64,000 nt of DNA. Origin: Flavobacteriales bacterium. Its GTDB lineage: Bacteria; Bacteroidota; Bacteroidia; Flavobacteriales_E; Vicingaceae. A program made the translations under genes and the position numbers. Positions within the stretch are counted from its first letter, which is position 1. Every line of letters begins with the position of its first letter. Below, piece after piece: positions 1-64,000 of this stretch. Where the stretch lies: positions 1 through 64,000 of the forward strand of contig JAJCYO010000147.1 of assembly GCA_029262875.1 (NCBI GenBank). Reading direction: 5' to 3'. The notes under the pieces are model-generated. The model was not told where the DNA came from. It saw nothing but the letters and a program-made list of their open reading frames with translations, and ran no database searches.

Positions 1-4
1 AAGG

Positions 5-1495
5 ATGAAGTATAGATTTTTAACCATAATATTCTTGGCCGTAAGTACGGTATGTGTCGCACAATCAAAAGACTCGGCTAAAACCATGCTGGAAGATGAT
101 CCTGTTTTAGCAGCCATTGATAGCATGATGGCTTCAGGTTATTTCGAGAGCCTTGGGTTTAATGATGATGTAAAAGAGCTTAACAAATACGGATATAGAA
201 TAGATTCTGTACCTGTTTTTGACAGCATTACTTATGCACAGCGTTTTGAAATACTTAATGCAAATTCTCCTTTCAGTATTGTTTACAATAATTATGTGAG
301 TGGATATGTAAATCTTTATGCAAAAAGAAGGAAGAGAATTACAGCAAAAATGTTAGGGTTAGCGCCTGTTTATTTTCCAATTTTCGAGCAAAACTTAGAT
401 AAATATGACCTGCCTTTAGAACTTAAATATTTACCCATTATAGAATCGGCATTGAACCCTAAAGCAAAATCAAGAGTAGGGGCTACAGGACTATGGCAAT
501 TTATGTACCCAACAGGAAAGATGTTTGGTTTAGAAGTTACGTCTTACTATGATGAAAGAAGTGATGTATATAAGGCGACAGATGCCGCTTGTCGTTATTT
601 AAAGTATTTGCATAAAATGTACGATGATTGGGATTTAGCTTTAGCTGCCTATAATTGTGGTCCAGGAAATGTGAATAAGGCTATTAGACGTTCAGGAGGG
701 AAAACAAGTTATTGGGAGATAAGAAATTTTTTACCAAGGGAAACACGAGGATATGTTCCTGCATTTTTAGCGGTTAATTATATTATGAGTTATGCACCAG
801 AACACAATATTTATCCTAAAACCCCAGACATTTCTTGTTTTAAAGTAGATACGGTTGGACTTTCTGACCACCTATCATTTGAGCAAATTTCTGAATATTT
901 GGATATACCTATTGAATACATTGAGTTTTTAAATCCTACATATAAACAAAACTTTATTCCAAATACAGGGACAGCAAATACGTTATGTTTGCCTGTAGAA
1001 AAAATAGGAGATTTCTTAACGAATGAGAAAAAGATATATGCACTTAAAACAGAAAAAGATATAAAAGATAGTATTGCTTTTGCTCAGAATAAACCCATTT
1101 CTTCCACAAAAAGAGGAGATGCTGTTGTATATAGAGTTAAGAGCGGAGATGTGTTAGGTTCAATTGCTAATCGCTACCATTGTAGAGTTAGTCAAATAAA
1201 AGATTGGAATAATTTGTACAGTGATAGGTTAAAAATTGGACAAAAACTTTACATCTATGCAAAACCAAGTTATGCAGTTCAAAACAAGAAAAAAGCTAAA
1301 GTGGATGCAGAAAAGGCTCAACCAAAATCTGATGGAAAATTTTTGTATCATACTGTGAAATCTGGAGATAATCTTTGGGACATTGCTAACAAATATGATG
1401 GAGTTAGTATCGAACAAATTCAAAAGCTAAACAAGGCATTAGATACTAAAAGACTCAAATTAGGAACTAAAATTAAAATTAAGGCAGTCGGCTAA
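5..1495 (+). CDS. Membrane-bound lytic murein transglycosylase (MltD-like): SLT domain plus two C-terminal LysM repeats
   Basis: ESALNPKAKSRVGATGLWQFMYPTGK and AAYNCGPGNV are SLT/Goose-lysozyme-fold motifs; two LysM units (YRVKSGDVLGSIANRYHCRVSQIKDWN; HTVKSGDNLWDIANKYDGVSIEQIQKLN); signal peptide. Confidence 0.92.
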   Translation: MKYRFLTIIFLAVSTVCVAQSKDSAKTMLEDDPVLAAIDSMMASGYFESLGFNDDVKELNKYGYRIDSVPVFDSITYAQRFEILNANSPFSIVYNNYVSGYVNLYAKRRKRITAKMLGLAPVYFPIFEQNLDKYDLPLELKYLPIIESALNPKAKSRVGATGLWQFMYPTGKMFGLEVTSYYDERSDVYKATDAACRYLKYLHKMYDDWDLALAAYNCGPGNVNKAIRRSGGKTSYWEIRNFLPRETRGYVPAFLAVNYIMSYAPEHNIYPKTPDISCFKVDTVGLSDHLSFEQISEYLDIPIEYIEFLNPTYKQNFIPNTGTANTLCLPVEKIGDFLTNEKKIYALKTEKDIKDSIAFAQNKPISSTKRGDAVVYRVKSGDVLGSIANRYHCRVSQIKDWNNLYSDRLKIGQKLYIYAKPSYAVQNKKKAKVDAEKAQPKSDGKFLYHTVKSGDNLWDIANKYDGVSIEQIQKLNKALDTKRLKLGTKIKIKAVG

Positions 1496-1505
1496 TTCTT
1501 TTGAT

Positions 1506-2498
1506 ATGAATTTCACATCCAAGTTATTAATCATACTACTAATTCCTTTTACTATTATTTCGTGTGATGAAATAAATGAAAGGGTTTTACCAAGTTGTAC
1601 TGGTAAATCGGGAGATTTATTGGTAGTTGTAGATTCAGCATATTATAACCAACAAACAGGAATTGCAATTCAACAAATATTTTCTCAGGAACAACCTGGG
1701 TTGCCCCAAAGAGAAGCATTGTTTAACTTAATTCAAGTTCCTCATAGGTCATTTGCGAGAATATTTCAACCTATGAGAAATATAATTATGGTAAATATTG
1801 AGCCAGAAAGTAAAATTAAATTAACGGTTAGAAAAGAAGTGTGGTCTGAAACGCAGTTGGTAGTAACAATTACTGCGCCATCTGATGAAATAGCTGCAAA
1901 GACGATTACAAAAAATGCTGCGGTTTTATTGGATTATTTTAACGATAAAGAGTTAACAAGACTACAGGCTAAATATGCTGTTAATTCAAACAGTAAAAAT
2001 GCTCAGTATTTAAGTGAAAAGTTTGAGCTTTCATTGAATTTGGATGAATTGTATGTTATTGCAGAGGAAGCTGATGATTTTATATGGTACAGAAAAGAAA
2101 AAAGCGTAGGAGGTCATCCAGTAAGCCAAGGAATAATGATTTATACTTACCCATATGTTAGTGACAGCACTTTTGAAGTTTCTAATTTAGTAACAAAAAG
2201 GAATTACTACACTCAAGAATATGTGTCTGGCGCTAATGAAGAGTCTTACATGGAGTCTTATTACGAATATATTCCCGCACAAAAAGAGATTAGTTTAAAT
2301 GGAGTTTATGTAAATGAACTCCGTGGATTATGGCACATGCAAGGAGGGTTCATGGGCGGCCCTTTTGTTAATTATACCCTAGTAGATGAGCAACGAAATA
2401 GGGTGGTATGCATAGATGGGTATGTATATGCTCCTAAGTTTGATAAAAGAGAATTCTTAAGGGAACAAGAAGCGCTAATTAAAACAATTACGTTTTAA
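1506..2498 (+). CDS. DUF4837 family lipoprotein
   Basis: Lipobox-like IISCDE; LPSCTGKSGDLLVVVD opening typical of the Bacteroidetes DUF4837 family. Confidence 0.75.
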   Translation: MNFTSKLLIILLIPFTIISCDEINERVLPSCTGKSGDLLVVVDSAYYNQQTGIAIQQIFSQEQPGLPQREALFNLIQVPHRSFARIFQPMRNIIMVNIEPESKIKLTVRKEVWSETQLVVTITAPSDEIAAKTITKNAAVLLDYFNDKELTRLQAKYAVNSNSKNAQYLSEKFELSLNLDELYVIAEEADDFIWYRKEKSVGGHPVSQGIMIYTYPYVSDSTFEVSNLVTKRNYYTQEYVSGANEESYMESYYEYIPAQKEISLNGVYVNELRGLWHMQGGFMGGPFVNYTLVDEQRNRVVCIDGYVYAPKFDKREFLREQEALIKTITF

Positions 2499-3757
2499 TT
2501 TTCGATTTCTTCTGCTAACATTTTAGCAATAAAGTCATTGGTTTCCTCTGAATATCTTGTGTAATAAGACCCTGTTCCTGGCCCATAGAAACCAGTTCTA
2601 ATTTTTCGAATCTTACCATTTCTGTCAATAAAGATAGTAGTGGGATAAGACATTACATGATTAAGCATCGGCAACGATTTTGCTGCAGCAATTTTATTAG
2701 CTTTACCAGCAATTAAAAAATCATATTCAACGTTAAAGAAAGATTTAATCTTTAAAATATTATCTCTAGCTACATCAAAATCCTCTGATTTATCAAAAGA
2801 TAGCGCAATAATTTCTAAGCCTTTTTCTCTGTTGTTGTCATAAAGGTTAGATAGGTATGCCGTTTCATCTTTACAGTTTGGACACCAAGGCCCCATAATG
2901 TTTACGATAACAACTTTTCCTTTGTATTTATCATCTGTTAATGATACGTCTTCTCCATCCGTGTTAGGAAAAGTAAAAGCTAACTCATCAAATCCCTCTT
3001 TCAAATAAGTTAAAGAATCTGGGTTCGTTAACTCAAAATCATCATTTTTTTCTGCAACCCATGGCTCTTCCCAATGAGTTCCAGACCAAAAGACACCTGT
3101 TAATTTTTCGTTTACCAATGTCGCTTTAAATAGGAATAAATGTGATCCGTCATAACAAGATAAATAAAGATTGTTTTTATACATGTTCCCTTCAAGAAAA
3201 CGATAATCACCTGTTTCAGTCATAAACGTTCCTGTTACGTAATCATCAACTTGTTCAAATTGGCCAATGGCCTTATAATGGTCATCGGGGTTATTTTTAC
3301 TAAAATCAACCTCCCATTTCCCACTAATATTTACATCAGTCTTTTTATAATTATTAGGCTTTTTAAATCTTGATGTAACGCCATGTGTAGCCGTAAAAGG
3401 AATTTCATAATCCTTTCCATCTTTAAACCATTTCCCTTTAATAGATGTAGAGTTAATAATTTTTCCCTCAAACCATGTGTTGAAAATAGGATCATGAATG
3501 GTTATGTTATCTTCAGAAACAGAAACCCTTTTGGCCAATATTTTTTCATCAGCATTGGAGAACTCAACTTGATAGTTGGAATCAACTTTAATTAGGTTAA
3601 AATTAACTGGAGCTATATTTTTTTCAGATAATTTAAACTCTAACAACCAACTTCCTTCAACCAAACTTGAAGCGACAGTATTTTGTGTTTGATTATTTGA
3701 GTCATTAGAACATGAAACAATAACCAATATAAAAAATATGTAAAGAATTTTTTTCAT
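2495..3757 (-). CDS. TlpA/ResA-like thioredoxin-fold lipoprotein (thiol-disulfide oxidoreductase)
   Basis: GPWCPNCKDE active site, TIFIDRNGKIRKIRTGF; lipobox IVSCSN. Start moved to internal MKKILYIFF (track ORF begins at 3793). Confidence 0.88.
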   Translation of the reverse strand: MKKILYIFFILVIVSCSNDSNNQTQNTVASSLVEGSWLLEFKLSEKNIAPVNFNLIKVDSNYQVEFSNADEKILAKRVSVSEDNITIHDPIFNTWFEGKIINSTSIKGKWFKDGKDYEIPFTATHGVTSRFKKPNNYKKTDVNISGKWEVDFSKNNPDDHYKAIGQFEQVDDYVTGTFMTETGDYRFLEGNMYKNNLYLSCYDGSHLFLFKATLVNEKLTGVFWSGTHWEEPWVAEKNDDFELTNPDSLTYLKEGFDELAFTFPNTDGEDVSLTDDKYKGKVVIVNIMGPWCPNCKDETAYLSNLYDNNREKGLEIIALSFDKSEDFDVARDNILKIKSFFNVEYDFLIAGKANKIAAAKSLPMLNHVMSYPTTIFIDRNGKIRKIRTGFYGPGTGSYYTRYSEETNDFIAKMLAEEIEN

Positions 3758-3867
3758 TATAGCGAAAGTAGTTAAAAAATAATTAGCCTTCAATAGGAGT
3801 TATTAACTTTTCTTAGCCAGATTATTTTAAGATTAATACGTACTTTTATAGGTCTAAGTAAAAAAAC

Positions 3868-4920
3868 ATGAAAAAACTCTTTTTTTTAATACTACTTGCT
3901 GTTAGCAGTGTTACATTATTTGCTCAGCAAGCTTACTATAATGATGTTAATTTGACGTTGACTGGGATAGCATTAAAAACAGAATTATCTCAAAAAATAA
4001 TAAATACGCACACTACCCAGCTTCAATATACAAATGTATGGGGAGTATTACAACAAACGGACTTAGACCCTTCAAATTCTAATAATGTACTGTTGCTTTA
4101 TGGTTATAATGATGGAGATGCAAACCCTATTACTGATAGGACACGTAATAAAAACAGTAATGGAGGTAATACCGGAGAGTGGAATAGAGAGCATACATAT
4201 GCTCAGTCTTTGGCAACGCCAAACATGACAACTTCTTCTCCTAATGCTGGAACAGATGCACACCATTTGCGTTCATCGGATGTTCAAATGAATGGAAATA
4301 GGGGGAATAGAAAATTTGCTGCTGGATCTGGAAATGCTGGGAATGCTGGATCTAATTGGTATCCAGGAAATGAATGGAAAGGAGATGTTGCGAGGATGAT
4401 GATGTATATGTATTTGAGGTACCCATCTCAATGTTTGCCTGATAATGTGGGTGTAGGAACTTCTGTTGCCATTGATCCATCTATGATAACCTTGTTTTTG
4501 GATTGGAATGCCCAGGATGTAGTTTCCACCTATGAACAAAATAGAAATACGATATTAGAAACAGAACAAGGAAACAGAAACCCGTTTATTGACAACCCAT
4601 ATTTAGCCACGATTATCTGGGGAGGAACTCCAGCTCAGGATAATTGGAATATGACATCTATTGAAGAAAAGAGTTTGGAGAATGCCTTTAATGTATATCC
4701 TGTTCCTTCAAAAAATGGAGACATTCATGTCCATTTTAAGTATACTGATGAGGTAAAATCATTAGAATTATTTTCAGTTAACGGCCAAAAATTGAAATCT
4801 GTTCAAAACCCTAAAATTGAAAATAATGAGTTTGTTTTCAATGGTTTATCTAAAGGATTTTTTATTCTTAAAGCAATGGTAGGAAATGAATTAATCACTA
4901 AAAAAGTAGTGGTTAATTAA
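3868..4920 (+). CDS. Endonuclease I (EndA/NucM) family nuclease with T9SS type-A sorting domain
   Basis: EWNREHTYAQSLA...DAHHLRSSDVQMNGNRGNRKF matches Endonuclease_1; C-terminal NAFNVYPVPSKNGDIHV...FILKAMVGNELITKKVVVN is a Por-secretion tail. Confidence 0.88.
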   Translation: MKKLFFLILLAVSSVTLFAQQAYYNDVNLTLTGIALKTELSQKIINTHTTQLQYTNVWGVLQQTDLDPSNSNNVLLLYGYNDGDANPITDRTRNKNSNGGNTGEWNREHTYAQSLATPNMTTSSPNAGTDAHHLRSSDVQMNGNRGNRKFAAGSGNAGNAGSNWYPGNEWKGDVARMMMYMYLRYPSQCLPDNVGVGTSVAIDPSMITLFLDWNAQDVVSTYEQNRNTILETEQGNRNPFIDNPYLATIIWGGTPAQDNWNMTSIEEKSLENAFNVYPVPSKNGDIHVHFKYTDEVKSLELFSVNGQKLKSVQNPKIENNEFVFNGLSKGFFILKAMVGNELITKKVVVN

Positions 4921-5951
4921 TACATTTTAGGGCTTGTTCCTTTACCATATCTTTGAGGGTTAGGGACAATGTATTGTAACGATATTTCATACCCTCCAGT
5001 GCCACCAAGACCCGAAGTGGTTACATCATAACTCAGACCAAGGTTGAAGTTGAATATTTCTAACCCTAATTTTGGAATAATTGCATCACCAAGTCTATAG
5101 AATAACCCAAATGAGATGGCACTCTCTTTAAAGATACCAGTATAACGAGATTCATTTTTAAGTTTTGTTCTCATGTATGTTCCCAAAATTAATTCGCTTG
5201 AAGGGCCTTGTTTTTGCCATAAAAATCCAGGAATAACAGCATAACCAGTATTTTTTATTCCGATAAAGCTTTTTCCGTGAGCTGTAAATTTGTTGTAAAT
5301 TTTTTCATCATAGTTGGTGATCTTTATCCGTTGTCTACTTAGGTGATTTACAGAAATTCCGGCTTGAGCACTAAACAAATCGTTAGATGTAATGGTTGCT
5401 TCAGAAGTTCCATAATTCCATACAACACCAGCATTAAAATCTCCAACAAAAGGAGTAGAATCAAATGTTCCATTTTCACCAGAAGGAATAGCCGCGTCAT
5501 ATCCATCTCCATCATATTGATTTACCCATCTTAGGTTTGAACTATTGATTGAGTTTTGCATGATACCCCCTTGTAATCCAACAGATAATGTATGAAAGTT
5601 ATCTAATTTTAACATAGCACTTGAAGAGAATAAAATAGAAGTAGTCCCAAATTCAGTATCTCCAGCAACATCTTTATACGCTCCTAATCCAATACCCATT
5701 TTAGCATTGTTGGTCGCCTTTTTAAATAGTTTTGTGTCATAAGTAAAAGAATAGGTACTGTAAGGGTCGGCAACACTACTCCATTGATTTCTATAATTTA
5801 ACAAGATTCTATGCTCACCATTTACCAATCCAGTATTACCTGGATTATATAAGAATGATGAATTCATAAATTGGCTAAAATGAATGTCTTGACTAAAACT
5901 AATTAGCGCCAAGAATAATATCGGTATTAAGATTATTTTTTTGCTCATCAC
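4917..5951 (-). CDS. PorP/SprF family type IX secretion membrane protein
   Basis: QDIHFSQFMNSSFLYNPGNTGLVNGEHRILLNYRNQWSSV is the PorP/SprF N-terminal signature; partner of the upstream type-B cargo (4-bp ATGA overlap). Confidence 0.92.
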   Translation of the reverse strand: MMSKKIILIPILFLALISFSQDIHFSQFMNSSFLYNPGNTGLVNGEHRILLNYRNQWSSVADPYSTYSFTYDTKLFKKATNNAKMGIGLGAYKDVAGDTEFGTTSILFSSSAMLKLDNFHTLSVGLQGGIMQNSINSSNLRWVNQYDGDGYDAAIPSGENGTFDSTPFVGDFNAGVVWNYGTSEATITSNDLFSAQAGISVNHLSRQRIKITNYDEKIYNKFTAHGKSFIGIKNTGYAVIPGFLWQKQGPSSELILGTYMRTKLKNESRYTGIFKESAISFGLFYRLGDAIIPKLGLEIFNFNLGLSYDVTTSGLGGTGGYEISLQYIVPNPQRYGKGTSPKMY

Positions 5952-8900
5952 CTTACAAGAGTTATGTTTCCAGTTTGTTCGAATACGTCACCATTGTGAA
6001 GTATTACGTATAGTTTATAAACGAAAACACCTTGATTCATAAGTGTTCCATCCTTAGTTCCATCCCACCCTTTTTGGATATCATCAGATTCGAAGACTTT
6101 TTGTCCCCATCTGTTGTAGATGGCTAAGTTAAATTGTTTAACACCTTTTCCTCTAACGAAATAGATGTCGTTATTGCCATCCTCATTAGGAGAGAAGATA
6201 TTAGGGACATAAATATTGGAACTCGGGTCAACATCAATGTACACACTATCAACTCTTGAACAGTTAGATGAATTGGTTACAGTAACATAATACCAAGTAC
6301 TAACTAAAGGAGTAGCGATAGGGTTTTGACAGAAGACACAACTCAGTCCATCAGGGGGGGTCCAAGAATAGGATGTGCCGACTACACCAGGAAGTACAGC
6401 CAAGTTAGAAGACTCACCAAGATTAATAAAAGCTCCGCCAGTTACATTAAAGCTTGGTAAAGGAGCAACAGTAATGTCATAAATTACAATACTATCACAT
6501 CCAAAGGAACTGGTATAAGTAAATGGGAAAGAAGTCGTAGAAGAATAGTAATTACCCTCAATCAGAATACTATCTCCATCACAAATAACTATAGGAGTGG
6601 TGGCAACAGAGACAATATTTACTGTTACATTAGTCGTTAAAATACTATCACATCCAAATGAAGAAGTCAAAGTGTCCAAATAACTTCCTGCGGCAGAAAC
6701 GAATACTCCACCAATAAGAAGACTATCCCCCTGACAAATAGAAGCATTAGTAGAACCAGTAACAATAGGGTTAACTGTAATGGTATAAGAAGAAGCAACC
6801 CCAGGACAACCACTTGCTGTTGCAATAACAGAAACAGTAGCCGTTATAGGGCTACCAGTAGTGTTAGTAGCAGTAAAAACAGGAGTATTACCAACACCTG
6901 AAGTAGCCAATCCAACAGAAGGATTAGAATTGGACCAGGTAAAAGTACCTCCAGCAGGAGTACTTGTAAAAGCGCTGCTAGGAATTACATCACCTGGACA
7001 AGCAGATATGTTTGCTCCAACATTAGCCATTGCTCCAGGATTAACAGTAATCGTATAATTTACGGGAAGACCTGCACAACCATTAACAGTAGGAGTAACT
7101 GTTATCGTAGCAACAATAGGAGCTCCAGTAGCGTTAATAGCATTAAAAGCAGGCGCATTACCAGTACCCGAAGCAGCTAATCCAATGGAAGGATTAGAAT
7201 TGGTCCAGGTAAAAGTACCCCCAGCAGGAGTACTTGTAAAGGCTCCAACAGGTACAGGGTCACCATTACAATAAGCAAGATTTGCAGGTACCGTAACAGT
7301 AGGTGTAGGGTTAACAGTAATGGTATAATTAACTGGAAGGCCAGTACAACCATTAACAGTAGGAGTAACTGTAACTGTTGCAACAACAGGAGCGCCAGTA
7401 ACATTCATAGCATTAAAAGCAGGAGTATTACCAGTACCCGAAGCAGCCAATCCAATAGAAGGGTCAGAGTTGGTCCAAGTAAAAGTTCCTCCAGCAGGAG
7501 TACTTGTAAAAGTACCAGCAGGAACAGGGGTCCCATTACAGTAAGTAGTATTAGAAGGGACAGTAACAGTAGGTGTAGGGTTAACCGTAATTGTATAAAT
7601 TACAGGTGTACCAACGCACCCAGCTAAAGTTGGAGTGACTGTAACCGTTGCAACAATAGGAGCACCAGTAACATTCATGGCAGTAAAAGCTGGAGCATTC
7701 CCAGTACCCGAAGCAGCTAACCCGATAGTAGGATCAGAATTGGTCCAGGCAAAAGTACCTCCAGCAGGAGTACTTGTAAAAGCACCAATAGGCACGGGAT
7801 CACCATTACAATAAGTAGCATTAGCAGGTAAAGTAGCAGTAGGAATAGGGTTCACCGTAATAGTTACCATGTCAGTACCAACACAATTACTTGGGTCAGT
7901 AACCGTTACCGTATAAGTAGTAGTCGCAGCAGGATTTACTGTAGGATTAAAAAGAGTAGAGAAACCTAAATTAGCAGGTTCATCCCAAAGGTAGCTATAC
8001 CCAGGACCATTAGGAGTAACATTCAAAGTATATGGATCTCCAGCACAAATAGTATCATCTAAACCGGCATTAACAGTTAAAGCAGCGGCAATAGTTACGG
8101 TAACCATAGTTCTTGGGCTGGTGCAACCGTTAACAGTAGTTTCTACCCAATAATTAGTATTGGCAATTAAAACGGGGGTTGTATAATTGGCACCGGTAAA
8201 TAATAAATTTCCCGCAACTGCAGCATCATACCAGTCATAAGTTCCACCTGGAGCCGTAGCTACTAAGGTGGCCGTATTGTTAGGACAAATAGTAACACTC
8301 AGTGCAGTAGGAGCGGCTGGGATAGGGTTAACAGTAATGGTATAATTAGAGGGAGTTCCAACACAGCCATTAACAGTTGGTGTAATGGTAATGGTAGCTG
8401 TAATTGGAGCACCAGTAACATTGGCAGCGGTAAAAGCTGGAGCATTACCAGTTCCTGAGGCAGCTAATCCGATTGTGGGGTCAGAGTTGACCCAAGTAAA
8501 AGTACCTCCAGCTGGAGCACTTGTAAAGGTTCCAACAGGCACAGGGTCCCCAGCACAATAAGTAGCATTAGCAGGAACTGTAACGGTAGGAACAGGATTA
8601 ACGGTTATGGTATAATTGGAAGGCGTACCGACACACCCATTAACAGTAGGTGTGACAGTTATAGTGCCAGAGATAGGAGCACCAGTAGCATTGGTAGCAG
8701 TAAAAGCTGGAGCATTACCCGTCCCTGAAGCAGCTAAGCCAATGGCAGTATTTGTATTTGTCCAAGTAAATGTTCCACCTGCTGGACTACTTGTAAACGA
8801 GCCAACAGGTACAGGGTCTCCGTTACAATAAGTAGCATTTGCAGGAACTGTAACAGTAGGTGTTGGATTAACCGTTATAGTATAATTAGAAGGTGTACCG

Positions 8901-10213
8901 ACACAGCCGTTAACGGTAGGCGTGACAGTTATGATGCCAGAAATTGGAGCACCACTAGCATTGGTAGCAGTAAAAGCAGGAGCATTACCAGTTCCCGATG
9001 CAGCCAACCCGATGGCAGTATTCGTATTCGTCCAAGCAAATGTTCCACCTGCTGGACTACTTGTAAATGAACCAATAGGCACAGGGTCACCAGCACAATA
9101 AGTGGCATTGGCAGGGACTGTAACAGTAGGCGTTGGATTAACCGTGATAGTATAATTAGAAGGTGTACCCACACAACCATTAACAGTAGGTGTAACGGTA
9201 ATGGTTCCAGAGATAGGAGACCCTGTAGCATTGGTAGCCGTAAAATCATGAGCATTACCAGTTACCGTTGCAGCCAACCCGATGGCAGTATTTGTATTTG
9301 TCCAAGTGAATGTTCCCCCAGCGGGAGTACTTGTAAAGGTTCCAGCAGGAACAAGATCTCCATTACAATAAGTGGAATTGGCAGGAACTGTAACAGTAGG
9401 TATTGGATTAACCGTAACTGCTAAACAAGTTTGAGGGCTCGTTGAACAAGCATCAGTAAAATCTACACAAATATTTCCTCCTGGAGCAGTGTTCCATGTT
9501 ACATTTAGAGATGTTGTTCCTTGTCCACCAGTTATTGTTGCTCCAGCAGGAACAACCCAAGTATAGGTTGTAGCTCCAGCTTGAGCAGGAACAGTATAAG
9601 TTACTGCATCTCCTTCACAAACAGCTACTGGACCAGCAATTGCTGGTATTGCTGGAGGAGCAGGGCAACACCCTGTGTACATTGTAACTCTACCAATAGA
9701 TCCATTATTTTCATTCCATATATCATGCATTCCAGGACCAGCAGCTAAATCGAATTGCATCCCACTTCTAAACGTTGTGGTAGGAAACCCCATGATATTT
9801 ATAACACAGTTTGCAGGGCCATAGCTGTTAACGGAATTTGCAGTTCGAGAACCATAAATACCAATAATATCTCCAGCATTTATAGCAATGTTAGGAACAG
9901 GAATCATGTTGTTTGGCACATAGTTCAGATTTTGCCATAGGGTAACAAAATTATTTGTTGTTCCTGCAAAAGCAGGAGGAGGCCCAGCGGTGAATCTTAC
10001 GATAGCAGCACTTTGAAAAGCGGTTGACATGTCGTCTTCTACATAAATTCCGCAGATGGTAAAATTCGTTGGAGCAGTAAAATAATAGCCCCTGGTCATG
10101 CCTGTGAAACTAGCAGATTGAGGGCAGACTGGAATTGGCGTTTGAGCATTCGCCTCAATGCATGTTATCCATGAAAAGAGTGCGATGAGAAATATTTTGA
10201 TAGTGTGTTTCAT
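5948..10213 (-). CDS. Giant repetitive secreted protein with gliding-motility-associated C-terminal (CHU_C, T9SS type-B) domain
   Basis: Signal peptide; eight ~90-aa repeats; C-terminus IYVPNIFSPNEDGNNDIYFVRGKGVKQFNLAIYNRWGQKVFESDD...GVFVYKLYV. Confidence 0.93.
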   Translation of the reverse strand: MKHTIKIFLIALFSWITCIEANAQTPIPVCPQSASFTGMTRGYYFTAPTNFTICGIYVEDDMSTAFQSAAIVRFTAGPPPAFAGTTNNFVTLWQNLNYVPNNMIPVPNIAINAGDIIGIYGSRTANSVNSYGPANCVINIMGFPTTTFRSGMQFDLAAGPGMHDIWNENNGSIGRVTMYTGCCPAPPAIPAIAGPVAVCEGDAVTYTVPAQAGATTYTWVVPAGATITGGQGTTSLNVTWNTAPGGNICVDFTDACSTSPQTCLAVTVNPIPTVTVPANSTYCNGDLVPAGTFTSTPAGGTFTWTNTNTAIGLAATVTGNAHDFTATNATGSPISGTITVTPTVNGCVGTPSNYTITVNPTPTVTVPANATYCAGDPVPIGSFTSSPAGGTFAWTNTNTAIGLAASGTGNAPAFTATNASGAPISGIITVTPTVNGCVGTPSNYTITVNPTPTVTVPANATYCNGDPVPVGSFTSSPAGGTFTWTNTNTAIGLAASGTGNAPAFTATNATGAPISGTITVTPTVNGCVGTPSNYTITVNPVPTVTVPANATYCAGDPVPVGTFTSAPAGGTFTWVNSDPTIGLAASGTGNAPAFTAANVTGAPITATITITPTVNGCVGTPSNYTITVNPIPAAPTALSVTICPNNTATLVATAPGGTYDWYDAAVAGNLLFTGANYTTPVLIANTNYWVETTVNGCTSPRTMVTVTIAAALTVNAGLDDTICAGDPYTLNVTPNGPGYSYLWDEPANLGFSTLFNPTVNPAATTTYTVTVTDPSNCVGTDMVTITVNPIPTATLPANATYCNGDPVPIGAFTSTPAGGTFAWTNSDPTIGLAASGTGNAPAFTAMNVTGAPIVATVTVTPTLAGCVGTPVIYTITVNPTPTVTVPSNTTYCNGTPVPAGTFTSTPAGGTFTWTNSDPSIGLAASGTGNTPAFNAMNVTGAPVVATVTVTPTVNGCTGLPVNYTITVNPTPTVTVPANLAYCNGDPVPVGAFTSTPAGGTFTWTNSNPSIGLAASGTGNAPAFNAINATGAPIVATITVTPTVNGCAGLPVNYTITVNPGAMANVGANISACPGDVIPSSAFTSTPAGGTFTWSNSNPSVGLATSGVGNTPVFTATNTTGSPITATVSVIATASGCPGVASSYTITVNPIVTGSTNASICQGDSLLIGGVFVSAAGSYLDTLTSSFGCDSILTTNVTVNIVSVATTPIVICDGDSILIEGNYYSSTTSFPFTYTSSFGCDSIVIYDITVAPLPSFNVTGGAFINLGESSNLAVLPGVVGTSYSWTPPDGLSCVFCQNPIATPLVSTWYYVTVTNSSNCSRVDSVYIDVDPSSNIYVPNIFSPNEDGNNDIYFVRGKGVKQFNLAIYNRWGQKVFESDDIQKGWDGTKDGTLMNQGVFVYKLYVILHNGDVFEQTGNITLVR
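6770..7850 (-). repeat. Block B: four further ~270-bp coding repeats, the most C-terminal one divergent
   Basis: Same 90-aa unit (PTATLPANATYC..., PTVTVPSNTTYC..., PTVTVPANLAYC..., divergent GAMANVGANISAC...). Confidence 0.82.
8325..9410 (-). repeat. Block A: four tandem ~270-bp coding repeats (PTVTVPANxTYCNGDPVPxGxFTSxPAGGTF...)
   Basis: Translated repeat units of 90 aa, recurrent at DNA level (e.g. acagtaggtgttggattaaccgt... every ~270 bp). Confidence 0.85.
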
Positions 10214-10231
10214 TTTGAGTAAAGTCTTGTT

Positions 10232-10573
10232 TTAATGTGGGCGAGGACCGTATAGTTTGTCGTGGGATTTTTTCCTCTCGATTAATATTTTGTTGGTCAT
10301 TGTTGGGTTAGCAATTAACCAAGCATTAATTTCTTTTTTATATTCATCTTGTTTGATGACATTAGTCTTCTTAGGGAAAGAAGGGGAGTTAATAAATTGT
10401 TTTGCAAAAGCATTAAATTTGGTTGGGGCTTCTATTGCATCCAAACAAATAAGGGTCGCCTCAAAACGGTTTTGTTCTGGAGTGGCAGAAGTTGGATTTT
10501 GATCAGCAGATTGAGCATAAATACCATTTCCAAGTAAAGTCAAAAATGCCAATAGAAATATTGATTTTTTCAT
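10232..10573 (-). CDS. Small secreted hypothetical protein
   Basis: MKKSIFLLAFLTLLGNGIYAQ signal peptide; start moved to the ATG at 10573 (track ORF uses an upstream GTG). Confidence 0.65.
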   Translation of the reverse strand: MKKSIFLLAFLTLLGNGIYAQSADQNPTSATPEQNRFEATLICLDAIEAPTKFNAFAKQFINSPSFPKKTNVIKQDEYKKEINAWLIANPTMTNKILIERKKSHDKLYGPRPH

Positions 10574-10786
10574 CGTAAAAAGTTTAATAAAGTTCGCGTA
10601 CACGCGAAAGACGCAAAAAAATACTGAAAGGTTGCTTAAGGGGTAATACTTAGAGGAGCTAATTTATAAAAACTTAACAAAAAATGCAAGATTTAACAAT
10701 AGATAGTTTTGTTTGAACCAATAAAAGTAGGGCTGAGAGAAATAAAATTATCTTTAGACTTGTTCTAAGGAATAATTATTTCACAA

Positions 10787-10822
10787 TAAAAAAAGCCTCT
10801 CAATTTTTTGAGAGGCTTTTTA
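10787..10822. terminator. Intrinsic terminator for the ALDH gene (ends at 10838, minus strand side ambiguous)
   Basis: aaaaaaGCCTCTCaattttttGAGAGGCttttt hairpin flanked by A and T runs. Confidence 0.8.
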
Positions 10823-10837
10823 AGAAATTAATTTCTT

Positions 10838-12397
10838 CTATAAATCGAATTTTATTCCTTGCGCTAATGGAAGCTCATCAGAATAATTTACAGTATTTGT
10901 TTGTCGTCTCATGTAAACTTTCCATGCATCAGAACCTGACTCTCTTCCTCCACCAGTTTCTTTTTCTCCTCCAAAAGCACCACCAATTTCAGCACCAGAA
11001 GTTCCGATGTTTACGTTAGCAATACCGCAATCAGAGCCAGCATATGATAAGAATTTTTCTGCTTCTTTAATGTTGTTGGTCATAATTGCTGAAGACAAAC
11101 CTTGTGCAACACCATTTTGTAAATCAATAGCATTTTCTACTTCTCCAGTATATTTTATAAGGTATAATATTGGAGCAAATGTTTCTGATTGAACAATTTC
11201 AAAATCATTTTTAGCTTCAATAATAGCTGGTTTTACGTAGCAGCCACTCTCGTACCCCTCACCTTCTAAAACACCACCATCAACCAATACATTTCCTCCT
11301 TCAGATTTAGCTTTTTCTATGGCAGCTAAATACGTGTTTACCGCATTTTTATCGATAAGCGGGCCAACATGATTGTTTTCATCTAATGGATTACCAATAG
11401 TAATTTGGCCATAAGCACCAACAATTGCATCTCTTACTTTATCATAAACAGATTCATGAATAATCAACCTTCTTGTAGAAGTACATCTCTGTCCACAAGT
11501 ACCAACGGCACCAAAAACAGCACCAGGAACAACAACTTTTAGATCTGCAGTTGGAGTAATAATAATAGCGTTGTTTCCTCCTAACTCTAATAAAGATTTT
11601 CCAAATCGTTCAGCAACGGTTGCTCCTACGATTCTTCCCATTCGGGTAGATCCTGTTGCAGAAACTAAAGGAATTCTTTCGTCTGTTGTTAGCATCTCAC
11701 CAACTTTATAGTCTCCATTAATGATACAAGAAATTCCTTCTGGTAAATTATTTTCTTTTAAAATAGCGGCAATTATGTTTTGGCAAGCAACGGAACATAA
11801 AGGAGCCTTTTCAGAACCTTTCCAAACACACACATCTCCACAAATCCATGCTAAAGCCGTATTCCAAGCCCAAACAGCAACAGGAAAATTAAAAGCTGAA
11901 ATGATTCCAACAACACCAATTGAATGCCATTGTTCTCTCATAACATGCCCAGGTCTTTCCGATGGAATGGTTTGACCGTTTAATTGTCTTGATAATCCGA
12001 CAGCAAAATCACAGATGTCAATCATTTCCTGTACTTCTCCATATCCCTCTTGCAATGATTTCCCCATTTCGTAAGAAACCAATTTTCCTAAAGGTTCTTT
12101 CAATTCTCTTAATTTATTTCCAAATTGACGAACAATTTCTCCTCTTTGAGGAGCAGGCATATTTCTAAATTCTTTAAATGCAGAAGTTGCTGTATTCATC
12201 ACCTTTTCATAATCTTCTTTAGTGGTAGTAGTTACTTTTCCAATTAAAGAACCATCTGTTGGGGAGTAAGAAGAAATGGCATCTCCATTTCCAAAATTAT
12301 TACTTCCAGTTGAAGTTCCTTCATTAATTTCTTTTAATCCAAGAGCAATTAATGCTTCTTGCATTCCATATTTATCTGCTGTTAAAGTTTCGGACAT
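10838..12397 (-). CDS. Aldehyde dehydrogenase, ALDH7-like (alpha-aminoadipic semialdehyde / piperideine-6-carboxylate dehydrogenase type)
   Basis: LLELGGNNAIIITPTADL, GQRCTSTRRLIIHESVYD, SAFNFPVAVWAWNTALAW, GGEKETGGGRESGSDAWKVYMRR: antiquitin-like ALDH. Confidence 0.87.
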   Translation of the reverse strand: MSETLTADKYGMQEALIALGLKEINEGTSTGSNNFGNGDAISSYSPTDGSLIGKVTTTTKEDYEKVMNTATSAFKEFRNMPAPQRGEIVRQFGNKLRELKEPLGKLVSYEMGKSLQEGYGEVQEMIDICDFAVGLSRQLNGQTIPSERPGHVMREQWHSIGVVGIISAFNFPVAVWAWNTALAWICGDVCVWKGSEKAPLCSVACQNIIAAILKENNLPEGISCIINGDYKVGEMLTTDERIPLVSATGSTRMGRIVGATVAERFGKSLLELGGNNAIIITPTADLKVVVPGAVFGAVGTCGQRCTSTRRLIIHESVYDKVRDAIVGAYGQITIGNPLDENNHVGPLIDKNAVNTYLAAIEKAKSEGGNVLVDGGVLEGEGYESGCYVKPAIIEAKNDFEIVQSETFAPILYLIKYTGEVENAIDLQNGVAQGLSSAIMTNNIKEAEKFLSYAGSDCGIANVNIGTSGAEIGGAFGGEKETGGGRESGSDAWKVYMRRQTNTVNYSDELPLAQGIKFDL

Positions 12398-12429
12398 TGT
12401 TAAATAATTTTTGTTTGTTTGAAAATCGG

Positions 12430-12463
12430 TTGCAAATTTAAGTAAATATTATGAGTAAATTTG
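12430..12463 (+). promoter_or_regulatory. Candidate Bacteroidetes promoter (TTG-N23-TAAATTTG) for the DUF2480 gene
   Basis: TTG at 12430-12432 and TAAATTTG at 12456-12463, matching the -33/-7 consensus (TTG, TAnnTTTG). Confidence 0.55.
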
Positions 12464-12473
12464 TTTCGGTATA

Positions 12474-12983
12474 ATGGAAAAAGAAATAACAAATAGAGTA
12501 GAGAACAGCAATTTAGTTCAAGTTAACTTGGATGACTATTATCCAAAAGGAGAACGTCTTATTTTTGACATGAAAGATTGTTTGAAAGAAGAGCTTATAT
12601 TGGTAGAAAAGGAATTCAGAACCTTTGTTGCAGCAAACGATTGGTCAATTTATCAAGATAAATACGTTGGAATTATATGTTCCGTTGATGCTATTGTCCC
12701 TTTATGGGCGTTTATGTTGATCGCTTCGAAGCTAAAACCTTTTACTAAGAAAGTAGTTTTTGGAGACAAGCCCGAATTGGAAAAAGCAATTTTTAATGAA
12801 GTGTTTTCAACGTTGGATTTTGATCAGTTTCGAGATAAAAATGTGATTGTAAAAGGGTGTGGAATTCACCCAATTCCTGAACCAGTTTATGTAGACTTTT
12901 CTATTCAGTTGCAATCTTATGCTAAAAACATCATGTTTGGTGAGGCTTGTTCTGCGGTTCCTTTGTATAAAAAGCCAAAATGA
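12474..12983 (+). CDS. DUF2480 family protein
   Basis: Conserved 169-aa cytosolic Bacteroidetes protein: LVQVNLDDYYPKGERLIFDMKDCL...GCGIHPIPEPVYVDFSIQL...GEACSAVPLYKKPK. Confidence 0.75.
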   Translation: MEKEITNRVENSNLVQVNLDDYYPKGERLIFDMKDCLKEELILVEKEFRTFVAANDWSIYQDKYVGIICSVDAIVPLWAFMLIASKLKPFTKKVVFGDKPELEKAIFNEVFSTLDFDQFRDKNVIVKGCGIHPIPEPVYVDFSIQLQSYAKNIMFGEACSAVPLYKKPK

Positions 12984-13116
12984 AAATACAGAGAACTGAA
13001 ATAAATATTTCCTAAAGATCAATAATAGCTGCTTATTTTTTGTAATGATAGAGTTAGAACTGAAACAATATTTTCTGTTTTGAAAAATAAAGGCAACCTT
13101 TTAGTCAAAAAACAAG

Positions 13117-13137
13117 TATTATGGTTCTACCATAATA
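13117..13137. promoter_or_regulatory. Perfect 8-bp inverted repeat TATTATGG-ttcta-CCATAATA directly before the start of the giant PKD gene
   Basis: Direct reading; the arm ends 1 nt before the annotated GTG start at 13139. Confidence 0.6.
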
Positions 13138-13138
13138 A

Positions 13139-16100
13139 GTGAAAAAGAACTTAAAACATATTGATTTAATAAAAAAACAGGCAATGTTTTTTGCACTGTT
13201 TTTAATGGTCTTTGCTGGTCATCAAACTTTTGCTTCTTGCCCATCTATCATTACCACATTTACACCATCCGTTATAAATATTTGTGGACCAGGAGCAACA
13301 AACATTAGCTTTGTGAATGGTAGCACTGGGGCGAATGCATCAACAGCCACTTATGATTGGTATGTAAATGGAGTTCCATTTGACAATACAACTGGGTTAG
13401 TCGCTCCCAATAATGATAATATCTCGGCAATAGGAACTTATACCTATTTGCTTGTTGCAAATGACAGTAGTGGAACCTGTACAGATTCTTTTGCAGTGAA
13501 TGTGGTAATTCATCCCGTTCCAAATCCATCGTTTACATTCAACCCAAACAATCAATGTGCTGGAACAACTATTTCCTTTAACAATAATTCGACTGGAGGG
13601 AACGGGTTTACATCATACAATTGGAATTTTGGAGATGGAAATAATAGTTCTCTTGTTAACCCTTCTCATGTTTATGCTGCTGGAGGGACTTATAATGTAA
13701 CGTTAACTATGACTAACGCTGCAGGGTGTTCAAATACTTTTAACTTGCCAGTCACGGCACTTGACATTCCTGTGATAGGTATTTCTGGAGATGATGGAGA
13801 TGGTGATTTGTTTAACTGTTTATTACCTGTAGATACTGCTACTTCGGAAGTAGTCACTTTTTTTAATACGACAACCGGAGCGGTTTCTTATTCATGGGAT
13901 TATGGGGACGGTTCTCCAATTTTCACGACAGGCTCTAATGCTCCTCATACTCACACCTATAATTCTTATGGGACATTTACAGTAACATTTACAGCTCTTC
14001 ATGCTAATGGTTGTTCTGTAACTCAAACATTAACGGTAGTATTTGAAAAATTTGTTTCGGCATCTTTTAGTGTGCCAATTTTGGAAACATCAGGATGTTT
14101 ACCCCATACAGTAAATGCGGTGAATGGATCGGTGAATGCAAATACTTACGTTTGGGATTTTGGTGATGGCACCCCTCCAGTTACGACAACCTCATTTATT
14201 CCTCCAGCTCATACTTATAATACAGGAGGAAACTTTACAATTACTGTTACGGCATCAAATAGTTGTAACACTTCGATTGCAACTGTAGGGCCAATTATAA
14301 TTTCGGGGCCGCCAATTGCCAACTTCAACCATACTTTAGGAGATACATTAAATACAATTAGAGGATGCGCACCACAAATCACTAACTTTAATAATTCTAC
14401 AACTGGGGCCGTTCCAGCAAATAATTACACATGGATAATGGGAAATGGGAATACTTACACCAATACCATTAACCCTCCTTCTCAAACCTATAACCAAGGA
14501 CAATATACCGTAATGTTAATTGCGAATAACGCCTGCGGAAGCGATACGGTAACCAGTACTATTAATATTGACACTATTCCTACGGCATTTATGTTTGTAA
14601 ATCCATTGGAAGGATGTACTCCATTATCTGTTAATGGATTTGATTCTGCTTTTGGTGGTAACTTAACTACTCAATGGTTTGCGGATGGAGTTTTTCAAAC
14701 AAATAACGATACAATGCCAACTCAAATTTTTACGACCCCCCCTGGCAATACACTTACAACACATACTGTTCGATTGAGGGTTTCAAATCAATGCGGGGTT
14801 TTTGACTCCACTGTTAATGTAATTGTTCACCCTGCGGTCCAATCTATTTTTGCACCTGTTGCCAGTACAATTTGTGAAGGGAGTTCAGTTACTTTTTCTC
14901 AAACTTCACTGGGAGATAGTTTGACTTTTGCTTGGGATTTTGGAAATGGAAATACAGCGACTACACCTGGCCCACACACTATCGTTTATACTACTCCAGG
15001 AACTTATACTACACAATTAATTACTACAGGTTATTGTGGATCAGATACGTTGACGGGAACAGTGGTTGTGACCCCTTTTCCTATAGCAGATATTTTGCCA
15101 GATGTATTAAATGGTTGTGAAGATTTGACAGTTAATTTTACGAATAATTCATCACCTGGTGCGACTTCTTACAATTGGACATTTGGAGGAGGAGCAACTC
15201 CAGCGACTTCCACAGTATTTAACCCTGGAGCGGTTGTTTTTCCAAATCCAGGGCTAAACAATATGGTAACATTAACCGTTGATAGTTTAGGTTGTGTTAG
15301 TAATGATACTGCCTACATCGATGTTTACCCTTTGCCTGTTCCTTCTTTTACAGTTGCTCCGGCAAGTGGATGTTCACCTTTAACCGTTACATTCAATAAT
15401 ACAAGTCCAGTTACTCCGGGAGATATTTATACCTGGGATTTTGGTAATGGAAATACCAGTAACAACCAAAACCCAGGAAGCCAAGTTTATACCACTACCG
15501 GTTTAGATAGTACTTATACCATTCAATTAATTGTTCAAACGGCTAATGGTTGTTTGGATAGCATTACACAAACAGTAACAGCTAATTTGAGTCCGATAGC
15601 CAGTATTACACCCGATGTATTAAATGGCTGTGAAGATTTAACAGTTAACTTTACCAATAATTCAACTGTTGGGGCAACCTCTTATAATTGGACATTTGGA
15701 GGAGGAGCAATTCCAGCAACTTCTACTGCATTTAATCCTGGACCAATTGTATTTCCAAATCCTGGAAGCAACATGGTTATTTTAACTGTAGATAATTTTG
15801 GATGTATAACAAGTGATACGGTTTTTATTGATGTATATATCATGCCTTTACCTTCTTTTACTGCTACACCGAACCCTGGATGTTCTCCTTTGGATGTAGC
15901 TATTGTTAATACAAGTCCTGTAAATGTAGGAGACATTTATACTTGGGATTTAGATAATGGAAATACCAGTAACGCTCAAAACCCACCGAATCAAACTTAC
16001 ACAACAACAACAATTGATAGCATTTATAACATTCAATTAGTTATTCAAACAGTAGATGGGTGTATCGATAGCGTTGCTCAAACTGTTACAGTTCATCCTA

Positions 16101-19100
16101 ATCCGGTTGCGGGAATTTTACCTTCTACTGATACAGCCTGTGTGAATGAAAACATCATTTTTTCTAATAATTCTGTTGGAGCAACTACCTATGCTTGGGG
16201 TTTTGGTGATGGAGGAACAAGTACTGCAATTAATCCTACTTATGCATATACAGCAGCAGGAACCTATATTGTTCAATTAATTAGTACGTCACCTTTTTTA
16301 TGTTCTGATACCATTACAACGACAATTGTTGTTGACCCATTGCCAACATCTAACTTTGGGTTTACAATTGAGTGTGTAGGAAATCCAACCCTATTTACAG
16401 ATTCTTCCTTTAATGCCATTTCTTGGAGTTGGAGTTTTGGTGATGGGAATGCTTCAATACTTCAAAATCCAACGAATTCGTATATAGTCGCTGGGACGTA
16501 TAATGTGAATTTGACAACAACAAACGCGGCAGGATGTACACATACTATAATAATTCCTGTTGTGGTGAACGATGTAGCAGTAGCAGCATTTTCAAATACA
16601 CAAACATGTTTTGGGGCAGCTACTAATTTTACAGATTTATCATCTGGGACGCCAATCTCATGGGCTTGGGATTTTGGAGATGGAAACACTGCTATAACAC
16701 AAAATCCTACTAATCTTTATGGTGCTCCAGGAGTTTATAATGTGGAGTTAATTGTTGCTGCAGGAAGTGGTTGTTTCGATACCATTGTTCAGCCAATAAC
16801 AATTGATTCTGTTCCAACAGCTAACTTTACGTTTACCGATGTTTGTTCTAATGATACTACATTTTTTGTAAGTACCTCTACAGGAACTCCTGATACTTAT
16901 TCATGGAATTTTGGCGATGGAAATACAGACTTAACAAACAATCCAACTCCCAATAATATTTATTTAGTGGACGGAACATACAATGTTGAATTAATAGTTG
17001 GTTATGCTGCAACAGGGTGTACAGATACAATAACACAAACGGTTATCTCATTTCCACATACAACTCCAAATTTTAGTAATAATACAGCTTGTTTAAATGA
17101 TACTACTTTCTTTACTGATTTAACGGGGAATGCTCCAACAATATGGGCTTGGGATTTTGGAGATGGTAACACTTCTATCCAACAGAATACAACACATACT
17201 TACTTATTGGATGGAACATATAATGTTACACTAACCACTACAAATGTATTTGGTTGTGTTGATAGTATTACTCAGGTAATAACAGTTGACCCTCTTCCAA
17301 CAGCTAATTTTAGTTTTGATACGGTTTGTCTAAATACGACAACTACTTTTATTGACAACTCATTAAATGCAGTTTCCTGGACATGGGATTTTGGAGATGG
17401 AAATACTTCTGCCAGCCAGAACCCAACACATCTATATGGTTTAGATGGAACGTACAATGTTCAGCTTGTTGTAACAAATGTATTTGGTTGTACAGATACC
17501 ATTGTCAATTCGATAATTGTAAACCCAAACCCTGTTGCTGCATTTACTGTTGATACGATGTGTTTTGGTGTTCCAACTACTTTTACTGATGTTTCTACTG
17601 GAACTCCAGTAACCTGGGCATGGGATTTTGGAGACGGAAATACTGATAACGTTCAGTTTACGACTAATACTTATGGACAGGATTCAACATATACGGCTCA
17701 ATTAATTGTATCAAATGTATTTGGATGTGCCGATACCATTTCAAATACAGTGATTGTTTTACCGCAGCCAACAGCTGGTTTTGATGTGACATTATCTTGT
17801 GCTAAACAACAATCTGTTTTTGTGGATACCAGTCAGGGAACACCAAATACTTGGGCATGGGATTTTGGAGATGGGAATACTTCTAACTTGCAAAACCCAA
17901 CAAATATTTATTTACTTGGAGGAAATTATAATGTTCAATTAATTATTGGAAATGGAGCAGGATGTTCAGATACGATTGTAACTCCAATAGTGGTAAGTAC
18001 TGTTCCTACTCCAGGATTTTTTGCTGACACAGTATGTTTTGGAAATGTGACCACATTTACAGAAACAGTTGTTGATGCTGTAGGAATTGCGACTTACGAT
18101 TGGGATTTTGGAGATGGAAATACTTCAAATGCCCCTAATCCAACTTACATTTATCAAGCTCCAGGAACCTATAATGTTACCCTAATTGCAACTAACGTAA
18201 ATGGCTGTGATAGCTTTATCACAATACCTGTTGTAGTGAACGCAATACCTATTGCTAATTATACAGTGGATACCGTTTGTTTAGGTTCAACAACAACATT
18301 TACCGATGCTTCGACTGGAGCTCCTAATGGTTGGACATGGGATTTTGGCGATGGAGGTAACAGCAATATTGGACCAATTACAACGCATACTTATTTAACA
18401 CCAGGGTCATTTTTAACTTCTTTAATTGTTTCTGGTGGATCAGCCAATTGTACAGATCAAACTTTTCAAGTTGTAGTTGTAGTAGATGACGTTATTGCAG
18501 GAATTTCTGTGAATACGCCAATTTGTGATGGAGACCCTGTTAATTTCATTGATAATTCTGTTATTAATGTTGGTTCAATAACGAATTGGACGTGGAATTT
18601 TGGCGATGGAAATACTTCAGCATTACAAAACCCAACACACACTTATGCTAACCCAGGAACCTATACAGTGAATTTAACAGTTACCTCTAATGGTGGATGT
18701 ACAAGTTCAGATTCTGTTTCCATCACTGTAAATACAAACCCAGGAGCAGTGTTTGTTCCTGTTGATGGGTGTTTAAATGTACCTACAGTATTTACGGACT
18801 TGTCTACTGGAAATCCTACTAATTGGGCATGGGATTTTGGAGATGGGAATACATCAATACAGCAGAATCCGGTTCATACTTATGGAAATTCGGGCCAATA
18901 CAATGTGACATTAACGGTGACATCAGATTCGGGTTGTACCAGTACACTTATAGAAATTATACGGATATATGATTTACCAACTGCTGCCTTCACGAGTAAT
19001 GTGGTTTGTGTAAATGATACGATGAATTTTACTGATTTATCTACAATTCCTAACGGAACCATTACAGGATGGGATTGGGATTTTGGCGATGGAAATGCTT

Positions 19101-20002
19101 CTACTCAACAAAACCCAGGAAATGTTTACACCATTAATTCACAAACATTTAATGTGCAGTTAATTGTCACGTCAAATGCTGGATGTGTGGATACTGTTGT
19201 TCAACAAGTGAGCGTGAATCCTGTACCAAGCTTTGATTTTTGGCCAGTCTTAGCAAGTGGTTGTGAAGGAGATGTGATACAGTTTATGGATACCTCTGTG
19301 TTGAACAATGCATTTATCACAAACTATCAATGGGATTTTGGAGATGGTTATAATTCTTTCTTACCAAGCCCTTCTCATGTTTACCCTAATGCTGGAAATT
19401 ATACAGTAAGTTTAACACTAACAACCTCTGATAATTGTACGAGCTCAGATACCTTGGCTTTTCCAGTTATGATTTATCCTAACCCAGTTGCAGCATTTAC
19501 ACCATCACCGAATGAGGTTTCTATTTATACACCAACAGTTAATTTTATAGACCAATCAACAGGAGCAACTGGGTACGATTGGAACTTTGGAGATGGAAGT
19601 GGAACAAGTACAATGAGTAACCCAGCTTATGCTTATCAGGATACTGGATACTATACGGTTACTCAGATTGTGATTAGCAATTTTGGATGCATGGATACCA
19701 CTCAGAGAGAAGTTAAGGTCAATGGAGAATATGTTTTATTTATTCCAAATGCATTTACTCCAGATGGAGATTCCAAAAACAATACATTCTTTCCTAAAGG
19801 AATGGGGATTGCTGATTTCAAGATGTTAATTTTTGATCGTTGGGGAGAAAAGTTATTTGAATCAAACAGCTTAGGTGTGGGTTGGGATGGAACGTATAAA
19901 GGTAAACCTGTAGAGCTGGGAGTTTACGTATATCGCATTTTTACCACTGATGTGTTGGAAGAAGAGCATAAGTATATAGGGAGAGTAACCGTGATTAGGT
20001 AA
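13139..20002 (+). CDS. Giant PKD-repeat secreted protein (2287 aa) with CHU_C T9SS type-B C-terminal domain
   Basis: About 24 WxWDFGDGN-type PKD motifs; C-terminus VLFIPNAFTPDGDSKNNTFFPKGMGIADFKMLIFDRWGEKLFES...GVYVYRIF. GTG start at 13139; alternative ATG at 13184. Confidence 0.92.
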   Translation: MKKNLKHIDLIKKQAMFFALFLMVFAGHQTFASCPSIITTFTPSVINICGPGATNISFVNGSTGANASTATYDWYVNGVPFDNTTGLVAPNNDNISAIGTYTYLLVANDSSGTCTDSFAVNVVIHPVPNPSFTFNPNNQCAGTTISFNNNSTGGNGFTSYNWNFGDGNNSSLVNPSHVYAAGGTYNVTLTMTNAAGCSNTFNLPVTALDIPVIGISGDDGDGDLFNCLLPVDTATSEVVTFFNTTTGAVSYSWDYGDGSPIFTTGSNAPHTHTYNSYGTFTVTFTALHANGCSVTQTLTVVFEKFVSASFSVPILETSGCLPHTVNAVNGSVNANTYVWDFGDGTPPVTTTSFIPPAHTYNTGGNFTITVTASNSCNTSIATVGPIIISGPPIANFNHTLGDTLNTIRGCAPQITNFNNSTTGAVPANNYTWIMGNGNTYTNTINPPSQTYNQGQYTVMLIANNACGSDTVTSTINIDTIPTAFMFVNPLEGCTPLSVNGFDSAFGGNLTTQWFADGVFQTNNDTMPTQIFTTPPGNTLTTHTVRLRVSNQCGVFDSTVNVIVHPAVQSIFAPVASTICEGSSVTFSQTSLGDSLTFAWDFGNGNTATTPGPHTIVYTTPGTYTTQLITTGYCGSDTLTGTVVVTPFPIADILPDVLNGCEDLTVNFTNNSSPGATSYNWTFGGGATPATSTVFNPGAVVFPNPGLNNMVTLTVDSLGCVSNDTAYIDVYPLPVPSFTVAPASGCSPLTVTFNNTSPVTPGDIYTWDFGNGNTSNNQNPGSQVYTTTGLDSTYTIQLIVQTANGCLDSITQTVTANLSPIASITPDVLNGCEDLTVNFTNNSTVGATSYNWTFGGGAIPATSTAFNPGPIVFPNPGSNMVILTVDNFGCITSDTVFIDVYIMPLPSFTATPNPGCSPLDVAIVNTSPVNVGDIYTWDLDNGNTSNAQNPPNQTYTTTTIDSIYNIQLVIQTVDGCIDSVAQTVTVHPNPVAGILPSTDTACVNENIIFSNNSVGATTYAWGFGDGGTSTAINPTYAYTAAGTYIVQLISTSPFLCSDTITTTIVVDPLPTSNFGFTIECVGNPTLFTDSSFNAISWSWSFGDGNASILQNPTNSYIVAGTYNVNLTTTNAAGCTHTIIIPVVVNDVAVAAFSNTQTCFGAATNFTDLSSGTPISWAWDFGDGNTAITQNPTNLYGAPGVYNVELIVAAGSGCFDTIVQPITIDSVPTANFTFTDVCSNDTTFFVSTSTGTPDTYSWNFGDGNTDLTNNPTPNNIYLVDGTYNVELIVGYAATGCTDTITQTVISFPHTTPNFSNNTACLNDTTFFTDLTGNAPTIWAWDFGDGNTSIQQNTTHTYLLDGTYNVTLTTTNVFGCVDSITQVITVDPLPTANFSFDTVCLNTTTTFIDNSLNAVSWTWDFGDGNTSASQNPTHLYGLDGTYNVQLVVTNVFGCTDTIVNSIIVNPNPVAAFTVDTMCFGVPTTFTDVSTGTPVTWAWDFGDGNTDNVQFTTNTYGQDSTYTAQLIVSNVFGCADTISNTVIVLPQPTAGFDVTLSCAKQQSVFVDTSQGTPNTWAWDFGDGNTSNLQNPTNIYLLGGNYNVQLIIGNGAGCSDTIVTPIVVSTVPTPGFFADTVCFGNVTTFTETVVDAVGIATYDWDFGDGNTSNAPNPTYIYQAPGTYNVTLIATNVNGCDSFITIPVVVNAIPIANYTVDTVCLGSTTTFTDASTGAPNGWTWDFGDGGNSNIGPITTHTYLTPGSFLTSLIVSGGSANCTDQTFQVVVVVDDVIAGISVNTPICDGDPVNFIDNSVINVGSITNWTWNFGDGNTSALQNPTHTYANPGTYTVNLTVTSNGGCTSSDSVSITVNTNPGAVFVPVDGCLNVPTVFTDLSTGNPTNWAWDFGDGNTSIQQNPVHTYGNSGQYNVTLTVTSDSGCTSTLIEIIRIYDLPTAAFTSNVVCVNDTMNFTDLSTIPNGTITGWDWDFGDGNASTQQNPGNVYTINSQTFNVQLIVTSNAGCVDTVVQQVSVNPVPSFDFWPVLASGCEGDVIQFMDTSVLNNAFITNYQWDFGDGYNSFLPSPSHVYPNAGNYTVSLTLTTSDNCTSSDTLAFPVMIYPNPVAAFTPSPNEVSIYTPTVNFIDQSTGATGYDWNFGDGSGTSTMSNPAYAYQDTGYYTVTQIVISNFGCMDTTQREVKVNGEYVLFIPNAFTPDGDSKNNTFFPKGMGIADFKMLIFDRWGEKLFESNSLGVGWDGTYKGKPVELGVYVYRIFTTDVLEEEHKYIGRVTVIR

Positions 20003-20055
20003 GTGATTAACTATTTATCAATTTAATTCTATTTTAGAAAAAAAATTAATTAGCT

Positions 20056-21756
20056 ATGAAAAAAATAATATTTATTTTAAGCATTATTACTTTCCACTTA
20101 TCAATAGCAAGTGCACAAAACGCTAATTTAGATTGGGCAAGAGCGATGAGTGGTACTGGTAATGATAGTTATTCAATAGCTGTTGATAATTTTGGTAATA
20201 CATATACTACAGGTAGTTTAACTGGAACAGTTGATTTCGACCCAGGAGGAGGAGTATTTAATTTAACTTCAACGGGTTCTAATGATGTTTTTATTTCTAA
20301 ATTAGATTCTTCTGGAAATTTTGTTTGGGCAATTAATATAGGAGGTACCAATAGTGAATTGGGAAGGTCAATAGCAGTTGATGGTAATGGAAATGTTTAC
20401 ATTATTGGAATTTTTTATGGGACTGCAGATTTTGATCCAGGGGCTGGAGTATTTAATTTGACTTCAGCAGGAAACCAGGATGTATTTATCTTTAAATTAG
20501 ACCTTTTAGGTAGCTTTCTTTGGGCAGTAAATTTAGGGGGAGTAGCCGGAGAAAATGGCAATTCAATAGCTGTTGATGCTTTTGGTAATGTTTATACAAC
20601 AGGCTCATTTATGGATACAACGGACTTTGATCCAGGAACAGGGGTTTTTAATTTAATTGCTTCTCCCATTTTTCCTTCTATTTTTGTTTCTAAACTTGAT
20701 TCTTCTGGAAATTTTTTATGGGCAAAAAACATCGGGGATGTCAATAATGGTAATGGGGGAGTAGGGTTATCTATTGCATTGGATAGCGCCAGTAACGTTT
20801 ATACAACTGGTAATTTTTCAGGGACTATCGATTTTAACCCTGAAACGGGGACTTTCAATTTGACTTCCTCAGGTCAAGACGACATGTTTATTTCTAAGTT
20901 AAATTCTTTGGGTAATTTTTTATGGGCTAAAAAAATAGGGTCGGTAGGTTATGAAGTAAGCAGATCTATAGCTATTGATGCTTCACAAAATATTTATATA
21001 ACAGGTTTTTTTCAAGAAATGATAGACTTTGATCCAGGGATAGGAATATTTAATTTAGCTCCAGCAATTGGATCTGATATTTTTATTTCCAAATATGATT
21101 CTTCTGGGAATTTTTTATGGGTAAAAGGGATAACAGCGACATATGGTGGTACAGATCGTTCTATAGCCATTGATGCGCAGGATAATGTGTACACTACAGG
21201 GAATTTTCAGGGTACTATTGACTTTGACCCTGGAATCGGAGTATTTAATATGGTTTCTAATGGTGATCGAGATATTTTCATTTCTACATTAGATTCTTCT
21301 GGGAATTTTTTGAATGCTCTTAATATGGGTGGAATTACAGCAGATTTTGGACTTTCAGTAACAGTGGATAATCAAAATAATATTTATAGTACTGGTTCTT
21401 TTTCTGGAACAGCAGATTTTGACCCAGGAGCTGGATTAGTTAATTTAACTTCTAATGGTCCAAACGATATTTTTGTATTAAAATTAAACCAAGATTTTTC
21501 TTTAAGCACTGTAGATATAAAGAATAGAGGAAATATTTCTATTTATCCTAACCCAACCTCAGATCAACTAATGATAAAAAGTAATTTAATTATTAATGAA
21601 GTGAAAATTATGGGTGTTACAGGTAAAACTGTAAAAGAGATTCAGCTAAACCCTAACATTAATGCTATAGGGGTTTCTGATTTATCTAAAGGGATTTACT
21701 TTATTCGACTCTCTGACGGAAAAAAGAGTGTAACAACAAAGTTTATTAAGAATTAA
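20056..21756 (+). CDS. SBBP-repeat secreted protein with T9SS type-A sorting domain
   Basis: Repeats of the type DNVYTTGNFQGTIDFDPGIGVFN...DIFISKLDSSGNFLWAKNIGG; tail ISIYPNPTSDQLMIKSN...GIYFIRLSDGKKSVTTKFIKN. Confidence 0.88.
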   Translation: MKKIIFILSIITFHLSIASAQNANLDWARAMSGTGNDSYSIAVDNFGNTYTTGSLTGTVDFDPGGGVFNLTSTGSNDVFISKLDSSGNFVWAINIGGTNSELGRSIAVDGNGNVYIIGIFYGTADFDPGAGVFNLTSAGNQDVFIFKLDLLGSFLWAVNLGGVAGENGNSIAVDAFGNVYTTGSFMDTTDFDPGTGVFNLIASPIFPSIFVSKLDSSGNFLWAKNIGDVNNGNGGVGLSIALDSASNVYTTGNFSGTIDFNPETGTFNLTSSGQDDMFISKLNSLGNFLWAKKIGSVGYEVSRSIAIDASQNIYITGFFQEMIDFDPGIGIFNLAPAIGSDIFISKYDSSGNFLWVKGITATYGGTDRSIAIDAQDNVYTTGNFQGTIDFDPGIGVFNMVSNGDRDIFISTLDSSGNFLNALNMGGITADFGLSVTVDNQNNIYSTGSFSGTADFDPGAGLVNLTSNGPNDIFVLKLNQDFSLSTVDIKNRGNISIYPNPTSDQLMIKSNLIINEVKIMGVTGKTVKEIQLNPNINAIGVSDLSKGIYFIRLSDGKKSVTTKFIKN

Positions 21757-24494
21757 TGATTACCACCATCTATAGTCGTTGCATATCAGTTTTGAAGGTA
21801 ATTTGTTTTACAAAGTACTGTTTTACAATTGTTCTTATTTTAAGCACATTTCTAACGAATGCACAATTATTTCAAGATAATTTTGGAACGGCCTTCGCTT
21901 CTATAAGTACCGTTAATTGGCCAAGTGCTTGTCGTGGAGGTTCAGCTTCTTCTTTTAATACTTCTATAGGTCCATGTGCAGGGGCAGGAGATTATGAATA
22001 TGGGTTAAGCGGGTTTGGAAGTTACATCACAACCAGTGCCATAGCCATCCCAGCTGCAGGTTATGATTTAACGTTTGACTATTCCTTTAATAATACGTTT
22101 AGTTTTCCAGCCATTGAAATTAGAACAGGAGCTTCTTGTGGAACAGCGTTAGTTAATAGTACCACTTTAACGAATACATCAGGAGCATGCACACCACAAG
22201 TAATTGATTTGAGCGCTTATGCTGGACAGACGATTTACATTCGATTTCGTTCTAATACTTCTTCGGCTACTTTTTATTTTGATGACCCAACTGTAGATGT
22301 GAGCGCTGGAGGAGGTGGTGGAAGTTGTTTGTTGAGTGACGATTTTGGATCTGCTTTTGCATCAATTAGTACAACTAACTGGCCAAGTGCTTGTAGGGGA
22401 GGAAGTCCATCTTCATTTAATACTTCGGTTGGTGCTTGTGCAGGAGCAGGAGATTATGAATATGGGATGAGTGGGTTTGGAACATACATTACAACAAGTG
22501 CTTTAGCCATTCCGGCAACAGGATATGACTTAACTTTTGATTATTCTTTTAATAATACATTTAGTTTTCCGGCCATTGAAATTAGAACAGGAGCATCCTG
22601 TGGAACAACGTTATCAAGCTCTACTACTTTGACGAATACTTCAGGTGTATGCACACCACAAACTATAAATTTAAATGCTTTTGCAGGACAAACGATTTAC
22701 ATTCGGTTTCGTTCAAATACTTCTTCAGCTACATTTTATTTCGATGATGTAACTGTTTGTGGAGGAGGTGGAGGAACTGGCGATTTAAAGTGGGCAGATA
22801 ATTTTAATGACAACGATTTAGATCTTGATTATGCTGGAACAGGAGGAGATGAAGCTTGTACAGGTTGTGGAACATGGACACTCGGTAACGGATCAACGTT
22901 AAATTTGGTTCCTGCTGGAGGCTGGAATGGAAATAGTAATGAAACAGAAGCTTTTGTAGATAACATGGCTAATGTTTATTATGCTAAATTAGACAGAGAT
23001 GAATACATTGAATCTCCAACAATAGATATGAGTGGACAAGAAGCTGTCAAAATTAGTTTTTATGCTAAATCATCTTCTTCTGGAACAGGAGGAGGAGATA
23101 GTTGGAGTTCTTTTAGTGATCATTTGCGACTACAAATTTGGGACGGTAGTGCATGGATTACGGTCAAAGACATTACTGAAGGAACTTCAGTGGAAGAAAA
23201 TAAAATTTCTGCAGCTTTACCGTTTAACTATTTCTGCTTTACTGCATACAAAAGCACAACAAGTCCTGGTAATTATTATTATACTTCAACACCAAATGTT
23301 AATGCAGCTTATTTTCATACTGACTTCAAGTTTAGGGTAATTTTCGAAGGAGGCTTTTCAGGAGCGCCATTTGCTTGGGTTGATGATTTTACTTTTCGTG
23401 CTGATGCAGATGGCTACTCTACGATGATTCCATGTGGGATATCATTTTGGAATGAACCTGCAGCAACAGGTTATGGACAGGATCCCGGAGCCACTGCCTT
23501 GAATGATTCTGAGCGGGGTGTAGAATTGGAATTAGATAATTCGATTAACATTCCTCCATTGTGGGCAACAGAAGCAGACGATGGAGATGCTGTTACACAA
23601 GTGTTTGGTGTTGGTGAATCTGAACGAGTCGTTTTTTGTGTGTTGAGTGAGCAAGAAATAAATTTCGCTTTTCCGATAGTTAGTTTTTCTTCTCCATCAA
23701 TTGGAAATCAAAGTTCTGTGATGTCAAAAGATAATAATTATACAGGACCAGGATGGAAATACTATGCAGTAGAATACATTAGCTGCGATTTAGCTGGAGG
23801 GTCTATTAGTGAGCCCACCAACCAATTTGAATACCATTATGTATTTGAATACGGTAATGAATTTATTCCAGTGTTTTATCAATTAAATACTTCTGGAATA
23901 GAAACTGGAGGAGGAGTAACAAGTTCTTTTGAGCGGTTTGATGCCCCAGATGTTATTTCATCTGATAATTGTGGGGTAGCTTTACCCATTGATTTGTTAG
24001 AATTTACGGCTACAAAGGAGGGCAGTGCTGTTGACTTGGAATGGACAACAACAGCAGAAATAAACAATGATTATTTTGAATTACAACGCTCGGAAAATGG
24101 AATTGATTTTAATGCCATAGCTAAAATTCAAGGAGCAGGAAATTCCAATGTGCTACTCCAATATAAAAATGTAGATGATGCTCCATTGAAAGGTATTTCC
24201 TATTATCGTTTAAAACAAGTTGATTTTGATAGGCAATATTCTTTCTCAAATGTGGTATCAGTAAATATTGTTAATGAAGCAATAACAATCCACCCTAATC
24301 CAACAAGTGGTTTATTAACTATTGATAATATAGAAAATCAAGAACTTACTATTCTTGACATAACAGGCAAAATAGTAAAGACAGTTTTAATAAAAAACAA
24401 TACGATTAATGTTGCTGATTTACCGAGAGGAATTTACTTCATTCAGTTTTTGGATAAAGAAAAGGCGGTAATGAAAAAGTTTGTAAAGAATTAA
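21756..24494 (+). CDS. Secreted protein with duplicated ~154-aa N-terminal module and T9SS type-A sorting domain
   Basis: Start overlaps the previous stop (TAATG). Two copies of DxFGxAFASISTxNWPSACRGGS...FYFDD; tail ITIHPNPTSGLLTIDNIENQ...GIYFIQFLDKEKAVMKKFVKN. Confidence 0.87.
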   Translation: MITTIYSRCISVLKVICFTKYCFTIVLILSTFLTNAQLFQDNFGTAFASISTVNWPSACRGGSASSFNTSIGPCAGAGDYEYGLSGFGSYITTSAIAIPAAGYDLTFDYSFNNTFSFPAIEIRTGASCGTALVNSTTLTNTSGACTPQVIDLSAYAGQTIYIRFRSNTSSATFYFDDPTVDVSAGGGGGSCLLSDDFGSAFASISTTNWPSACRGGSPSSFNTSVGACAGAGDYEYGMSGFGTYITTSALAIPATGYDLTFDYSFNNTFSFPAIEIRTGASCGTTLSSSTTLTNTSGVCTPQTINLNAFAGQTIYIRFRSNTSSATFYFDDVTVCGGGGGTGDLKWADNFNDNDLDLDYAGTGGDEACTGCGTWTLGNGSTLNLVPAGGWNGNSNETEAFVDNMANVYYAKLDRDEYIESPTIDMSGQEAVKISFYAKSSSSGTGGGDSWSSFSDHLRLQIWDGSAWITVKDITEGTSVEENKISAALPFNYFCFTAYKSTTSPGNYYYTSTPNVNAAYFHTDFKFRVIFEGGFSGAPFAWVDDFTFRADADGYSTMIPCGISFWNEPAATGYGQDPGATALNDSERGVELELDNSINIPPLWATEADDGDAVTQVFGVGESERVVFCVLSEQEINFAFPIVSFSSPSIGNQSSVMSKDNNYTGPGWKYYAVEYISCDLAGGSISEPTNQFEYHYVFEYGNEFIPVFYQLNTSGIETGGGVTSSFERFDAPDVISSDNCGVALPIDLLEFTATKEGSAVDLEWTTTAEINNDYFELQRSENGIDFNAIAKIQGAGNSNVLLQYKNVDDAPLKGISYYRLKQVDFDRQYSFSNVVSVNIVNEAITIHPNPTSGLLTIDNIENQELTILDITGKIVKTVLIKNNTINVADLPRGIYFIQFLDKEKAVMKKFVKN

Positions 24495-25522
24495 TTTACC
24501 AATTCCATATCCTTTACACCACTAAATGTTGGTTCAATAACCCACTCTCCCTTTTCATTAATAAAGCCCCATTTATCGCCTTTTTTTGCAGCGGCAAAAC
24601 CATTTTTGAAATCTCGTCCGCCATCAAATTTTGCTTCAATAACCCACTTTCCTTCTTTGTTAAAGTAACCCGTTTTACCACCTTTTACCCCTTTGGCTAA
24701 TCCATTTTTAAAGTTAGATGTACGTTCAGCATTTACAGATATTGTTTCTCCACTCTTATTAGTATAAACCCATTTGTCAACCTTTTTTACCATAGCAAGA
24801 CCACTTACAGGGTCAAAATTTTTGGCAGCTACAAACGTTGCTTCAATCACCCACTCACCTTTTTTATTGATAAAACCAACTTTCCTATCCATTGTTTTCG
24901 CCCATGCCAAACCATTACTGAAATAACCAACACTTGAAAATTGAGCTTTAATAATAACTTTCCCGTCAGTTCCAACAAAACCAAATTTTTTATCTGAAGC
25001 TCTGTAAGGAGCTAATCCTTCGGAAAAACCTTTACAATCAATAGCACCATCCACAACAAATTCATCTCCAGTTTTATTGATGACAAAAAAATCACCATTT
25101 TTACGGACTACAGCAAACCCATTATCGAATGGCAATGCTTTTTCATATTTTAAGCCGATAGCCAATTCACCATTAGTATTCAGATAACCCCAGTTTTTAC
25201 CCACTATTATCGGAACCAACCCCTCTTTAAATCCCTGCATACCAATTCCAAACACATTAAATAGCTTGAAGTTACCAACTTCGGTTTTTAGTTTTTCTCC
25301 TTTAGAATTAAGGAAAAAGAATTTTTTACCTTCATAAATTGGTGCATAACCTTCAGAAAATTTATAACAACTCCTGTATTGAGCTTCAATTAAAAATTCT
25401 CCTTTTTGATTGATGTATCCCCATTCTTTTTTGCCAAAAGGTTTTGCTTGAGTAATATAAGTTTGAGCAAAAGCACTAACAGTTAATAGGATACTTAGGG
25501 TAATAGTAAATACTAATTTCAT
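24491..25522 (-). CDS. WG-repeat protein
   Basis: Repeated KxGKWGFINKKGEWVIEAxF units; signal peptide. Confidence 0.88.
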   Translation of the reverse strand: MKLVFTITLSILLTVSAFAQTYITQAKPFGKKEWGYINQKGEFLIEAQYRSCYKFSEGYAPIYEGKKFFFLNSKGEKLKTEVGNFKLFNVFGIGMQGFKEGLVPIIVGKNWGYLNTNGELAIGLKYEKALPFDNGFAVVRKNGDFFVINKTGDEFVVDGAIDCKGFSEGLAPYRASDKKFGFVGTDGKVIIKAQFSSVGYFSNGLAWAKTMDRKVGFINKKGEWVIEATFVAAKNFDPVSGLAMVKKVDKWVYTNKSGETISVNAERTSNFKNGLAKGVKGGKTGYFNKEGKWVIEAKFDGGRDFKNGFAAAKKGDKWGFINEKGEWVIEPTFSGVKDMELVN

Positions 25523-25561
25523 GAAGTAGTTTTTATAATTAATAGGTAAAGTTATGGATAT

Positions 25562-27703
25562 TTAAACTAATTCAAAATCGAGCTGCTTTTTAACCAAATC
25601 AGCCCGTCTAACTTTTATTTTCACTTCATCCCCCATCCGATATTCTTGTCCTGTTCGTTGTCCTCGAGCACAATAGTTTGGCGGATCAAAAGTGTAGAAA
25701 TCACCTTCAATGTCATTTAACCGAACCATGCCTTCACAAAGACTGTCAGTTATTTGGACGTATAAACCCCATTCACTTACTCCAGAAATAACACCTTCAA
25801 ATTCTTCCCCAATCTTATCTTGTAGAAATTCTACTTGTTTGTATTTGATTGAAGTTCTTTCAGCTTCAGTTGCAGAAATTTCCATTTTAGAAGAATGTTT
25901 ACATTGATCTTCAATTTCTTGCTGATTGGCTGAACTACCACCGTCTAAGTAGTGTTGCAATAATCGGTGGACCATTACATCAGGGTACCTTCTAATGGGA
26001 GATGTAAAATGAGAATAATGATTGAAACCTAATCCATAATGGCCAATGTTATTAGAGGAATAAACTGCTTTTGCCATTGTTCTAATGGTCAATTGCTCTA
26101 TCATGTCTTCTTCATTTGTACCCTTTACTTTACTTAATAGGCTATTTATGGAGCCAGCAACTTCTTTATTTTCAACCCTTAAATCGTATCCGAATTTTTT
26201 CACAAAATTAGAAAGTGAAAGTAATTTTTCTTGATTGGGTTCATCATGAATTCGATAGACAAATGTTTTTGCCTTTTGTCCTTTAGGCACTTTACCGATA
26301 AATTCTGCAACGCGTTTATTGGCTAACAGCATAAACTCTTCAATTAGTTTATTGGCATCTTTGCTCTCTTTAAAGTAAACTCCAGTTGGAGTTCCCTCTA
26401 AATCTAATTGAAATTTTACTTCAACTCTATCAAATGCTATAGAGCCTTTTTTAAATCGTTCTTTGCGAAGGATTTTTGCTAATTTGTCGAGCTGTAGAAT
26501 TTCCTCTACTAAATCTCCTTCCTTTTTTTCTATCCTCTCTTGAGCTTCTTCATAGGTAAACCTTCTGTCAGAAAAAATTACTGTCCTTCCAAACCACTCA
26601 TTGATAATAGTTGCCTTTTCATCTAATTCAAAAACTGCGGCAAAGCATAATTTGGTTTCATGAGGCCTCAATGAGCATGCTTGATTGGATAATATTTCTG
26701 GTAACATGGGCACCACTCTATCCACTAAATAAACAGAAGTAGCTCTTTTGTAAGCTTCATTATCCAATAAAGATCCTGGCTGAATGTAATGAGATACATC
26801 AGCAATGTGAATACCTATTTCCCAATTGCCATTTTTTAATTTTTTGAGTGACAAAGCATCGTCAAAATCTTTGGCGTCTTTTGGATCAATGGTAAAAGTA
26901 GTGGTTGTTCTAAAGTCTCTTCTTTTTTTTATTTCTTGGGCAGAGATCTCCAAATCTAATTTTTTTGCAGCTTTTTCTACCTTGAAAGGGAATTCATAGG
27001 GCAAACCAAATTCGGCTAAAATAGCATGCATTTCGGTGTCATTTTCACCAGGCTTACCAAGAACTTTAACAATTTTACCAAAAGGATTTTTTTTATCTAA
27101 TGGCCATTCAGTCATTTTTGCAATGACCTTATCTCCATCTTGTGCATTTTTCAGCTTATCGTTAGAGATAAAAATATCTACAGGCATTCGTTGGTTATCA
27201 GTGATGACAAAAGAAAAATTAGTCGATTTTTCAAGTACTCCAACAAATTCTGTTTGAGCTCTTTCAACCACTTCAACTACCTCTCCTTCTATTTTTTTGG
27301 ACATCTTTCCAGAGAAAATATTCACTTTAACAATGTCCCCATTAAGGGCAGTATTGGTATTTCTTGCATTGATGTAGATGTCGGACGCTGTTCCTTCAAC
27401 AACAATGTAAGCAGCCCCTCTTGAAGTCATGTCTACTTTTCCTTGTATGAAGTTTTCAGAAGCTTTTAACCGATATTTACCTCGTTGTGTTTCGTATAGC
27501 TTTCCTTGATCAACCAATTCATTAAGAATAATGGTAATCAGTTTTTTGTTGGAGACATCTCTAAACCCAAACGCTTTACTCAGTTGTTTATAATTGAATG
27601 ATTTCGTAGGGTTTTTGTCAAAAACAGCAACAATTTGCTGTAGTAAATCGTGCTTAAATGAACCAGATTTTCTCGACTTTTTATTTTTCTTCTTTTTAGC
27701 CAT
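25562..27703 (-). CDS. rnr: Ribonuclease R
   Basis: RNB motifs TFTIDPKDAKDFDDALSLKKL, HIADVSHYIQPGS, YSSNNIGHYGLGFNHYSHFTSPIRRYPDVMVHRLL; C-terminal S1 domain; basic N-terminus. Confidence 0.95.
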   Translation of the reverse strand: MAKKKKNKKSRKSGSFKHDLLQQIVAVFDKNPTKSFNYKQLSKAFGFRDVSNKKLITIILNELVDQGKLYETQRGKYRLKASENFIQGKVDMTSRGAAYIVVEGTASDIYINARNTNTALNGDIVKVNIFSGKMSKKIEGEVVEVVERAQTEFVGVLEKSTNFSFVITDNQRMPVDIFISNDKLKNAQDGDKVIAKMTEWPLDKKNPFGKIVKVLGKPGENDTEMHAILAEFGLPYEFPFKVEKAAKKLDLEISAQEIKKRRDFRTTTTFTIDPKDAKDFDDALSLKKLKNGNWEIGIHIADVSHYIQPGSLLDNEAYKRATSVYLVDRVVPMLPEILSNQACSLRPHETKLCFAAVFELDEKATIINEWFGRTVIFSDRRFTYEEAQERIEKKEGDLVEEILQLDKLAKILRKERFKKGSIAFDRVEVKFQLDLEGTPTGVYFKESKDANKLIEEFMLLANKRVAEFIGKVPKGQKAKTFVYRIHDEPNQEKLLSLSNFVKKFGYDLRVENKEVAGSINSLLSKVKGTNEEDMIEQLTIRTMAKAVYSSNNIGHYGLGFNHYSHFTSPIRRYPDVMVHRLLQHYLDGGSSANQQEIEDQCKHSSKMEISATEAERTSIKYKQVEFLQDKIGEEFEGVISGVSEWGLYVQITDSLCEGMVRLNDIEGDFYTFDPPNYCARGQRTGQEYRMGDEVKIKVRRADLVKKQLDFELV

Positions 27704-27730
27704 AATAATATTGCTGACTAAAATAGGAAT

Positions 27731-27758
27731 AAAAAAAGCGGGAAACTCCCGCTTTTAG
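27731..27758. terminator. Intrinsic terminator downstream of the minus-strand PKD gene (27794-29446)
   Basis: aaaaaaaGCGGGAaacTCCCGCttttag. Confidence 0.75.
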
Positions 27759-27793
27759 AAAATGTATTATTCTTTTATTAACTACGATAATAA

Positions 27794-29446
27794 TTATTTA
27801 CTCAAAATTAATTTTTTCACGTGAGTAGCATTATTTGTCTTGATGTTTAGTAGATAAATACCATTTGGGATGTCTTCAGCATCCCATTGTAATTTGTTAA
27901 CACCAACATTCATGTCTCTATTGGCAATTGTATTCACTTTTTCACCTAATAAATTGCTAATGAAAATTTGAACAGGACCTTGTTCACTTAAATTAAGCTC
28001 AATGGTTATACTGTTTTTAAAAGGGTTAGGGTATGCATTAACGTGAGAGGTTAATTCATTATTTTCTATACTGGTAAGTACAGGCGCTAACGTAGCCATT
28101 GAGAATCCAGCCGATTTATAGACAAGTCCTCCTGCGCTGATAGAATCGCAATAGGTATCATTACAACCACTTCCATCATCAACAGTTAAGCATATTTGGA
28201 AAGGCCCATTGGTAGCATAAGTGTAATTTGGATATTGTAATGTAGATGTATTTCCATCTCCAAAATTCCAGAAGTAAGTTAGGTTACTTCCTGTAGCAGT
28301 ATTATAGACAATAACATTTGACGGACTCGCTGAATCTGGGACAATTACAAATGAGGCATTACATTGAGGGCCACCAGTAGCTCCACTTACAGAGATGGTG
28401 TAAAAATAGTAATCTTGACAATTGGTCAAGGAATCATAAATGTTTAAGCTTACTACATATGTTCCATTATTTGTGTAGGTGTGATTAGGGTTTGTGACGG
28501 TGCTTTGGTTTCCATCACCAAAATTCCAGGTAAAATCTGTAGGAAGCCCTGTTGAGTTATCATTAAATTGAAAATTCCCATTCCCATTATCTGTATAAGT
28601 AAACCCTGCATTAAAACTGGTGCAAACATTTCCTATTGCATTTGTAACGGTAACAGTATCACAATATGTTACGGTACAACCTTGGTTGCTATCTATAGCG
28701 GTCAAGCAAACTTGGTATGTTCCATTGAGTAGAAAATTATGAGTTGGGTTAGAAGAACTATCTGGAGGGGTTCCGTCACCAAAACTCCAATCTTCACTGG
28801 TAAATGACCCTGTAGATAAAGAAGTGAAATTTACATCTCCATTAGAACCATATGTAAAAGAATAGTTAGCTACAGCACCGCAAGGAGCAGAGATGGTTAC
28901 CGTTTGGTAAAGCGTATCACCACACCACGAAATCGTGTCATTCATAGCTAAAGAAACGGTATATGTTCCAGGTGCAGCATAGTTGTGCGATAATGTATCA
29001 TTTAGAGTTGTTATACTCGTATTCCCATCTCCAAAATCCCAATAATTTTTTATAGCTCCATTATCAGAAGTAGAATATGGTGTGAGGTTAAGGGTTAGCC
29101 CATTTATTGAAGTGGCAAAATTTGCATAACAAGGATTACCAGTAGTGACAACAATTGTATCACAAAAAGTACTTGTACATAATGAATCACTTACCGTTAA
29201 ACAGACATTATATGAACCATTATTGATAAATGTATCGATCGGGTTTGTTAACGAGGAAGTATTTCCATTGTCAAAATTCCAGAAAGAGGTAGTGTAACTT
29301 CCGGTTGAGGTGTTGGTGAAAATTGCCTCTAAGTTCCCGTTGATGGTATAAGTAAATGATGCATTACATTGTGTAAATGCGTTATTTTGAACACCAACAA
29401 GACATACAAAAAAGAATAATGTTGATAATAGTTTGATTGACTTCAT
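27794..29446 (-). CDS. PKD-repeat secreted protein (550 aa) with T9SS type-A sorting domain
   Basis: WNFDNGNTSSLTNP, WDFGDGNTSITT, WSFGDGTPPDSSSNP, WNFGDGNQSTVTNP, WNFGDGNTSTLQYP; tail VNAYPNPFKNSITIELNL...NGIYLLNIKTNNATHVKKLILSK. Confidence 0.9.
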   Translation of the reverse strand: MKSIKLLSTLFFFVCLVGVQNNAFTQCNASFTYTINGNLEAIFTNTSTGSYTTSFWNFDNGNTSSLTNPIDTFINNGSYNVCLTVSDSLCTSTFCDTIVVTTGNPCYANFATSINGLTLNLTPYSTSDNGAIKNYWDFGDGNTSITTLNDTLSHNYAAPGTYTVSLAMNDTISWCGDTLYQTVTISAPCGAVANYSFTYGSNGDVNFTSLSTGSFTSEDWSFGDGTPPDSSSNPTHNFLLNGTYQVCLTAIDSNQGCTVTYCDTVTVTNAIGNVCTSFNAGFTYTDNGNGNFQFNDNSTGLPTDFTWNFGDGNQSTVTNPNHTYTNNGTYVVSLNIYDSLTNCQDYYFYTISVSGATGGPQCNASFVIVPDSASPSNVIVYNTATGSNLTYFWNFGDGNTSTLQYPNYTYATNGPFQICLTVDDGSGCNDTYCDSISAGGLVYKSAGFSMATLAPVLTSIENNELTSHVNAYPNPFKNSITIELNLSEQGPVQIFISNLLGEKVNTIANRDMNVGVNKLQWDAEDIPNGIYLLNIKTNNATHVKKLILSK

Positions 29447-29493
29447 GATCTTTTATATTTAGAAACCTAAAGGTATACTTTATTTTAGCATAA

Positions 29494-30171
29494 TTAGTGT
29501 TTTATCAACTTATAGTTGAGTTCTTCTTCCCTTTTTAGTTCTAATTTAAGGAAATACATTCCTCTTGGTAAATGAGAAATGTTAATTTTTGACTTGAACT
29601 TTTCATCATAGATCAATTGCCCTTTTAAGTTGTAAATTCTTACGTGTTTAATGTCAATATTTTGATCATATTTGTCAATATGGATGTAATTTTTTAGCGG
29701 GTTTGGATAGACCGAGAATGCATTGTATAAATCTTGATTTTCTGTTACTCCAAGCGCTTGTGTTACAAATACGTTTGTTTGAAATGTATCTAACGTAGTT
29801 AGTGTTGCTGCTACCGGCCATATCACAACAACGTTTCCACCAAAACGGTAACCATTATTATTGTCGAAAGTATCAGGAATAAATATGTTTGCCGTATCTA
29901 AATTCAAGAACCCAACAACAGCTTGAGATCCAACGGTATCAATAGATTGAACTCCAGCAGAACTGTCTACTCCGGCTACAAGGTAGATGGTTCCTGTAAA
30001 AGGACTTGGTCCAAAATATTGGACATCAATGGTATACCCACTGTTGCTGCCATAACTCACAGAATCGGGAACACTTAACGCTGAGGTTGTATCTATGATT
30101 GATAGGGATTGTGAATAGCTATTGCCTCCTATAAAAATGGTTAGCAATGCAACTAATAATAGTTTTTTCAT
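29494..30171 (-). CDS. Secreted protein with T9SS type-A sorting domain
   Basis: Signal peptide; tail FSVYPNPLKNYIHIDKYDQNIDIKHVRIYNLKGQLIYDEKFKSKINISHLPRGMYFLKLE. Confidence 0.8.
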   Translation of the reverse strand: MKKLLLVALLTIFIGGNSYSQSLSIIDTTSALSVPDSVSYGSNSGYTIDVQYFGPSPFTGTIYLVAGVDSSAGVQSIDTVGSQAVVGFLNLDTANIFIPDTFDNNNGYRFGGNVVVIWPVAATLTTLDTFQTNVFVTQALGVTENQDLYNAFSVYPNPLKNYIHIDKYDQNIDIKHVRIYNLKGQLIYDEKFKSKINISHLPRGMYFLKLELKREEELNYKLIKH

Positions 30172-30252
30172 GTCTTAAGTTTAATATGAATCAAACTTAT
30201 AACTATTAATTGAAATTAAATAATTAGTTTTATTTAAATCTTACTCGTTAAA

Positions 30253-31686
30253 ATGAATGGATTATATGATATTATTTCTATTTTAAATAGAGAAGAAAGT
30301 AGAAATCTTAAGATATTTTTGAATAGAACAAATGCTTCTGGAGACAGGAAAGATATCGCTTTGTTTGATTTTGCAAAAAAGAACCACTCAAACATTGATG
30401 AATCACAAATAGTAAACCGACTTTATAATAAGGAAGATAAAAACTCTTTTTATCGCTTAAAAAATAGATTACAGAACGATATCAATAAAAGTTTACTGCT
30501 GTTAAATTACAATAGGTCGGACTACAATAATGTGGTTAACTTAATGAGCTTAGCTAAACTTTTTCAGCAGAAGGGAAGTTATCAAATAGCATTTGATTAC
30601 CTTAAAAAAGCAGAAAAGAAGGCAACGAAAAATGAATTTTTTGATCTCTTAGATTTAATCTATAGTGATTTGATTCGCTTGTCACACGAAAGTGTGGAGT
30701 TTAACCCGATTGAATATATTGATAAAAGAAAAGAAAATCATAAGAGTTTACATGTACTTCAAGAAATAGATGATGTATTGGCTGCATTAATTTATCGAGT
30801 AAAGATTTCTCAAAATTTTTCCACTCACAATTATCAGTTTACGGAAGTATTGCAAAAGACGATTAACGATTATGTGGATAGTGATGAGGTGAAAAAAAGT
30901 GCCAAACTGCGTTTTAAAATATACCATTCTATTAGTCGAATCTTACTTCAGCAGAATGACTTCAAATCTTTGGAGGAGTACTTACAAAAGACATACTATG
31001 AATTTTTGGAGGAGAAGCTTTTTGATAAGTCCAACCATGAGACCAAACTTCAAATGTTAACCTATTTGGCTAATTCATTATTTAAGAATGATAAAATAGA
31101 GGAGTCCTTGGCGAAAGCAGAAGAATTGTACCTGGCTATGCAAGAATACAATGGCTGGCTGCATGATAAATATTTATTTTATTACTATAATTCACTGGTA
31201 ATCAATTATCAGGTAACGGATAAACAAAAAGCAATTGAAGTTTTATTAGAAGCAAAAACAAAAAAAGCCATTCAGCAATTGCCAATGTTTATTGTGTTTA
31301 TCTATTTAAATTTAGCGGTCTTCTATTTTGATTTAAAGAACTTTAAGGAAGCACGAAAAAATTTGGCACGACTAAAAAGGGAAGAGAGTTTCAACTCTTT
31401 GGATGCTGTGTTCAGACTAAAAATTCATGTAACAGAATTGCAAACGATTTACGAAATTGGGGACATTGATTTATTTGACTACCAATTAAATATTGTTCGC
31501 AAAGACTTTAAGGAGCTGCTGAAAAAAGCAGACTACCAAAGGGAGAATCAGTTTATAAAAATTCTATCTAAAATGGATGATACTTCCGTTTCAAAAAAAA
31601 TTGAAGAATTTTTAACACATCATAATGAAGAGGGTGTGGCCGATAATGACATTATTAATTATAACATTTGGTTAAAGAGTAAATAA
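30253..31686 (+). CDS. Helical-repeat (TPR-like) hypothetical protein
   Basis: 477 aa, Leu/Lys/Glu-rich alternating helices (IAFDYLKKAEKKATKNEFFDLLDLIYSDLIRLS...); no family assigned by eye. Confidence 0.7.
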   Translation: MNGLYDIISILNREESRNLKIFLNRTNASGDRKDIALFDFAKKNHSNIDESQIVNRLYNKEDKNSFYRLKNRLQNDINKSLLLLNYNRSDYNNVVNLMSLAKLFQQKGSYQIAFDYLKKAEKKATKNEFFDLLDLIYSDLIRLSHESVEFNPIEYIDKRKENHKSLHVLQEIDDVLAALIYRVKISQNFSTHNYQFTEVLQKTINDYVDSDEVKKSAKLRFKIYHSISRILLQQNDFKSLEEYLQKTYYEFLEEKLFDKSNHETKLQMLTYLANSLFKNDKIEESLAKAEELYLAMQEYNGWLHDKYLFYYYNSLVINYQVTDKQKAIEVLLEAKTKKAIQQLPMFIVFIYLNLAVFYFDLKNFKEARKNLARLKREESFNSLDAVFRLKIHVTELQTIYEIGDIDLFDYQLNIVRKDFKELLKKADYQRENQFIKILSKMDDTSVSKKIEEFLTHHNEEGVADNDIINYNIWLKSK

Positions 31687-31718
31687 AAAGGGTAGTTGAT
31701 CATCAACTACCCTTTTTT
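31685..31718. terminator. Bidirectional intrinsic terminator between convergent genes
   Basis: aaaaAGGGTAGTTGATCATCAACTACCCTtttt near-perfect dyad. Confidence 0.85.
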
Positions 31719-31731
31719 AAAGTGACGTCCT

Positions 31732-32691
31732 TTACGGAAGGCCATTAATTATAACATCTAAATTAGCAGAAGTTGTAGGGACCATGTTAATCTGATATGT
31801 CTGATTATTAGTTGGCAATACATCTAATAATCCATAATATAATTGTCCATCAACTACAGAAATAACTAAAAGGTTTAGGTCTACTGAACCGAGATGACTT
31901 TCGGAAATTGTATTTCCCGAAATAGATCCCCAGCCAACATCTCCAACTGGCCATACGGCATTCTCTCCTTTAAATACGGCAAAAGCATTGGTGTTTTGGT
32001 TGTTTAATCCAGCCACTCCAGAAAGCTGGAAGGTGCAATTAAAGTAAGTAATGCCAGACATGAAAGCATCAATATTGGCCCATCCCAATGAATCTAAATT
32101 GCAAGAGTAAGTGCCATCAACTGAATTGAAGTTAAACCCTGAACCACTGAAAGCTGAATCTACTGGTTGCCAGTTTATTGAATCTGGATTTTCTATACCC
32201 CCCGCAAAGAATAACTCCATCCAAGGATCTTCAGCTTGAGCAGGAATCTCTACATTAATGAATTGTCCATCTTGTACATTAAGCACATTGCCATTTTGCG
32301 ATGCTTCTATAAAAAATTCTCCTCCTGAGTTTAATACATTCCCGTAATTTACTGGAAATATACCAGAAAATACCATGTTCTTATTTGAGAAAATTTCCTT
32401 CATTTTTAAGGTGACACTTCCTAAAACAGGTTGTCCATTAGCTGTAATAAATGCATTGGCAGGAACCGTAATTTCTGATCCATTTTGAGTTGTGAAAGCT
32501 CCTCCATTCTCGGCCATTAGTTGGAATGTTTCTGTTTGAGGATTATTGCCGTTGAAATACTCATTTATAGAGGAAAACGATTCTGTTGTTGTTCCTACTG
32601 TAGGTTGAGGTTGAATTGGATCAACGTCCTTCTTGCATGATAGGAGCGCAAGAATTATCGTTGCACCTAATATGTAATTTAATTTTTTCAT
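31732..32691 (-). CDS. Hypothetical lipoprotein
   Basis: Lipobox LLSCKKD; ENGGAFTTQNGSEITVPANAF...GSVTLKMKEIFSNKNMVFSG. Confidence 0.7.
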   Translation of the reverse strand: MKKLNYILGATIILALLSCKKDVDPIQPQPTVGTTTESFSSINEYFNGNNPQTETFQLMAENGGAFTTQNGSEITVPANAFITANGQPVLGSVTLKMKEIFSNKNMVFSGIFPVNYGNVLNSGGEFFIEASQNGNVLNVQDGQFINVEIPAQAEDPWMELFFAGGIENPDSINWQPVDSAFSGSGFNFNSVDGTYSCNLDSLGWANIDAFMSGITYFNCTFQLSGVAGLNNQNTNAFAVFKGENAVWPVGDVGWGSISGNTISESHLGSVDLNLLVISVVDGQLYYGLLDVLPTNNQTYQINMVPTTSANLDVIINGLP

Positions 32692-32710
32692 GATAATTGT
32701 CTTTTAAAAT

Positions 32711-34363
32711 TTATTTATTCAGTATTAGTTTTTTAACCTGAGCGGAATGACCTGTTTCAATGTTTAACAAATAAACACCATTAGACAGGTTGCTTGCATT
32801 CCATTTAAGTGTGTTAACCCCCATACTCAACTCTTGATTATTAATTTGAGCAACCTTGTTTCCTAAGACGTCTGTAACAAAAACGTTTACTTGAGTTTGT
32901 TCATTCATATTAAGCTCAATGGTTAGATTGTTTTTAACCGGGTTTGGATAAGCGTTAAATTCTGAAATCACTTCAGCACTCTCTTCAATACCAGTAGCAT
33001 TTGGAGCTTGAACGTTTATGGTAAAACCACTTTGTTTTAGTACAATTCCACCAGCATTTATTGAGTCGCAGTAAGTACTTATACATCCAGCACCATCATT
33101 AATAGTCAAACAAAGTAGAAAGGGACCTGGAGTTGAGTAGGTATAACTAGGATAAGCTAATGTAGAAGTGTTTCCGTCACCAAAATTCCAAAAATAGGTT
33201 AGGTTGTTACCTGTAGAACTGTTTATAACAATAACATTCCCAGCATTTGCACTATCGGCATAAACAATAAACCCTGCCTGACACGCAACAGCACTTGATG
33301 CACCTGTAACATTAATTGTGGCTAAGTAATAATCATAACAATTAGAATCTAAAGGATCAGAAGCTACTAATTGAACGGTGTAAACTCCATTGACTAAATA
33401 TGTATGGTTTGGATTGGTACTGTTAGATGTACCTCCATCTCCGAAATACCAGTAATAATTTAGCCCAGTACCTGTTGAGTTATTAGTAAAACTGTAATTT
33501 CCGCCACCATTATCTACGAGACTGAAAAGTGCATTGACGCTACATGGAGGAGTTGTCCCTGTTATTTGAATACTATCACAATAGGTGTCAGAGCATCCTG
33601 AGAGGGAGTCATAAACCGATAAGCAGACAACGTAGCTTCCATTGGTTGAATAAGTGTTAGATGGGTTTGCGGTATAGCCCCAATTGCCATCACCAAAATT
33701 CCAACTAGAATAGAGTCCACTACCTGTTGAGGTATTGGTAAAACTAATGCTTCCGTTGCCATTATCTACAGATGTAAAGTTGGCTGCAATGTTGCAGGGT
33801 TGAGCTGCTGTTACAACAACTGATGTACAAAGGGTATCCGTACAAAAATTATTATCGACAACAACAAGACATGCATTATAATTACCATTAATCGTATAAG
33901 TATGAGAAGGGCTTGAGAGGTTAGAGGTATTTCCGTCACCAAAATCCCATAAGTAAGTATAAGGCGCAGTACCATTTGTTATGGATGAAGAAAAGGTATA
34001 ATTTCCATTGCCATTATCAACACTTGATGCACTACCTGTTAAGGAACACTGGACGGCTTGAGTAACTATTACCGATTGACAAATTGAATCAATACAACTT
34101 GTATTTGAGTCTATGATGGTTAAACATACCCAGTAATTGCCATTATTAAGGTAAGAATGGCTTGGGTTTTGGAGAGCAGAGGTGTTGCCATCACCAAAAT
34201 CCCAAAAATAACTGTTTCCTCCAGTCGAAGTCGAAGTAAACGTCCAAATAGCTGGAAAGCTGGTTATTTGGTAGGTAAATGATGCGCTACATTGAGCATT
34301 AGTAGTGCCTATACTCAATGAGCCAATAAACACAATTAACATTAATTTAAATAGATTTTTCAT
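32711..34363 (-). CDS. PKD-repeat secreted protein (550 aa) with T9SS type-A sorting domain; paralogue of 27794-29446
   Basis: WDFGDGNTSALQNP, WDFGDGNTSNLSSP, WNFGDGNWGYTANP, WYFGDGGTSNSTNP, WNFGDGNTSTLAYP; tail FNAYPNPVKNNLTIELNMNEQ...NGVYLLNIETGHSAQVKKLILNK. Confidence 0.9.
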   Translation of the reverse strand: MKNLFKLMLIVFIGSLSIGTTNAQCSASFTYQITSFPAIWTFTSTSTGGNSYFWDFGDGNTSALQNPSHSYLNNGNYWVCLTIIDSNTSCIDSICQSVIVTQAVQCSLTGSASSVDNGNGNYTFSSSITNGTAPYTYLWDFGDGNTSNLSSPSHTYTINGNYNACLVVVDNNFCTDTLCTSVVVTAAQPCNIAANFTSVDNGNGSISFTNTSTGSGLYSSWNFGDGNWGYTANPSNTYSTNGSYVVCLSVYDSLSGCSDTYCDSIQITGTTPPCSVNALFSLVDNGGGNYSFTNNSTGTGLNYYWYFGDGGTSNSTNPNHTYLVNGVYTVQLVASDPLDSNCYDYYLATINVTGASSAVACQAGFIVYADSANAGNVIVINSSTGNNLTYFWNFGDGNTSTLAYPSYTYSTPGPFLLCLTINDGAGCISTYCDSINAGGIVLKQSGFTINVQAPNATGIEESAEVISEFNAYPNPVKNNLTIELNMNEQTQVNVFVTDVLGNKVAQINNQELSMGVNTLKWNASNLSNGVYLLNIETGHSAQVKKLILNK

Positions 34364-34505
34364 GGTTCTTTGTTTTAATTACACCACAAATATTGGATGA
34401 AATACAGTCTAAATAAAACAAATTACTATAGAAACTTACGCGTTCAAATCATGAATAAACCATAAGAACGTTATTTTTATGCAAATACTTTAAAGAAAAA
34501 CTTAC

Positions 34506-34940
34506 TTATTCCCACTCTTTCAGTTTGTCAAACAATTCTTTATGGAGGTCAGTGAGTTCTTTGTCAGGGTTGAAATTATAACTCCCCCAAACAATTTTAT
34601 TGATAGATGTTTTTCCTATTCTCACATCTATATAATAGGTCATGTTTCCAGGGTTATTCATTTCTATGCCTTCTAAACTGAGCTCTTCTATTTTTTCCAA
34701 AAAGTAGTTTAAATCTATTTTTTCAATGTCTTTAAAGTAGACTTCTCTGTCATACCTAAAGTCATACTTGTGTACTTTCCCATTTTCACTTAAAATAAAC
34801 TCAGTATACTCTCCAGTAAAACCACCTCCTTGCCCAACGGCATATCTTTTTCCTTGAGGAGTGGTGGCTGACTTTACTTCTTCAACAGTTTTACAACTGA
34901 AGAGGATAACTACAAATAATACGGATATAAGTCCTCGCAT
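34506..34940 (-). CDS. Hypothetical lipoprotein
   Basis: MRGLISVLFVVILFSCKTVEEVKS lipobox. Confidence 0.6.
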   Translation of the reverse strand: MRGLISVLFVVILFSCKTVEEVKSATTPQGKRYAVGQGGGFTGEYTEFILSENGKVHKYDFRYDREVYFKDIEKIDLNYFLEKIEELSLEGIEMNNPGNMTYYIDVRIGKTSINKIVWGSYNFNPDKELTDLHKELFDKLKEWE

Positions 34941-34990
34941 TTTATGGAAATAATATTAATTCTACATCTAAATACTAAAAGTATATAAAA

Positions 34991-35008
34991 TACAGTTATA
35001 TAACTGTA
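34991..35008. promoter_or_regulatory. 18-bp perfect palindrome TACAGTTATATAACTGTA upstream of the TonB-like pair
   Basis: Direct reading; every position pairs with its mirror. Confidence 0.7.
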
Positions 35009-35031
35009 CTAACCAATAAATTACTGCTACC

Positions 35032-35712
35032 ATGAACCACTTTAAGAAAACAAACAAGAAATTAGAAAAATTAAGAGCAATCTTTTTTCAATTAGGATTA
35101 GTAATAGCCTGTGGGTTGAGTTTCCTTGCTTTCGAATGGAAGACTTCTACTACTATTGTGATACCTGAACCAGAGGATGATACTGTTATAACAATTACAG
35201 ACCTTCCACCAATAACTTTTCAAAATCCACCTGAAAAGCCAAAAGTGAAAATTATAGCATTAACACCTCCGAATAATGATGTAATAGATATTATAGATGA
35301 TAATACAACAGATTTAGAGCCAACTCCAGATGTGGACGTATTACCGGATTTTATCCCAGATGATTATGAGCCTGTTACTGCTCCACCTAAAGATGACACA
35401 CCTTTTAGAATAGTGGAAAAAATGCCAGAGTATGTTGGTGGAGAAAAAGAGAGAAGAAAGTTTTTAAAGAAGAACATAAAATATCCTGTTTTTGCTAAAG
35501 AGGCAGGAATTGAAGGAACAGTTCATTTGCAATTTGTTGTGAATAAAAAGGGAGAGATAAAAAACATTGAAGTGGTTAGAGGAGTGAATGACTTGCTTGA
35601 TAAAGAAGCGATTCGTGTTTTGAAAGCTATGCCAAAATGGAAGCCTGGGAAACAACGAGGGAAACCGGTTAAAGTAATCCTGAACATGCCCATTAAATTT
35701 GAATTAAGATAA
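35032..35712 (+). CDS. TonB family energy-transducer protein (copy 1, Pro-rich linker)
   Basis: Single N-terminal TM; C-terminal GTVHLQFVVNKKGEIKNIEVVRGVNDLLDKEAIRVLKAMPKWKPGKQRGKPVKVILNMPIKFELR. Confidence 0.9.
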   Translation: MNHFKKTNKKLEKLRAIFFQLGLVIACGLSFLAFEWKTSTTIVIPEPEDDTVITITDLPPITFQNPPEKPKVKIIALTPPNNDVIDIIDDNTTDLEPTPDVDVLPDFIPDDYEPVTAPPKDDTPFRIVEKMPEYVGGEKERRKFLKKNIKYPVFAKEAGIEGTVHLQFVVNKKGEIKNIEVVRGVNDLLDKEAIRVLKAMPKWKPGKQRGKPVKVILNMPIKFELR

Positions 35713-35735
35713 ACCAACCATTAACTACTACTGCC

Positions 35736-36407
35736 ATGAACCACTTTAAACGAACAAATAATAAATTAGAGAAACTACGAGGAACCTTTTTCCAATTGGG
35801 GCTAATAATAGCATGTGGATTATCTTTTTTGGCTTTTGAATGGACATTTCCAACTAAAATTGCTGATTTAGGAGGTGTAATTGTTGAGGAGATAGATGAG
35901 GAATATTTCAATGAGGAATTTGAAATAATAGAAGATGAGCAAAAGAAGGAAGAAGTAATTGAGAAACCTAAAGTTGATCCGACCAAGATTGAAATAGTGC
36001 CTAATGAGAAAAAGGTGCCTAAAGAGGAACCTGAAGAAATTAAGAAAAAAGAGGAACCAAAGAAACCTAAGAAGAAAAAAATAAAGAAAAAGAAGCCAGA
36101 AATACCAATTTTGATTCCTGAAAAAATGCCTGAATTTGATGACTTGTTTAAATATTTGGGAGAGAACTTAAAATACCCTAAGCAAGACAAAGATGCTGGA
36201 ATACAAGGAACAGTTTACCTTCAATTTATAGTTGGTAAAAATGGAGAAATCAGGAATGTTAAAATCTTAAGAGGAGTAAGTGAATTGATTGACAAAGAAG
36301 CATTGCGAGTTGTTAAGGCTATGCCTAAATGGAAACCAGGGATACAAAATGATAAACCCGTTAGTGTAATTTACAACTTACCCATAAAGTTTATTATTAG
36401 AGGATAA
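35736..36407 (+). CDS. TonB family energy-transducer protein (copy 2, Lys/Glu/Pro-rich linker)
   Basis: N-terminus near-identical to copy 1; C-terminal GTVYLQFIVGKNGEIRNVKILRGVSELIDKEALRVVKAMPKWKPGIQNDKPVSVIYNLPIKF. Confidence 0.9.
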   Translation: MNHFKRTNNKLEKLRGTFFQLGLIIACGLSFLAFEWTFPTKIADLGGVIVEEIDEEYFNEEFEIIEDEQKKEEVIEKPKVDPTKIEIVPNEKKVPKEEPEEIKKKEEPKKPKKKKIKKKKPEIPILIPEKMPEFDDLFKYLGENLKYPKQDKDAGIQGTVYLQFIVGKNGEIRNVKILRGVSELIDKEALRVVKAMPKWKPGIQNDKPVSVIYNLPIKFIIRG

Positions 36408-36415
36408 AGTAAATG

Positions 36416-36446
36416 AAAAGCCGAGTTTTTAGCTCGGCTTTTTTTA
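36416..36446. terminator. Bidirectional intrinsic terminator between convergent genes
   Basis: gaaAAGCCGAGtttttaGCTCGGCTTttttta. Confidence 0.85.
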
Positions 36447-37235
36447 TAGACTCTTTGTTCTGCCACCATCAACAGGAACGTTAATTCCGTTAATATAGCT
36501 TGCAGCAGGTGATGCTAAAAATGCTACTGCGTTGGCCACTTCTTCGGGCTGGGCAATACGTTTCATCGGAACCATATTTGCCATGTCTTGTTTAATGGCT
36601 TCTGCATTGCCTCCAGTTTTTTCAGCTTTACTTTCTATAATAGACTTTAACCGAACAGTATCTGTAGCTCCAGGTAATACATTGTTTACTGTTATGCCAA
36701 ATTCACCCAATTCGTTGGCCAATGTTTTACTCCAATTGGCAACAGCTCCTCTTATCGTATTAGAAACCCCTAAACCATTTAGTGGTTGCTTAACAGAAGT
36801 AGATATGATGTTGATGATTCTTCCATAACCACTACTTTTCATGCCTTCTTTAACGGCTTGCATTAAAATATGATTACAGATTAAATGATTAGAAAAAGTA
36901 TGGATGAATTCGTCTGATTTGGAATTTTCAATTGGACCTCCGGCTGGACCTCCAGTATTGTTTATTAAGATATTAATTTCAACACCATTGGTTTCAATAT
37001 AATTTTCTACAACTAATTTTAATTGAGGAGGAATTGAAAAATCTGCAGTTAAATAATGGTGTTTCTGTCCTTTAGAAGTCTCCAACTCTTGACAAACATC
37101 ACTTAATTTTTCTTCATTTCTTGCAATTAAAATGATGTTGGCTCCAAGAGAAGCCAATTCCATTGCTATTGCTTTTCCTATTCCTTGAGTACTACCGCAA
37201 ACAATGGCATTCTTTCCTGTTAAATCTAAGTTCAT
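36444..37235 (-). CDS. SDR family oxidoreductase
   Basis: GSTQGIGKAIA Rossmann motif, INNTGGP, IINIISTSVKQPL, GITVNNVLPGATDTVR, ASPAASYINGINVPVDGG. Start moved to MNLDLTGK (track ORF from 37256). Confidence 0.88.
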   Translation of the reverse strand: MNLDLTGKNAIVCGSTQGIGKAIAMELASLGANIILIARNEEKLSDVCQELETSKGQKHHYLTADFSIPPQLKLVVENYIETNGVEINILINNTGGPAGGPIENSKSDEFIHTFSNHLICNHILMQAVKEGMKSSGYGRIINIISTSVKQPLNGLGVSNTIRGAVANWSKTLANELGEFGITVNNVLPGATDTVRLKSIIESKAEKTGGNAEAIKQDMANMVPMKRIAQPEEVANAVAFLASPAASYINGINVPVDGGRTKSL

Positions 37236-37257
37236 TCGTAAATTTTTAGTTATCATC

Positions 37258-37281
37258 CAAAGGTAATATTTTATACCTTTA
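37258..37281. promoter_or_regulatory. Divergent promoter-like dyad: AAAGGTA-atatttta-TACCTTT in a short divergent spacer
   Basis: Minus strand reads TACCTTTG (TAnnTTTG match), plus strand TACCTTTA (near match). Confidence 0.45.
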
Positions 37282-37289
37282 TCTTTCTT

Positions 37290-38315
37290 ATGAAGTTCAA
37301 TAAAATAGAATACAAGAAGCCTTTTTTTAAAATAAAAGCCCCTCTAAATGAATATTTAATAAAGTATTCAAGGAGTCTTGAAATTCCATTACAATATGAG
37401 GATTTATTAAGTTATACAGAGTTAGTCCCGTTAGAAAATGACAATGGAGAACCCACTTTATGGAACCGGGTAGTGTTTAGTTCAAACGAAATGGATTATT
37501 TGTATTCTGGTTTAGTAGAAATATACAGGTTGTTGATATCTGATGGGAGTAAAGTTGATCACCTTACGGTAGATGGGGTGGATTTTTGTGGTTATGGAAA
37601 TTCGAAACCCTTTAGAATTAAAATCATGAATCAGCTGAATGATAATTATGATTATTATTATATAAAAATAGCTGATGCTTCCAGAGTTTATGGTTTAGAA
37701 TTAGAACACCATTTTTCGCCAAATAAAATTAATTACATCTACTATAAAGAAACCTTGATTGAGGAACACATTATAGGAATCCCTGGAGATCAATTTATCA
37801 AAGAGGTTAAATCTGGTCAACGGAAAATTAACCCGGTAAGACTTTCTAAAGAGTTTGTAAAATTTAATGAACAATGTTTTGTGAGGCTTCTTGGAGATAT
37901 GAGGGCGTACAATTATGTTATTGTAGTGACTCAGGATTTCGACCAAATTCAGTACCGTGTTAGGGCAATTGATTTTGATCAGCAGAGTTTTGAAAAACGG
38001 GTTAGAATTTATTTACCTCAATTTTATAAAGAGAATGCCTATTATGTTAATCTTATCCAAGAAGCTATACCATTAGAAACGATACAACAATACCAAATGG
38101 AAGAGAAGTCTTTATTAAAGAAAAGGTATTTAAATGATAAGTATCAAATAGATTCTTTAATTGATGTAATTAAAAAGGATAAGATTTCTTTTGATGATTA
38201 TGTGGAAAATTTAAAACATGAATTAGGAAGGTTTCATAATTCTACCGCATTTAATGGATGTAAAAATATGGGAGAAATACTGGAGGTAAACATCAACACA
38301 ATGTTGGAACTTTAA
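37290..38315 (+). CDS. Hypothetical protein (341 aa), no family recognised
   Basis: Long ORF with coherent composition, its own divergent spacer; no signal peptide. Confidence 0.65.
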   Translation: MKFNKIEYKKPFFKIKAPLNEYLIKYSRSLEIPLQYEDLLSYTELVPLENDNGEPTLWNRVVFSSNEMDYLYSGLVEIYRLLISDGSKVDHLTVDGVDFCGYGNSKPFRIKIMNQLNDNYDYYYIKIADASRVYGLELEHHFSPNKINYIYYKETLIEEHIIGIPGDQFIKEVKSGQRKINPVRLSKEFVKFNEQCFVRLLGDMRAYNYVIVVTQDFDQIQYRVRAIDFDQQSFEKRVRIYLPQFYKENAYYVNLIQEAIPLETIQQYQMEEKSLLKKRYLNDKYQIDSLIDVIKKDKISFDDYVENLKHELGRFHNSTAFNGCKNMGEILEVNINTMLEL

Positions 38316-38319
38316 AAAA

Positions 38320-39012
38320 TTATTTTACCAATAATCGAAACCCATTACCATGAACATTAATAATTTCAATAGCAGCATCTTCTTTCAGGTACTTCCTTAG
38401 TTTGGCAACAAAAACGTCCATGCTTCTTGTGGTAAAGTAATTATTGTCCTTCCATATTTTATTTAGAGCTAAGTCACGAGAAACAACTTCATTTAGGTTT
38501 TCACATAATAACTTTAACAGTTCCGATTCTTTTGGAGATAATTTTTTAACCGTTGTTTTTGATTTTAATTCACGTGTCTCAGTGTTAAAATCAAATGCTC
38601 CAAAAGCATAATTAATGGTTGTCTCTTTTTTAATTGTATTGCCATTTCGGCTTAAGATAGCCTTCAACTTATAGAGTAACACTTCTGTGTCAAAAGGTTT
38701 TGTAACGTAATCATCAGCACCAATTTGATATCCCTTTAGAATATCCTCCTTCAATTTTTTTGCAGTTAAAAATATTAAGGGAATGCTTGGGTTAATTTTT
38801 TTGATTTCTGTTGCCAAACTAAAACCATCTCTTTCAGGCATCATAACATCAACAATGCAAAGATCATAAATGTTGTTTTTAAAGCTTATTAGCCCTTTGT
38901 TTCCATCGGTACATAACGTAACAATATAATCACTTAGTTCTAAGTAGTTCTTTAAGACAGAACCAAAATTTTCTTCATCTTCAACTAATAGTATGGAGTA
39001 CTGTTTTTTCAA
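38320..39012 (-). CDS. OmpR/PhoB-family response regulator
   Basis: Receiver domain (SILLVEDEENFG, CIVDVMMPERDG, IFLTAK, DDYVTKPFD) plus winged-helix Trans_reg_C (KLSPKESELLKLLCEN...SMDVFVAKLRKYLKED). Confidence 0.94.
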   Translation of the reverse strand: MKKQYSILLVEDEENFGSVLKNYLELSDYIVTLCTDGNKGLISFKNNIYDLCIVDVMMPERDGFSLATEIKKINPSIPLIFLTAKKLKEDILKGYQIGADDYVTKPFDTEVLLYKLKAILSRNGNTIKKETTINYAFGAFDFNTETRELKSKTTVKKLSPKESELLKLLCENLNEVVSRDLALNKIWKDNNYFTTRSMDVFVAKLRKYLKEDAAIEIINVHGNGFRLLVK

Positions 39013-40589
39013 GAGGCAGGAATATTTATAGTAATCACAGTTCCTTGTTTTAATTTACTCTTTAATGAAATTAGCCCTTTGTGAGCGTCAACTATTGTTT
39101 TTACATAGCTCAACCCTATCCCAAAACCTTTTACTGTATGGATGTTACCCTTCTCTACACGATAGAACTTGTCGAAAACTTTTTTCTGAGTTTCATTACT
39201 CATTCCAATTCCATTATCTGCTATCTTTATTTCACATAAACCATTCACCAAGCTAGTGTCTATAGAGATCTCTGGATTGCTATCATTGTATTTTATGGCA
39301 TTATCAATCAAGTTACAGATTGCATTTTGAAGGTGCATTTCATCAGCTAACAATGTTACTTTTTCTTGAGTAAGGTTTAAATTTAATGTAGCATTGTGAG
39401 CTTCTAACTGGAGTTTCATTCGTGCTGGAATCTTTTGAATTAATTCATTTAAATCCACTTCAGATTTATCAAATTCTAATTCATCTTTTTCACCTAAAGC
39501 AGTGGTTAAAACACTTTCTACCTGCTTATTCATTCTTAAATTTTCTTTTCGAATGATATCAGCAAAATGATTGATTTGTTTTTCATCACTAATAATTTTT
39601 GGATGGGTAATGGAATCAACGGCTAAGGAAATGGTAGATATTGGAGTTTTAAATTCATGTGTCATGTTATTAATGAAATCATTTTTCATTTCAGACAACT
39701 TTTTTTGTTTTATCATGTAGTGTATGGTACTCATAAAAGTGAGCAAGATGATGAGTGTAAAAATAATTGAACAGGTAACCATTAACCACATAGACTTTAA
39801 CACGTAATGTCTCTTATTACCAAAGTTAAGTGCTAATTGTGCAGAATTACCAAACATGTTGTGTTTGAATAAACCGACCTTATAGGTATCATCCGAAACC
39901 TTAAATCCGTCCGAAGAAAATTGATCAATTACTTTATCATCATCTAAAATAGCATACTTAAAGGAAGAAGTAATTCCGTTATCTTCTAAATTAGATTTTA
40001 GAATAGGTTCAATGGTGATGCTTTTTAGTAGGTGTTGAATAGGCTCATCTATGGCTTTAAATTCTTTTACCATTTTTATCATAATGTTACTAAAACGATC
40101 ACTCACAATCATTTCATGATCTCCTACAAAAGTAAAAGAGTCATTTTCCATGAGCTGCTCCAAGTTTTCCAAGTTGTTCTTAATGTCTATGGTTTGCGTT
40201 TTTCCATTCACGCTAATTTTCATTTCCATCTCATCTCCATTGTCATCAGAAGTCATGGAGTAGTTAAAAGAATTGTCCTTTAGCTTGTTAGAGTCCATCT
40301 TGGCAATTTTCTTTACCCACTTTTTCATTTGTTTTGTATCGTGATGAAGTGAGTCTGCTTCAATAATGATATTAGAAGTAGCCGAAGCCAACTGGTTGTG
40401 AATAAAGTGAATGGATTCATTATCTTCTATATCGGTAACAACATGATTTAATGCATCGTTCACCAATTGGTCAAACTGGGCTTCCTTTACAGTTATACCG
40501 TTGTGTATCCAATAAATTTGAACCCAAATAATTCCGATTAAAGAAGTACTCATTAGAGCGATTAAAATGTATAGTATTCTTTTCTTCAT
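39009..40589 (-). CDS. Sensor histidine kinase with periplasmic sensor domain
   Basis: Two TM segments flanking ~240-aa domain; H-box NNMTHEFKTPISTISLAVDSI; N/G boxes ICNLIDNAIKYND, KIADNGIGM, KGFGIGLSYVKTIVDAHKG. 4-bp overlap with the regulator. Confidence 0.94.
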   Translation of the reverse strand: MKKRILYILIALMSTSLIGIIWVQIYWIHNGITVKEAQFDQLVNDALNHVVTDIEDNESIHFIHNQLASATSNIIIEADSLHHDTKQMKKWVKKIAKMDSNKLKDNSFNYSMTSDDNGDEMEMKISVNGKTQTIDIKNNLENLEQLMENDSFTFVGDHEMIVSDRFSNIMIKMVKEFKAIDEPIQHLLKSITIEPILKSNLEDNGITSSFKYAILDDDKVIDQFSSDGFKVSDDTYKVGLFKHNMFGNSAQLALNFGNKRHYVLKSMWLMVTCSIIFTLIILLTFMSTIHYMIKQKKLSEMKNDFINNMTHEFKTPISTISLAVDSITHPKIISDEKQINHFADIIRKENLRMNKQVESVLTTALGEKDELEFDKSEVDLNELIQKIPARMKLQLEAHNATLNLNLTQEKVTLLADEMHLQNAICNLIDNAIKYNDSNPEISIDTSLVNGLCEIKIADNGIGMSNETQKKVFDKFYRVEKGNIHTVKGFGIGLSYVKTIVDAHKGLISLKSKLKQGTVITINIPAS

Positions 40590-40604
40590 ACTTAATTACA
40601 GATA

Positions 40605-40612
40605 CAAATTTA
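40605..40612 (-). promoter_or_regulatory. Candidate -7 element (TAAATTTG on minus strand) for the kinase/regulator operon
   Basis: Plus strand caaattta; matches TAnnTTTG; no TTG at -33. Confidence 0.45.
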
Positions 40613-40638
40613 ACTTTTAAGACAGACTAAACGGAAAC

Positions 40639-40676
40639 TTTAACTTTTCCTTAACTTTCTTTAAGAGTTCTTTAAC
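40639..40676. promoter_or_regulatory. Array of four direct repeats (T/C)TTAA(C/G) at 11/10/11-bp spacing: candidate response-regulator operator
   Basis: TTTAAC (40639) tttc..CTTAAC (40650) .. TTTAAG (40660) .. TTTAAC (40671). Confidence 0.6.
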
Positions 40677-40698
40677 AGTGATTTAGCTTGACCTCCAA

Positions 40699-40706
40699 TA
40701 GATTTG
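40699..40706 (+). promoter_or_regulatory. Candidate -7 element (TAGATTTG) for the Met-rich secreted protein gene
   Basis: Matches TAnnTTTG; no TTG at -33, the operator array lies there instead. Confidence 0.45.
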
Positions 40707-40742
40707 CAGAGTAAATAAATGATAAACCAAAAAAATTATATT

Positions 40743-41858
40743 ATGAAAAATTTAAAAACTTTATTAATTCCAGTTGGCTTAATAGTATTAGTTGTTGGAA
40801 TTTTTTCATTTACCAACCATGAAGTTGGAAATGATGATGAAAAATGTACCATAAAAATTGTGAAGATTGTAGATGGTGTTGAAACTGTTATTGATTCAAC
40901 ATTTGATTGTGACGAAAGTATGAATTGGATGACTGAATTGCATGGAATGGGAGATTCACTACACAAAATGATGAAAGTGATGATGATTGATGGAGACTCT
41001 ATTGATTGCAATTTTACTTTTGAGTTTGATGAGGACGATGAGAAAGGAATGAAAATGATGAAGTTTAAAGGGGAAGATGGAGAAGAAGTGGAAATGAGTT
41101 TTGATTTTAAAATGTTAGATGGTGAAGATGGAGTAATGAAAATGATGGTAAATGGCGAGGAGATGGAAATCAAATTAGAGGATATGCACAAGCACATGGA
41201 AAAAATGCATGAAAAAATGGAATTTATACATGGGGATGAATCTGGGAATGTAGAGATCATGATTAAAAGTGATGAAGATGGAGGAGAAGCTCATACAGTA
41301 AAAATCATAAAAACAGTAGATGATGAAGGGAACGTTACAATGAAAAAAATTGTAGATGGTGAAGAAATGGAAATTGATGACAAGGATATGCATAAAATGC
41401 ATGGAGGACATAAAATGATGTTTATCTCAGATGATGGTAAAGTGACTAAGATGGATGGAAACCACGAGATGACCATAGATGTGAAGGTTGATGCTAAAGA
41501 CGGAAAGAAGGCGAAGCATATAGTTATTATTACTAAAATGACAAGCGATGATGAATCTGCTAAGAAAATTCCAGCAGTTGCAGGGATGGATAAAAAAGAA
41601 TTGTCAATTAATAAATTGAAATTTAGTCCGAATCCGAATGATGGAAAATTTGACTTAAGCTTTAAGTTGAATAAAAAAGAACCTGTTCAAGTAAAAATAT
41701 TTGATGTACAAGGAAAAGAAGTTTATTCAGAAATAGTATCAGAATTTGACGGGAAGTATATCAATAACATTGATATTAGTGATAATGGAGAAGGAATTTA
41801 CATACTCCAAATTGTGCAAGGAGACAAAGCAAGTACAAGCAAAATAGTTATAAAATAG
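40743..41858 (+). CDS. Met/His/Asp/Glu/Lys-rich secreted protein with internal repeats and T9SS type-A sorting domain
   Basis: Start moved to MKNLKTLLIPVGLIVLVVGIFSF (track ORF from 40719); modules VNGEEMEIKLEDMHKHMEKMHEKM and VDGEEMEIDDKDMHKMHGGHKMM; tail FSPNPNDGKFDLSFKLNKKEPVQVKIFDVQGKEVY...GIYILQIVQGDKASTSKIVIK. Confidence 0.85.
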   Translation: MKNLKTLLIPVGLIVLVVGIFSFTNHEVGNDDEKCTIKIVKIVDGVETVIDSTFDCDESMNWMTELHGMGDSLHKMMKVMMIDGDSIDCNFTFEFDEDDEKGMKMMKFKGEDGEEVEMSFDFKMLDGEDGVMKMMVNGEEMEIKLEDMHKHMEKMHEKMEFIHGDESGNVEIMIKSDEDGGEAHTVKIIKTVDDEGNVTMKKIVDGEEMEIDDKDMHKMHGGHKMMFISDDGKVTKMDGNHEMTIDVKVDAKDGKKAKHIVIITKMTSDDESAKKIPAVAGMDKKELSINKLKFSPNPNDGKFDLSFKLNKKEPVQVKIFDVQGKEVYSEIVSEFDGKYINNIDISDNGEGIYILQIVQGDKASTSKIVIK

Positions 41859-41881
41859 TGTGAATTTTTGTTAGTTTAGTT

Positions 41882-41912
41882 AACCCCAGATGTTTTTCAT
41901 CTGGGGTTTTTG
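41882..41912 (+). terminator. Intrinsic terminator
   Basis: aACCCCAGATGtttttCATCTGGGGTTtttg. Confidence 0.85.
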
Positions 41913-41974
41913 CTTTTATATTATTCATTCTTGTTACTTTTAGACAAACAAATAAAATAGTTATGTTGATAACA

Positions 41975-42499
41975 ATGCCTTTTAATTTCAATCAATGGAT
42001 TGAAGACAATAAAGATAAATTAAAGCCGCCTGTTGCAAATAAAAGCATGTACCCTATGGGTAAAGATTTTATTGTAATGGTAGTGGGCGGTCCAAATGCT
42101 AGAAAAGATTACCATTTTAATGAAACAGAAGAGTTGTTTTACCAAGTAAAGGGTGATGTTGAAGTTACCATTCAACAAGATGGGAAAGCGGTTAAAGTTC
42201 CTATTAAGGAAGGAGAAATGTTTTTGCTCCCGGCAAATATTCCACACTCGCCAGGAAGACCAGAAAACACAGTAGGGTTAGTAATAGAGAGAGTTAGACA
42301 AGGAACTGATTATAAAGATGGGTTAATGTGGTTCTGTGACAAGTGCAATCATAAATTATATGAAGAAAGGTTTACCCTCAACGACATTGAGAAAGATTTT
42401 TTAGATGTTTTTGAAAAGTATTATGGTTCAGAAGAGAATCGAACATGTGATAATTGCGGGCATGTAATGGAAACAGATCCAAAGTTTACCAGAGATTAA
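41975..42499 (+). CDS. nbaC: 3-hydroxyanthranilate 3,4-dioxygenase
   Basis: MVVGGPNARKDYHFNETEELFYQVKGDVEVTIQQDGK cupin, LPANIPHSPGRPENTVGLVIER, and C-terminal CxxC pairs CDKCNHKLYEERF/CDNCGHVME. Start moved to MPFNFNQW (track ORF from 41963). Confidence 0.93.
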   Translation: MPFNFNQWIEDNKDKLKPPVANKSMYPMGKDFIVMVVGGPNARKDYHFNETEELFYQVKGDVEVTIQQDGKAVKVPIKEGEMFLLPANIPHSPGRPENTVGLVIERVRQGTDYKDGLMWFCDKCNHKLYEERFTLNDIEKDFLDVFEKYYGSEENRTCDNCGHVMETDPKFTRD

Positions 42500-43528
42500 A
42501 TGAGTAGAAAGAGAATAAACGGACACGGGCATATTCTTCCAGAGCCTCATCAAATTCCAACGTTTATGAAAGACAAGAAATTGTTTTGGATAGATGATGA
42601 TAAGAAGTTTATGCGACAAGGTGATTGGTCTCGACCAATAACTGATCCCAGTTTTTTCTTGGCAGAAAAGTTAGCATGGATGGATAAATACAATATCGAT
42701 CATGGCGTGATGCTTAATCTCTCTCAAATTTATTGTAATGGCTGGAAGCAACAAGATGCTACAGATGCTATACAATGGCAGAACGATTTTAATGCTTCCG
42801 TCCAACATGGACATCCTGATAAATTTACAAGCGGATTTGTAGTTCAGCCTTTGTACATGGATGATGCGTTGGCAGAAATTGAACGTTGTGTAACCCAATT
42901 AAACTTAAAATTACTTTGTCTTCCAACTCATTTTTTAAACTCAAATAATGAGTGGACATCTATAGCTGACAAATCAGTTTTCCCGATTTATGAATTGGCA
43001 AATAAATATAACCTGGCGATAGAGATTCATCCTTATGATGGAGAAAAGATGGTTAATTTAAAAGATCAATATTGGCGATTTCATTTGGTATGGATGATGG
43101 CACAATGTGCAGATACCTTACACCTTTATACACTAAATGACATTCCTAATAAATATGAAAACATTAGAACATGTTTCGCACATGGATGCATGCTTGGAAT
43201 TGCTAATTATGGGAGAAGACTACAAGGGTATGATGGGAGACCAGATTTGTTTGAAGGAACTGAAAACCCAAGAGCTTCTTTAGGCCATAAAAATTTGTTT
43301 TTCGATACGTTGGTCCATGATTCCTATACACTGGAGCTACTTAAAAGAAGAGTTGGAGTATCTCAAATAGTTGCCGGATTAGATGACCCATATCCACTTG
43401 GAGAAATGGAAGGAGTAGGAAACTCTTTTCCAGGAAGAGTAATTGATTTTGCCGTTGAAGTTGATATTTTAACACAACGAGAAGCTGATGAAATATGGTG
43501 TGATAATGTGTTGAGGTGGTTGGGTTAG
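42500..43528 (+). CDS. 2-amino-3-carboxymuconate-6-semialdehyde decarboxylase (ACMSD), amidohydrolase family
   Basis: NGHGHILPEP, AIEIHPYD, CFAHGCMLG, FFDTLVHD, QIVAGLDDPYPLGEMEG; abuts 3-HAO gene. Confidence 0.9.
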   Translation: MSRKRINGHGHILPEPHQIPTFMKDKKLFWIDDDKKFMRQGDWSRPITDPSFFLAEKLAWMDKYNIDHGVMLNLSQIYCNGWKQQDATDAIQWQNDFNASVQHGHPDKFTSGFVVQPLYMDDALAEIERCVTQLNLKLLCLPTHFLNSNNEWTSIADKSVFPIYELANKYNLAIEIHPYDGEKMVNLKDQYWRFHLVWMMAQCADTLHLYTLNDIPNKYENIRTCFAHGCMLGIANYGRRLQGYDGRPDLFEGTENPRASLGHKNLFFDTLVHDSYTLELLKRRVGVSQIVAGLDDPYPLGEMEGVGNSFPGRVIDFAVEVDILTQREADEIWCDNVLRWLG

Positions 43529-43571
43529 TTCTGTTAAACACCCAGTCATTCAATTTTAATAATTTTAAGAT

Positions 43572-44489
43572 ATGATAAAAAGGCTATCATTCTTGTTTTT
43601 TGCCGTTTTAGTTCTTCTAAATGTAAGAGCACAGAGCCCTATTGATACTACTCAAAGAGAATATAGGCCTGTTAGATTAGGTTTAGTTGGAGGTGGTGCT
43701 GGAGTATTTTATGCTGGAATATTAACGGGATTAGCAACCGTGTGGTATCAAGATAACCACAGAACAAATTTTCATTTTACCAACGATAATGATGGGTGGA
43801 TGCAAATTGACAAATATGGTCACGCCTATACGACTTATATGTTTGGAAAATTAGGGGTAGAGTCTATGAAGTGGACAGGAGTGAAGCGAAAAAAAGCCAT
43901 TTGGTACGGAGGTGCTTATGGATTTTTCTTTTTGACTTCTGTTGAGGTATTGGATGCACACTATGCAGAATGGGGGTTTTCTCCTATGGATATGGTTGCT
44001 AATGCTTCTGGGAGTTTACTGTTAATAGGTCAAGAATTAGCTTTCAATAAACAAATATTAACTTATAAGTTTTCTTACCATCATACTGATTTAGCACAAT
44101 ATAAACCTAGTGTATTGGGAGATTCTGATTTATCGAGAGTGGTGGCGGATTATAACGGACAAACTTTTTGGTTGTCTTTAAACCTTAGATCAGTATTTAA
44201 ACATCAAGAATTTTTACCAAAATGGTTAAATATTTCTGGTGGATATGGGGCATATGGGATGTTAGCTGGTGTAAATAACCCTAAATATGCTTATGATGGA
44301 ACATTACTCCCTCCTATTGAAAGGTACAGGAGTTACTACTTGTCTTTGGATTTAGATTTGGATAAAATTCAAACAAGATCAAAATTTCTAAAGTCAACCT
44401 TTTTCTTTTTAAACCTGATTAAATTTCCGCTACCAACAATAGAGTTTAACACTTTGGGAGAAACAAAATTTCATCCAATGTTTTTTTAA
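43572..44489 (+). CDS. DUF2279 (YfiM-like) periplasmic/outer-membrane protein
   Basis: WMQIDKYGHAYTTYMFGKLG...AYGFFFLTSVEVLDAHYAEWGFSPMDMVANASGSLL. Confidence 0.82.
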   Translation: MIKRLSFLFFAVLVLLNVRAQSPIDTTQREYRPVRLGLVGGGAGVFYAGILTGLATVWYQDNHRTNFHFTNDNDGWMQIDKYGHAYTTYMFGKLGVESMKWTGVKRKKAIWYGGAYGFFFLTSVEVLDAHYAEWGFSPMDMVANASGSLLLIGQELAFNKQILTYKFSYHHTDLAQYKPSVLGDSDLSRVVADYNGQTFWLSLNLRSVFKHQEFLPKWLNISGGYGAYGMLAGVNNPKYAYDGTLLPPIERYRSYYLSLDLDLDKIQTRSKFLKSTFFFLNLIKFPLPTIEFNTLGETKFHPMFF

Positions 44490-44974
44490 ATCTCTTTCTG
44501 ATAAGAAACAACATCAAGTGCTTCTCCAAATTTTTCACCAATATTTTTTAGGTGTCCCACTTTAAAATAATTAGCTTTTTCAAACAATGCAACGCTCGCA
44601 CTATTTCCTTCAGTAATCACAGCTACCAAGTTATTAATCCCATTTTTTTTGGCAATTTTTTCCAGATAGTTTAAGGTAGTTTTTCCGATTCCTTTCCCTA
44701 ACACTCCTTGTTTTAAGTACAACGTTATTTCCGCAGATTTATCATAAGCTTCTTTATACCTGAACTGAGATAGGTAACAAAATCCGCAAACTTCATTGTT
44801 AAATTCAATGTTAAACGATTGGTATTTTACATGGCCTACAGAAACCATTCGTTCTAATTCTTCTTGGGGAACAGCTTCCAAATGAAAAGTAGCAGTAGAG
44901 TTGAGTACATACCAGTTGTATATGTCTAAAGCGGCATGAATGTTCTCTTTTGATATGGGATTAAAGCTGATCAT
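44486..44974 (-). CDS. GNAT family N-acetyltransferase (phosphinothricin acetyltransferase-like)
   Basis: AALDIYNWYVLNSTATF, AEITLYLKQGVLGKGIGKTTLNYLEKIAKKNGINNLVAVITEGNSASVALFEKANYFKVGHLKNIGEKFG. Confidence 0.88.
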   Translation of the reverse strand: MISFNPISKENIHAALDIYNWYVLNSTATFHLEAVPQEELERMVSVGHVKYQSFNIEFNNEVCGFCYLSQFRYKEAYDKSAEITLYLKQGVLGKGIGKTTLNYLEKIAKKNGINNLVAVITEGNSASVALFEKANYFKVGHLKNIGEKFGEALDVVSYQKEI

Positions 44975-45041
44975 TTCAGATAAACAATAATACAAAATAT
45001 AAACCTATAACTTATATTATTAGAGTGGGTGATTAAGATCA

Positions 45042-45071
45042 TTGCTAAGTATTAAATAATAACTAAATTTG
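45042..45071 (+). promoter_or_regulatory. Candidate promoter TTG-N19-TAAATTTG
   Basis: TTG 45042-45044, TAAATTTG 45064-45071, ~30 nt before the ATG at 45103. Confidence 0.6.
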
Positions 45072-45102
45072 TGATTCTAGACTAACTACTAGAACACTAA
45101 CT

Positions 45103-48100
45103 ATGCGGATTTTACTTTTAATGTTTATCACAACATTGCTATATGCGTGTGGGGATAAATCAAGCCTTGTCGAAGAAAATAAAGAACACTTATTTACTTC
45201 TCTACAACCCAAAGAATCTAATATCACATTTGCTAATAACATTAGAGAAAGTGATATTGACAATTGGTTCACTTATGAATATTATTACAATGGAGGAGGA
45301 GTTGCCATTGGAGATATTAATAATGATGGCTTAGCAGATATTTATTTTACTGGGAATATGGACGGTGACAAATTGTACTTGAATAAAGGCAACTTGGAGT
45401 TTGAAGACATTACCTCATCTGCTATTAAATTATTTGATGACGGATGGAATACAGGTGTTACCATGGCAGATGTCAATGGCGATGGATATTTAGATATTTA
45501 TGTATGTAGAGCTGGGGTAAATAAAACATCAGCACAAAAAGCTAACCTACTTTATGTTAATAATGGTGATTTAACATTTACAGAACAAGCAGCTGAATTG
45601 GGTTTAGCTGACACGAGTTTGACAACACAGGCTTCCTTTTTTGATTTTGATTTGGATGGAGACCTGGATGTTTATGTTATGAATTTTCCTGATGGGTTTT
45701 TTAGCTTGGATGGGAAGGAAGCCCAATTATTATTCGAAACAAATAGTAACAAATCAGACCATTTCTATGAAAATACAGGAGAAAAATTTGTCAATTCATC
45801 TGTAAAAGTTGGAATAAATAATCATGCATATGGCTTAGGATTAAGTGTTGGAGATTTAAACGATGATGGTTACCCAGATGTGTATGTGGCAAATGATTAT
45901 GAAGAACGAGATTACATGTTTATGAATTACAAGGGGCAGTTTAGAGAGGAGGTTGCGAGTAGAACAAAGCACATTTCTAATTTTGGAATGGGAACTGATA
46001 TAGCAGATTTTAATAATGATGGCTACCTTGATATTATTGAGATGGATATGGCTTTTGCAAGCCATGTTCGTTCTAAAAGAAATATGAAAAGCATGTCTTC
46101 AGATAAATTTTGGGGATTGGTTAAAAGTGGAAACCACTACCAATACATGGTTAATACATTGCAATTAAATAATGGGAATACCACGTTTAGTGAAATTGGC
46201 CAAATGGCTGGGATTGCTAAAACAGATTGGAGTTGGGGTGCTTTATTAGCCGATTTAGACCATGATGGTTATAAAGACATTGCCATAACCAATGGTTATA
46301 GAAGAGACATGAAAGATAGAGATATCATGTCAACTTTAGAAGAACAGTCTAAAGAGAAGGGAGCTCAATTAACCGTAACAGAAGCATATCAATTTATGCC
46401 GGAAACAAAAATTAGCAACTATTTATTTCAGAATAATAAGGACTTAACTTTTAAAAATACTACGGAAGACTGGGGAATTGATGAAGCGATAAATTCTAAT
46501 GGAATCGCTTATGGAGATTTAGACAATGATGGAGATTTGGATTTAGTTATCAATAATATTGATAGAGTAGCTTCTGTTTACATCAACACGAACAATAAGA
46601 ACAATAATTATCTGAGTGTTAAATTAGAAGGAGAAGGGAAAAATCTTTTTGCAGTAGGAGCTAGAGTTAAGATAACAACTGAAAATGGGGAGCAGGTTCA
46701 AGAGCTATTTCCAACCAGAGGCTACCAATCATCTGTAGACTATGTATTGAATTTTGGTATTGGACAATCTGAGAAAATTCAAAAAATTGAAGTGAGATGG
46801 CCAAATCAAAAAATATCTGTTCAAGAAAATGTTGAGGCAAATCAATTAGTTACCATCAATATTAAAGGTGCTAAAGCTGGTAAATTATCCAAAAAGGAGA
46901 CAGATCCTCTATTTGCCTTTGCTGTAAAAAGTATAAAGATTCCTGTTAAGCATCAAGAAAATGATTTCAATGATTTTGACCGTGAAATATTACTGCCTCA
47001 TATGCTTTCACGATTAGGGCCTTGTATTGCGGTAGCAGATATAAATGGAGATGGTTTGGATGATGCTTTTTTTGGAGGAGCAAAAGGTAGTTTAGGGCAG
47101 TTGATTATTCAAAATCCAGATAATACATTTAGTCCATACCCAACACCTTTTAATGCAGATATTAACTGTGAAGATGTTGGTGCTGAATTTTTTGATTGTG
47201 ATGGAGATGGAGACATGGACTTGTATGTTGCGAGTGGAGGGAATGATTGTGAAGTTAATGATAAATCATTACAAGATAGGTTGTACTTAAATGATGGGAA
47301 AGGGAATTTTACTAAATCAAATTCACTACCCAAAATGATAAGTAGTACTAAAGTTGTGAAACCATATGATATTGATAGTGATGGAGACTTAGATTTGTTT
47401 GTAGGAGGCAGATTAACTCCTGGAAAATATCCATTTGCATCAAGAAGTTATATTTTAGAAAATAAGAGTGGAATATTTTCAGATGTGACTGAGGGTTTTT
47501 CAGCAGATTTAATGGAAGTGGGAATGGTAACAGGCGCTGAATTTGTTGATGTAGATAATGACAAAGATGTTGATTTAGTAATGGTTGGAGAATGGATGCC
47601 TCTAACCATTTTTAAAAATGAAGGCGGGAAATACACAAAAGAAACACTTGAAAATACTGAAGGACTATGGTATAGTTTAGCTGTTAGTGATATTGATAAT
47701 GATGGAGACGTAGATTTAGTTGCCGGAAATATGGGCAAAAACTCTAAGTTTAAAGGAAGCATTGAAAAACCATTTAATATCTATTGCAATGATTTTGATA
47801 AGAATGGAACTTATGATATCGTATTAAGTAAATATGAAGGAGATATTCATTACCCTGTTAGAGGAAAAGAATGTACTTCCCAGCAAATGCCATTTATTAA
47901 GGAAAAATTTCCAACGTTTAAAGAGTTCGCTGAGGCCGATATGGAAAACATATATGGAGATGATTTGGAAAAAGCCCTTCATCTTGAAGTAAAAGACCTG
48001 TATTCTTCTATATTTATAAATGATGGAAAAGGGATTTTTAAACAAAACCATTTGCCATATGGAGCTCAACTTTCACCCAATAATTCTATCATTATTGATG

Positions 48101-48369
48101 ACATTAATGGGGATGGAAATTTAGATATCGTAATGGCAGGAAACATGTATGGTGCAGAAATTGAAACTGTAAGATATGATGCAGGAAGAGGTGTTTGTTT
48201 GATAGGTGATGGAAAAGGTAATTTTGTATCTTTGCGACCTGATGAATCTGGGTTTTTTGCCTGGGGAAATATTAAGGATATGGAGAAGATTAAAGTCGGT
48301 GATAAACAAGTATACATACTAAGCGTCAATAATTCTTTTCCAGCAACTTACGAGTTGTTAAAGAAATAA
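45103..48369 (+). CDS. FG-GAP/VCBS-repeat, ASPIC/UnbV-domain lipoprotein (CRTAC1-like)
   Basis: Multiple GDINNDGLADIYF-type calcium-binding blades; UnbV stretch NNYLSVKLEGEGKNLFAVGARVKITTENGEQVQELFPTRGYQSSVDYVLNFGIGQ; lipobox LYACGD. Confidence 0.9.
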   Translation: MRILLLMFITTLLYACGDKSSLVEENKEHLFTSLQPKESNITFANNIRESDIDNWFTYEYYYNGGGVAIGDINNDGLADIYFTGNMDGDKLYLNKGNLEFEDITSSAIKLFDDGWNTGVTMADVNGDGYLDIYVCRAGVNKTSAQKANLLYVNNGDLTFTEQAAELGLADTSLTTQASFFDFDLDGDLDVYVMNFPDGFFSLDGKEAQLLFETNSNKSDHFYENTGEKFVNSSVKVGINNHAYGLGLSVGDLNDDGYPDVYVANDYEERDYMFMNYKGQFREEVASRTKHISNFGMGTDIADFNNDGYLDIIEMDMAFASHVRSKRNMKSMSSDKFWGLVKSGNHYQYMVNTLQLNNGNTTFSEIGQMAGIAKTDWSWGALLADLDHDGYKDIAITNGYRRDMKDRDIMSTLEEQSKEKGAQLTVTEAYQFMPETKISNYLFQNNKDLTFKNTTEDWGIDEAINSNGIAYGDLDNDGDLDLVINNIDRVASVYINTNNKNNNYLSVKLEGEGKNLFAVGARVKITTENGEQVQELFPTRGYQSSVDYVLNFGIGQSEKIQKIEVRWPNQKISVQENVEANQLVTINIKGAKAGKLSKKETDPLFAFAVKSIKIPVKHQENDFNDFDREILLPHMLSRLGPCIAVADINGDGLDDAFFGGAKGSLGQLIIQNPDNTFSPYPTPFNADINCEDVGAEFFDCDGDGDMDLYVASGGNDCEVNDKSLQDRLYLNDGKGNFTKSNSLPKMISSTKVVKPYDIDSDGDLDLFVGGRLTPGKYPFASRSYILENKSGIFSDVTEGFSADLMEVGMVTGAEFVDVDNDKDVDLVMVGEWMPLTIFKNEGGKYTKETLENTEGLWYSLAVSDIDNDGDVDLVAGNMGKNSKFKGSIEKPFNIYCNDFDKNGTYDIVLSKYEGDIHYPVRGKECTSQQMPFIKEKFPTFKEFAEADMENIYGDDLEKALHLEVKDLYSSIFINDGKGIFKQNHLPYGAQLSPNNSIIIDDINGDGNLDIVMAGNMYGAEIETVRYDAGRGVCLIGDGKGNFVSLRPDESGFFAWGNIKDMEKIKVGDKQVYILSVNNSFPATYELLKK

Positions 48370-48372
48370 TTG

Positions 48373-49530
48373 ATGAAGAACCTGCTTCCTTTTTTTGAGA
48401 AATTAGACAAGAGCTATAACGATAATACCTTTGTAAAAATTACACTGAGTAAACCAGCTTATAAAAGCGATGGACTACACAATGTTTACATTCGGTTAAT
48501 TACGCTAAAGGACGAACCTATTTTTTCTTTTACCTACCACTATCAAACCAATGATCAGGTTAAAAACTATACGTTAGAAGAAACCAAAGCAGTATTGTCA
48601 GAATTGCTCAATCAAAAGTTCAGAATAGCAATTTTGTTTACACTGGAAGAGGATTTCACCATTCAGTTTTCTAAAAAGGGAAAAGTGTCGACAAGGCTTG
48701 CTTCTCCGAGTTTTAAAAATAAGCCCCCAGAAACACACGACAACCCTAAAAAGAAAAGGGCTGAGCTGGGTAAATACCTTAATTTGCTGGGGATTACAGA
48801 CGAGAAAGGAGTAGTAATCCCTAAGATGGCAGATAAGTTTAGACAAATCAATAAATATTTAGAGATTATAGAAAACCTGATTAAAAATAATGATTTGTCT
48901 AAGTCTGCAAATATTGTAGATATGGGTTCTGGAAAAGGGTACTTAACTTTTGCATTGTATGATTATTTGGTGAACCAAAGAAAGATGGAGGTTAAGGTAA
49001 CGGGTATTGAACAACGAAAAGAGTTAGTAGATTTTTGCAATAAAACAGCGCAAGATTGTGGGTTTGAAAAGTTACATTTTGAGTGCAATACCATTCAAGA
49101 CTATACCACTAAAAAAATTGACATTTTAATTGCTTTACATGCTTGTGATACTGCTACTGATGATGCATTAAGTAAGGCGATAACAGCTAACGCTAAATTA
49201 ATTATTACGGCTCCTTGTTGTCACAAGCAAATTAGACAACAGTTAAAAGGGGAAGCGCAAGAAAGTCCAATTTTAAAATATGGTATTTTTAAAGAGCGTC
49301 AATACGAAATGGTAACTGATACCATTCGTGCATTGATTTTAGAGAAACACCAATACAATACGAAAGTGTTTGAGTTTATTTCTAATGAACATACACGTAA
49401 AAATGTAATGTTAGTGGGAGAAAAATCGAGCAAAAAAGCCAATAAGGAATTTATTTCAGAAAAAGTTTCATCCCTAAAAGAGGATTACGGCATAAAATAC
49501 CATTATTTGGAAAAACTTCTTGAGGCTTAA
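48373..49530 (+). CDS. SAM-dependent methyltransferase (Methyltransf_32/METTL25-like)
   Basis: IVDMGSGKGYLTFALYDYL, VTGIEQRKELVDFCN, LIALHACDTATDDALSKAI, ITAPCCHKQIR. Track ORF start at 48370 is TTG; ATG at 48373. Confidence 0.85.
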   Translation: MKNLLPFFEKLDKSYNDNTFVKITLSKPAYKSDGLHNVYIRLITLKDEPIFSFTYHYQTNDQVKNYTLEETKAVLSELLNQKFRIAILFTLEEDFTIQFSKKGKVSTRLASPSFKNKPPETHDNPKKKRAELGKYLNLLGITDEKGVVIPKMADKFRQINKYLEIIENLIKNNDLSKSANIVDMGSGKGYLTFALYDYLVNQRKMEVKVTGIEQRKELVDFCNKTAQDCGFEKLHFECNTIQDYTTKKIDILIALHACDTATDDALSKAITANAKLIITAPCCHKQIRQQLKGEAQESPILKYGIFKERQYEMVTDTIRALILEKHQYNTKVFEFISNEHTRKNVMLVGEKSSKKANKEFISEKVSSLKEDYGIKYHYLEKLLEA

Positions 49531-50342
49531 TTTAGGCTGTGAATTAACTCAGTATAAAGCATAGTAAGCTGAGGTTCGGCAACAGCAGCTGCAGCCAATA
49601 TATCTGCAATGTCAACAGGAGCTAAATTTTCTGGATCACACTCATCTGTTAGCACAGAAATGGCACAACAGGGAAGCCCCATATGATTGGCAACAATTAC
49701 TTCTGGTACCGTACTCATCCCAACCGCATCTCCACCTAACTTTCGGATCATTCTGTATTCGGCTTTAGTTTCTAAATTGGGGCCAGAAACAGGAACATAA
49801 ACACCTTCGTGTAAATGGATGCTTTTTTCAGCAGCGATTTCTCTTAGTGCAGCATTTAGCTTTTTAGAATAAGCCGAACTCATATCTGGAAATCGTGGGC
49901 CAAAATTGTCAAGGTTTTTACCAATAAGAGGATTATCTGGGTATAAATTAATATGGTCCGTGATTAGCATTAAAGAACTTTTTTTATAGGCTAAATTTAT
50001 GGCGCCAGCAGCATTAGAGATTAATAGGTTTTGTACACCAATTAGTTTCATTACTCGAATAGGAAACGTTATTTCCTTCATGTCATATCCTTCATAATAA
50101 TGAAATCGACCTTGCATTACCAATACTTTTTTGTTGCGAATGGTTCCGTAAATTAATTTCCCATGGTGTGATTCCACTGTTGAGATAGGAAAGTGAGGAA
50201 TACTATCATAATCAATTTCTTTGATAATCTCAATTTCTGAAACCAATCCTCCTAAACCTGTTCCCAAAACAATTCCAACTAAAGGATTTTCCACACCTTC
50301 ATTTTTAAGATAATCTACCGTTTCTTTTAATTGTACTTCCAT
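49527..50342 (-). CDS. Purine-nucleoside phosphorylase
   Basis: GIVLGTGLGGL, VMQGRFHYYEGYDMKEITFPIRVMKLIGV, LISNAAGAIN, YVPVSGPNLETKAEYRMIRKLGGDAVGMSTVPEVIVANHMG. Confidence 0.95.
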   Translation of the reverse strand: MEVQLKETVDYLKNEGVENPLVGIVLGTGLGGLVSEIEIIKEIDYDSIPHFPISTVESHHGKLIYGTIRNKKVLVMQGRFHYYEGYDMKEITFPIRVMKLIGVQNLLISNAAGAINLAYKKSSLMLITDHINLYPDNPLIGKNLDNFGPRFPDMSSAYSKKLNAALREIAAEKSIHLHEGVYVPVSGPNLETKAEYRMIRKLGGDAVGMSTVPEVIVANHMGLPCCAISVLTDECDPENLAPVDIADILAAAAVAEPQLTMLYTELIHSLN

Positions 50343-50360
50343 GTTTAAATTTTAGCCATT

Positions 50361-50391
50361 AAAAAAGGAGGTATAATATACCTCCTTTTTA
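50361..50391. terminator. Intrinsic terminator downstream of the minus-strand lipoprotein gene
   Basis: aaaaaaGGAGGTATAATATACCTCCttttt. Confidence 0.8.
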
Positions 50392-50408
50392 ATAAATATA
50401 TATTCAAG

Positions 50409-50963
50409 TTATTTTATTGTTCTTCCTTTTGCTTTTTTACTTGTGGTCTTGTAATCTTTTACTTTTTTCAATTCAAACTTCAAGTAAGCACTTGCGCCTC
50501 CTGGCATAATGTAGTACACTTTTCCACCAAAGTTGATTTTTCCTTTTCCACTTTTCCATTCAGCACCCATCAAATTGTATCTACCTCTATTGTTTGGGTC
50601 TCCAAAAACCAAATATTGGTCATCAGATTCAAAAAAGCTAATGGCTAATTTATTTCCCTCTAATACTTTAACACAAACACCAGGAGTTTTTCCATCTACC
50701 AGAATGTTGTCTGTTGTGGCAGAACTTGATACTACTAACTTCCCTTCATCATCTAATTCTTGTGAGTTTTCACCTCTTTCACCACGTTGTAAAGTAATAT
50801 CACTTGAAACATAAAATTGCATTTTTTTCAATTTAGCCTCATCTAAATTATATTGTTTTCTTGCTGTGTTTGTAAAAGGCGTAGTACTTTGACAACCACT
50901 TAAGATTGTAATTATACCTAAGCCAAAAATGATTAATGTTTTATTTAAAAATGTTGATTTCAT
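50409..50963 (-). CDS. Hypothetical lipoprotein
   Basis: GIITILSGCQSTTPF lipobox; 184 aa. Confidence 0.7.
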   Translation of the reverse strand: MKSTFLNKTLIIFGLGIITILSGCQSTTPFTNTARKQYNLDEAKLKKMQFYVSSDITLQRGERGENSQELDDEGKLVVSSSATTDNILVDGKTPGVCVKVLEGNKLAISFFESDDQYLVFGDPNNRGRYNLMGAEWKSGKGKINFGGKVYYIMPGGASAYLKFELKKVKDYKTTSKKAKGRTIK

Positions 50964-51026
50964 ATTGTATAGTTTTAAAAACTTCTATTTATCAAAAATT
51001 GTTCCAAACAAAACTATTAATTTTTC

Positions 51027-52010
51027 TTAACTAATTAACAAATTACATCCGCGTAAATCACTGTTGTCAAATCTGCCCAAAACTTCGAACTCATTATCAC
51101 TGATTTTCTTGCCTAAATCTTGCGTAGCGATAAAACAACAAGAATCAATATTGGTCATATCGATTACATTAATTCCTCCCGTTTTATGGTGTTCAATCAT
51201 ACTAAAAGGATCATTAATGTCGCGTATTAAAACGTTCATCCAGTTTGGAGTTTTAAAAATCCCATTTCCTTTTGAATAAGCTTGAGATAGTAATTCTGTC
51301 ATTCCATATTCAGAATGAATTTCAGTTACATTGAAATTTTCTTTATAGATTTTGTGTAGCTCGTTTCGGGTCAATTCTTTTCTTCTTCCTTTCATTCCTC
51401 CCGTTTCCATAATAATGACATTATTTAAGTCAATTTGTGCCGTTTCGGCCAAATCTAATAATGCGAAAGAAACACCAATTATGAGCACTTTTTGACCATT
51501 TTTGGTCACTTTTTGTGCAATTTCGATCATTTTTGACCAATTTTCGAGAAAAAACCCACTTTCAGGGTGCTTGCTTTTTTCAATTAAATCAGTTGCCATA
51601 TAAATTAAGGATGACCCCTTTCTTTCCATATAAGATGGCAGTAATGCTAAAATACAGTAGTCTTCAATGTTACCGTAAAATGTTTTGAAAGCATTTTGAA
51701 AGCTTGTTTCATAAAGGTTAAGATCTTTCACATAATGTTTACTTTGACTCTGGCCTGTTGTTCCACTGCTTAAAAAGATTTGCTCTTCTTCAAAATGACC
51801 AGTTTTAACTGCATGTGTTTTGAAAAATTCGATGGGTAAAAATGGAATTTCATAGGGGGTTGTTATTTCCGTAGGGTTGACTTTTAAAAGTTGGCAAAAC
51901 TCATTGTAAACCGCGTTGTTGGAATATTGGTAATTGAATATTTCGAGAGAAATTTCGTTAAACTCTTGTTCAGTTTGAATGTCGAAGATTCGATTTTTAA
52001 GGTTCAACAA
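51027..52010 (-). CDS. LuxE/acyl-protein synthetase-like acyl transferase
   Basis: EIPFLPIEFFKTHAVKTG, IFLSSGTTGQSQSKHYVKD, METGGMKGRRKELTRNELHKIYKENF, IHSEYGMTELLSQAYSKG (adenylate-forming-like motifs). Confidence 0.82.
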   Translation of the reverse strand: MLNLKNRIFDIQTEQEFNEISLEIFNYQYSNNAVYNEFCQLLKVNPTEITTPYEIPFLPIEFFKTHAVKTGHFEEEQIFLSSGTTGQSQSKHYVKDLNLYETSFQNAFKTFYGNIEDYCILALLPSYMERKGSSLIYMATDLIEKSKHPESGFFLENWSKMIEIAQKVTKNGQKVLIIGVSFALLDLAETAQIDLNNVIIMETGGMKGRRKELTRNELHKIYKENFNVTEIHSEYGMTELLSQAYSKGNGIFKTPNWMNVLIRDINDPFSMIEHHKTGGINVIDMTNIDSCCFIATQDLGKKISDNEFEVLGRFDNSDLRGCNLLIS

Positions 52011-52040
52011 AATAATTCGTAATTTTAAAATGTAATATAC

Positions 52041-52532
52041 ATGAAACAGTTAGTAAAATTAGCCATATTATTTACGATAGTTCTTTCATTGGGATGTAAA
52101 AAGGACGATGTTGAACCGGTTCCACCTGTTATTACTTTTATAGATGCTCAATTATCTGCTGATAAATCATTTAGTATTGTTCGTTTCGAATTCTTTGATG
52201 GAGACGGTGACTTAGGGCTAAAACAAAATGAAAGCACTGGTGAACAAGAATTTAATGTGTTTATAGATTACTACGAAAAAGTAAATGGAGCATGGGTATT
52301 AAAATCTCCAGTTATTACATGGAATACAACAGAAGCAAAATTTGATACAACAGAATTACATTTAAGGCTTCCTTTTTTGGAAAACGAATCAGGAAGAGAA
52401 TTAGAAGGAGAAACAGAAATAGATTTACTGTATAATTTTGCTGCGGATACTTTTAGGTATGAAATTACACTTAAAGATAGAGCATTTCATTTAAGCAATG
52501 TTATTACTACTACAGATTTGGTGGTGAATTAA
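52041..52532 (+). CDS. Hypothetical lipoprotein
   Basis: [10 protein letters not shown] lipobox; [15 protein letters not shown]. Confidence 0.7.
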
Positions 52533-53731
52533 GCCTTTAAATCATCGAAAACATCATTAGCTGCCATAGCTTGTAATATGAGTTCCTTAGGATTTTCTAA
52601 CTGTTCTTTTACCATTTTTAAGAAGCTAACAGACTCACTACCATCAATAATTCTATGATCATAAGATAGGGCAACATACATAATTGGTCTAATCTCTACT
52701 TTTCCATCAATGGCAACTGGTCGTTCAACGATATTGTGCATCCCTAAAATAGCACTTTGAGGAGGGTTAATGATAGGAGTACTTAGCATAGAGCCGAAAA
52801 CACCTCCATTGGTAATGGTAAATGTTCCACCCTCCATATCTGAAAGGTCTATTTTCCCATCTCGCGCTTTAATTGCTAATCTTTTGATTTCTGTTTCAAT
52901 TTCCACTAAGGACATCTCTTGAGCTTCTCTTACAACAGGAACCATTAAACCTTTAGGAGAGCTTACGGCAATACCGATATCTGCAAAGTCGTAACTGACC
53001 ATATAATCTCCATCAATCATAGAATTTACTGCAGGAAATTCTTTTAAACCATTGGTAACAGCTTTAGTGAAAAATGACATAAACCCCAATCCTACACCGT
53101 GTTTTTCTTTAAAAGCTTCTTTATAAACGGCTCTAATATCCATGATAGGTTTCATGTCAACTTCATTAAAAGTAGTTAGCATGGCTGTTTCGTTCTTAAC
53201 AGCTACTAATCGTTTTGCTACTTTTCTTCGTAGCATACTCATCTTTTTCCTTTCTCCTTGTTTCCCTTCAGCACCGTTTAAATAAAGACCAATGTCTTTT
53301 TTTGTAATTTTTCCATTACTACCACTTCCCTTAATATCAGATGGGTTAATAGCATTAGCAGCAATCATTTCTTTTGCAACAGGAGTTGCTTTAACGTTTT
53401 TGTCAACGGTTGCTTTCGCAGGCCCTGGGTTTGGCACGGCAGCATCTGGCTGGCTTACCGCCTCAGTTTTTGATTCAAAATCAGCAGGTTTTTCGGCATC
53501 AGTGTCAATTAAACAAACTACTCCGCCAACTTGAACAGCATCACCTTCTTCAGCTTTTAAAGTAATAATTCCTGCTTCTTCGGCAGGCAGCTCCAATGTT
53601 GCTTTATCAGAATCTACTTCCGCAATAGCCTGATCTTTTTCTACATAGTCACCATCTTCTACCAGCCACTGTGCAATCTCTACTTCTGTTATTGATTCTC
53701 CCGGAGAGGGAACTTTCATTTCTAAAGCCAT
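52529..53731 (-). CDS. odhB: 2-oxoglutarate dehydrogenase E2 (dihydrolipoyllysine-residue succinyltransferase)
   Basis: Lipoyl domain [18 protein letters not shown]3-binding [33 protein letters not shown]; catalytic [18 protein letters not shown]. Confidence 0.95.
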
Positions 53732-53740
53732 AGCTTTTCT

Positions 53741-56461
53741 TTATTGTTTTGTAACTAATGCGTTTTCAAATACTTTATTTATAATGGCAGCTTGTCTTAC
53801 CGCATGCGCTTTTGACGACCCTGTTGCTGGAGATCCACTTGCTCTTAACGAAATTAACTCCAAGTCTACAAAAGTAAAATGACGTTGCATACTTGACCAA
53901 GCCCCCATGTTCTTTGGTTCCTCCTGCGCCCAAATGTGCTTTTTAGCATTCTTATATTTTTCTAAAATCTTTTTTAGTTGTGTTTTTGGTAATGGGTATA
54001 GTTGTTCTATTCTCACTAAAGCAATATTATTTACTCCTCCTATTTCTTCTCTTTTTGCCAATAAGTCGTAATAAAATTTACCAGTACAAAAAACAAGGGT
54101 ATCTACCATTTCCGCTTTAGTATTGTCATCGATTATTTCTTGAAAATTTCCAGTAGCCATTTCATCTATATTAGAAACACACTTAGGAAGTCGTAATAAA
54201 CTTTTAGGTGTAAATACAATTAAAGGTTTTCTAAAATCCCACTTTAATTGCCTTCTTAAGATATGGAAAAAATTTGCTGGAGTAGAACAATTGGCAACTT
54301 GTAAATTATTGTCTGCACACAATTGTAAAAACCGTTCCATTCTTCCACTGGAATGTTCAGCTCCTTGCCCTTCATAGCCATGAGGAAGTAGCATTACTAA
54401 ACCATTTTGAGTTTTCCATTTATCTTCTGCAGCACTTAAAAATTGATCAATTACTATTTGCGCACCATTGTTAAAATCTCCAAATTGTGCTTCCCATATC
54501 GTTAATCCATTTGGGGTTGCCATTCCGTACCCGTATTCAAACCCCAAGACACCATATTCTGAGAGCAGAGAATTATAAATATGAAGTGGGGCTTGGTCTT
54601 TTGAAATATTATTTAGCGGAGTATATTCTTCTTCAGAATCTTCTACTTTAACCACAGCATGTCGATGGGAAAAAGTTCCTCTTTCAACATCTTGTCCGGT
54701 GAATCGAATAGGATAACCTTCCTCCAACAAAGAGCCATAAGCCAATAATTCACCAGCATCCCAACTCAATTCAGTCCCATCTACAAGTTGTTTTAAACGA
54801 TTCTCAAATAATCGAGTAGTTTTTTTAATGAATTTTTTATCAGAAGGTAAGGTGCTTATTTTTTTTCCTATTTCAATTAGTTTCTTTTTATCATATCCAG
54901 TATTTGGAGAATCATCGAAGCTTTCTCTGTCGCTATATTTTATACCTTCCCAAGTTCTTTTTAAAAATTGAGTAACAGAGGCTTTTTCAATTTCTTTAGC
55001 TTCATCTAATCTTTCTTGAAGGACGTTGCTAAAGTTTTGCTCCAACACTTTTTCTTCAGATTTACTTACAATTCCTTCATTTATTAGTTTATCTAAATAA
55101 ATATCTCTCGGGTTAGCATGTTTCCCAATTGCTTTGTATAATAGTGGTTGAGTAAAGCGCGGCTCATCCCCTTCATTGTGCCCATACTTTCTGTACCCCA
55201 AAATATCGATGTACACATCTTTATTAAATTCTTGACGATATTCTAATGCCAATTTAACTGTTTGAATAACAGCTTCAACATCATCTCCATTTACGTGAAA
55301 AACAGGGCATAATGTTACTTTTGCTACATCGGTACAGTATGTACTGGACCTTCCGTCCAAATAGTTAGTAGTAAAACCAATTTGATTATTTACTACAATG
55401 TGTAATGTTCCCCCAACTTTATAGCCATCCAATTGAGCCATTTGAGCAACTTCATATGCCACACCCTGTCCAGAGACAGCAGCATCACCATGGATAATTA
55501 TAGGGACAATTTTATTATGATCCTTTAAGTAGGTATCTATTTTAGAACGAGTGATACCTTCAACTACTGGAGCAACAGTTTCGAGATGAGAAGGGTTTGG
55601 AGATAAAGTCATATGAACTTTATTTCCATTATCAGCAACAACATCACAAGAATACCCTAAATGATATTTTACATCACCATCAAAAATATTGTCCTCATAT
55701 TCTTTTCCTTCAAATTCGCTAAAGATTGCAGAATAAGTCTTATTAAAAATATTAGCCAAAACATTTAGCCTCCCTCTATGGGCCATTCCAACAATAAATT
55801 CTTTAATCCCAAATTCAGAACCTTTTTCAACTACAGCGTCTAAAGCAGGAATCAACGCTTCATTTCCTTCCAAAGAAAACCGTTTTTGACCAACAAATTT
55901 TTTGTGCAAAAATTGTTCAAAAACAACAGCTTGATTTAATTTATGAAGGATGTGTTTTTTTTCTTCAGCATTAAATATGGCTCTGTTTTTAAGTTCTATT
56001 TTTTCTTTAATCCAAGCAACCTCTTCTGGTTTTCGAATGTATGTATACTCTATTCCAATAGATTGGCAGTAGGTTTCTTCTAAATGAGAAATAATGTCTT
56101 TAAGCTTTGCAGACCCAATTCCAACTTCATTTCCAGCTTGAAAAGTAGTCTCTAAATCTGCTTTTTCTAAGCCATAATTCTCTATATCTAATGAAGGGGA
56201 ATATTGCCTTCTTGTTCTTACTGGGTTGGTTTTGGTAAATAAATGACCACGAGAGCGGTAACCATTAATTAGGTCAATAACTTTAAATTCCTTGTCAAAT
56301 CCCTCAGGGGCTTCAGTATCGTAATTGTTTTTGGCAAATTCAAACCCTTCAAAAAATTTTTGCCACCCTTCTCCTACATCTTGAGGGTTATTCAGATACC
56401 GCTGATAGTACTCTTCAATGACTTCCCCATCAGCATTACTCAAATATGAGTGTTTGTCCAT
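53741..56461 (-). CDS. sucA: 2-oxoglutarate dehydrogenase E1
   Basis: MDKHSYLSNADGEVIEEYYQRYLNNPQDVGEGWQKFFEGF; VGMAHRGRLNVLANIFNK; HGDAAVSGQGVAYEVAQMA; RYGHNEGDEP-like KYGHNEGDEPRFTQPLLYK; LLPHGYEGQGAEHSSGRMERFLQLC. Confidence 0.97.
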   Translation of the reverse strand: MDKHSYLSNADGEVIEEYYQRYLNNPQDVGEGWQKFFEGFEFAKNNYDTEAPEGFDKEFKVIDLINGYRSRGHLFTKTNPVRTRRQYSPSLDIENYGLEKADLETTFQAGNEVGIGSAKLKDIISHLEETYCQSIGIEYTYIRKPEEVAWIKEKIELKNRAIFNAEEKKHILHKLNQAVVFEQFLHKKFVGQKRFSLEGNEALIPALDAVVEKGSEFGIKEFIVGMAHRGRLNVLANIFNKTYSAIFSEFEGKEYEDNIFDGDVKYHLGYSCDVVADNGNKVHMTLSPNPSHLETVAPVVEGITRSKIDTYLKDHNKIVPIIIHGDAAVSGQGVAYEVAQMAQLDGYKVGGTLHIVVNNQIGFTTNYLDGRSSTYCTDVAKVTLCPVFHVNGDDVEAVIQTVKLALEYRQEFNKDVYIDILGYRKYGHNEGDEPRFTQPLLYKAIGKHANPRDIYLDKLINEGIVSKSEEKVLEQNFSNVLQERLDEAKEIEKASVTQFLKRTWEGIKYSDRESFDDSPNTGYDKKKLIEIGKKISTLPSDKKFIKKTTRLFENRLKQLVDGTELSWDAGELLAYGSLLEEGYPIRFTGQDVERGTFSHRHAVVKVEDSEEEYTPLNNISKDQAPLHIYNSLLSEYGVLGFEYGYGMATPNGLTIWEAQFGDFNNGAQIVIDQFLSAAEDKWKTQNGLVMLLPHGYEGQGAEHSSGRMERFLQLCADNNLQVANCSTPANFFHILRRQLKWDFRKPLIVFTPKSLLRLPKCVSNIDEMATGNFQEIIDDNTKAEMVDTLVFCTGKFYYDLLAKREEIGGVNNIALVRIEQLYPLPKTQLKKILEKYKNAKKHIWAQEEPKNMGAWSSMQRHFTFVDLELISLRASGSPATGSSKAHAVRQAAIINKVFENALVTKQ

Positions 56462-56486
56462 CTTTCTGCTTTGAAATTATTGTAGA

Positions 56487-56494
56487 CAAAAGTA
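56487..56494 (-). promoter_or_regulatory. Candidate -7 element TACTTTTG (minus strand) for sucA-odhB
   Basis: Plus strand caaaagta; TAnnTTTG match. Confidence 0.4.
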
Positions 56495-56537
56495 ATAAAT
56501 ATCCCTATTGTTTAAATGGAAAACATGATTATTATCA

Positions 56538-56545
56538 TACTTTTG
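56538..56545 (+). promoter_or_regulatory. Candidate -7 element TACTTTTG for korAB, overlapped by ATGAT-tatt-ATCAT dyad (56525-56538)
   Basis: Direct reading. Confidence 0.4.
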
Positions 56546-56559
56546 TGTAAAAATTTTTA

Positions 56560-58398
56560 ATGTCAAAAAAAGTTGAAGATATAGACCAAGTTGTCATCAA
56601 ATTTGCTGGAGATTCTGGTGATGGGATGCAACTTACAGGGACTCAATTTAGCAATACAACCGCCTTTATTGGTAATGATTTGGCTACTTTCCCTGACTTT
56701 CCGGCTGAAATTCGAGCTCCACAAGGAACTGTTGCTGGAGTTAGTGGCTTTAAAATTCAATTTGGAAGTAATCGAGTTTTTTCTCCTGGAGATGAAGCAG
56801 ATATTTTAATTGCGATGAATCCGGCAGCACTGTTAGCAAATATAGATTGGATTAAAGATAGAGGAACTATTATTGTTGATAGTGATAATTTTAAAATTAA
56901 AGATTTTGAAAAAGCAGGTTATAAATCAAACCCTTTAGAGGATGAGACTTTAGCCGGTTATAATGTAATTGAGGCCCCAATTACAAAATTAACTAAGGAA
57001 AGTGTTGCAGATTGTGAGATAGAAAATAAGTTTAGATCGAGAAGTAAGAATATGTTTGCTTTAGGAATTGTTTATTGGTTGTTTAGTAGACCACTAAAAG
57101 TAACTGAAGACTATTTAGATGTGAAGTTTGGTAAGGTTCCAGAAATTGCCAAAGCAAATAAACAAGCTTTAAAAGCAGGTTATAATTATGCTTTAACAGT
57201 AGAATTATTACCCTCATCATACAAAGTAAAGGCCGCATCCTTACCTGCTGGAAAGTATAGAAGTATAATGGGGAATGAAGCTACGGCATGGGGTTTAATG
57301 GCTGCTGCAGAGCGAGCAGATTTAAATATCTTTTTAGGGACTTATCCTATAACTCCAGCCTCAGATATTTTACACGAATTATCAAAGTATAAAAATTTCA
57401 ACATTGTTACGCTTCAGGCAGAAGATGAAATTGCAGGTATTTGTGCTGCAATCGGAGCAAGTTTTGCTGGGAGCTTGGCTGTTACTTCAACATCAGGACC
57501 AGGACTGGCTTTAAAAGGCGAGGCAATTGGTTTAGCGATGATGACCGAATTACCAATAGTAGTTATTGATGTGCAAAGAGGAGGCCCTTCAACAGGTTTA
57601 CCAACTAAGACAGAACAATCAGATTTGTTACAATCAGTTTATGGCAGAAATGGGGAGAGCCCAGTAATTGTAATTGCTGCAAGTACACCTTCTAATTGTT
57701 TTGATTTTGCTTATATGGCTGCGAAACTTGCTGTAGAGCACATGACTCCTGTAATTCTGTTATCGGATGGTTTTATTGCAAATGGTGCTGAACCATGGAA
57801 AATAAAAAGTACTGCAACAATGCCAGATATAAACCCTGCTTTTGCTGAAGAAGGTGATGCTGATTGGAGTCCGTATGTTAGATCTGAGGATAAGTTAAAT
57901 AGAACTTGGGCAAAACCTGGAACGAAAGGGTTAGAGCATAGAATTGGAGGATTAGAAAAACAAGCTATAACAGGGAACGTTTCTTATGATCCTAATAATC
58001 ATGAAGAGATGGTTAAGGTGAGAGCTGAAAAAGTAGCTCGCGTTGCTAATTTTATACCTGAGTTAGAATTTAATGGAGATGAAAATGCTGATTTATTAGT
58101 AGTTGGTTGGGGTGGAACTTATGGAGGTTTACATACAGCGGTAAGTTCTATGCTAACGGAAGAGAAATCTATCGCTCATGCTCATTTTAATTTTATTAAT
58201 CCTTTACCAAAAAATACAGCAGAAGTATTTGCCAAGTTTAAAAAAATTGTAGTGTGTGAATTGAATAATGGTCAGTTTGTAAAATTATTGCAAAGCGAAT
58301 TGCCTCAGTTTGATTATTTACAATACAATAAAATACAAGGGCTACCTTTTTCTAAAGGTCAATTAATGCAAGAGTTTAACAACTTAATTGAAGCGTAA
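56560..58398 (+). CDS. korA: 2-oxoglutarate (2-oxoacid):ferredoxin/acceptor oxidoreductase, fused gamma-alpha subunit
   Basis: VVIKFAGDSGDGMQLTGTQFSN...FPDFPAEIRAPQGTVAGVSGFKIQFG; GTYPITPASDILHELSKYKN; TSGPGLALKGEAIGLAMMTELPIVVIDVQRGGPSTGLPTKTEQSDL. Confidence 0.95.
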   Translation: MSKKVEDIDQVVIKFAGDSGDGMQLTGTQFSNTTAFIGNDLATFPDFPAEIRAPQGTVAGVSGFKIQFGSNRVFSPGDEADILIAMNPAALLANIDWIKDRGTIIVDSDNFKIKDFEKAGYKSNPLEDETLAGYNVIEAPITKLTKESVADCEIENKFRSRSKNMFALGIVYWLFSRPLKVTEDYLDVKFGKVPEIAKANKQALKAGYNYALTVELLPSSYKVKAASLPAGKYRSIMGNEATAWGLMAAAERADLNIFLGTYPITPASDILHELSKYKNFNIVTLQAEDEIAGICAAIGASFAGSLAVTSTSGPGLALKGEAIGLAMMTELPIVVIDVQRGGPSTGLPTKTEQSDLLQSVYGRNGESPVIVIAASTPSNCFDFAYMAAKLAVEHMTPVILLSDGFIANGAEPWKIKSTATMPDINPAFAEEGDADWSPYVRSEDKLNRTWAKPGTKGLEHRIGGLEKQAITGNVSYDPNNHEEMVKVRAEKVARVANFIPELEFNGDENADLLVVGWGGTYGGLHTAVSSMLTEEKSIAHAHFNFINPLPKNTAEVFAKFKKIVVCELNNGQFVKLLQSELPQFDYLQYNKIQGLPFSKGQLMQEFNNLIEA

Positions 58399-58400
58399 TT

Positions 58401-59420
58401 ATGGAACACTTAGTGAAAGAGGAGTTAACGTTTAGAGATTTTGAGACTGATCAAGATGTACGGTGGTGTCCAGGTTGTGGAGATTATGCAATTTTAAAAT
58501 CCGTTCAAAAAGTAATGCCAGTAATTGGTAAAGAAAAGGAAGATATTGTATTTATTTCCGGAATCGGTTGTTCATCTCGTTTTCCATACTATATGAATAC
58601 TTATGGGTTTCATACCATACATGGTAGAGCTCCGGCTTTTGCAACAGGGGTGAAGTTGGCTAACCCAAACTTAAGCGTTTGGCAAGTTACAGGTGATGGT
58701 GATGCCTTGGCAATAGGTGGAAATCACTACATTCATGTGTTAAGAAGAAATATTGATATTAATATTTTGTTGTTTAACAATGAAATTTATGGACTAACAA
58801 AGGGGCAATTTTCGCCAACATCACAAACTGGAATTAAAACCAAATCTTCCCCGCAAGGAACAGTAGATAGGAGTTTTAACCCTGGGAAGTTGGCTTTAGG
58901 AGCTGAGGCAAATTTCTTTGCACGGGTTATCGATATTGATCCAAAAAGGATGTCTGAGGTGATGATAGAATCTGAAAAACACAAAGGGACCTCACTCATA
59001 GAAATTTTACAAAACTGCATCATTTTTAATGATAAAGTATTTGCAAATGTTACTGCTAAAGATGTAAAATTAGATAAACAACTGTGGTTGAAACATGGAG
59101 AGCCAATGATTTTTGGTGCTGATCAAAACAAAGGAATCATCTTAAATGGACTTAAATTAGAAGTGGTTACCATTGGTGAAAATGGAATTACTGAAGCTGA
59201 TATCTTAGTGCATGATGCTTATTGTGAGGATAACACTTTACACAATATGTTGATTAGTATGGCTATTCCAGAATTTCCGGTAGCATTTGGAATTATTAGA
59301 CAAGTGAAGGGAGCTTCTTTTGATGAAAATGTTTGGAATCAGATTGCTGAGGAAAAGACAAATGCTAAGTTTAATTCTGTAGATGAGTTGATGAATAGCG
59401 GGGTGACTTGGGAGATCTAA
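58401..59420 (+). CDS. korB: 2-oxoglutarate (2-oxoacid):ferredoxin/acceptor oxidoreductase, beta subunit
   Basis: VRWCPGCGDYAILKSVQKVMP, GIGCSSRFPYYMNTYGFHTIHGRAPAFATGVKLANP, VTGDGDALAIGGNHYIHVLRRN (TPP-binding). Confidence 0.95.
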   Translation: MEHLVKEELTFRDFETDQDVRWCPGCGDYAILKSVQKVMPVIGKEKEDIVFISGIGCSSRFPYYMNTYGFHTIHGRAPAFATGVKLANPNLSVWQVTGDGDALAIGGNHYIHVLRRNIDINILLFNNEIYGLTKGQFSPTSQTGIKTKSSPQGTVDRSFNPGKLALGAEANFFARVIDIDPKRMSEVMIESEKHKGTSLIEILQNCIIFNDKVFANVTAKDVKLDKQLWLKHGEPMIFGADQNKGIILNGLKLEVVTIGENGITEADILVHDAYCEDNTLHNMLISMAIPEFPVAFGIIRQVKGASFDENVWNQIAEEKTNAKFNSVDELMNSGVTWEI

Positions 59421-61591
59421 ATTTCTATTCCCATTACACAAACATCATCAATTTGCTCTAAACTTCCTTTCCATTTTTCGAAGTGATTGTTGATTGTTTT
59501 TAATTGATTTTCCATTGATTCGTTTTTCATTGAAATCAACAATTTCTTAAAAGGTTTATACATCATTTTTTTTCCATTCTGTCCGCCAAATTGATCTGCA
59601 AAGCCATCAGAAAATATATAAATACGGTCACCTTTTTTTAAGCTAACCTGGTGTGTTTCGAAAGGCCTTGGATGATCTACCTTACCAATGGATTGCCTCG
59701 TAGCTTTCACCTCTTCTATTTCATCACCATTGCTTCTTAATATCCATAATGGATTATAGGCTCCAGCATAACTTAACTCATTTGTTTTTGTATTCAATGC
59801 ACAAAGCGCGATATCCATTCCGTCTCTGATATTATCAACTGTTTCAGTATGGATAGTCTTAGCCTTGTTTAGTTGTTCAATAACAATTTCACGTGTCTTA
59901 TCTAAAATTTCTCCCGGAGTAATTAAATTGTACTCCCTCATTGCGCGGTCCATGGCGTTGTGACAAACAACACTTACCATGGCTCCAGGCACTCCATGAC
60001 CTGTGCAATCTGCAGCAGCAAAAAGAATCTGTTCTTCTTTTTTATCTACCCAATAAAAATCACCTGCAACAATGTCTTTTGGTTTGTAAAAGATGAAGCT
60101 CTCGGGCAAACAATTTTTAACAAATTCATTGGTAGGTAAGATAGCTTCTTGTATTCGTTTTGCATAAGTAATGGAATCAACTATTTCTTTGGTTTGCTCT
60201 TCTATTACCACCTTCTGTTTCTTCGTGATTTTCAACCTATTAAAAACAAAGAATAAGAATACGATAACTAAAACTAATCCCCCAGCAGTTGCGAAAGAAA
60301 TGATTTTCTGTTTTTCTTTTTCTTTTTGCTCAACAGCAATTAACTTATCCCGCTCAGCGTCATCAATAACTTTATCTTTTTCATATTCATATTTTGCTTG
60401 TTGCCTAATGGTTGCCTTTTGAGTACTTTCATTATTAATGCTATCTCGCATGGTAATATAAAGCTTGTGCATCTTTAATGCTTTTAGCCCATTCCCTTCT
60501 TTTTCATAAATAGAACTAAGTAATGAGGCAGCTCTTTGAATGTTATCAGGAGATCCAATTTCATTTGCCAACACCATACTACGGTTAGTAAATTCTTTAG
60601 ATTTCACTAATTCTCCTTTGTTAAAATGAATTCTTCCAATATTATTTAAGGTGGTTGATAAACCCAGCTTATGGTTCATTTCTTTGTAAATTTCTAAACT
60701 CTTATGATAGTATTCTATGGTCGCTTTGTCATCCAATTGGTTTTCATAAGCCGCTGCAAGGTTATTATAGGAGGTGGCAATGCCTCTTTTATCTCCAATT
60801 TCATTTCGAATGTCTAATGATCTATTGTAATATTCTAAGGCCTTTGGAATATTCTCTTTTTTGAAATAAGCAAAACCAATACTATTTAGTAGTGTTGCAG
60901 CACTACGTTTGTTGTCTAAACGCTCATAAATTTTTAATCCTTTATGATAGTATTCTAACGCTAAGTTCGGATCACCTTGGTTATGGTAAATATGTCCAAT
61001 GTTGTTTAATGTTTGAGCCATACCATTTTTATTATCTAATTCCCCGTAGATTTTCAGACTTTTATGATAATATTCTAAGGCATTTGCAACGTCTCCTTGT
61101 CTATTGTATATTGATCCAATGTTATTTAAAGAAGTAGCAACACCGTCTCGGTCACCCACTTTTTCTTGGATTTTTAAACTTCTCTTATAATATTTTAATG
61201 CTTCTGGAATGTTACCATTGCTGCTCTGGAAGTACCCAATATTATTAAGGGCAGAAGCAAGCCCAACAGATAATTTTTTAGCAACATTTAATGAAGGACT
61301 ATTTTTAAGTTTAATTTGTGTGAAATCATAAAGCCACATATTATATCTCGGCCATACGTTATCATCCCAGCTTACTTCAACTATTTTTGAGATAGCATTT
61401 ACTTTATCAGTATCGTGTGTTACTTTGTGAAAAACAGTTAGGCAGCTATCTATTAGTGTTTTATCAGCATCACTGACCTTGTCAATTTCAAGGCTATCAA
61501 TTAAATAATAATCTTTGTCAGCAAAATTTTGACAATAAAAATATTGGCAACTAAATGATAAAAAAAAGAAGGCAAGAAAAAATCTCTTCAC
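59417..61591 (-). CDS. TPR-repeat membrane protein with C-terminal SpoIIE/PP2C-type serine phosphatase domain
   Basis: About six TPRs (GDVANALEYYHKSLKIYGELDNKNGMAQTLNNIGHIY...), one TM, then KPKDIVAGDFYWVDKKEEQILFAAADCTGHGVPGAMVSVVCHNAMDRA...GDRIYIFSDGFADQFGGQNGKK. Confidence 0.92.
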   Translation of the reverse strand: MKRFFLAFFFLSFSCQYFYCQNFADKDYYLIDSLEIDKVSDADKTLIDSCLTVFHKVTHDTDKVNAISKIVEVSWDDNVWPRYNMWLYDFTQIKLKNSPSLNVAKKLSVGLASALNNIGYFQSSNGNIPEALKYYKRSLKIQEKVGDRDGVATSLNNIGSIYNRQGDVANALEYYHKSLKIYGELDNKNGMAQTLNNIGHIYHNQGDPNLALEYYHKGLKIYERLDNKRSAATLLNSIGFAYFKKENIPKALEYYNRSLDIRNEIGDKRGIATSYNNLAAAYENQLDDKATIEYYHKSLEIYKEMNHKLGLSTTLNNIGRIHFNKGELVKSKEFTNRSMVLANEIGSPDNIQRAASLLSSIYEKEGNGLKALKMHKLYITMRDSINNESTQKATIRQQAKYEYEKDKVIDDAERDKLIAVEQKEKEKQKIISFATAGGLVLVIVFLFFVFNRLKITKKQKVVIEEQTKEIVDSITYAKRIQEAILPTNEFVKNCLPESFIFYKPKDIVAGDFYWVDKKEEQILFAAADCTGHGVPGAMVSVVCHNAMDRAMREYNLITPGEILDKTREIVIEQLNKAKTIHTETVDNIRDGMDIALCALNTKTNELSYAGAYNPLWILRSNGDEIEEVKATRQSIGKVDHPRPFETHQVSLKKGDRIYIFSDGFADQFGGQNGKKMMYKPFKKLLISMKNESMENQLKTINNHFEKWKGSLEQIDDVCVMGIEI

Positions 61592-61629
61592 ATTGGGGTT
61601 GCTTAGTAGTTAAAGCAAATATAATAAAT

Positions 61630-63270
61630 TTAATCGTCAGGTAACCCCTCATATTCAACGTAGAAATTGGAATCGAACGTTAAATTAACTCCTTTTTCCT
61701 CAAAGTTGAATCCAGCCCATTTATTATTTGGGAAAATCCATTTTTCTTTTTCATTAATGAAAATTCTGATGGGCATATCAAAATCTTTTACCACATTTAC
61801 ATACCTATATTGTAGCCCTTCATCGTTTTCAATGTATTCTAATTTGGGAATTTTGGTGGTTCTTAAATATTGATTAAAAAAGGCAGATAAATCCTTTTCT
61901 GTTTTTTTGCTGAGGTAATCTTCTATTTGTTTTGAAGTGACCGTTTGATGATAAAAATCCTTGTTTAGCCCTGTTAAAATAGACCTCCACAATTTATCAT
62001 CTTCCACTAATTGGCGTAGTGTATGTAAGATATTTGCTCCTTTGTAGTACATGTCACCAGACCCTTCTTGATGCACATTGTAAGGGCCAATTATGGGTTT
62101 GTCATTCACAATATTTTTACGAATACCTTGTACATATTCATTACAAGCCTCATTTCCAAAATGATAATCTAAAAATAAATTTTCAGAATAAGAAGTAAAA
62201 CCTTCATGTATCCACATATCTGCCACATCAACATGTGTAATGTTATTCGCAAACCATTCATGACCAGATTCGTGTACAATTATAAAATCGAACTTATCTC
62301 CCCATCCAGTCCCACTTACATCTCTTCCCCAGTACCCATTTTTAAAACCGTTACCATAGGTTACGGAACTTTGGTGCTCCATTCCAGCGTAAGGAACTTC
62401 AACCAGTTTATATCCATCTTCATAAAAGGGGTAAGGACCAAACCAATACTCAAAAGCGGCCAACATTCTTGGTGCTTCTTGAAACTGCTTTTTAGCTACT
62501 TCTAAATTATCTCTGAGTACATAATAATCACAATCCAAATCTCCTTTTAATCCCTTATAGACCTCATTAAAATGGACATAATCACCAATGTTCATGTTTA
62601 CACCATAATTATTAATTGGGTTAGAAACGAACCAATTAAAAGTCTTAGTGTTTCCTTTGTTGGTAACACTCCGTAGCCTTCCATTTGATACATCCGTTAG
62701 CGTTTTCGGAACAGTAACACTAATGAGCATGCTATCTGGTTCATCGTAAGCATGATCTTTATTTGGCCACCAAATGCTTGCTCCAATTCCTTGACAAGTA
62801 GTAACTACCCATGGGTTTCCATTAGTGTCTTTTTTCCATGTTAAGCCACCACTCCATGGCGGGTTTTTGCTTTTTTGTGGCGATCCTTCATAATAAACAA
62901 TCAGTTGGTTGATGTCCCCTATCTTTTGTTTTTTGTCTAACTGAATGAAATAAGAATAACCATCTTGCCTATAGGTCATTTTTTTCCCTTCTTGAATGAC
63001 TTTAGTAATTTTTAATGGTTTTTGTAATTCGATTTGAAGTACTTGATGTGATTCTAAGACCTTGTATTGAATAAGATTACTTCCAGAGAGTGCTTGTTTT
63101 TTTATGTTAACATCAACGCTTAAATGATAGTAAGTGATATCCCACCAAGCTCTTTCTGGTGTTATGGTTCCTCGAAGTGTATCTTGATGGGTGAAATTAT
63201 TTTTTTGACCAAAGAAGGTAAGGTGTAGACAGATAGAAAGAATGAACAGTATAAATTTATATGGTCGCAT
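61630..63270 (-). CDS. M1 family zinc metallopeptidase (secreted)
   Basis: HESGHEWFANNITHVDVADMWIHEGFTSYSE (HEXXH-18-E); VPYAGMEHQSSVTYG (GAMEN-like). Confidence 0.93.
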   Translation of the reverse strand: MRPYKFILFILSICLHLTFFGQKNNFTHQDTLRGTITPERAWWDITYYHLSVDVNIKKQALSGSNLIQYKVLESHQVLQIELQKPLKITKVIQEGKKMTYRQDGYSYFIQLDKKQKIGDINQLIVYYEGSPQKSKNPPWSGGLTWKKDTNGNPWVVTTCQGIGASIWWPNKDHAYDEPDSMLISVTVPKTLTDVSNGRLRSVTNKGNTKTFNWFVSNPINNYGVNMNIGDYVHFNEVYKGLKGDLDCDYYVLRDNLEVAKKQFQEAPRMLAAFEYWFGPYPFYEDGYKLVEVPYAGMEHQSSVTYGNGFKNGYWGRDVSGTGWGDKFDFIIVHESGHEWFANNITHVDVADMWIHEGFTSYSENLFLDYHFGNEACNEYVQGIRKNIVNDKPIIGPYNVHQEGSGDMYYKGANILHTLRQLVEDDKLWRSILTGLNKDFYHQTVTSKQIEDYLSKKTEKDLSAFFNQYLRTTKIPKLEYIENDEGLQYRYVNVVKDFDMPIRIFINEKEKWIFPNNKWAGFNFEEKGVNLTFDSNFYVEYEGLPDD

Positions 63271-63340
63271 AAAATGATTTTATACAACAAATATACCTAA
63301 GAAGAAAATTCTTTAAAACCTAAATGTGATGAGAGGTTTA

Positions 63341-64000
63341 TTAGTTTTCTGAGTATTGATCAACTATATCAGAGACATCCTGATATTTTTCCCATGATGT
63401 GGGCCTTTCAAAATCCTGGTCTGATTTAAGAATCATAGCATTTGGATATGATTTTTTAATTTCATTCCAAGTAGTATCTTCCCAATGTGCTTTATCCATT
63501 TCTAAAAAATGAACCCCTTTTAACGGACCAGAAACCGCTTTATCAATTAAAGGCCACCACAAACTTTCAGTTTCCCTATCCCAAAGTATAAAACCATCTA
63601 ATCCACCCCAGACATCATCATCATAATAGGTGTAACCACTCAATGCAAAAGTTAATACTTTATCACCATAAGTTCTTTCATAAATGGCACCTAAATCTGC
63701 TAAAATGCAATAGGCCGCCATTATTGGTTTGCCATCCAGCACATCGTTGACTACTTCGTGCCTAGTTAAATCATGTACAGAGTAGGCTTTAACTTCATCT
63801 CCTGAATAAGCGACTAAAAACCGGGTAGTATCAGGCCATATTGTATCTGCCTCTGTAACAGAAATAAATTCAGGTTTTAGTAAGGCTGGAAAAACTTCTC
63901 TTCCAATTCCATAATGAAATTGTTCATCTACTAAGGTATAATCTGTAATGTTGAAGTGCTGTGTACTATCTTCTCCACCATACAGTAATTTCTGCCCATC
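63341..64000 (-). CDS. DUF3179 domain-containing protein (5' part beyond window)
   Basis: The frame stays open to the right edge when read past the GTG used by the ORF track: ...DTTRFLVAYSGDEVKAYSVHDLTRHEVVNDVLDGKPIMAAYCILADLGAIYERTYGDKVLTFALSGYTYYDDDVWGGLDGFILWDRETESLWW. Confidence 0.85.
   Translation of the reverse strand, partial: DGQKLLYGGEDSTQHFNITDYTLVDEQFHYGIGREVFPALLKPEFISVTEADTIWPDTTRFLVAYSGDEVKAYSVHDLTRHEVVNDVLDGKPIMAAYCILADLGAIYERTYGDKVLTFALSGYTYYDDDVWGGLDGFILWDRETESLWWPLIDKAVSGPLKGVHFLEMDKAHWEDTTWNEIKKSYPNAMILKSDQDFERPTSWEKYQDVSDIVDQYSEN

Follow-up and report, generated by a model that had tools for sequence, protein, structure and literature searches.

In Bacteroidia, a conserved, predicted DNA switch is located at an OmpR-type kinase-regulator pair, at a divergent gene for a secreted protein and at the remote htrA gene. 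This suggests a Cpx-style response to envelope stress in which a T9SS cargo serves as the accessory protein. We consider it probable that the locus encodes an RprXY-like, autoregulated envelope-stress system that is functionally CpxRA-like, with a T9SS-tagged acidic protein at the place of cpxP.

Architecture of the locus

In the window (the whole 64-kb stretch of DNA that was analysed), the minus strand carries an operon (38320-40589) of two ORFs that overlap by 4 bp. One ORF (39009-40589) encodes a membrane sensor histidine kinase with HisKA and HATPase_c domains (Pfam), an assignment that also draws on an AlphaFold model and on class-wide relatives. In this model, an extracytoplasmic domain sits between two TM helices and contains an insert (residues ~67-168) that is variable and modelled with low confidence; a fold search with the sensor model gave no match at E <= 0.001. 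The other ORF (38320-39012) has a TTG start and encodes an RprY-like response regulator of the OmpR/PhoB type. PorX-type regulators combine a CheY-like domain with a PglZ-type domain; the window's regulator consists of Response_reg and Trans_reg_C (Pfam) and hence lacks this architecture.

The ORFs and their Pfam domains thus form an adjacent pair of OmpR-type regulator and membrane kinase, as in RprXY. Among NCBIfam models, the regulator matches RprY best. Its 290 bits fall short of the 370 required for an equivalog, and other regulators in the kinase family score 270-343 bits against the same model. By these sequence comparisons, the regulator and kinase are of a known kind and belong to a class-wide RprXY-like family.

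The divergent gene on the plus strand (40743-41858) encodes an acidic, Met/His-rich protein in which an N-terminal signal is followed by a conserved motif (TIKIVKIVDGVETVIDSTF in the window). The protein ends in a T9SS type A C-terminal sorting domain (41625-41855, plus strand; PF18962 and TIGR04183; AlphaFold pLDDT ~70-94 for residues 291-371). An intrinsic terminator (41882-41908, plus strand; z = -6.2) closes this single-gene unit. An earlier, sequence-only reading had described an OmpR-type regulator/kinase operon divergent from a T9SS-tailed gene, and the ORF coordinates and Pfam domains match that description; the genes, the 4-bp overlap, the tail and the terminator are all found where it placed them or no more than a few bases away.

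Genes of the kynurenine pathway, encoding 3-hydroxyanthranilate dioxygenase and an amidohydrolase, adjoin the three genes of interest (41963-43528 in the window; also L063:3568-5010). An aldehyde dehydrogenase gene is divergent from a paralogous kinase in other loci, and kynurenine-type genes may therefore recur around the system.

A candidate operator between the divergent promoters

The intergenic region contains a -7 box of the form TAnnTTTG for the kinase-regulator operon (40605-40612, minus strand; TAAATTTG) and another for the secreted-protein gene (40699-40706, plus strand; TAGATTTG). Between them is a candidate operator of four NTTAAC/G direct repeats (40639-40676, plus strand), with copies TTTAAC at 40639, CTTAAC at 40650, TTTAAG at 40660 and TTTAAC at 40671, and thus a spacing of 11/10/11 bp. 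The paired -7 elements and four-copy array proposed earlier are therefore indeed present. Distances of 22 and 26 bp separate the array from the two -7 boxes, and it would therefore overlap or abut both -33 regions. A repeat period of 10-11 bp is expected for regulators of the OmpR/PhoB type. There is only one place in the 64-kb window where two TTAAC repeats occur in this register, and it is the array itself; the two other double matches have a shorter, 9-bp period.

The array is conserved in the orthologues of the window's locus and at distant kinase loci. The repeat box is found at all 22 loci outside the window's family at which a T9SS-tail gene accompanies a related kinase (described below), and in most loci that carry all three genes (hereafter the trio) a TAnnTTTG box follows the array. 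An NTTAAC operator lies some 41 bp (41-44) upstream of the kinase start across the kinase family, including paralogues without a secreted partner. Of 199 kinases, 72 are preceded by an array of three repeats in one orientation and none by an array in the opposite one, and the strict background is 0 in 1.7 Mb. The two-repeat form is present in 69 of 70 Flavobacteriaceae-type kinase loci, and is ~41-44 bp upstream in the 25 loci listed. When 395 genomes were searched with a strict four-repeat pattern, the matches were mostly kinase operators, and a reversed control was near zero except in two genomes with clustered control hits. Among the four-repeat loci inspected, 23 adjoin such a kinase. A T9SS-tail gene is found on the opposite side in 16; these 16 include L314, where the box and a secreted-family protein are found and the kinase is unlinked.

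There are only four loose three-repeat arrays in the window's genome. They are located in the window, at a paralogous kinase, in the alaS/M23-peptidase divergon and at a TMEM260-like gene, and the box is common to at least two RprXY-like systems in this genome, so that either regulator could act at a given site. Conserved TTAAC arrays between alaS and the M23 peptidase gene were also seen in several family genomes (L295, L276, L279, L294), and one array (L286) lies between a different histidine kinase and a gene for a Porph_ging (GLPGLI-type) secreted protein.

From the repeat period, the position and the presence of the array throughout the promoters of the kinase family, we infer that the window's regulator binds it, and likewise infer the direction of regulation. 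Given a conserved predicted operator that separates the two promoters, transcription in both directions is very probably under the control of the regulator, which would make the secreted protein an output of the regulon, as had been proposed from the window alone. This predicted co-regulation is well supported by inference.

Distribution of the trio

There are 10 genomes with a kinase orthologue (>50% identity) among the 46 searched from the window's family. In all 10, a Met-rich gene is divergent from the kinase, either 144-197 bp away or beyond one small inserted ORF, and a profile of the secreted protein is positive in the same 10 genomes and in none of the other 36. These orthologues are not phylogenetically independent, as nine of the 10 come from one genus, and inside the window's genus the flanking genes are conserved as well. 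The representative from another genus (G044, locus L042) retains the trio among unrelated flanking genes. At one orthologous locus, the operator and the Met-rich gene are separated by an ORF for a putative secreted protein of 111 aa (L039:6011-6346).

Similar arrangements are found across the class. A secreted-protein profile without the tail, searched against 395 class genomes, matched four further genomes, and all four matches are divergent from a related kinase. A set of 88 related kinase loci outside the family was built from a kinase search followed by inspection of the neighbourhoods of the matches. A divergent T9SS-tail gene is present at 22 of these loci, compared with 3 of 292 other ORFs at the same loci (Fisher p = 1.4e-12), where the 22 include three loci cut by the locus end and assigned by the N-terminus, and two (L213, L217) whose large T9SS proteins look unlike the secreted family. 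A phylum-wide profile (A4) gave one weak extra match. Thus, the synteny of the Met-rich gene with the two-component system is conserved in relatives, at all 10 orthologues and at many distant loci, as the earlier proposal required.

On the kinase tree, the presence of a partner is scattered and needs about 20 changes, with long branches that make the details unsure; gain and loss therefore appear frequent, and the tree lends no support to a single origin of the trio. About three quarters of the kinase-family loci have no secreted partner, and so the partner is not essential to the kinase. The locus had been proposed as a signalling unit of its own. It now appears to be part of something broader, since its kinase and regulator fall in a class-wide RprXY-like family most of whose members have no such partner.

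The secreted protein family

The C-terminal tail scores 47.6 bits with Por_Secre_tail (Pfam cut-off 27) and 48.9 bits with TIGR04183 (NCBIfam cut-off 23), and the genome encodes a T9SS, with SprA at 2605 bits. With a tail above both cut-offs and a T9SS in the genome, the secreted protein is, as judged from sequence, a T9SS type A cargo. Genes with such tails are numerous in this genome, and the protein has 46 matches there, nearly all through the tail. This tail is the only domain recognised, and there is no CpxP or Spy match in Pfam.

The core of the protein has 11.5% Met, 4.8% His and 24.9% Asp+Glu, well above the locus medians of 2.2, 1.8 and 12.8%, which bears out its description as acidic and rich in Met and His. 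It had also been called a repeat protein. This fits in part: the core is of low complexity and its model has a mean pLDDT of 42.7, a low confidence, and the C-terminal domain is the one portion with a confident fold. In the wider family, the median Met and His contents are 3.5% and 1.6%. Acidity is the property that the family conserves, and richness in Met and His is confined to the window's lineage.

In most trio loci, the signal sequence of the secreted protein is followed directly by a common motif, approximately VKIVKIxxGxxTxIDxT. Profiles built with one clade left out recovered most clades at E 1e-2 to 1e-12 and three only weakly, and missed the divergent member L316. With the full profile, family members score 36-81 bits, a truncated copy 23.5 and a degenerate copy 20.2, compared with 9.8 for the best unrelated protein.

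Four partners (L190, L191, L212, L223) have a degenerate T9SS tail and no PNP motif, and three of them have a lipobox-like start. The export route of the partners seems to vary, with the operator retained. A second family of small (106-110 aa), acidic secreted proteins was also observed under a TTAAC box (L292:1592-1924, L272:1594-1917, L280:1591-1911), in three genomes (G042, G015, G023) that all lack the trio. By profile, these small proteins do not group with the trio's secreted family: they score at most 4.8 bits or give no hit.

The predicted operator upstream of htrA

Strict array patterns match upstream of an HtrA-like protease gene in three genomes, G026 and two from family f54. The window's (Vicingaceae-like) family was represented by 30 genomes, and in 28 of them, its own genome included, the looser TTAAC double repeat precedes htrA; none has it in the reverse orientation. 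It is also present in 29 of 30 f54 genomes/genera, in the other orientation, where it is common to the divergent neighbour, dapF where identified. The double repeat occurs in the window at 0.023 per strand-kb, and f54 control ORFs have it in 0 of 70 cases in the orientation of the htrA repeat and in 12 of 70 in the other. An operator-like repeat in front of htrA would place the system with envelope quality control. Between the two stimuli suggested earlier, a metal ion and envelope or T9SS stress, this shared predicted operator favours envelope stress.

Comparison with known systems

In the cpx layout, the gene for an accessory envelope protein is divergent from the operon and regulator boxes lie between. 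The system at this locus shares with CpxRA-CpxP of E. coli an OmpR-type regulator and membrane kinase and an accessory gene divergent from their operon with a predicted operator between; its predicted regulon would likewise include htrA/degP, and autoregulation is predicted. The accessory protein differs in being acidic, T9SS-tagged, mostly of low complexity and not homologous to CpxP. CpxP associates with CpxA until stress displaces it (PMC4160245), whereas an interaction with the kinase is hypothetical here and a sequence-similarity proxy for it, described below, was negative.

RprX/RprY of Bacteroides and Porphyromonas is similar in that no other model fits the regulator and its relatives as well as RprY does. 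The window's system departs from it in its subthreshold score (290 vs 370 bits), in the second paralogous system in the genome and in the T9SS partner, of which the parts consulted of the RprY source make no mention. In those parts, P. gingivalis RprY is described as binding its own promoter and promoters of chaperone and stress genes (PMC3646045); here, the sequence shows a predicted operator in front of the kinase gene and another in front of htrA. Signalling through PorXY-SigP in P. gingivalis is influenced by PorA, whose C-terminal domain is of the T9SS type (PMC7712824), so that there too such a protein is linked to a two-component system. However, PorX is not OmpR-type and PorXY acts with SigP, and PorA has a FimH-like domain, whereas the window's gene is divergently linked to its kinase.

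Possible roles of the secreted protein

The conserved flanking genes within the window's genus might suggest that the three genes are chance neighbours in a conserved gene order. This can practically be dismissed and is already refuted by the class-wide data, as unrelated families and a further genus, with different flanking genes, retain the trio together with its common operator. A metal-sensing system, with a Met/His-rich protein that takes up copper or some other metal and a kinase that detects the metal, would fit the composition of the window's core and a Cys pair conserved in the window clade. We regard it as very unlikely, and a metal ion as stimulus is not supported: acidity is kept in the wider family and Met/His richness is not, the operator is located in front of htrA, an M23 peptidase gene and a TMEM260-like gene as well, and there is no metal gene among the operator sites inspected. 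The suggestion that the secreted protein mimics a ligand of the sensor found no support either. The window's pair gives a BLASTP E value of 0.014, but across 22 trios the mean similarity z is 0.81 for cognate and 0.71 for non-cognate pairs, and mimicry thus finds no support as a general feature.

That result is consistent with another possibility, that the secreted protein is only an output, a protective product of the surface or envelope (acidic coat, ion buffer or adhesin) without feedback on the kinase. The T9SS tail implies surface delivery, and the operator is common to the secreted gene and the kinase operon. We give this reading serious weight, a little short of even chances. Against it, the persistent divergent placement of the gene next to the kinase, seen across many families, exceeds what ordinary members of a regulon would require, and the lipobox-like starts and degenerate tails of some members point to the envelope rather than the outside. 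Alternatively, a T9SS block could cause the cargo to accumulate in the periplasm and to activate or release the kinase, as proposed for PorA-PorY signalling. The pairing of a T9SS cargo with a kinase and the effect of PorA on PorXY-SigP in P. gingivalis (PMC7712824) agree with this, but the argument is one of analogy, the regulator is OmpR rather than PorX in type, and a few family members have lost canonical tail features; we think it unlikely.

The RprXY-like, Cpx-style system that we favour might operate as follows. Envelope or T9SS trouble would activate the kinase, which would lead to phosphorylation of the regulator. The regulator would then bind the NTTAAC direct-repeat array and so control its own operon, the divergent secreted gene and the remote gene for HtrA, a periplasmic protease/chaperone. 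The secreted protein would cross the periplasm on its way to the T9SS, and there would most likely serve as a sacrificial client, chaperone or buffer. It might also be a feedback modulator of the kinase, a hypothesis made plausible by analogy because CpxP acts on CpxA and PorA influences a two-component system. Perhaps the periplasmic residence time of this cargo reports T9SS/envelope function to the kinase in a class-wide, NTTAAC-defined, secretion-coupled loop, an extension that we advance tentatively and consider rather improbable.

Implications

We found no description of the trio or of its operator in the open-access literature searched, nor was a defined envelope-stress system for Bacteroidia found in that search or an RprY binding motif in the RprY papers searched. 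What is new lies in the accessory protein with its T9SS tag and in a regulon defined by its operator. With this conserved operator, the regulon can be read from the sequences of many species, and htrA is indicated as belonging to it. The analysis also identifies a family of acidic proteins that are exported by the T9SS and tied to a sensor kinase. Together, the operator and the protein family open a route to how Bacteroidia sense envelope or T9SS failure.
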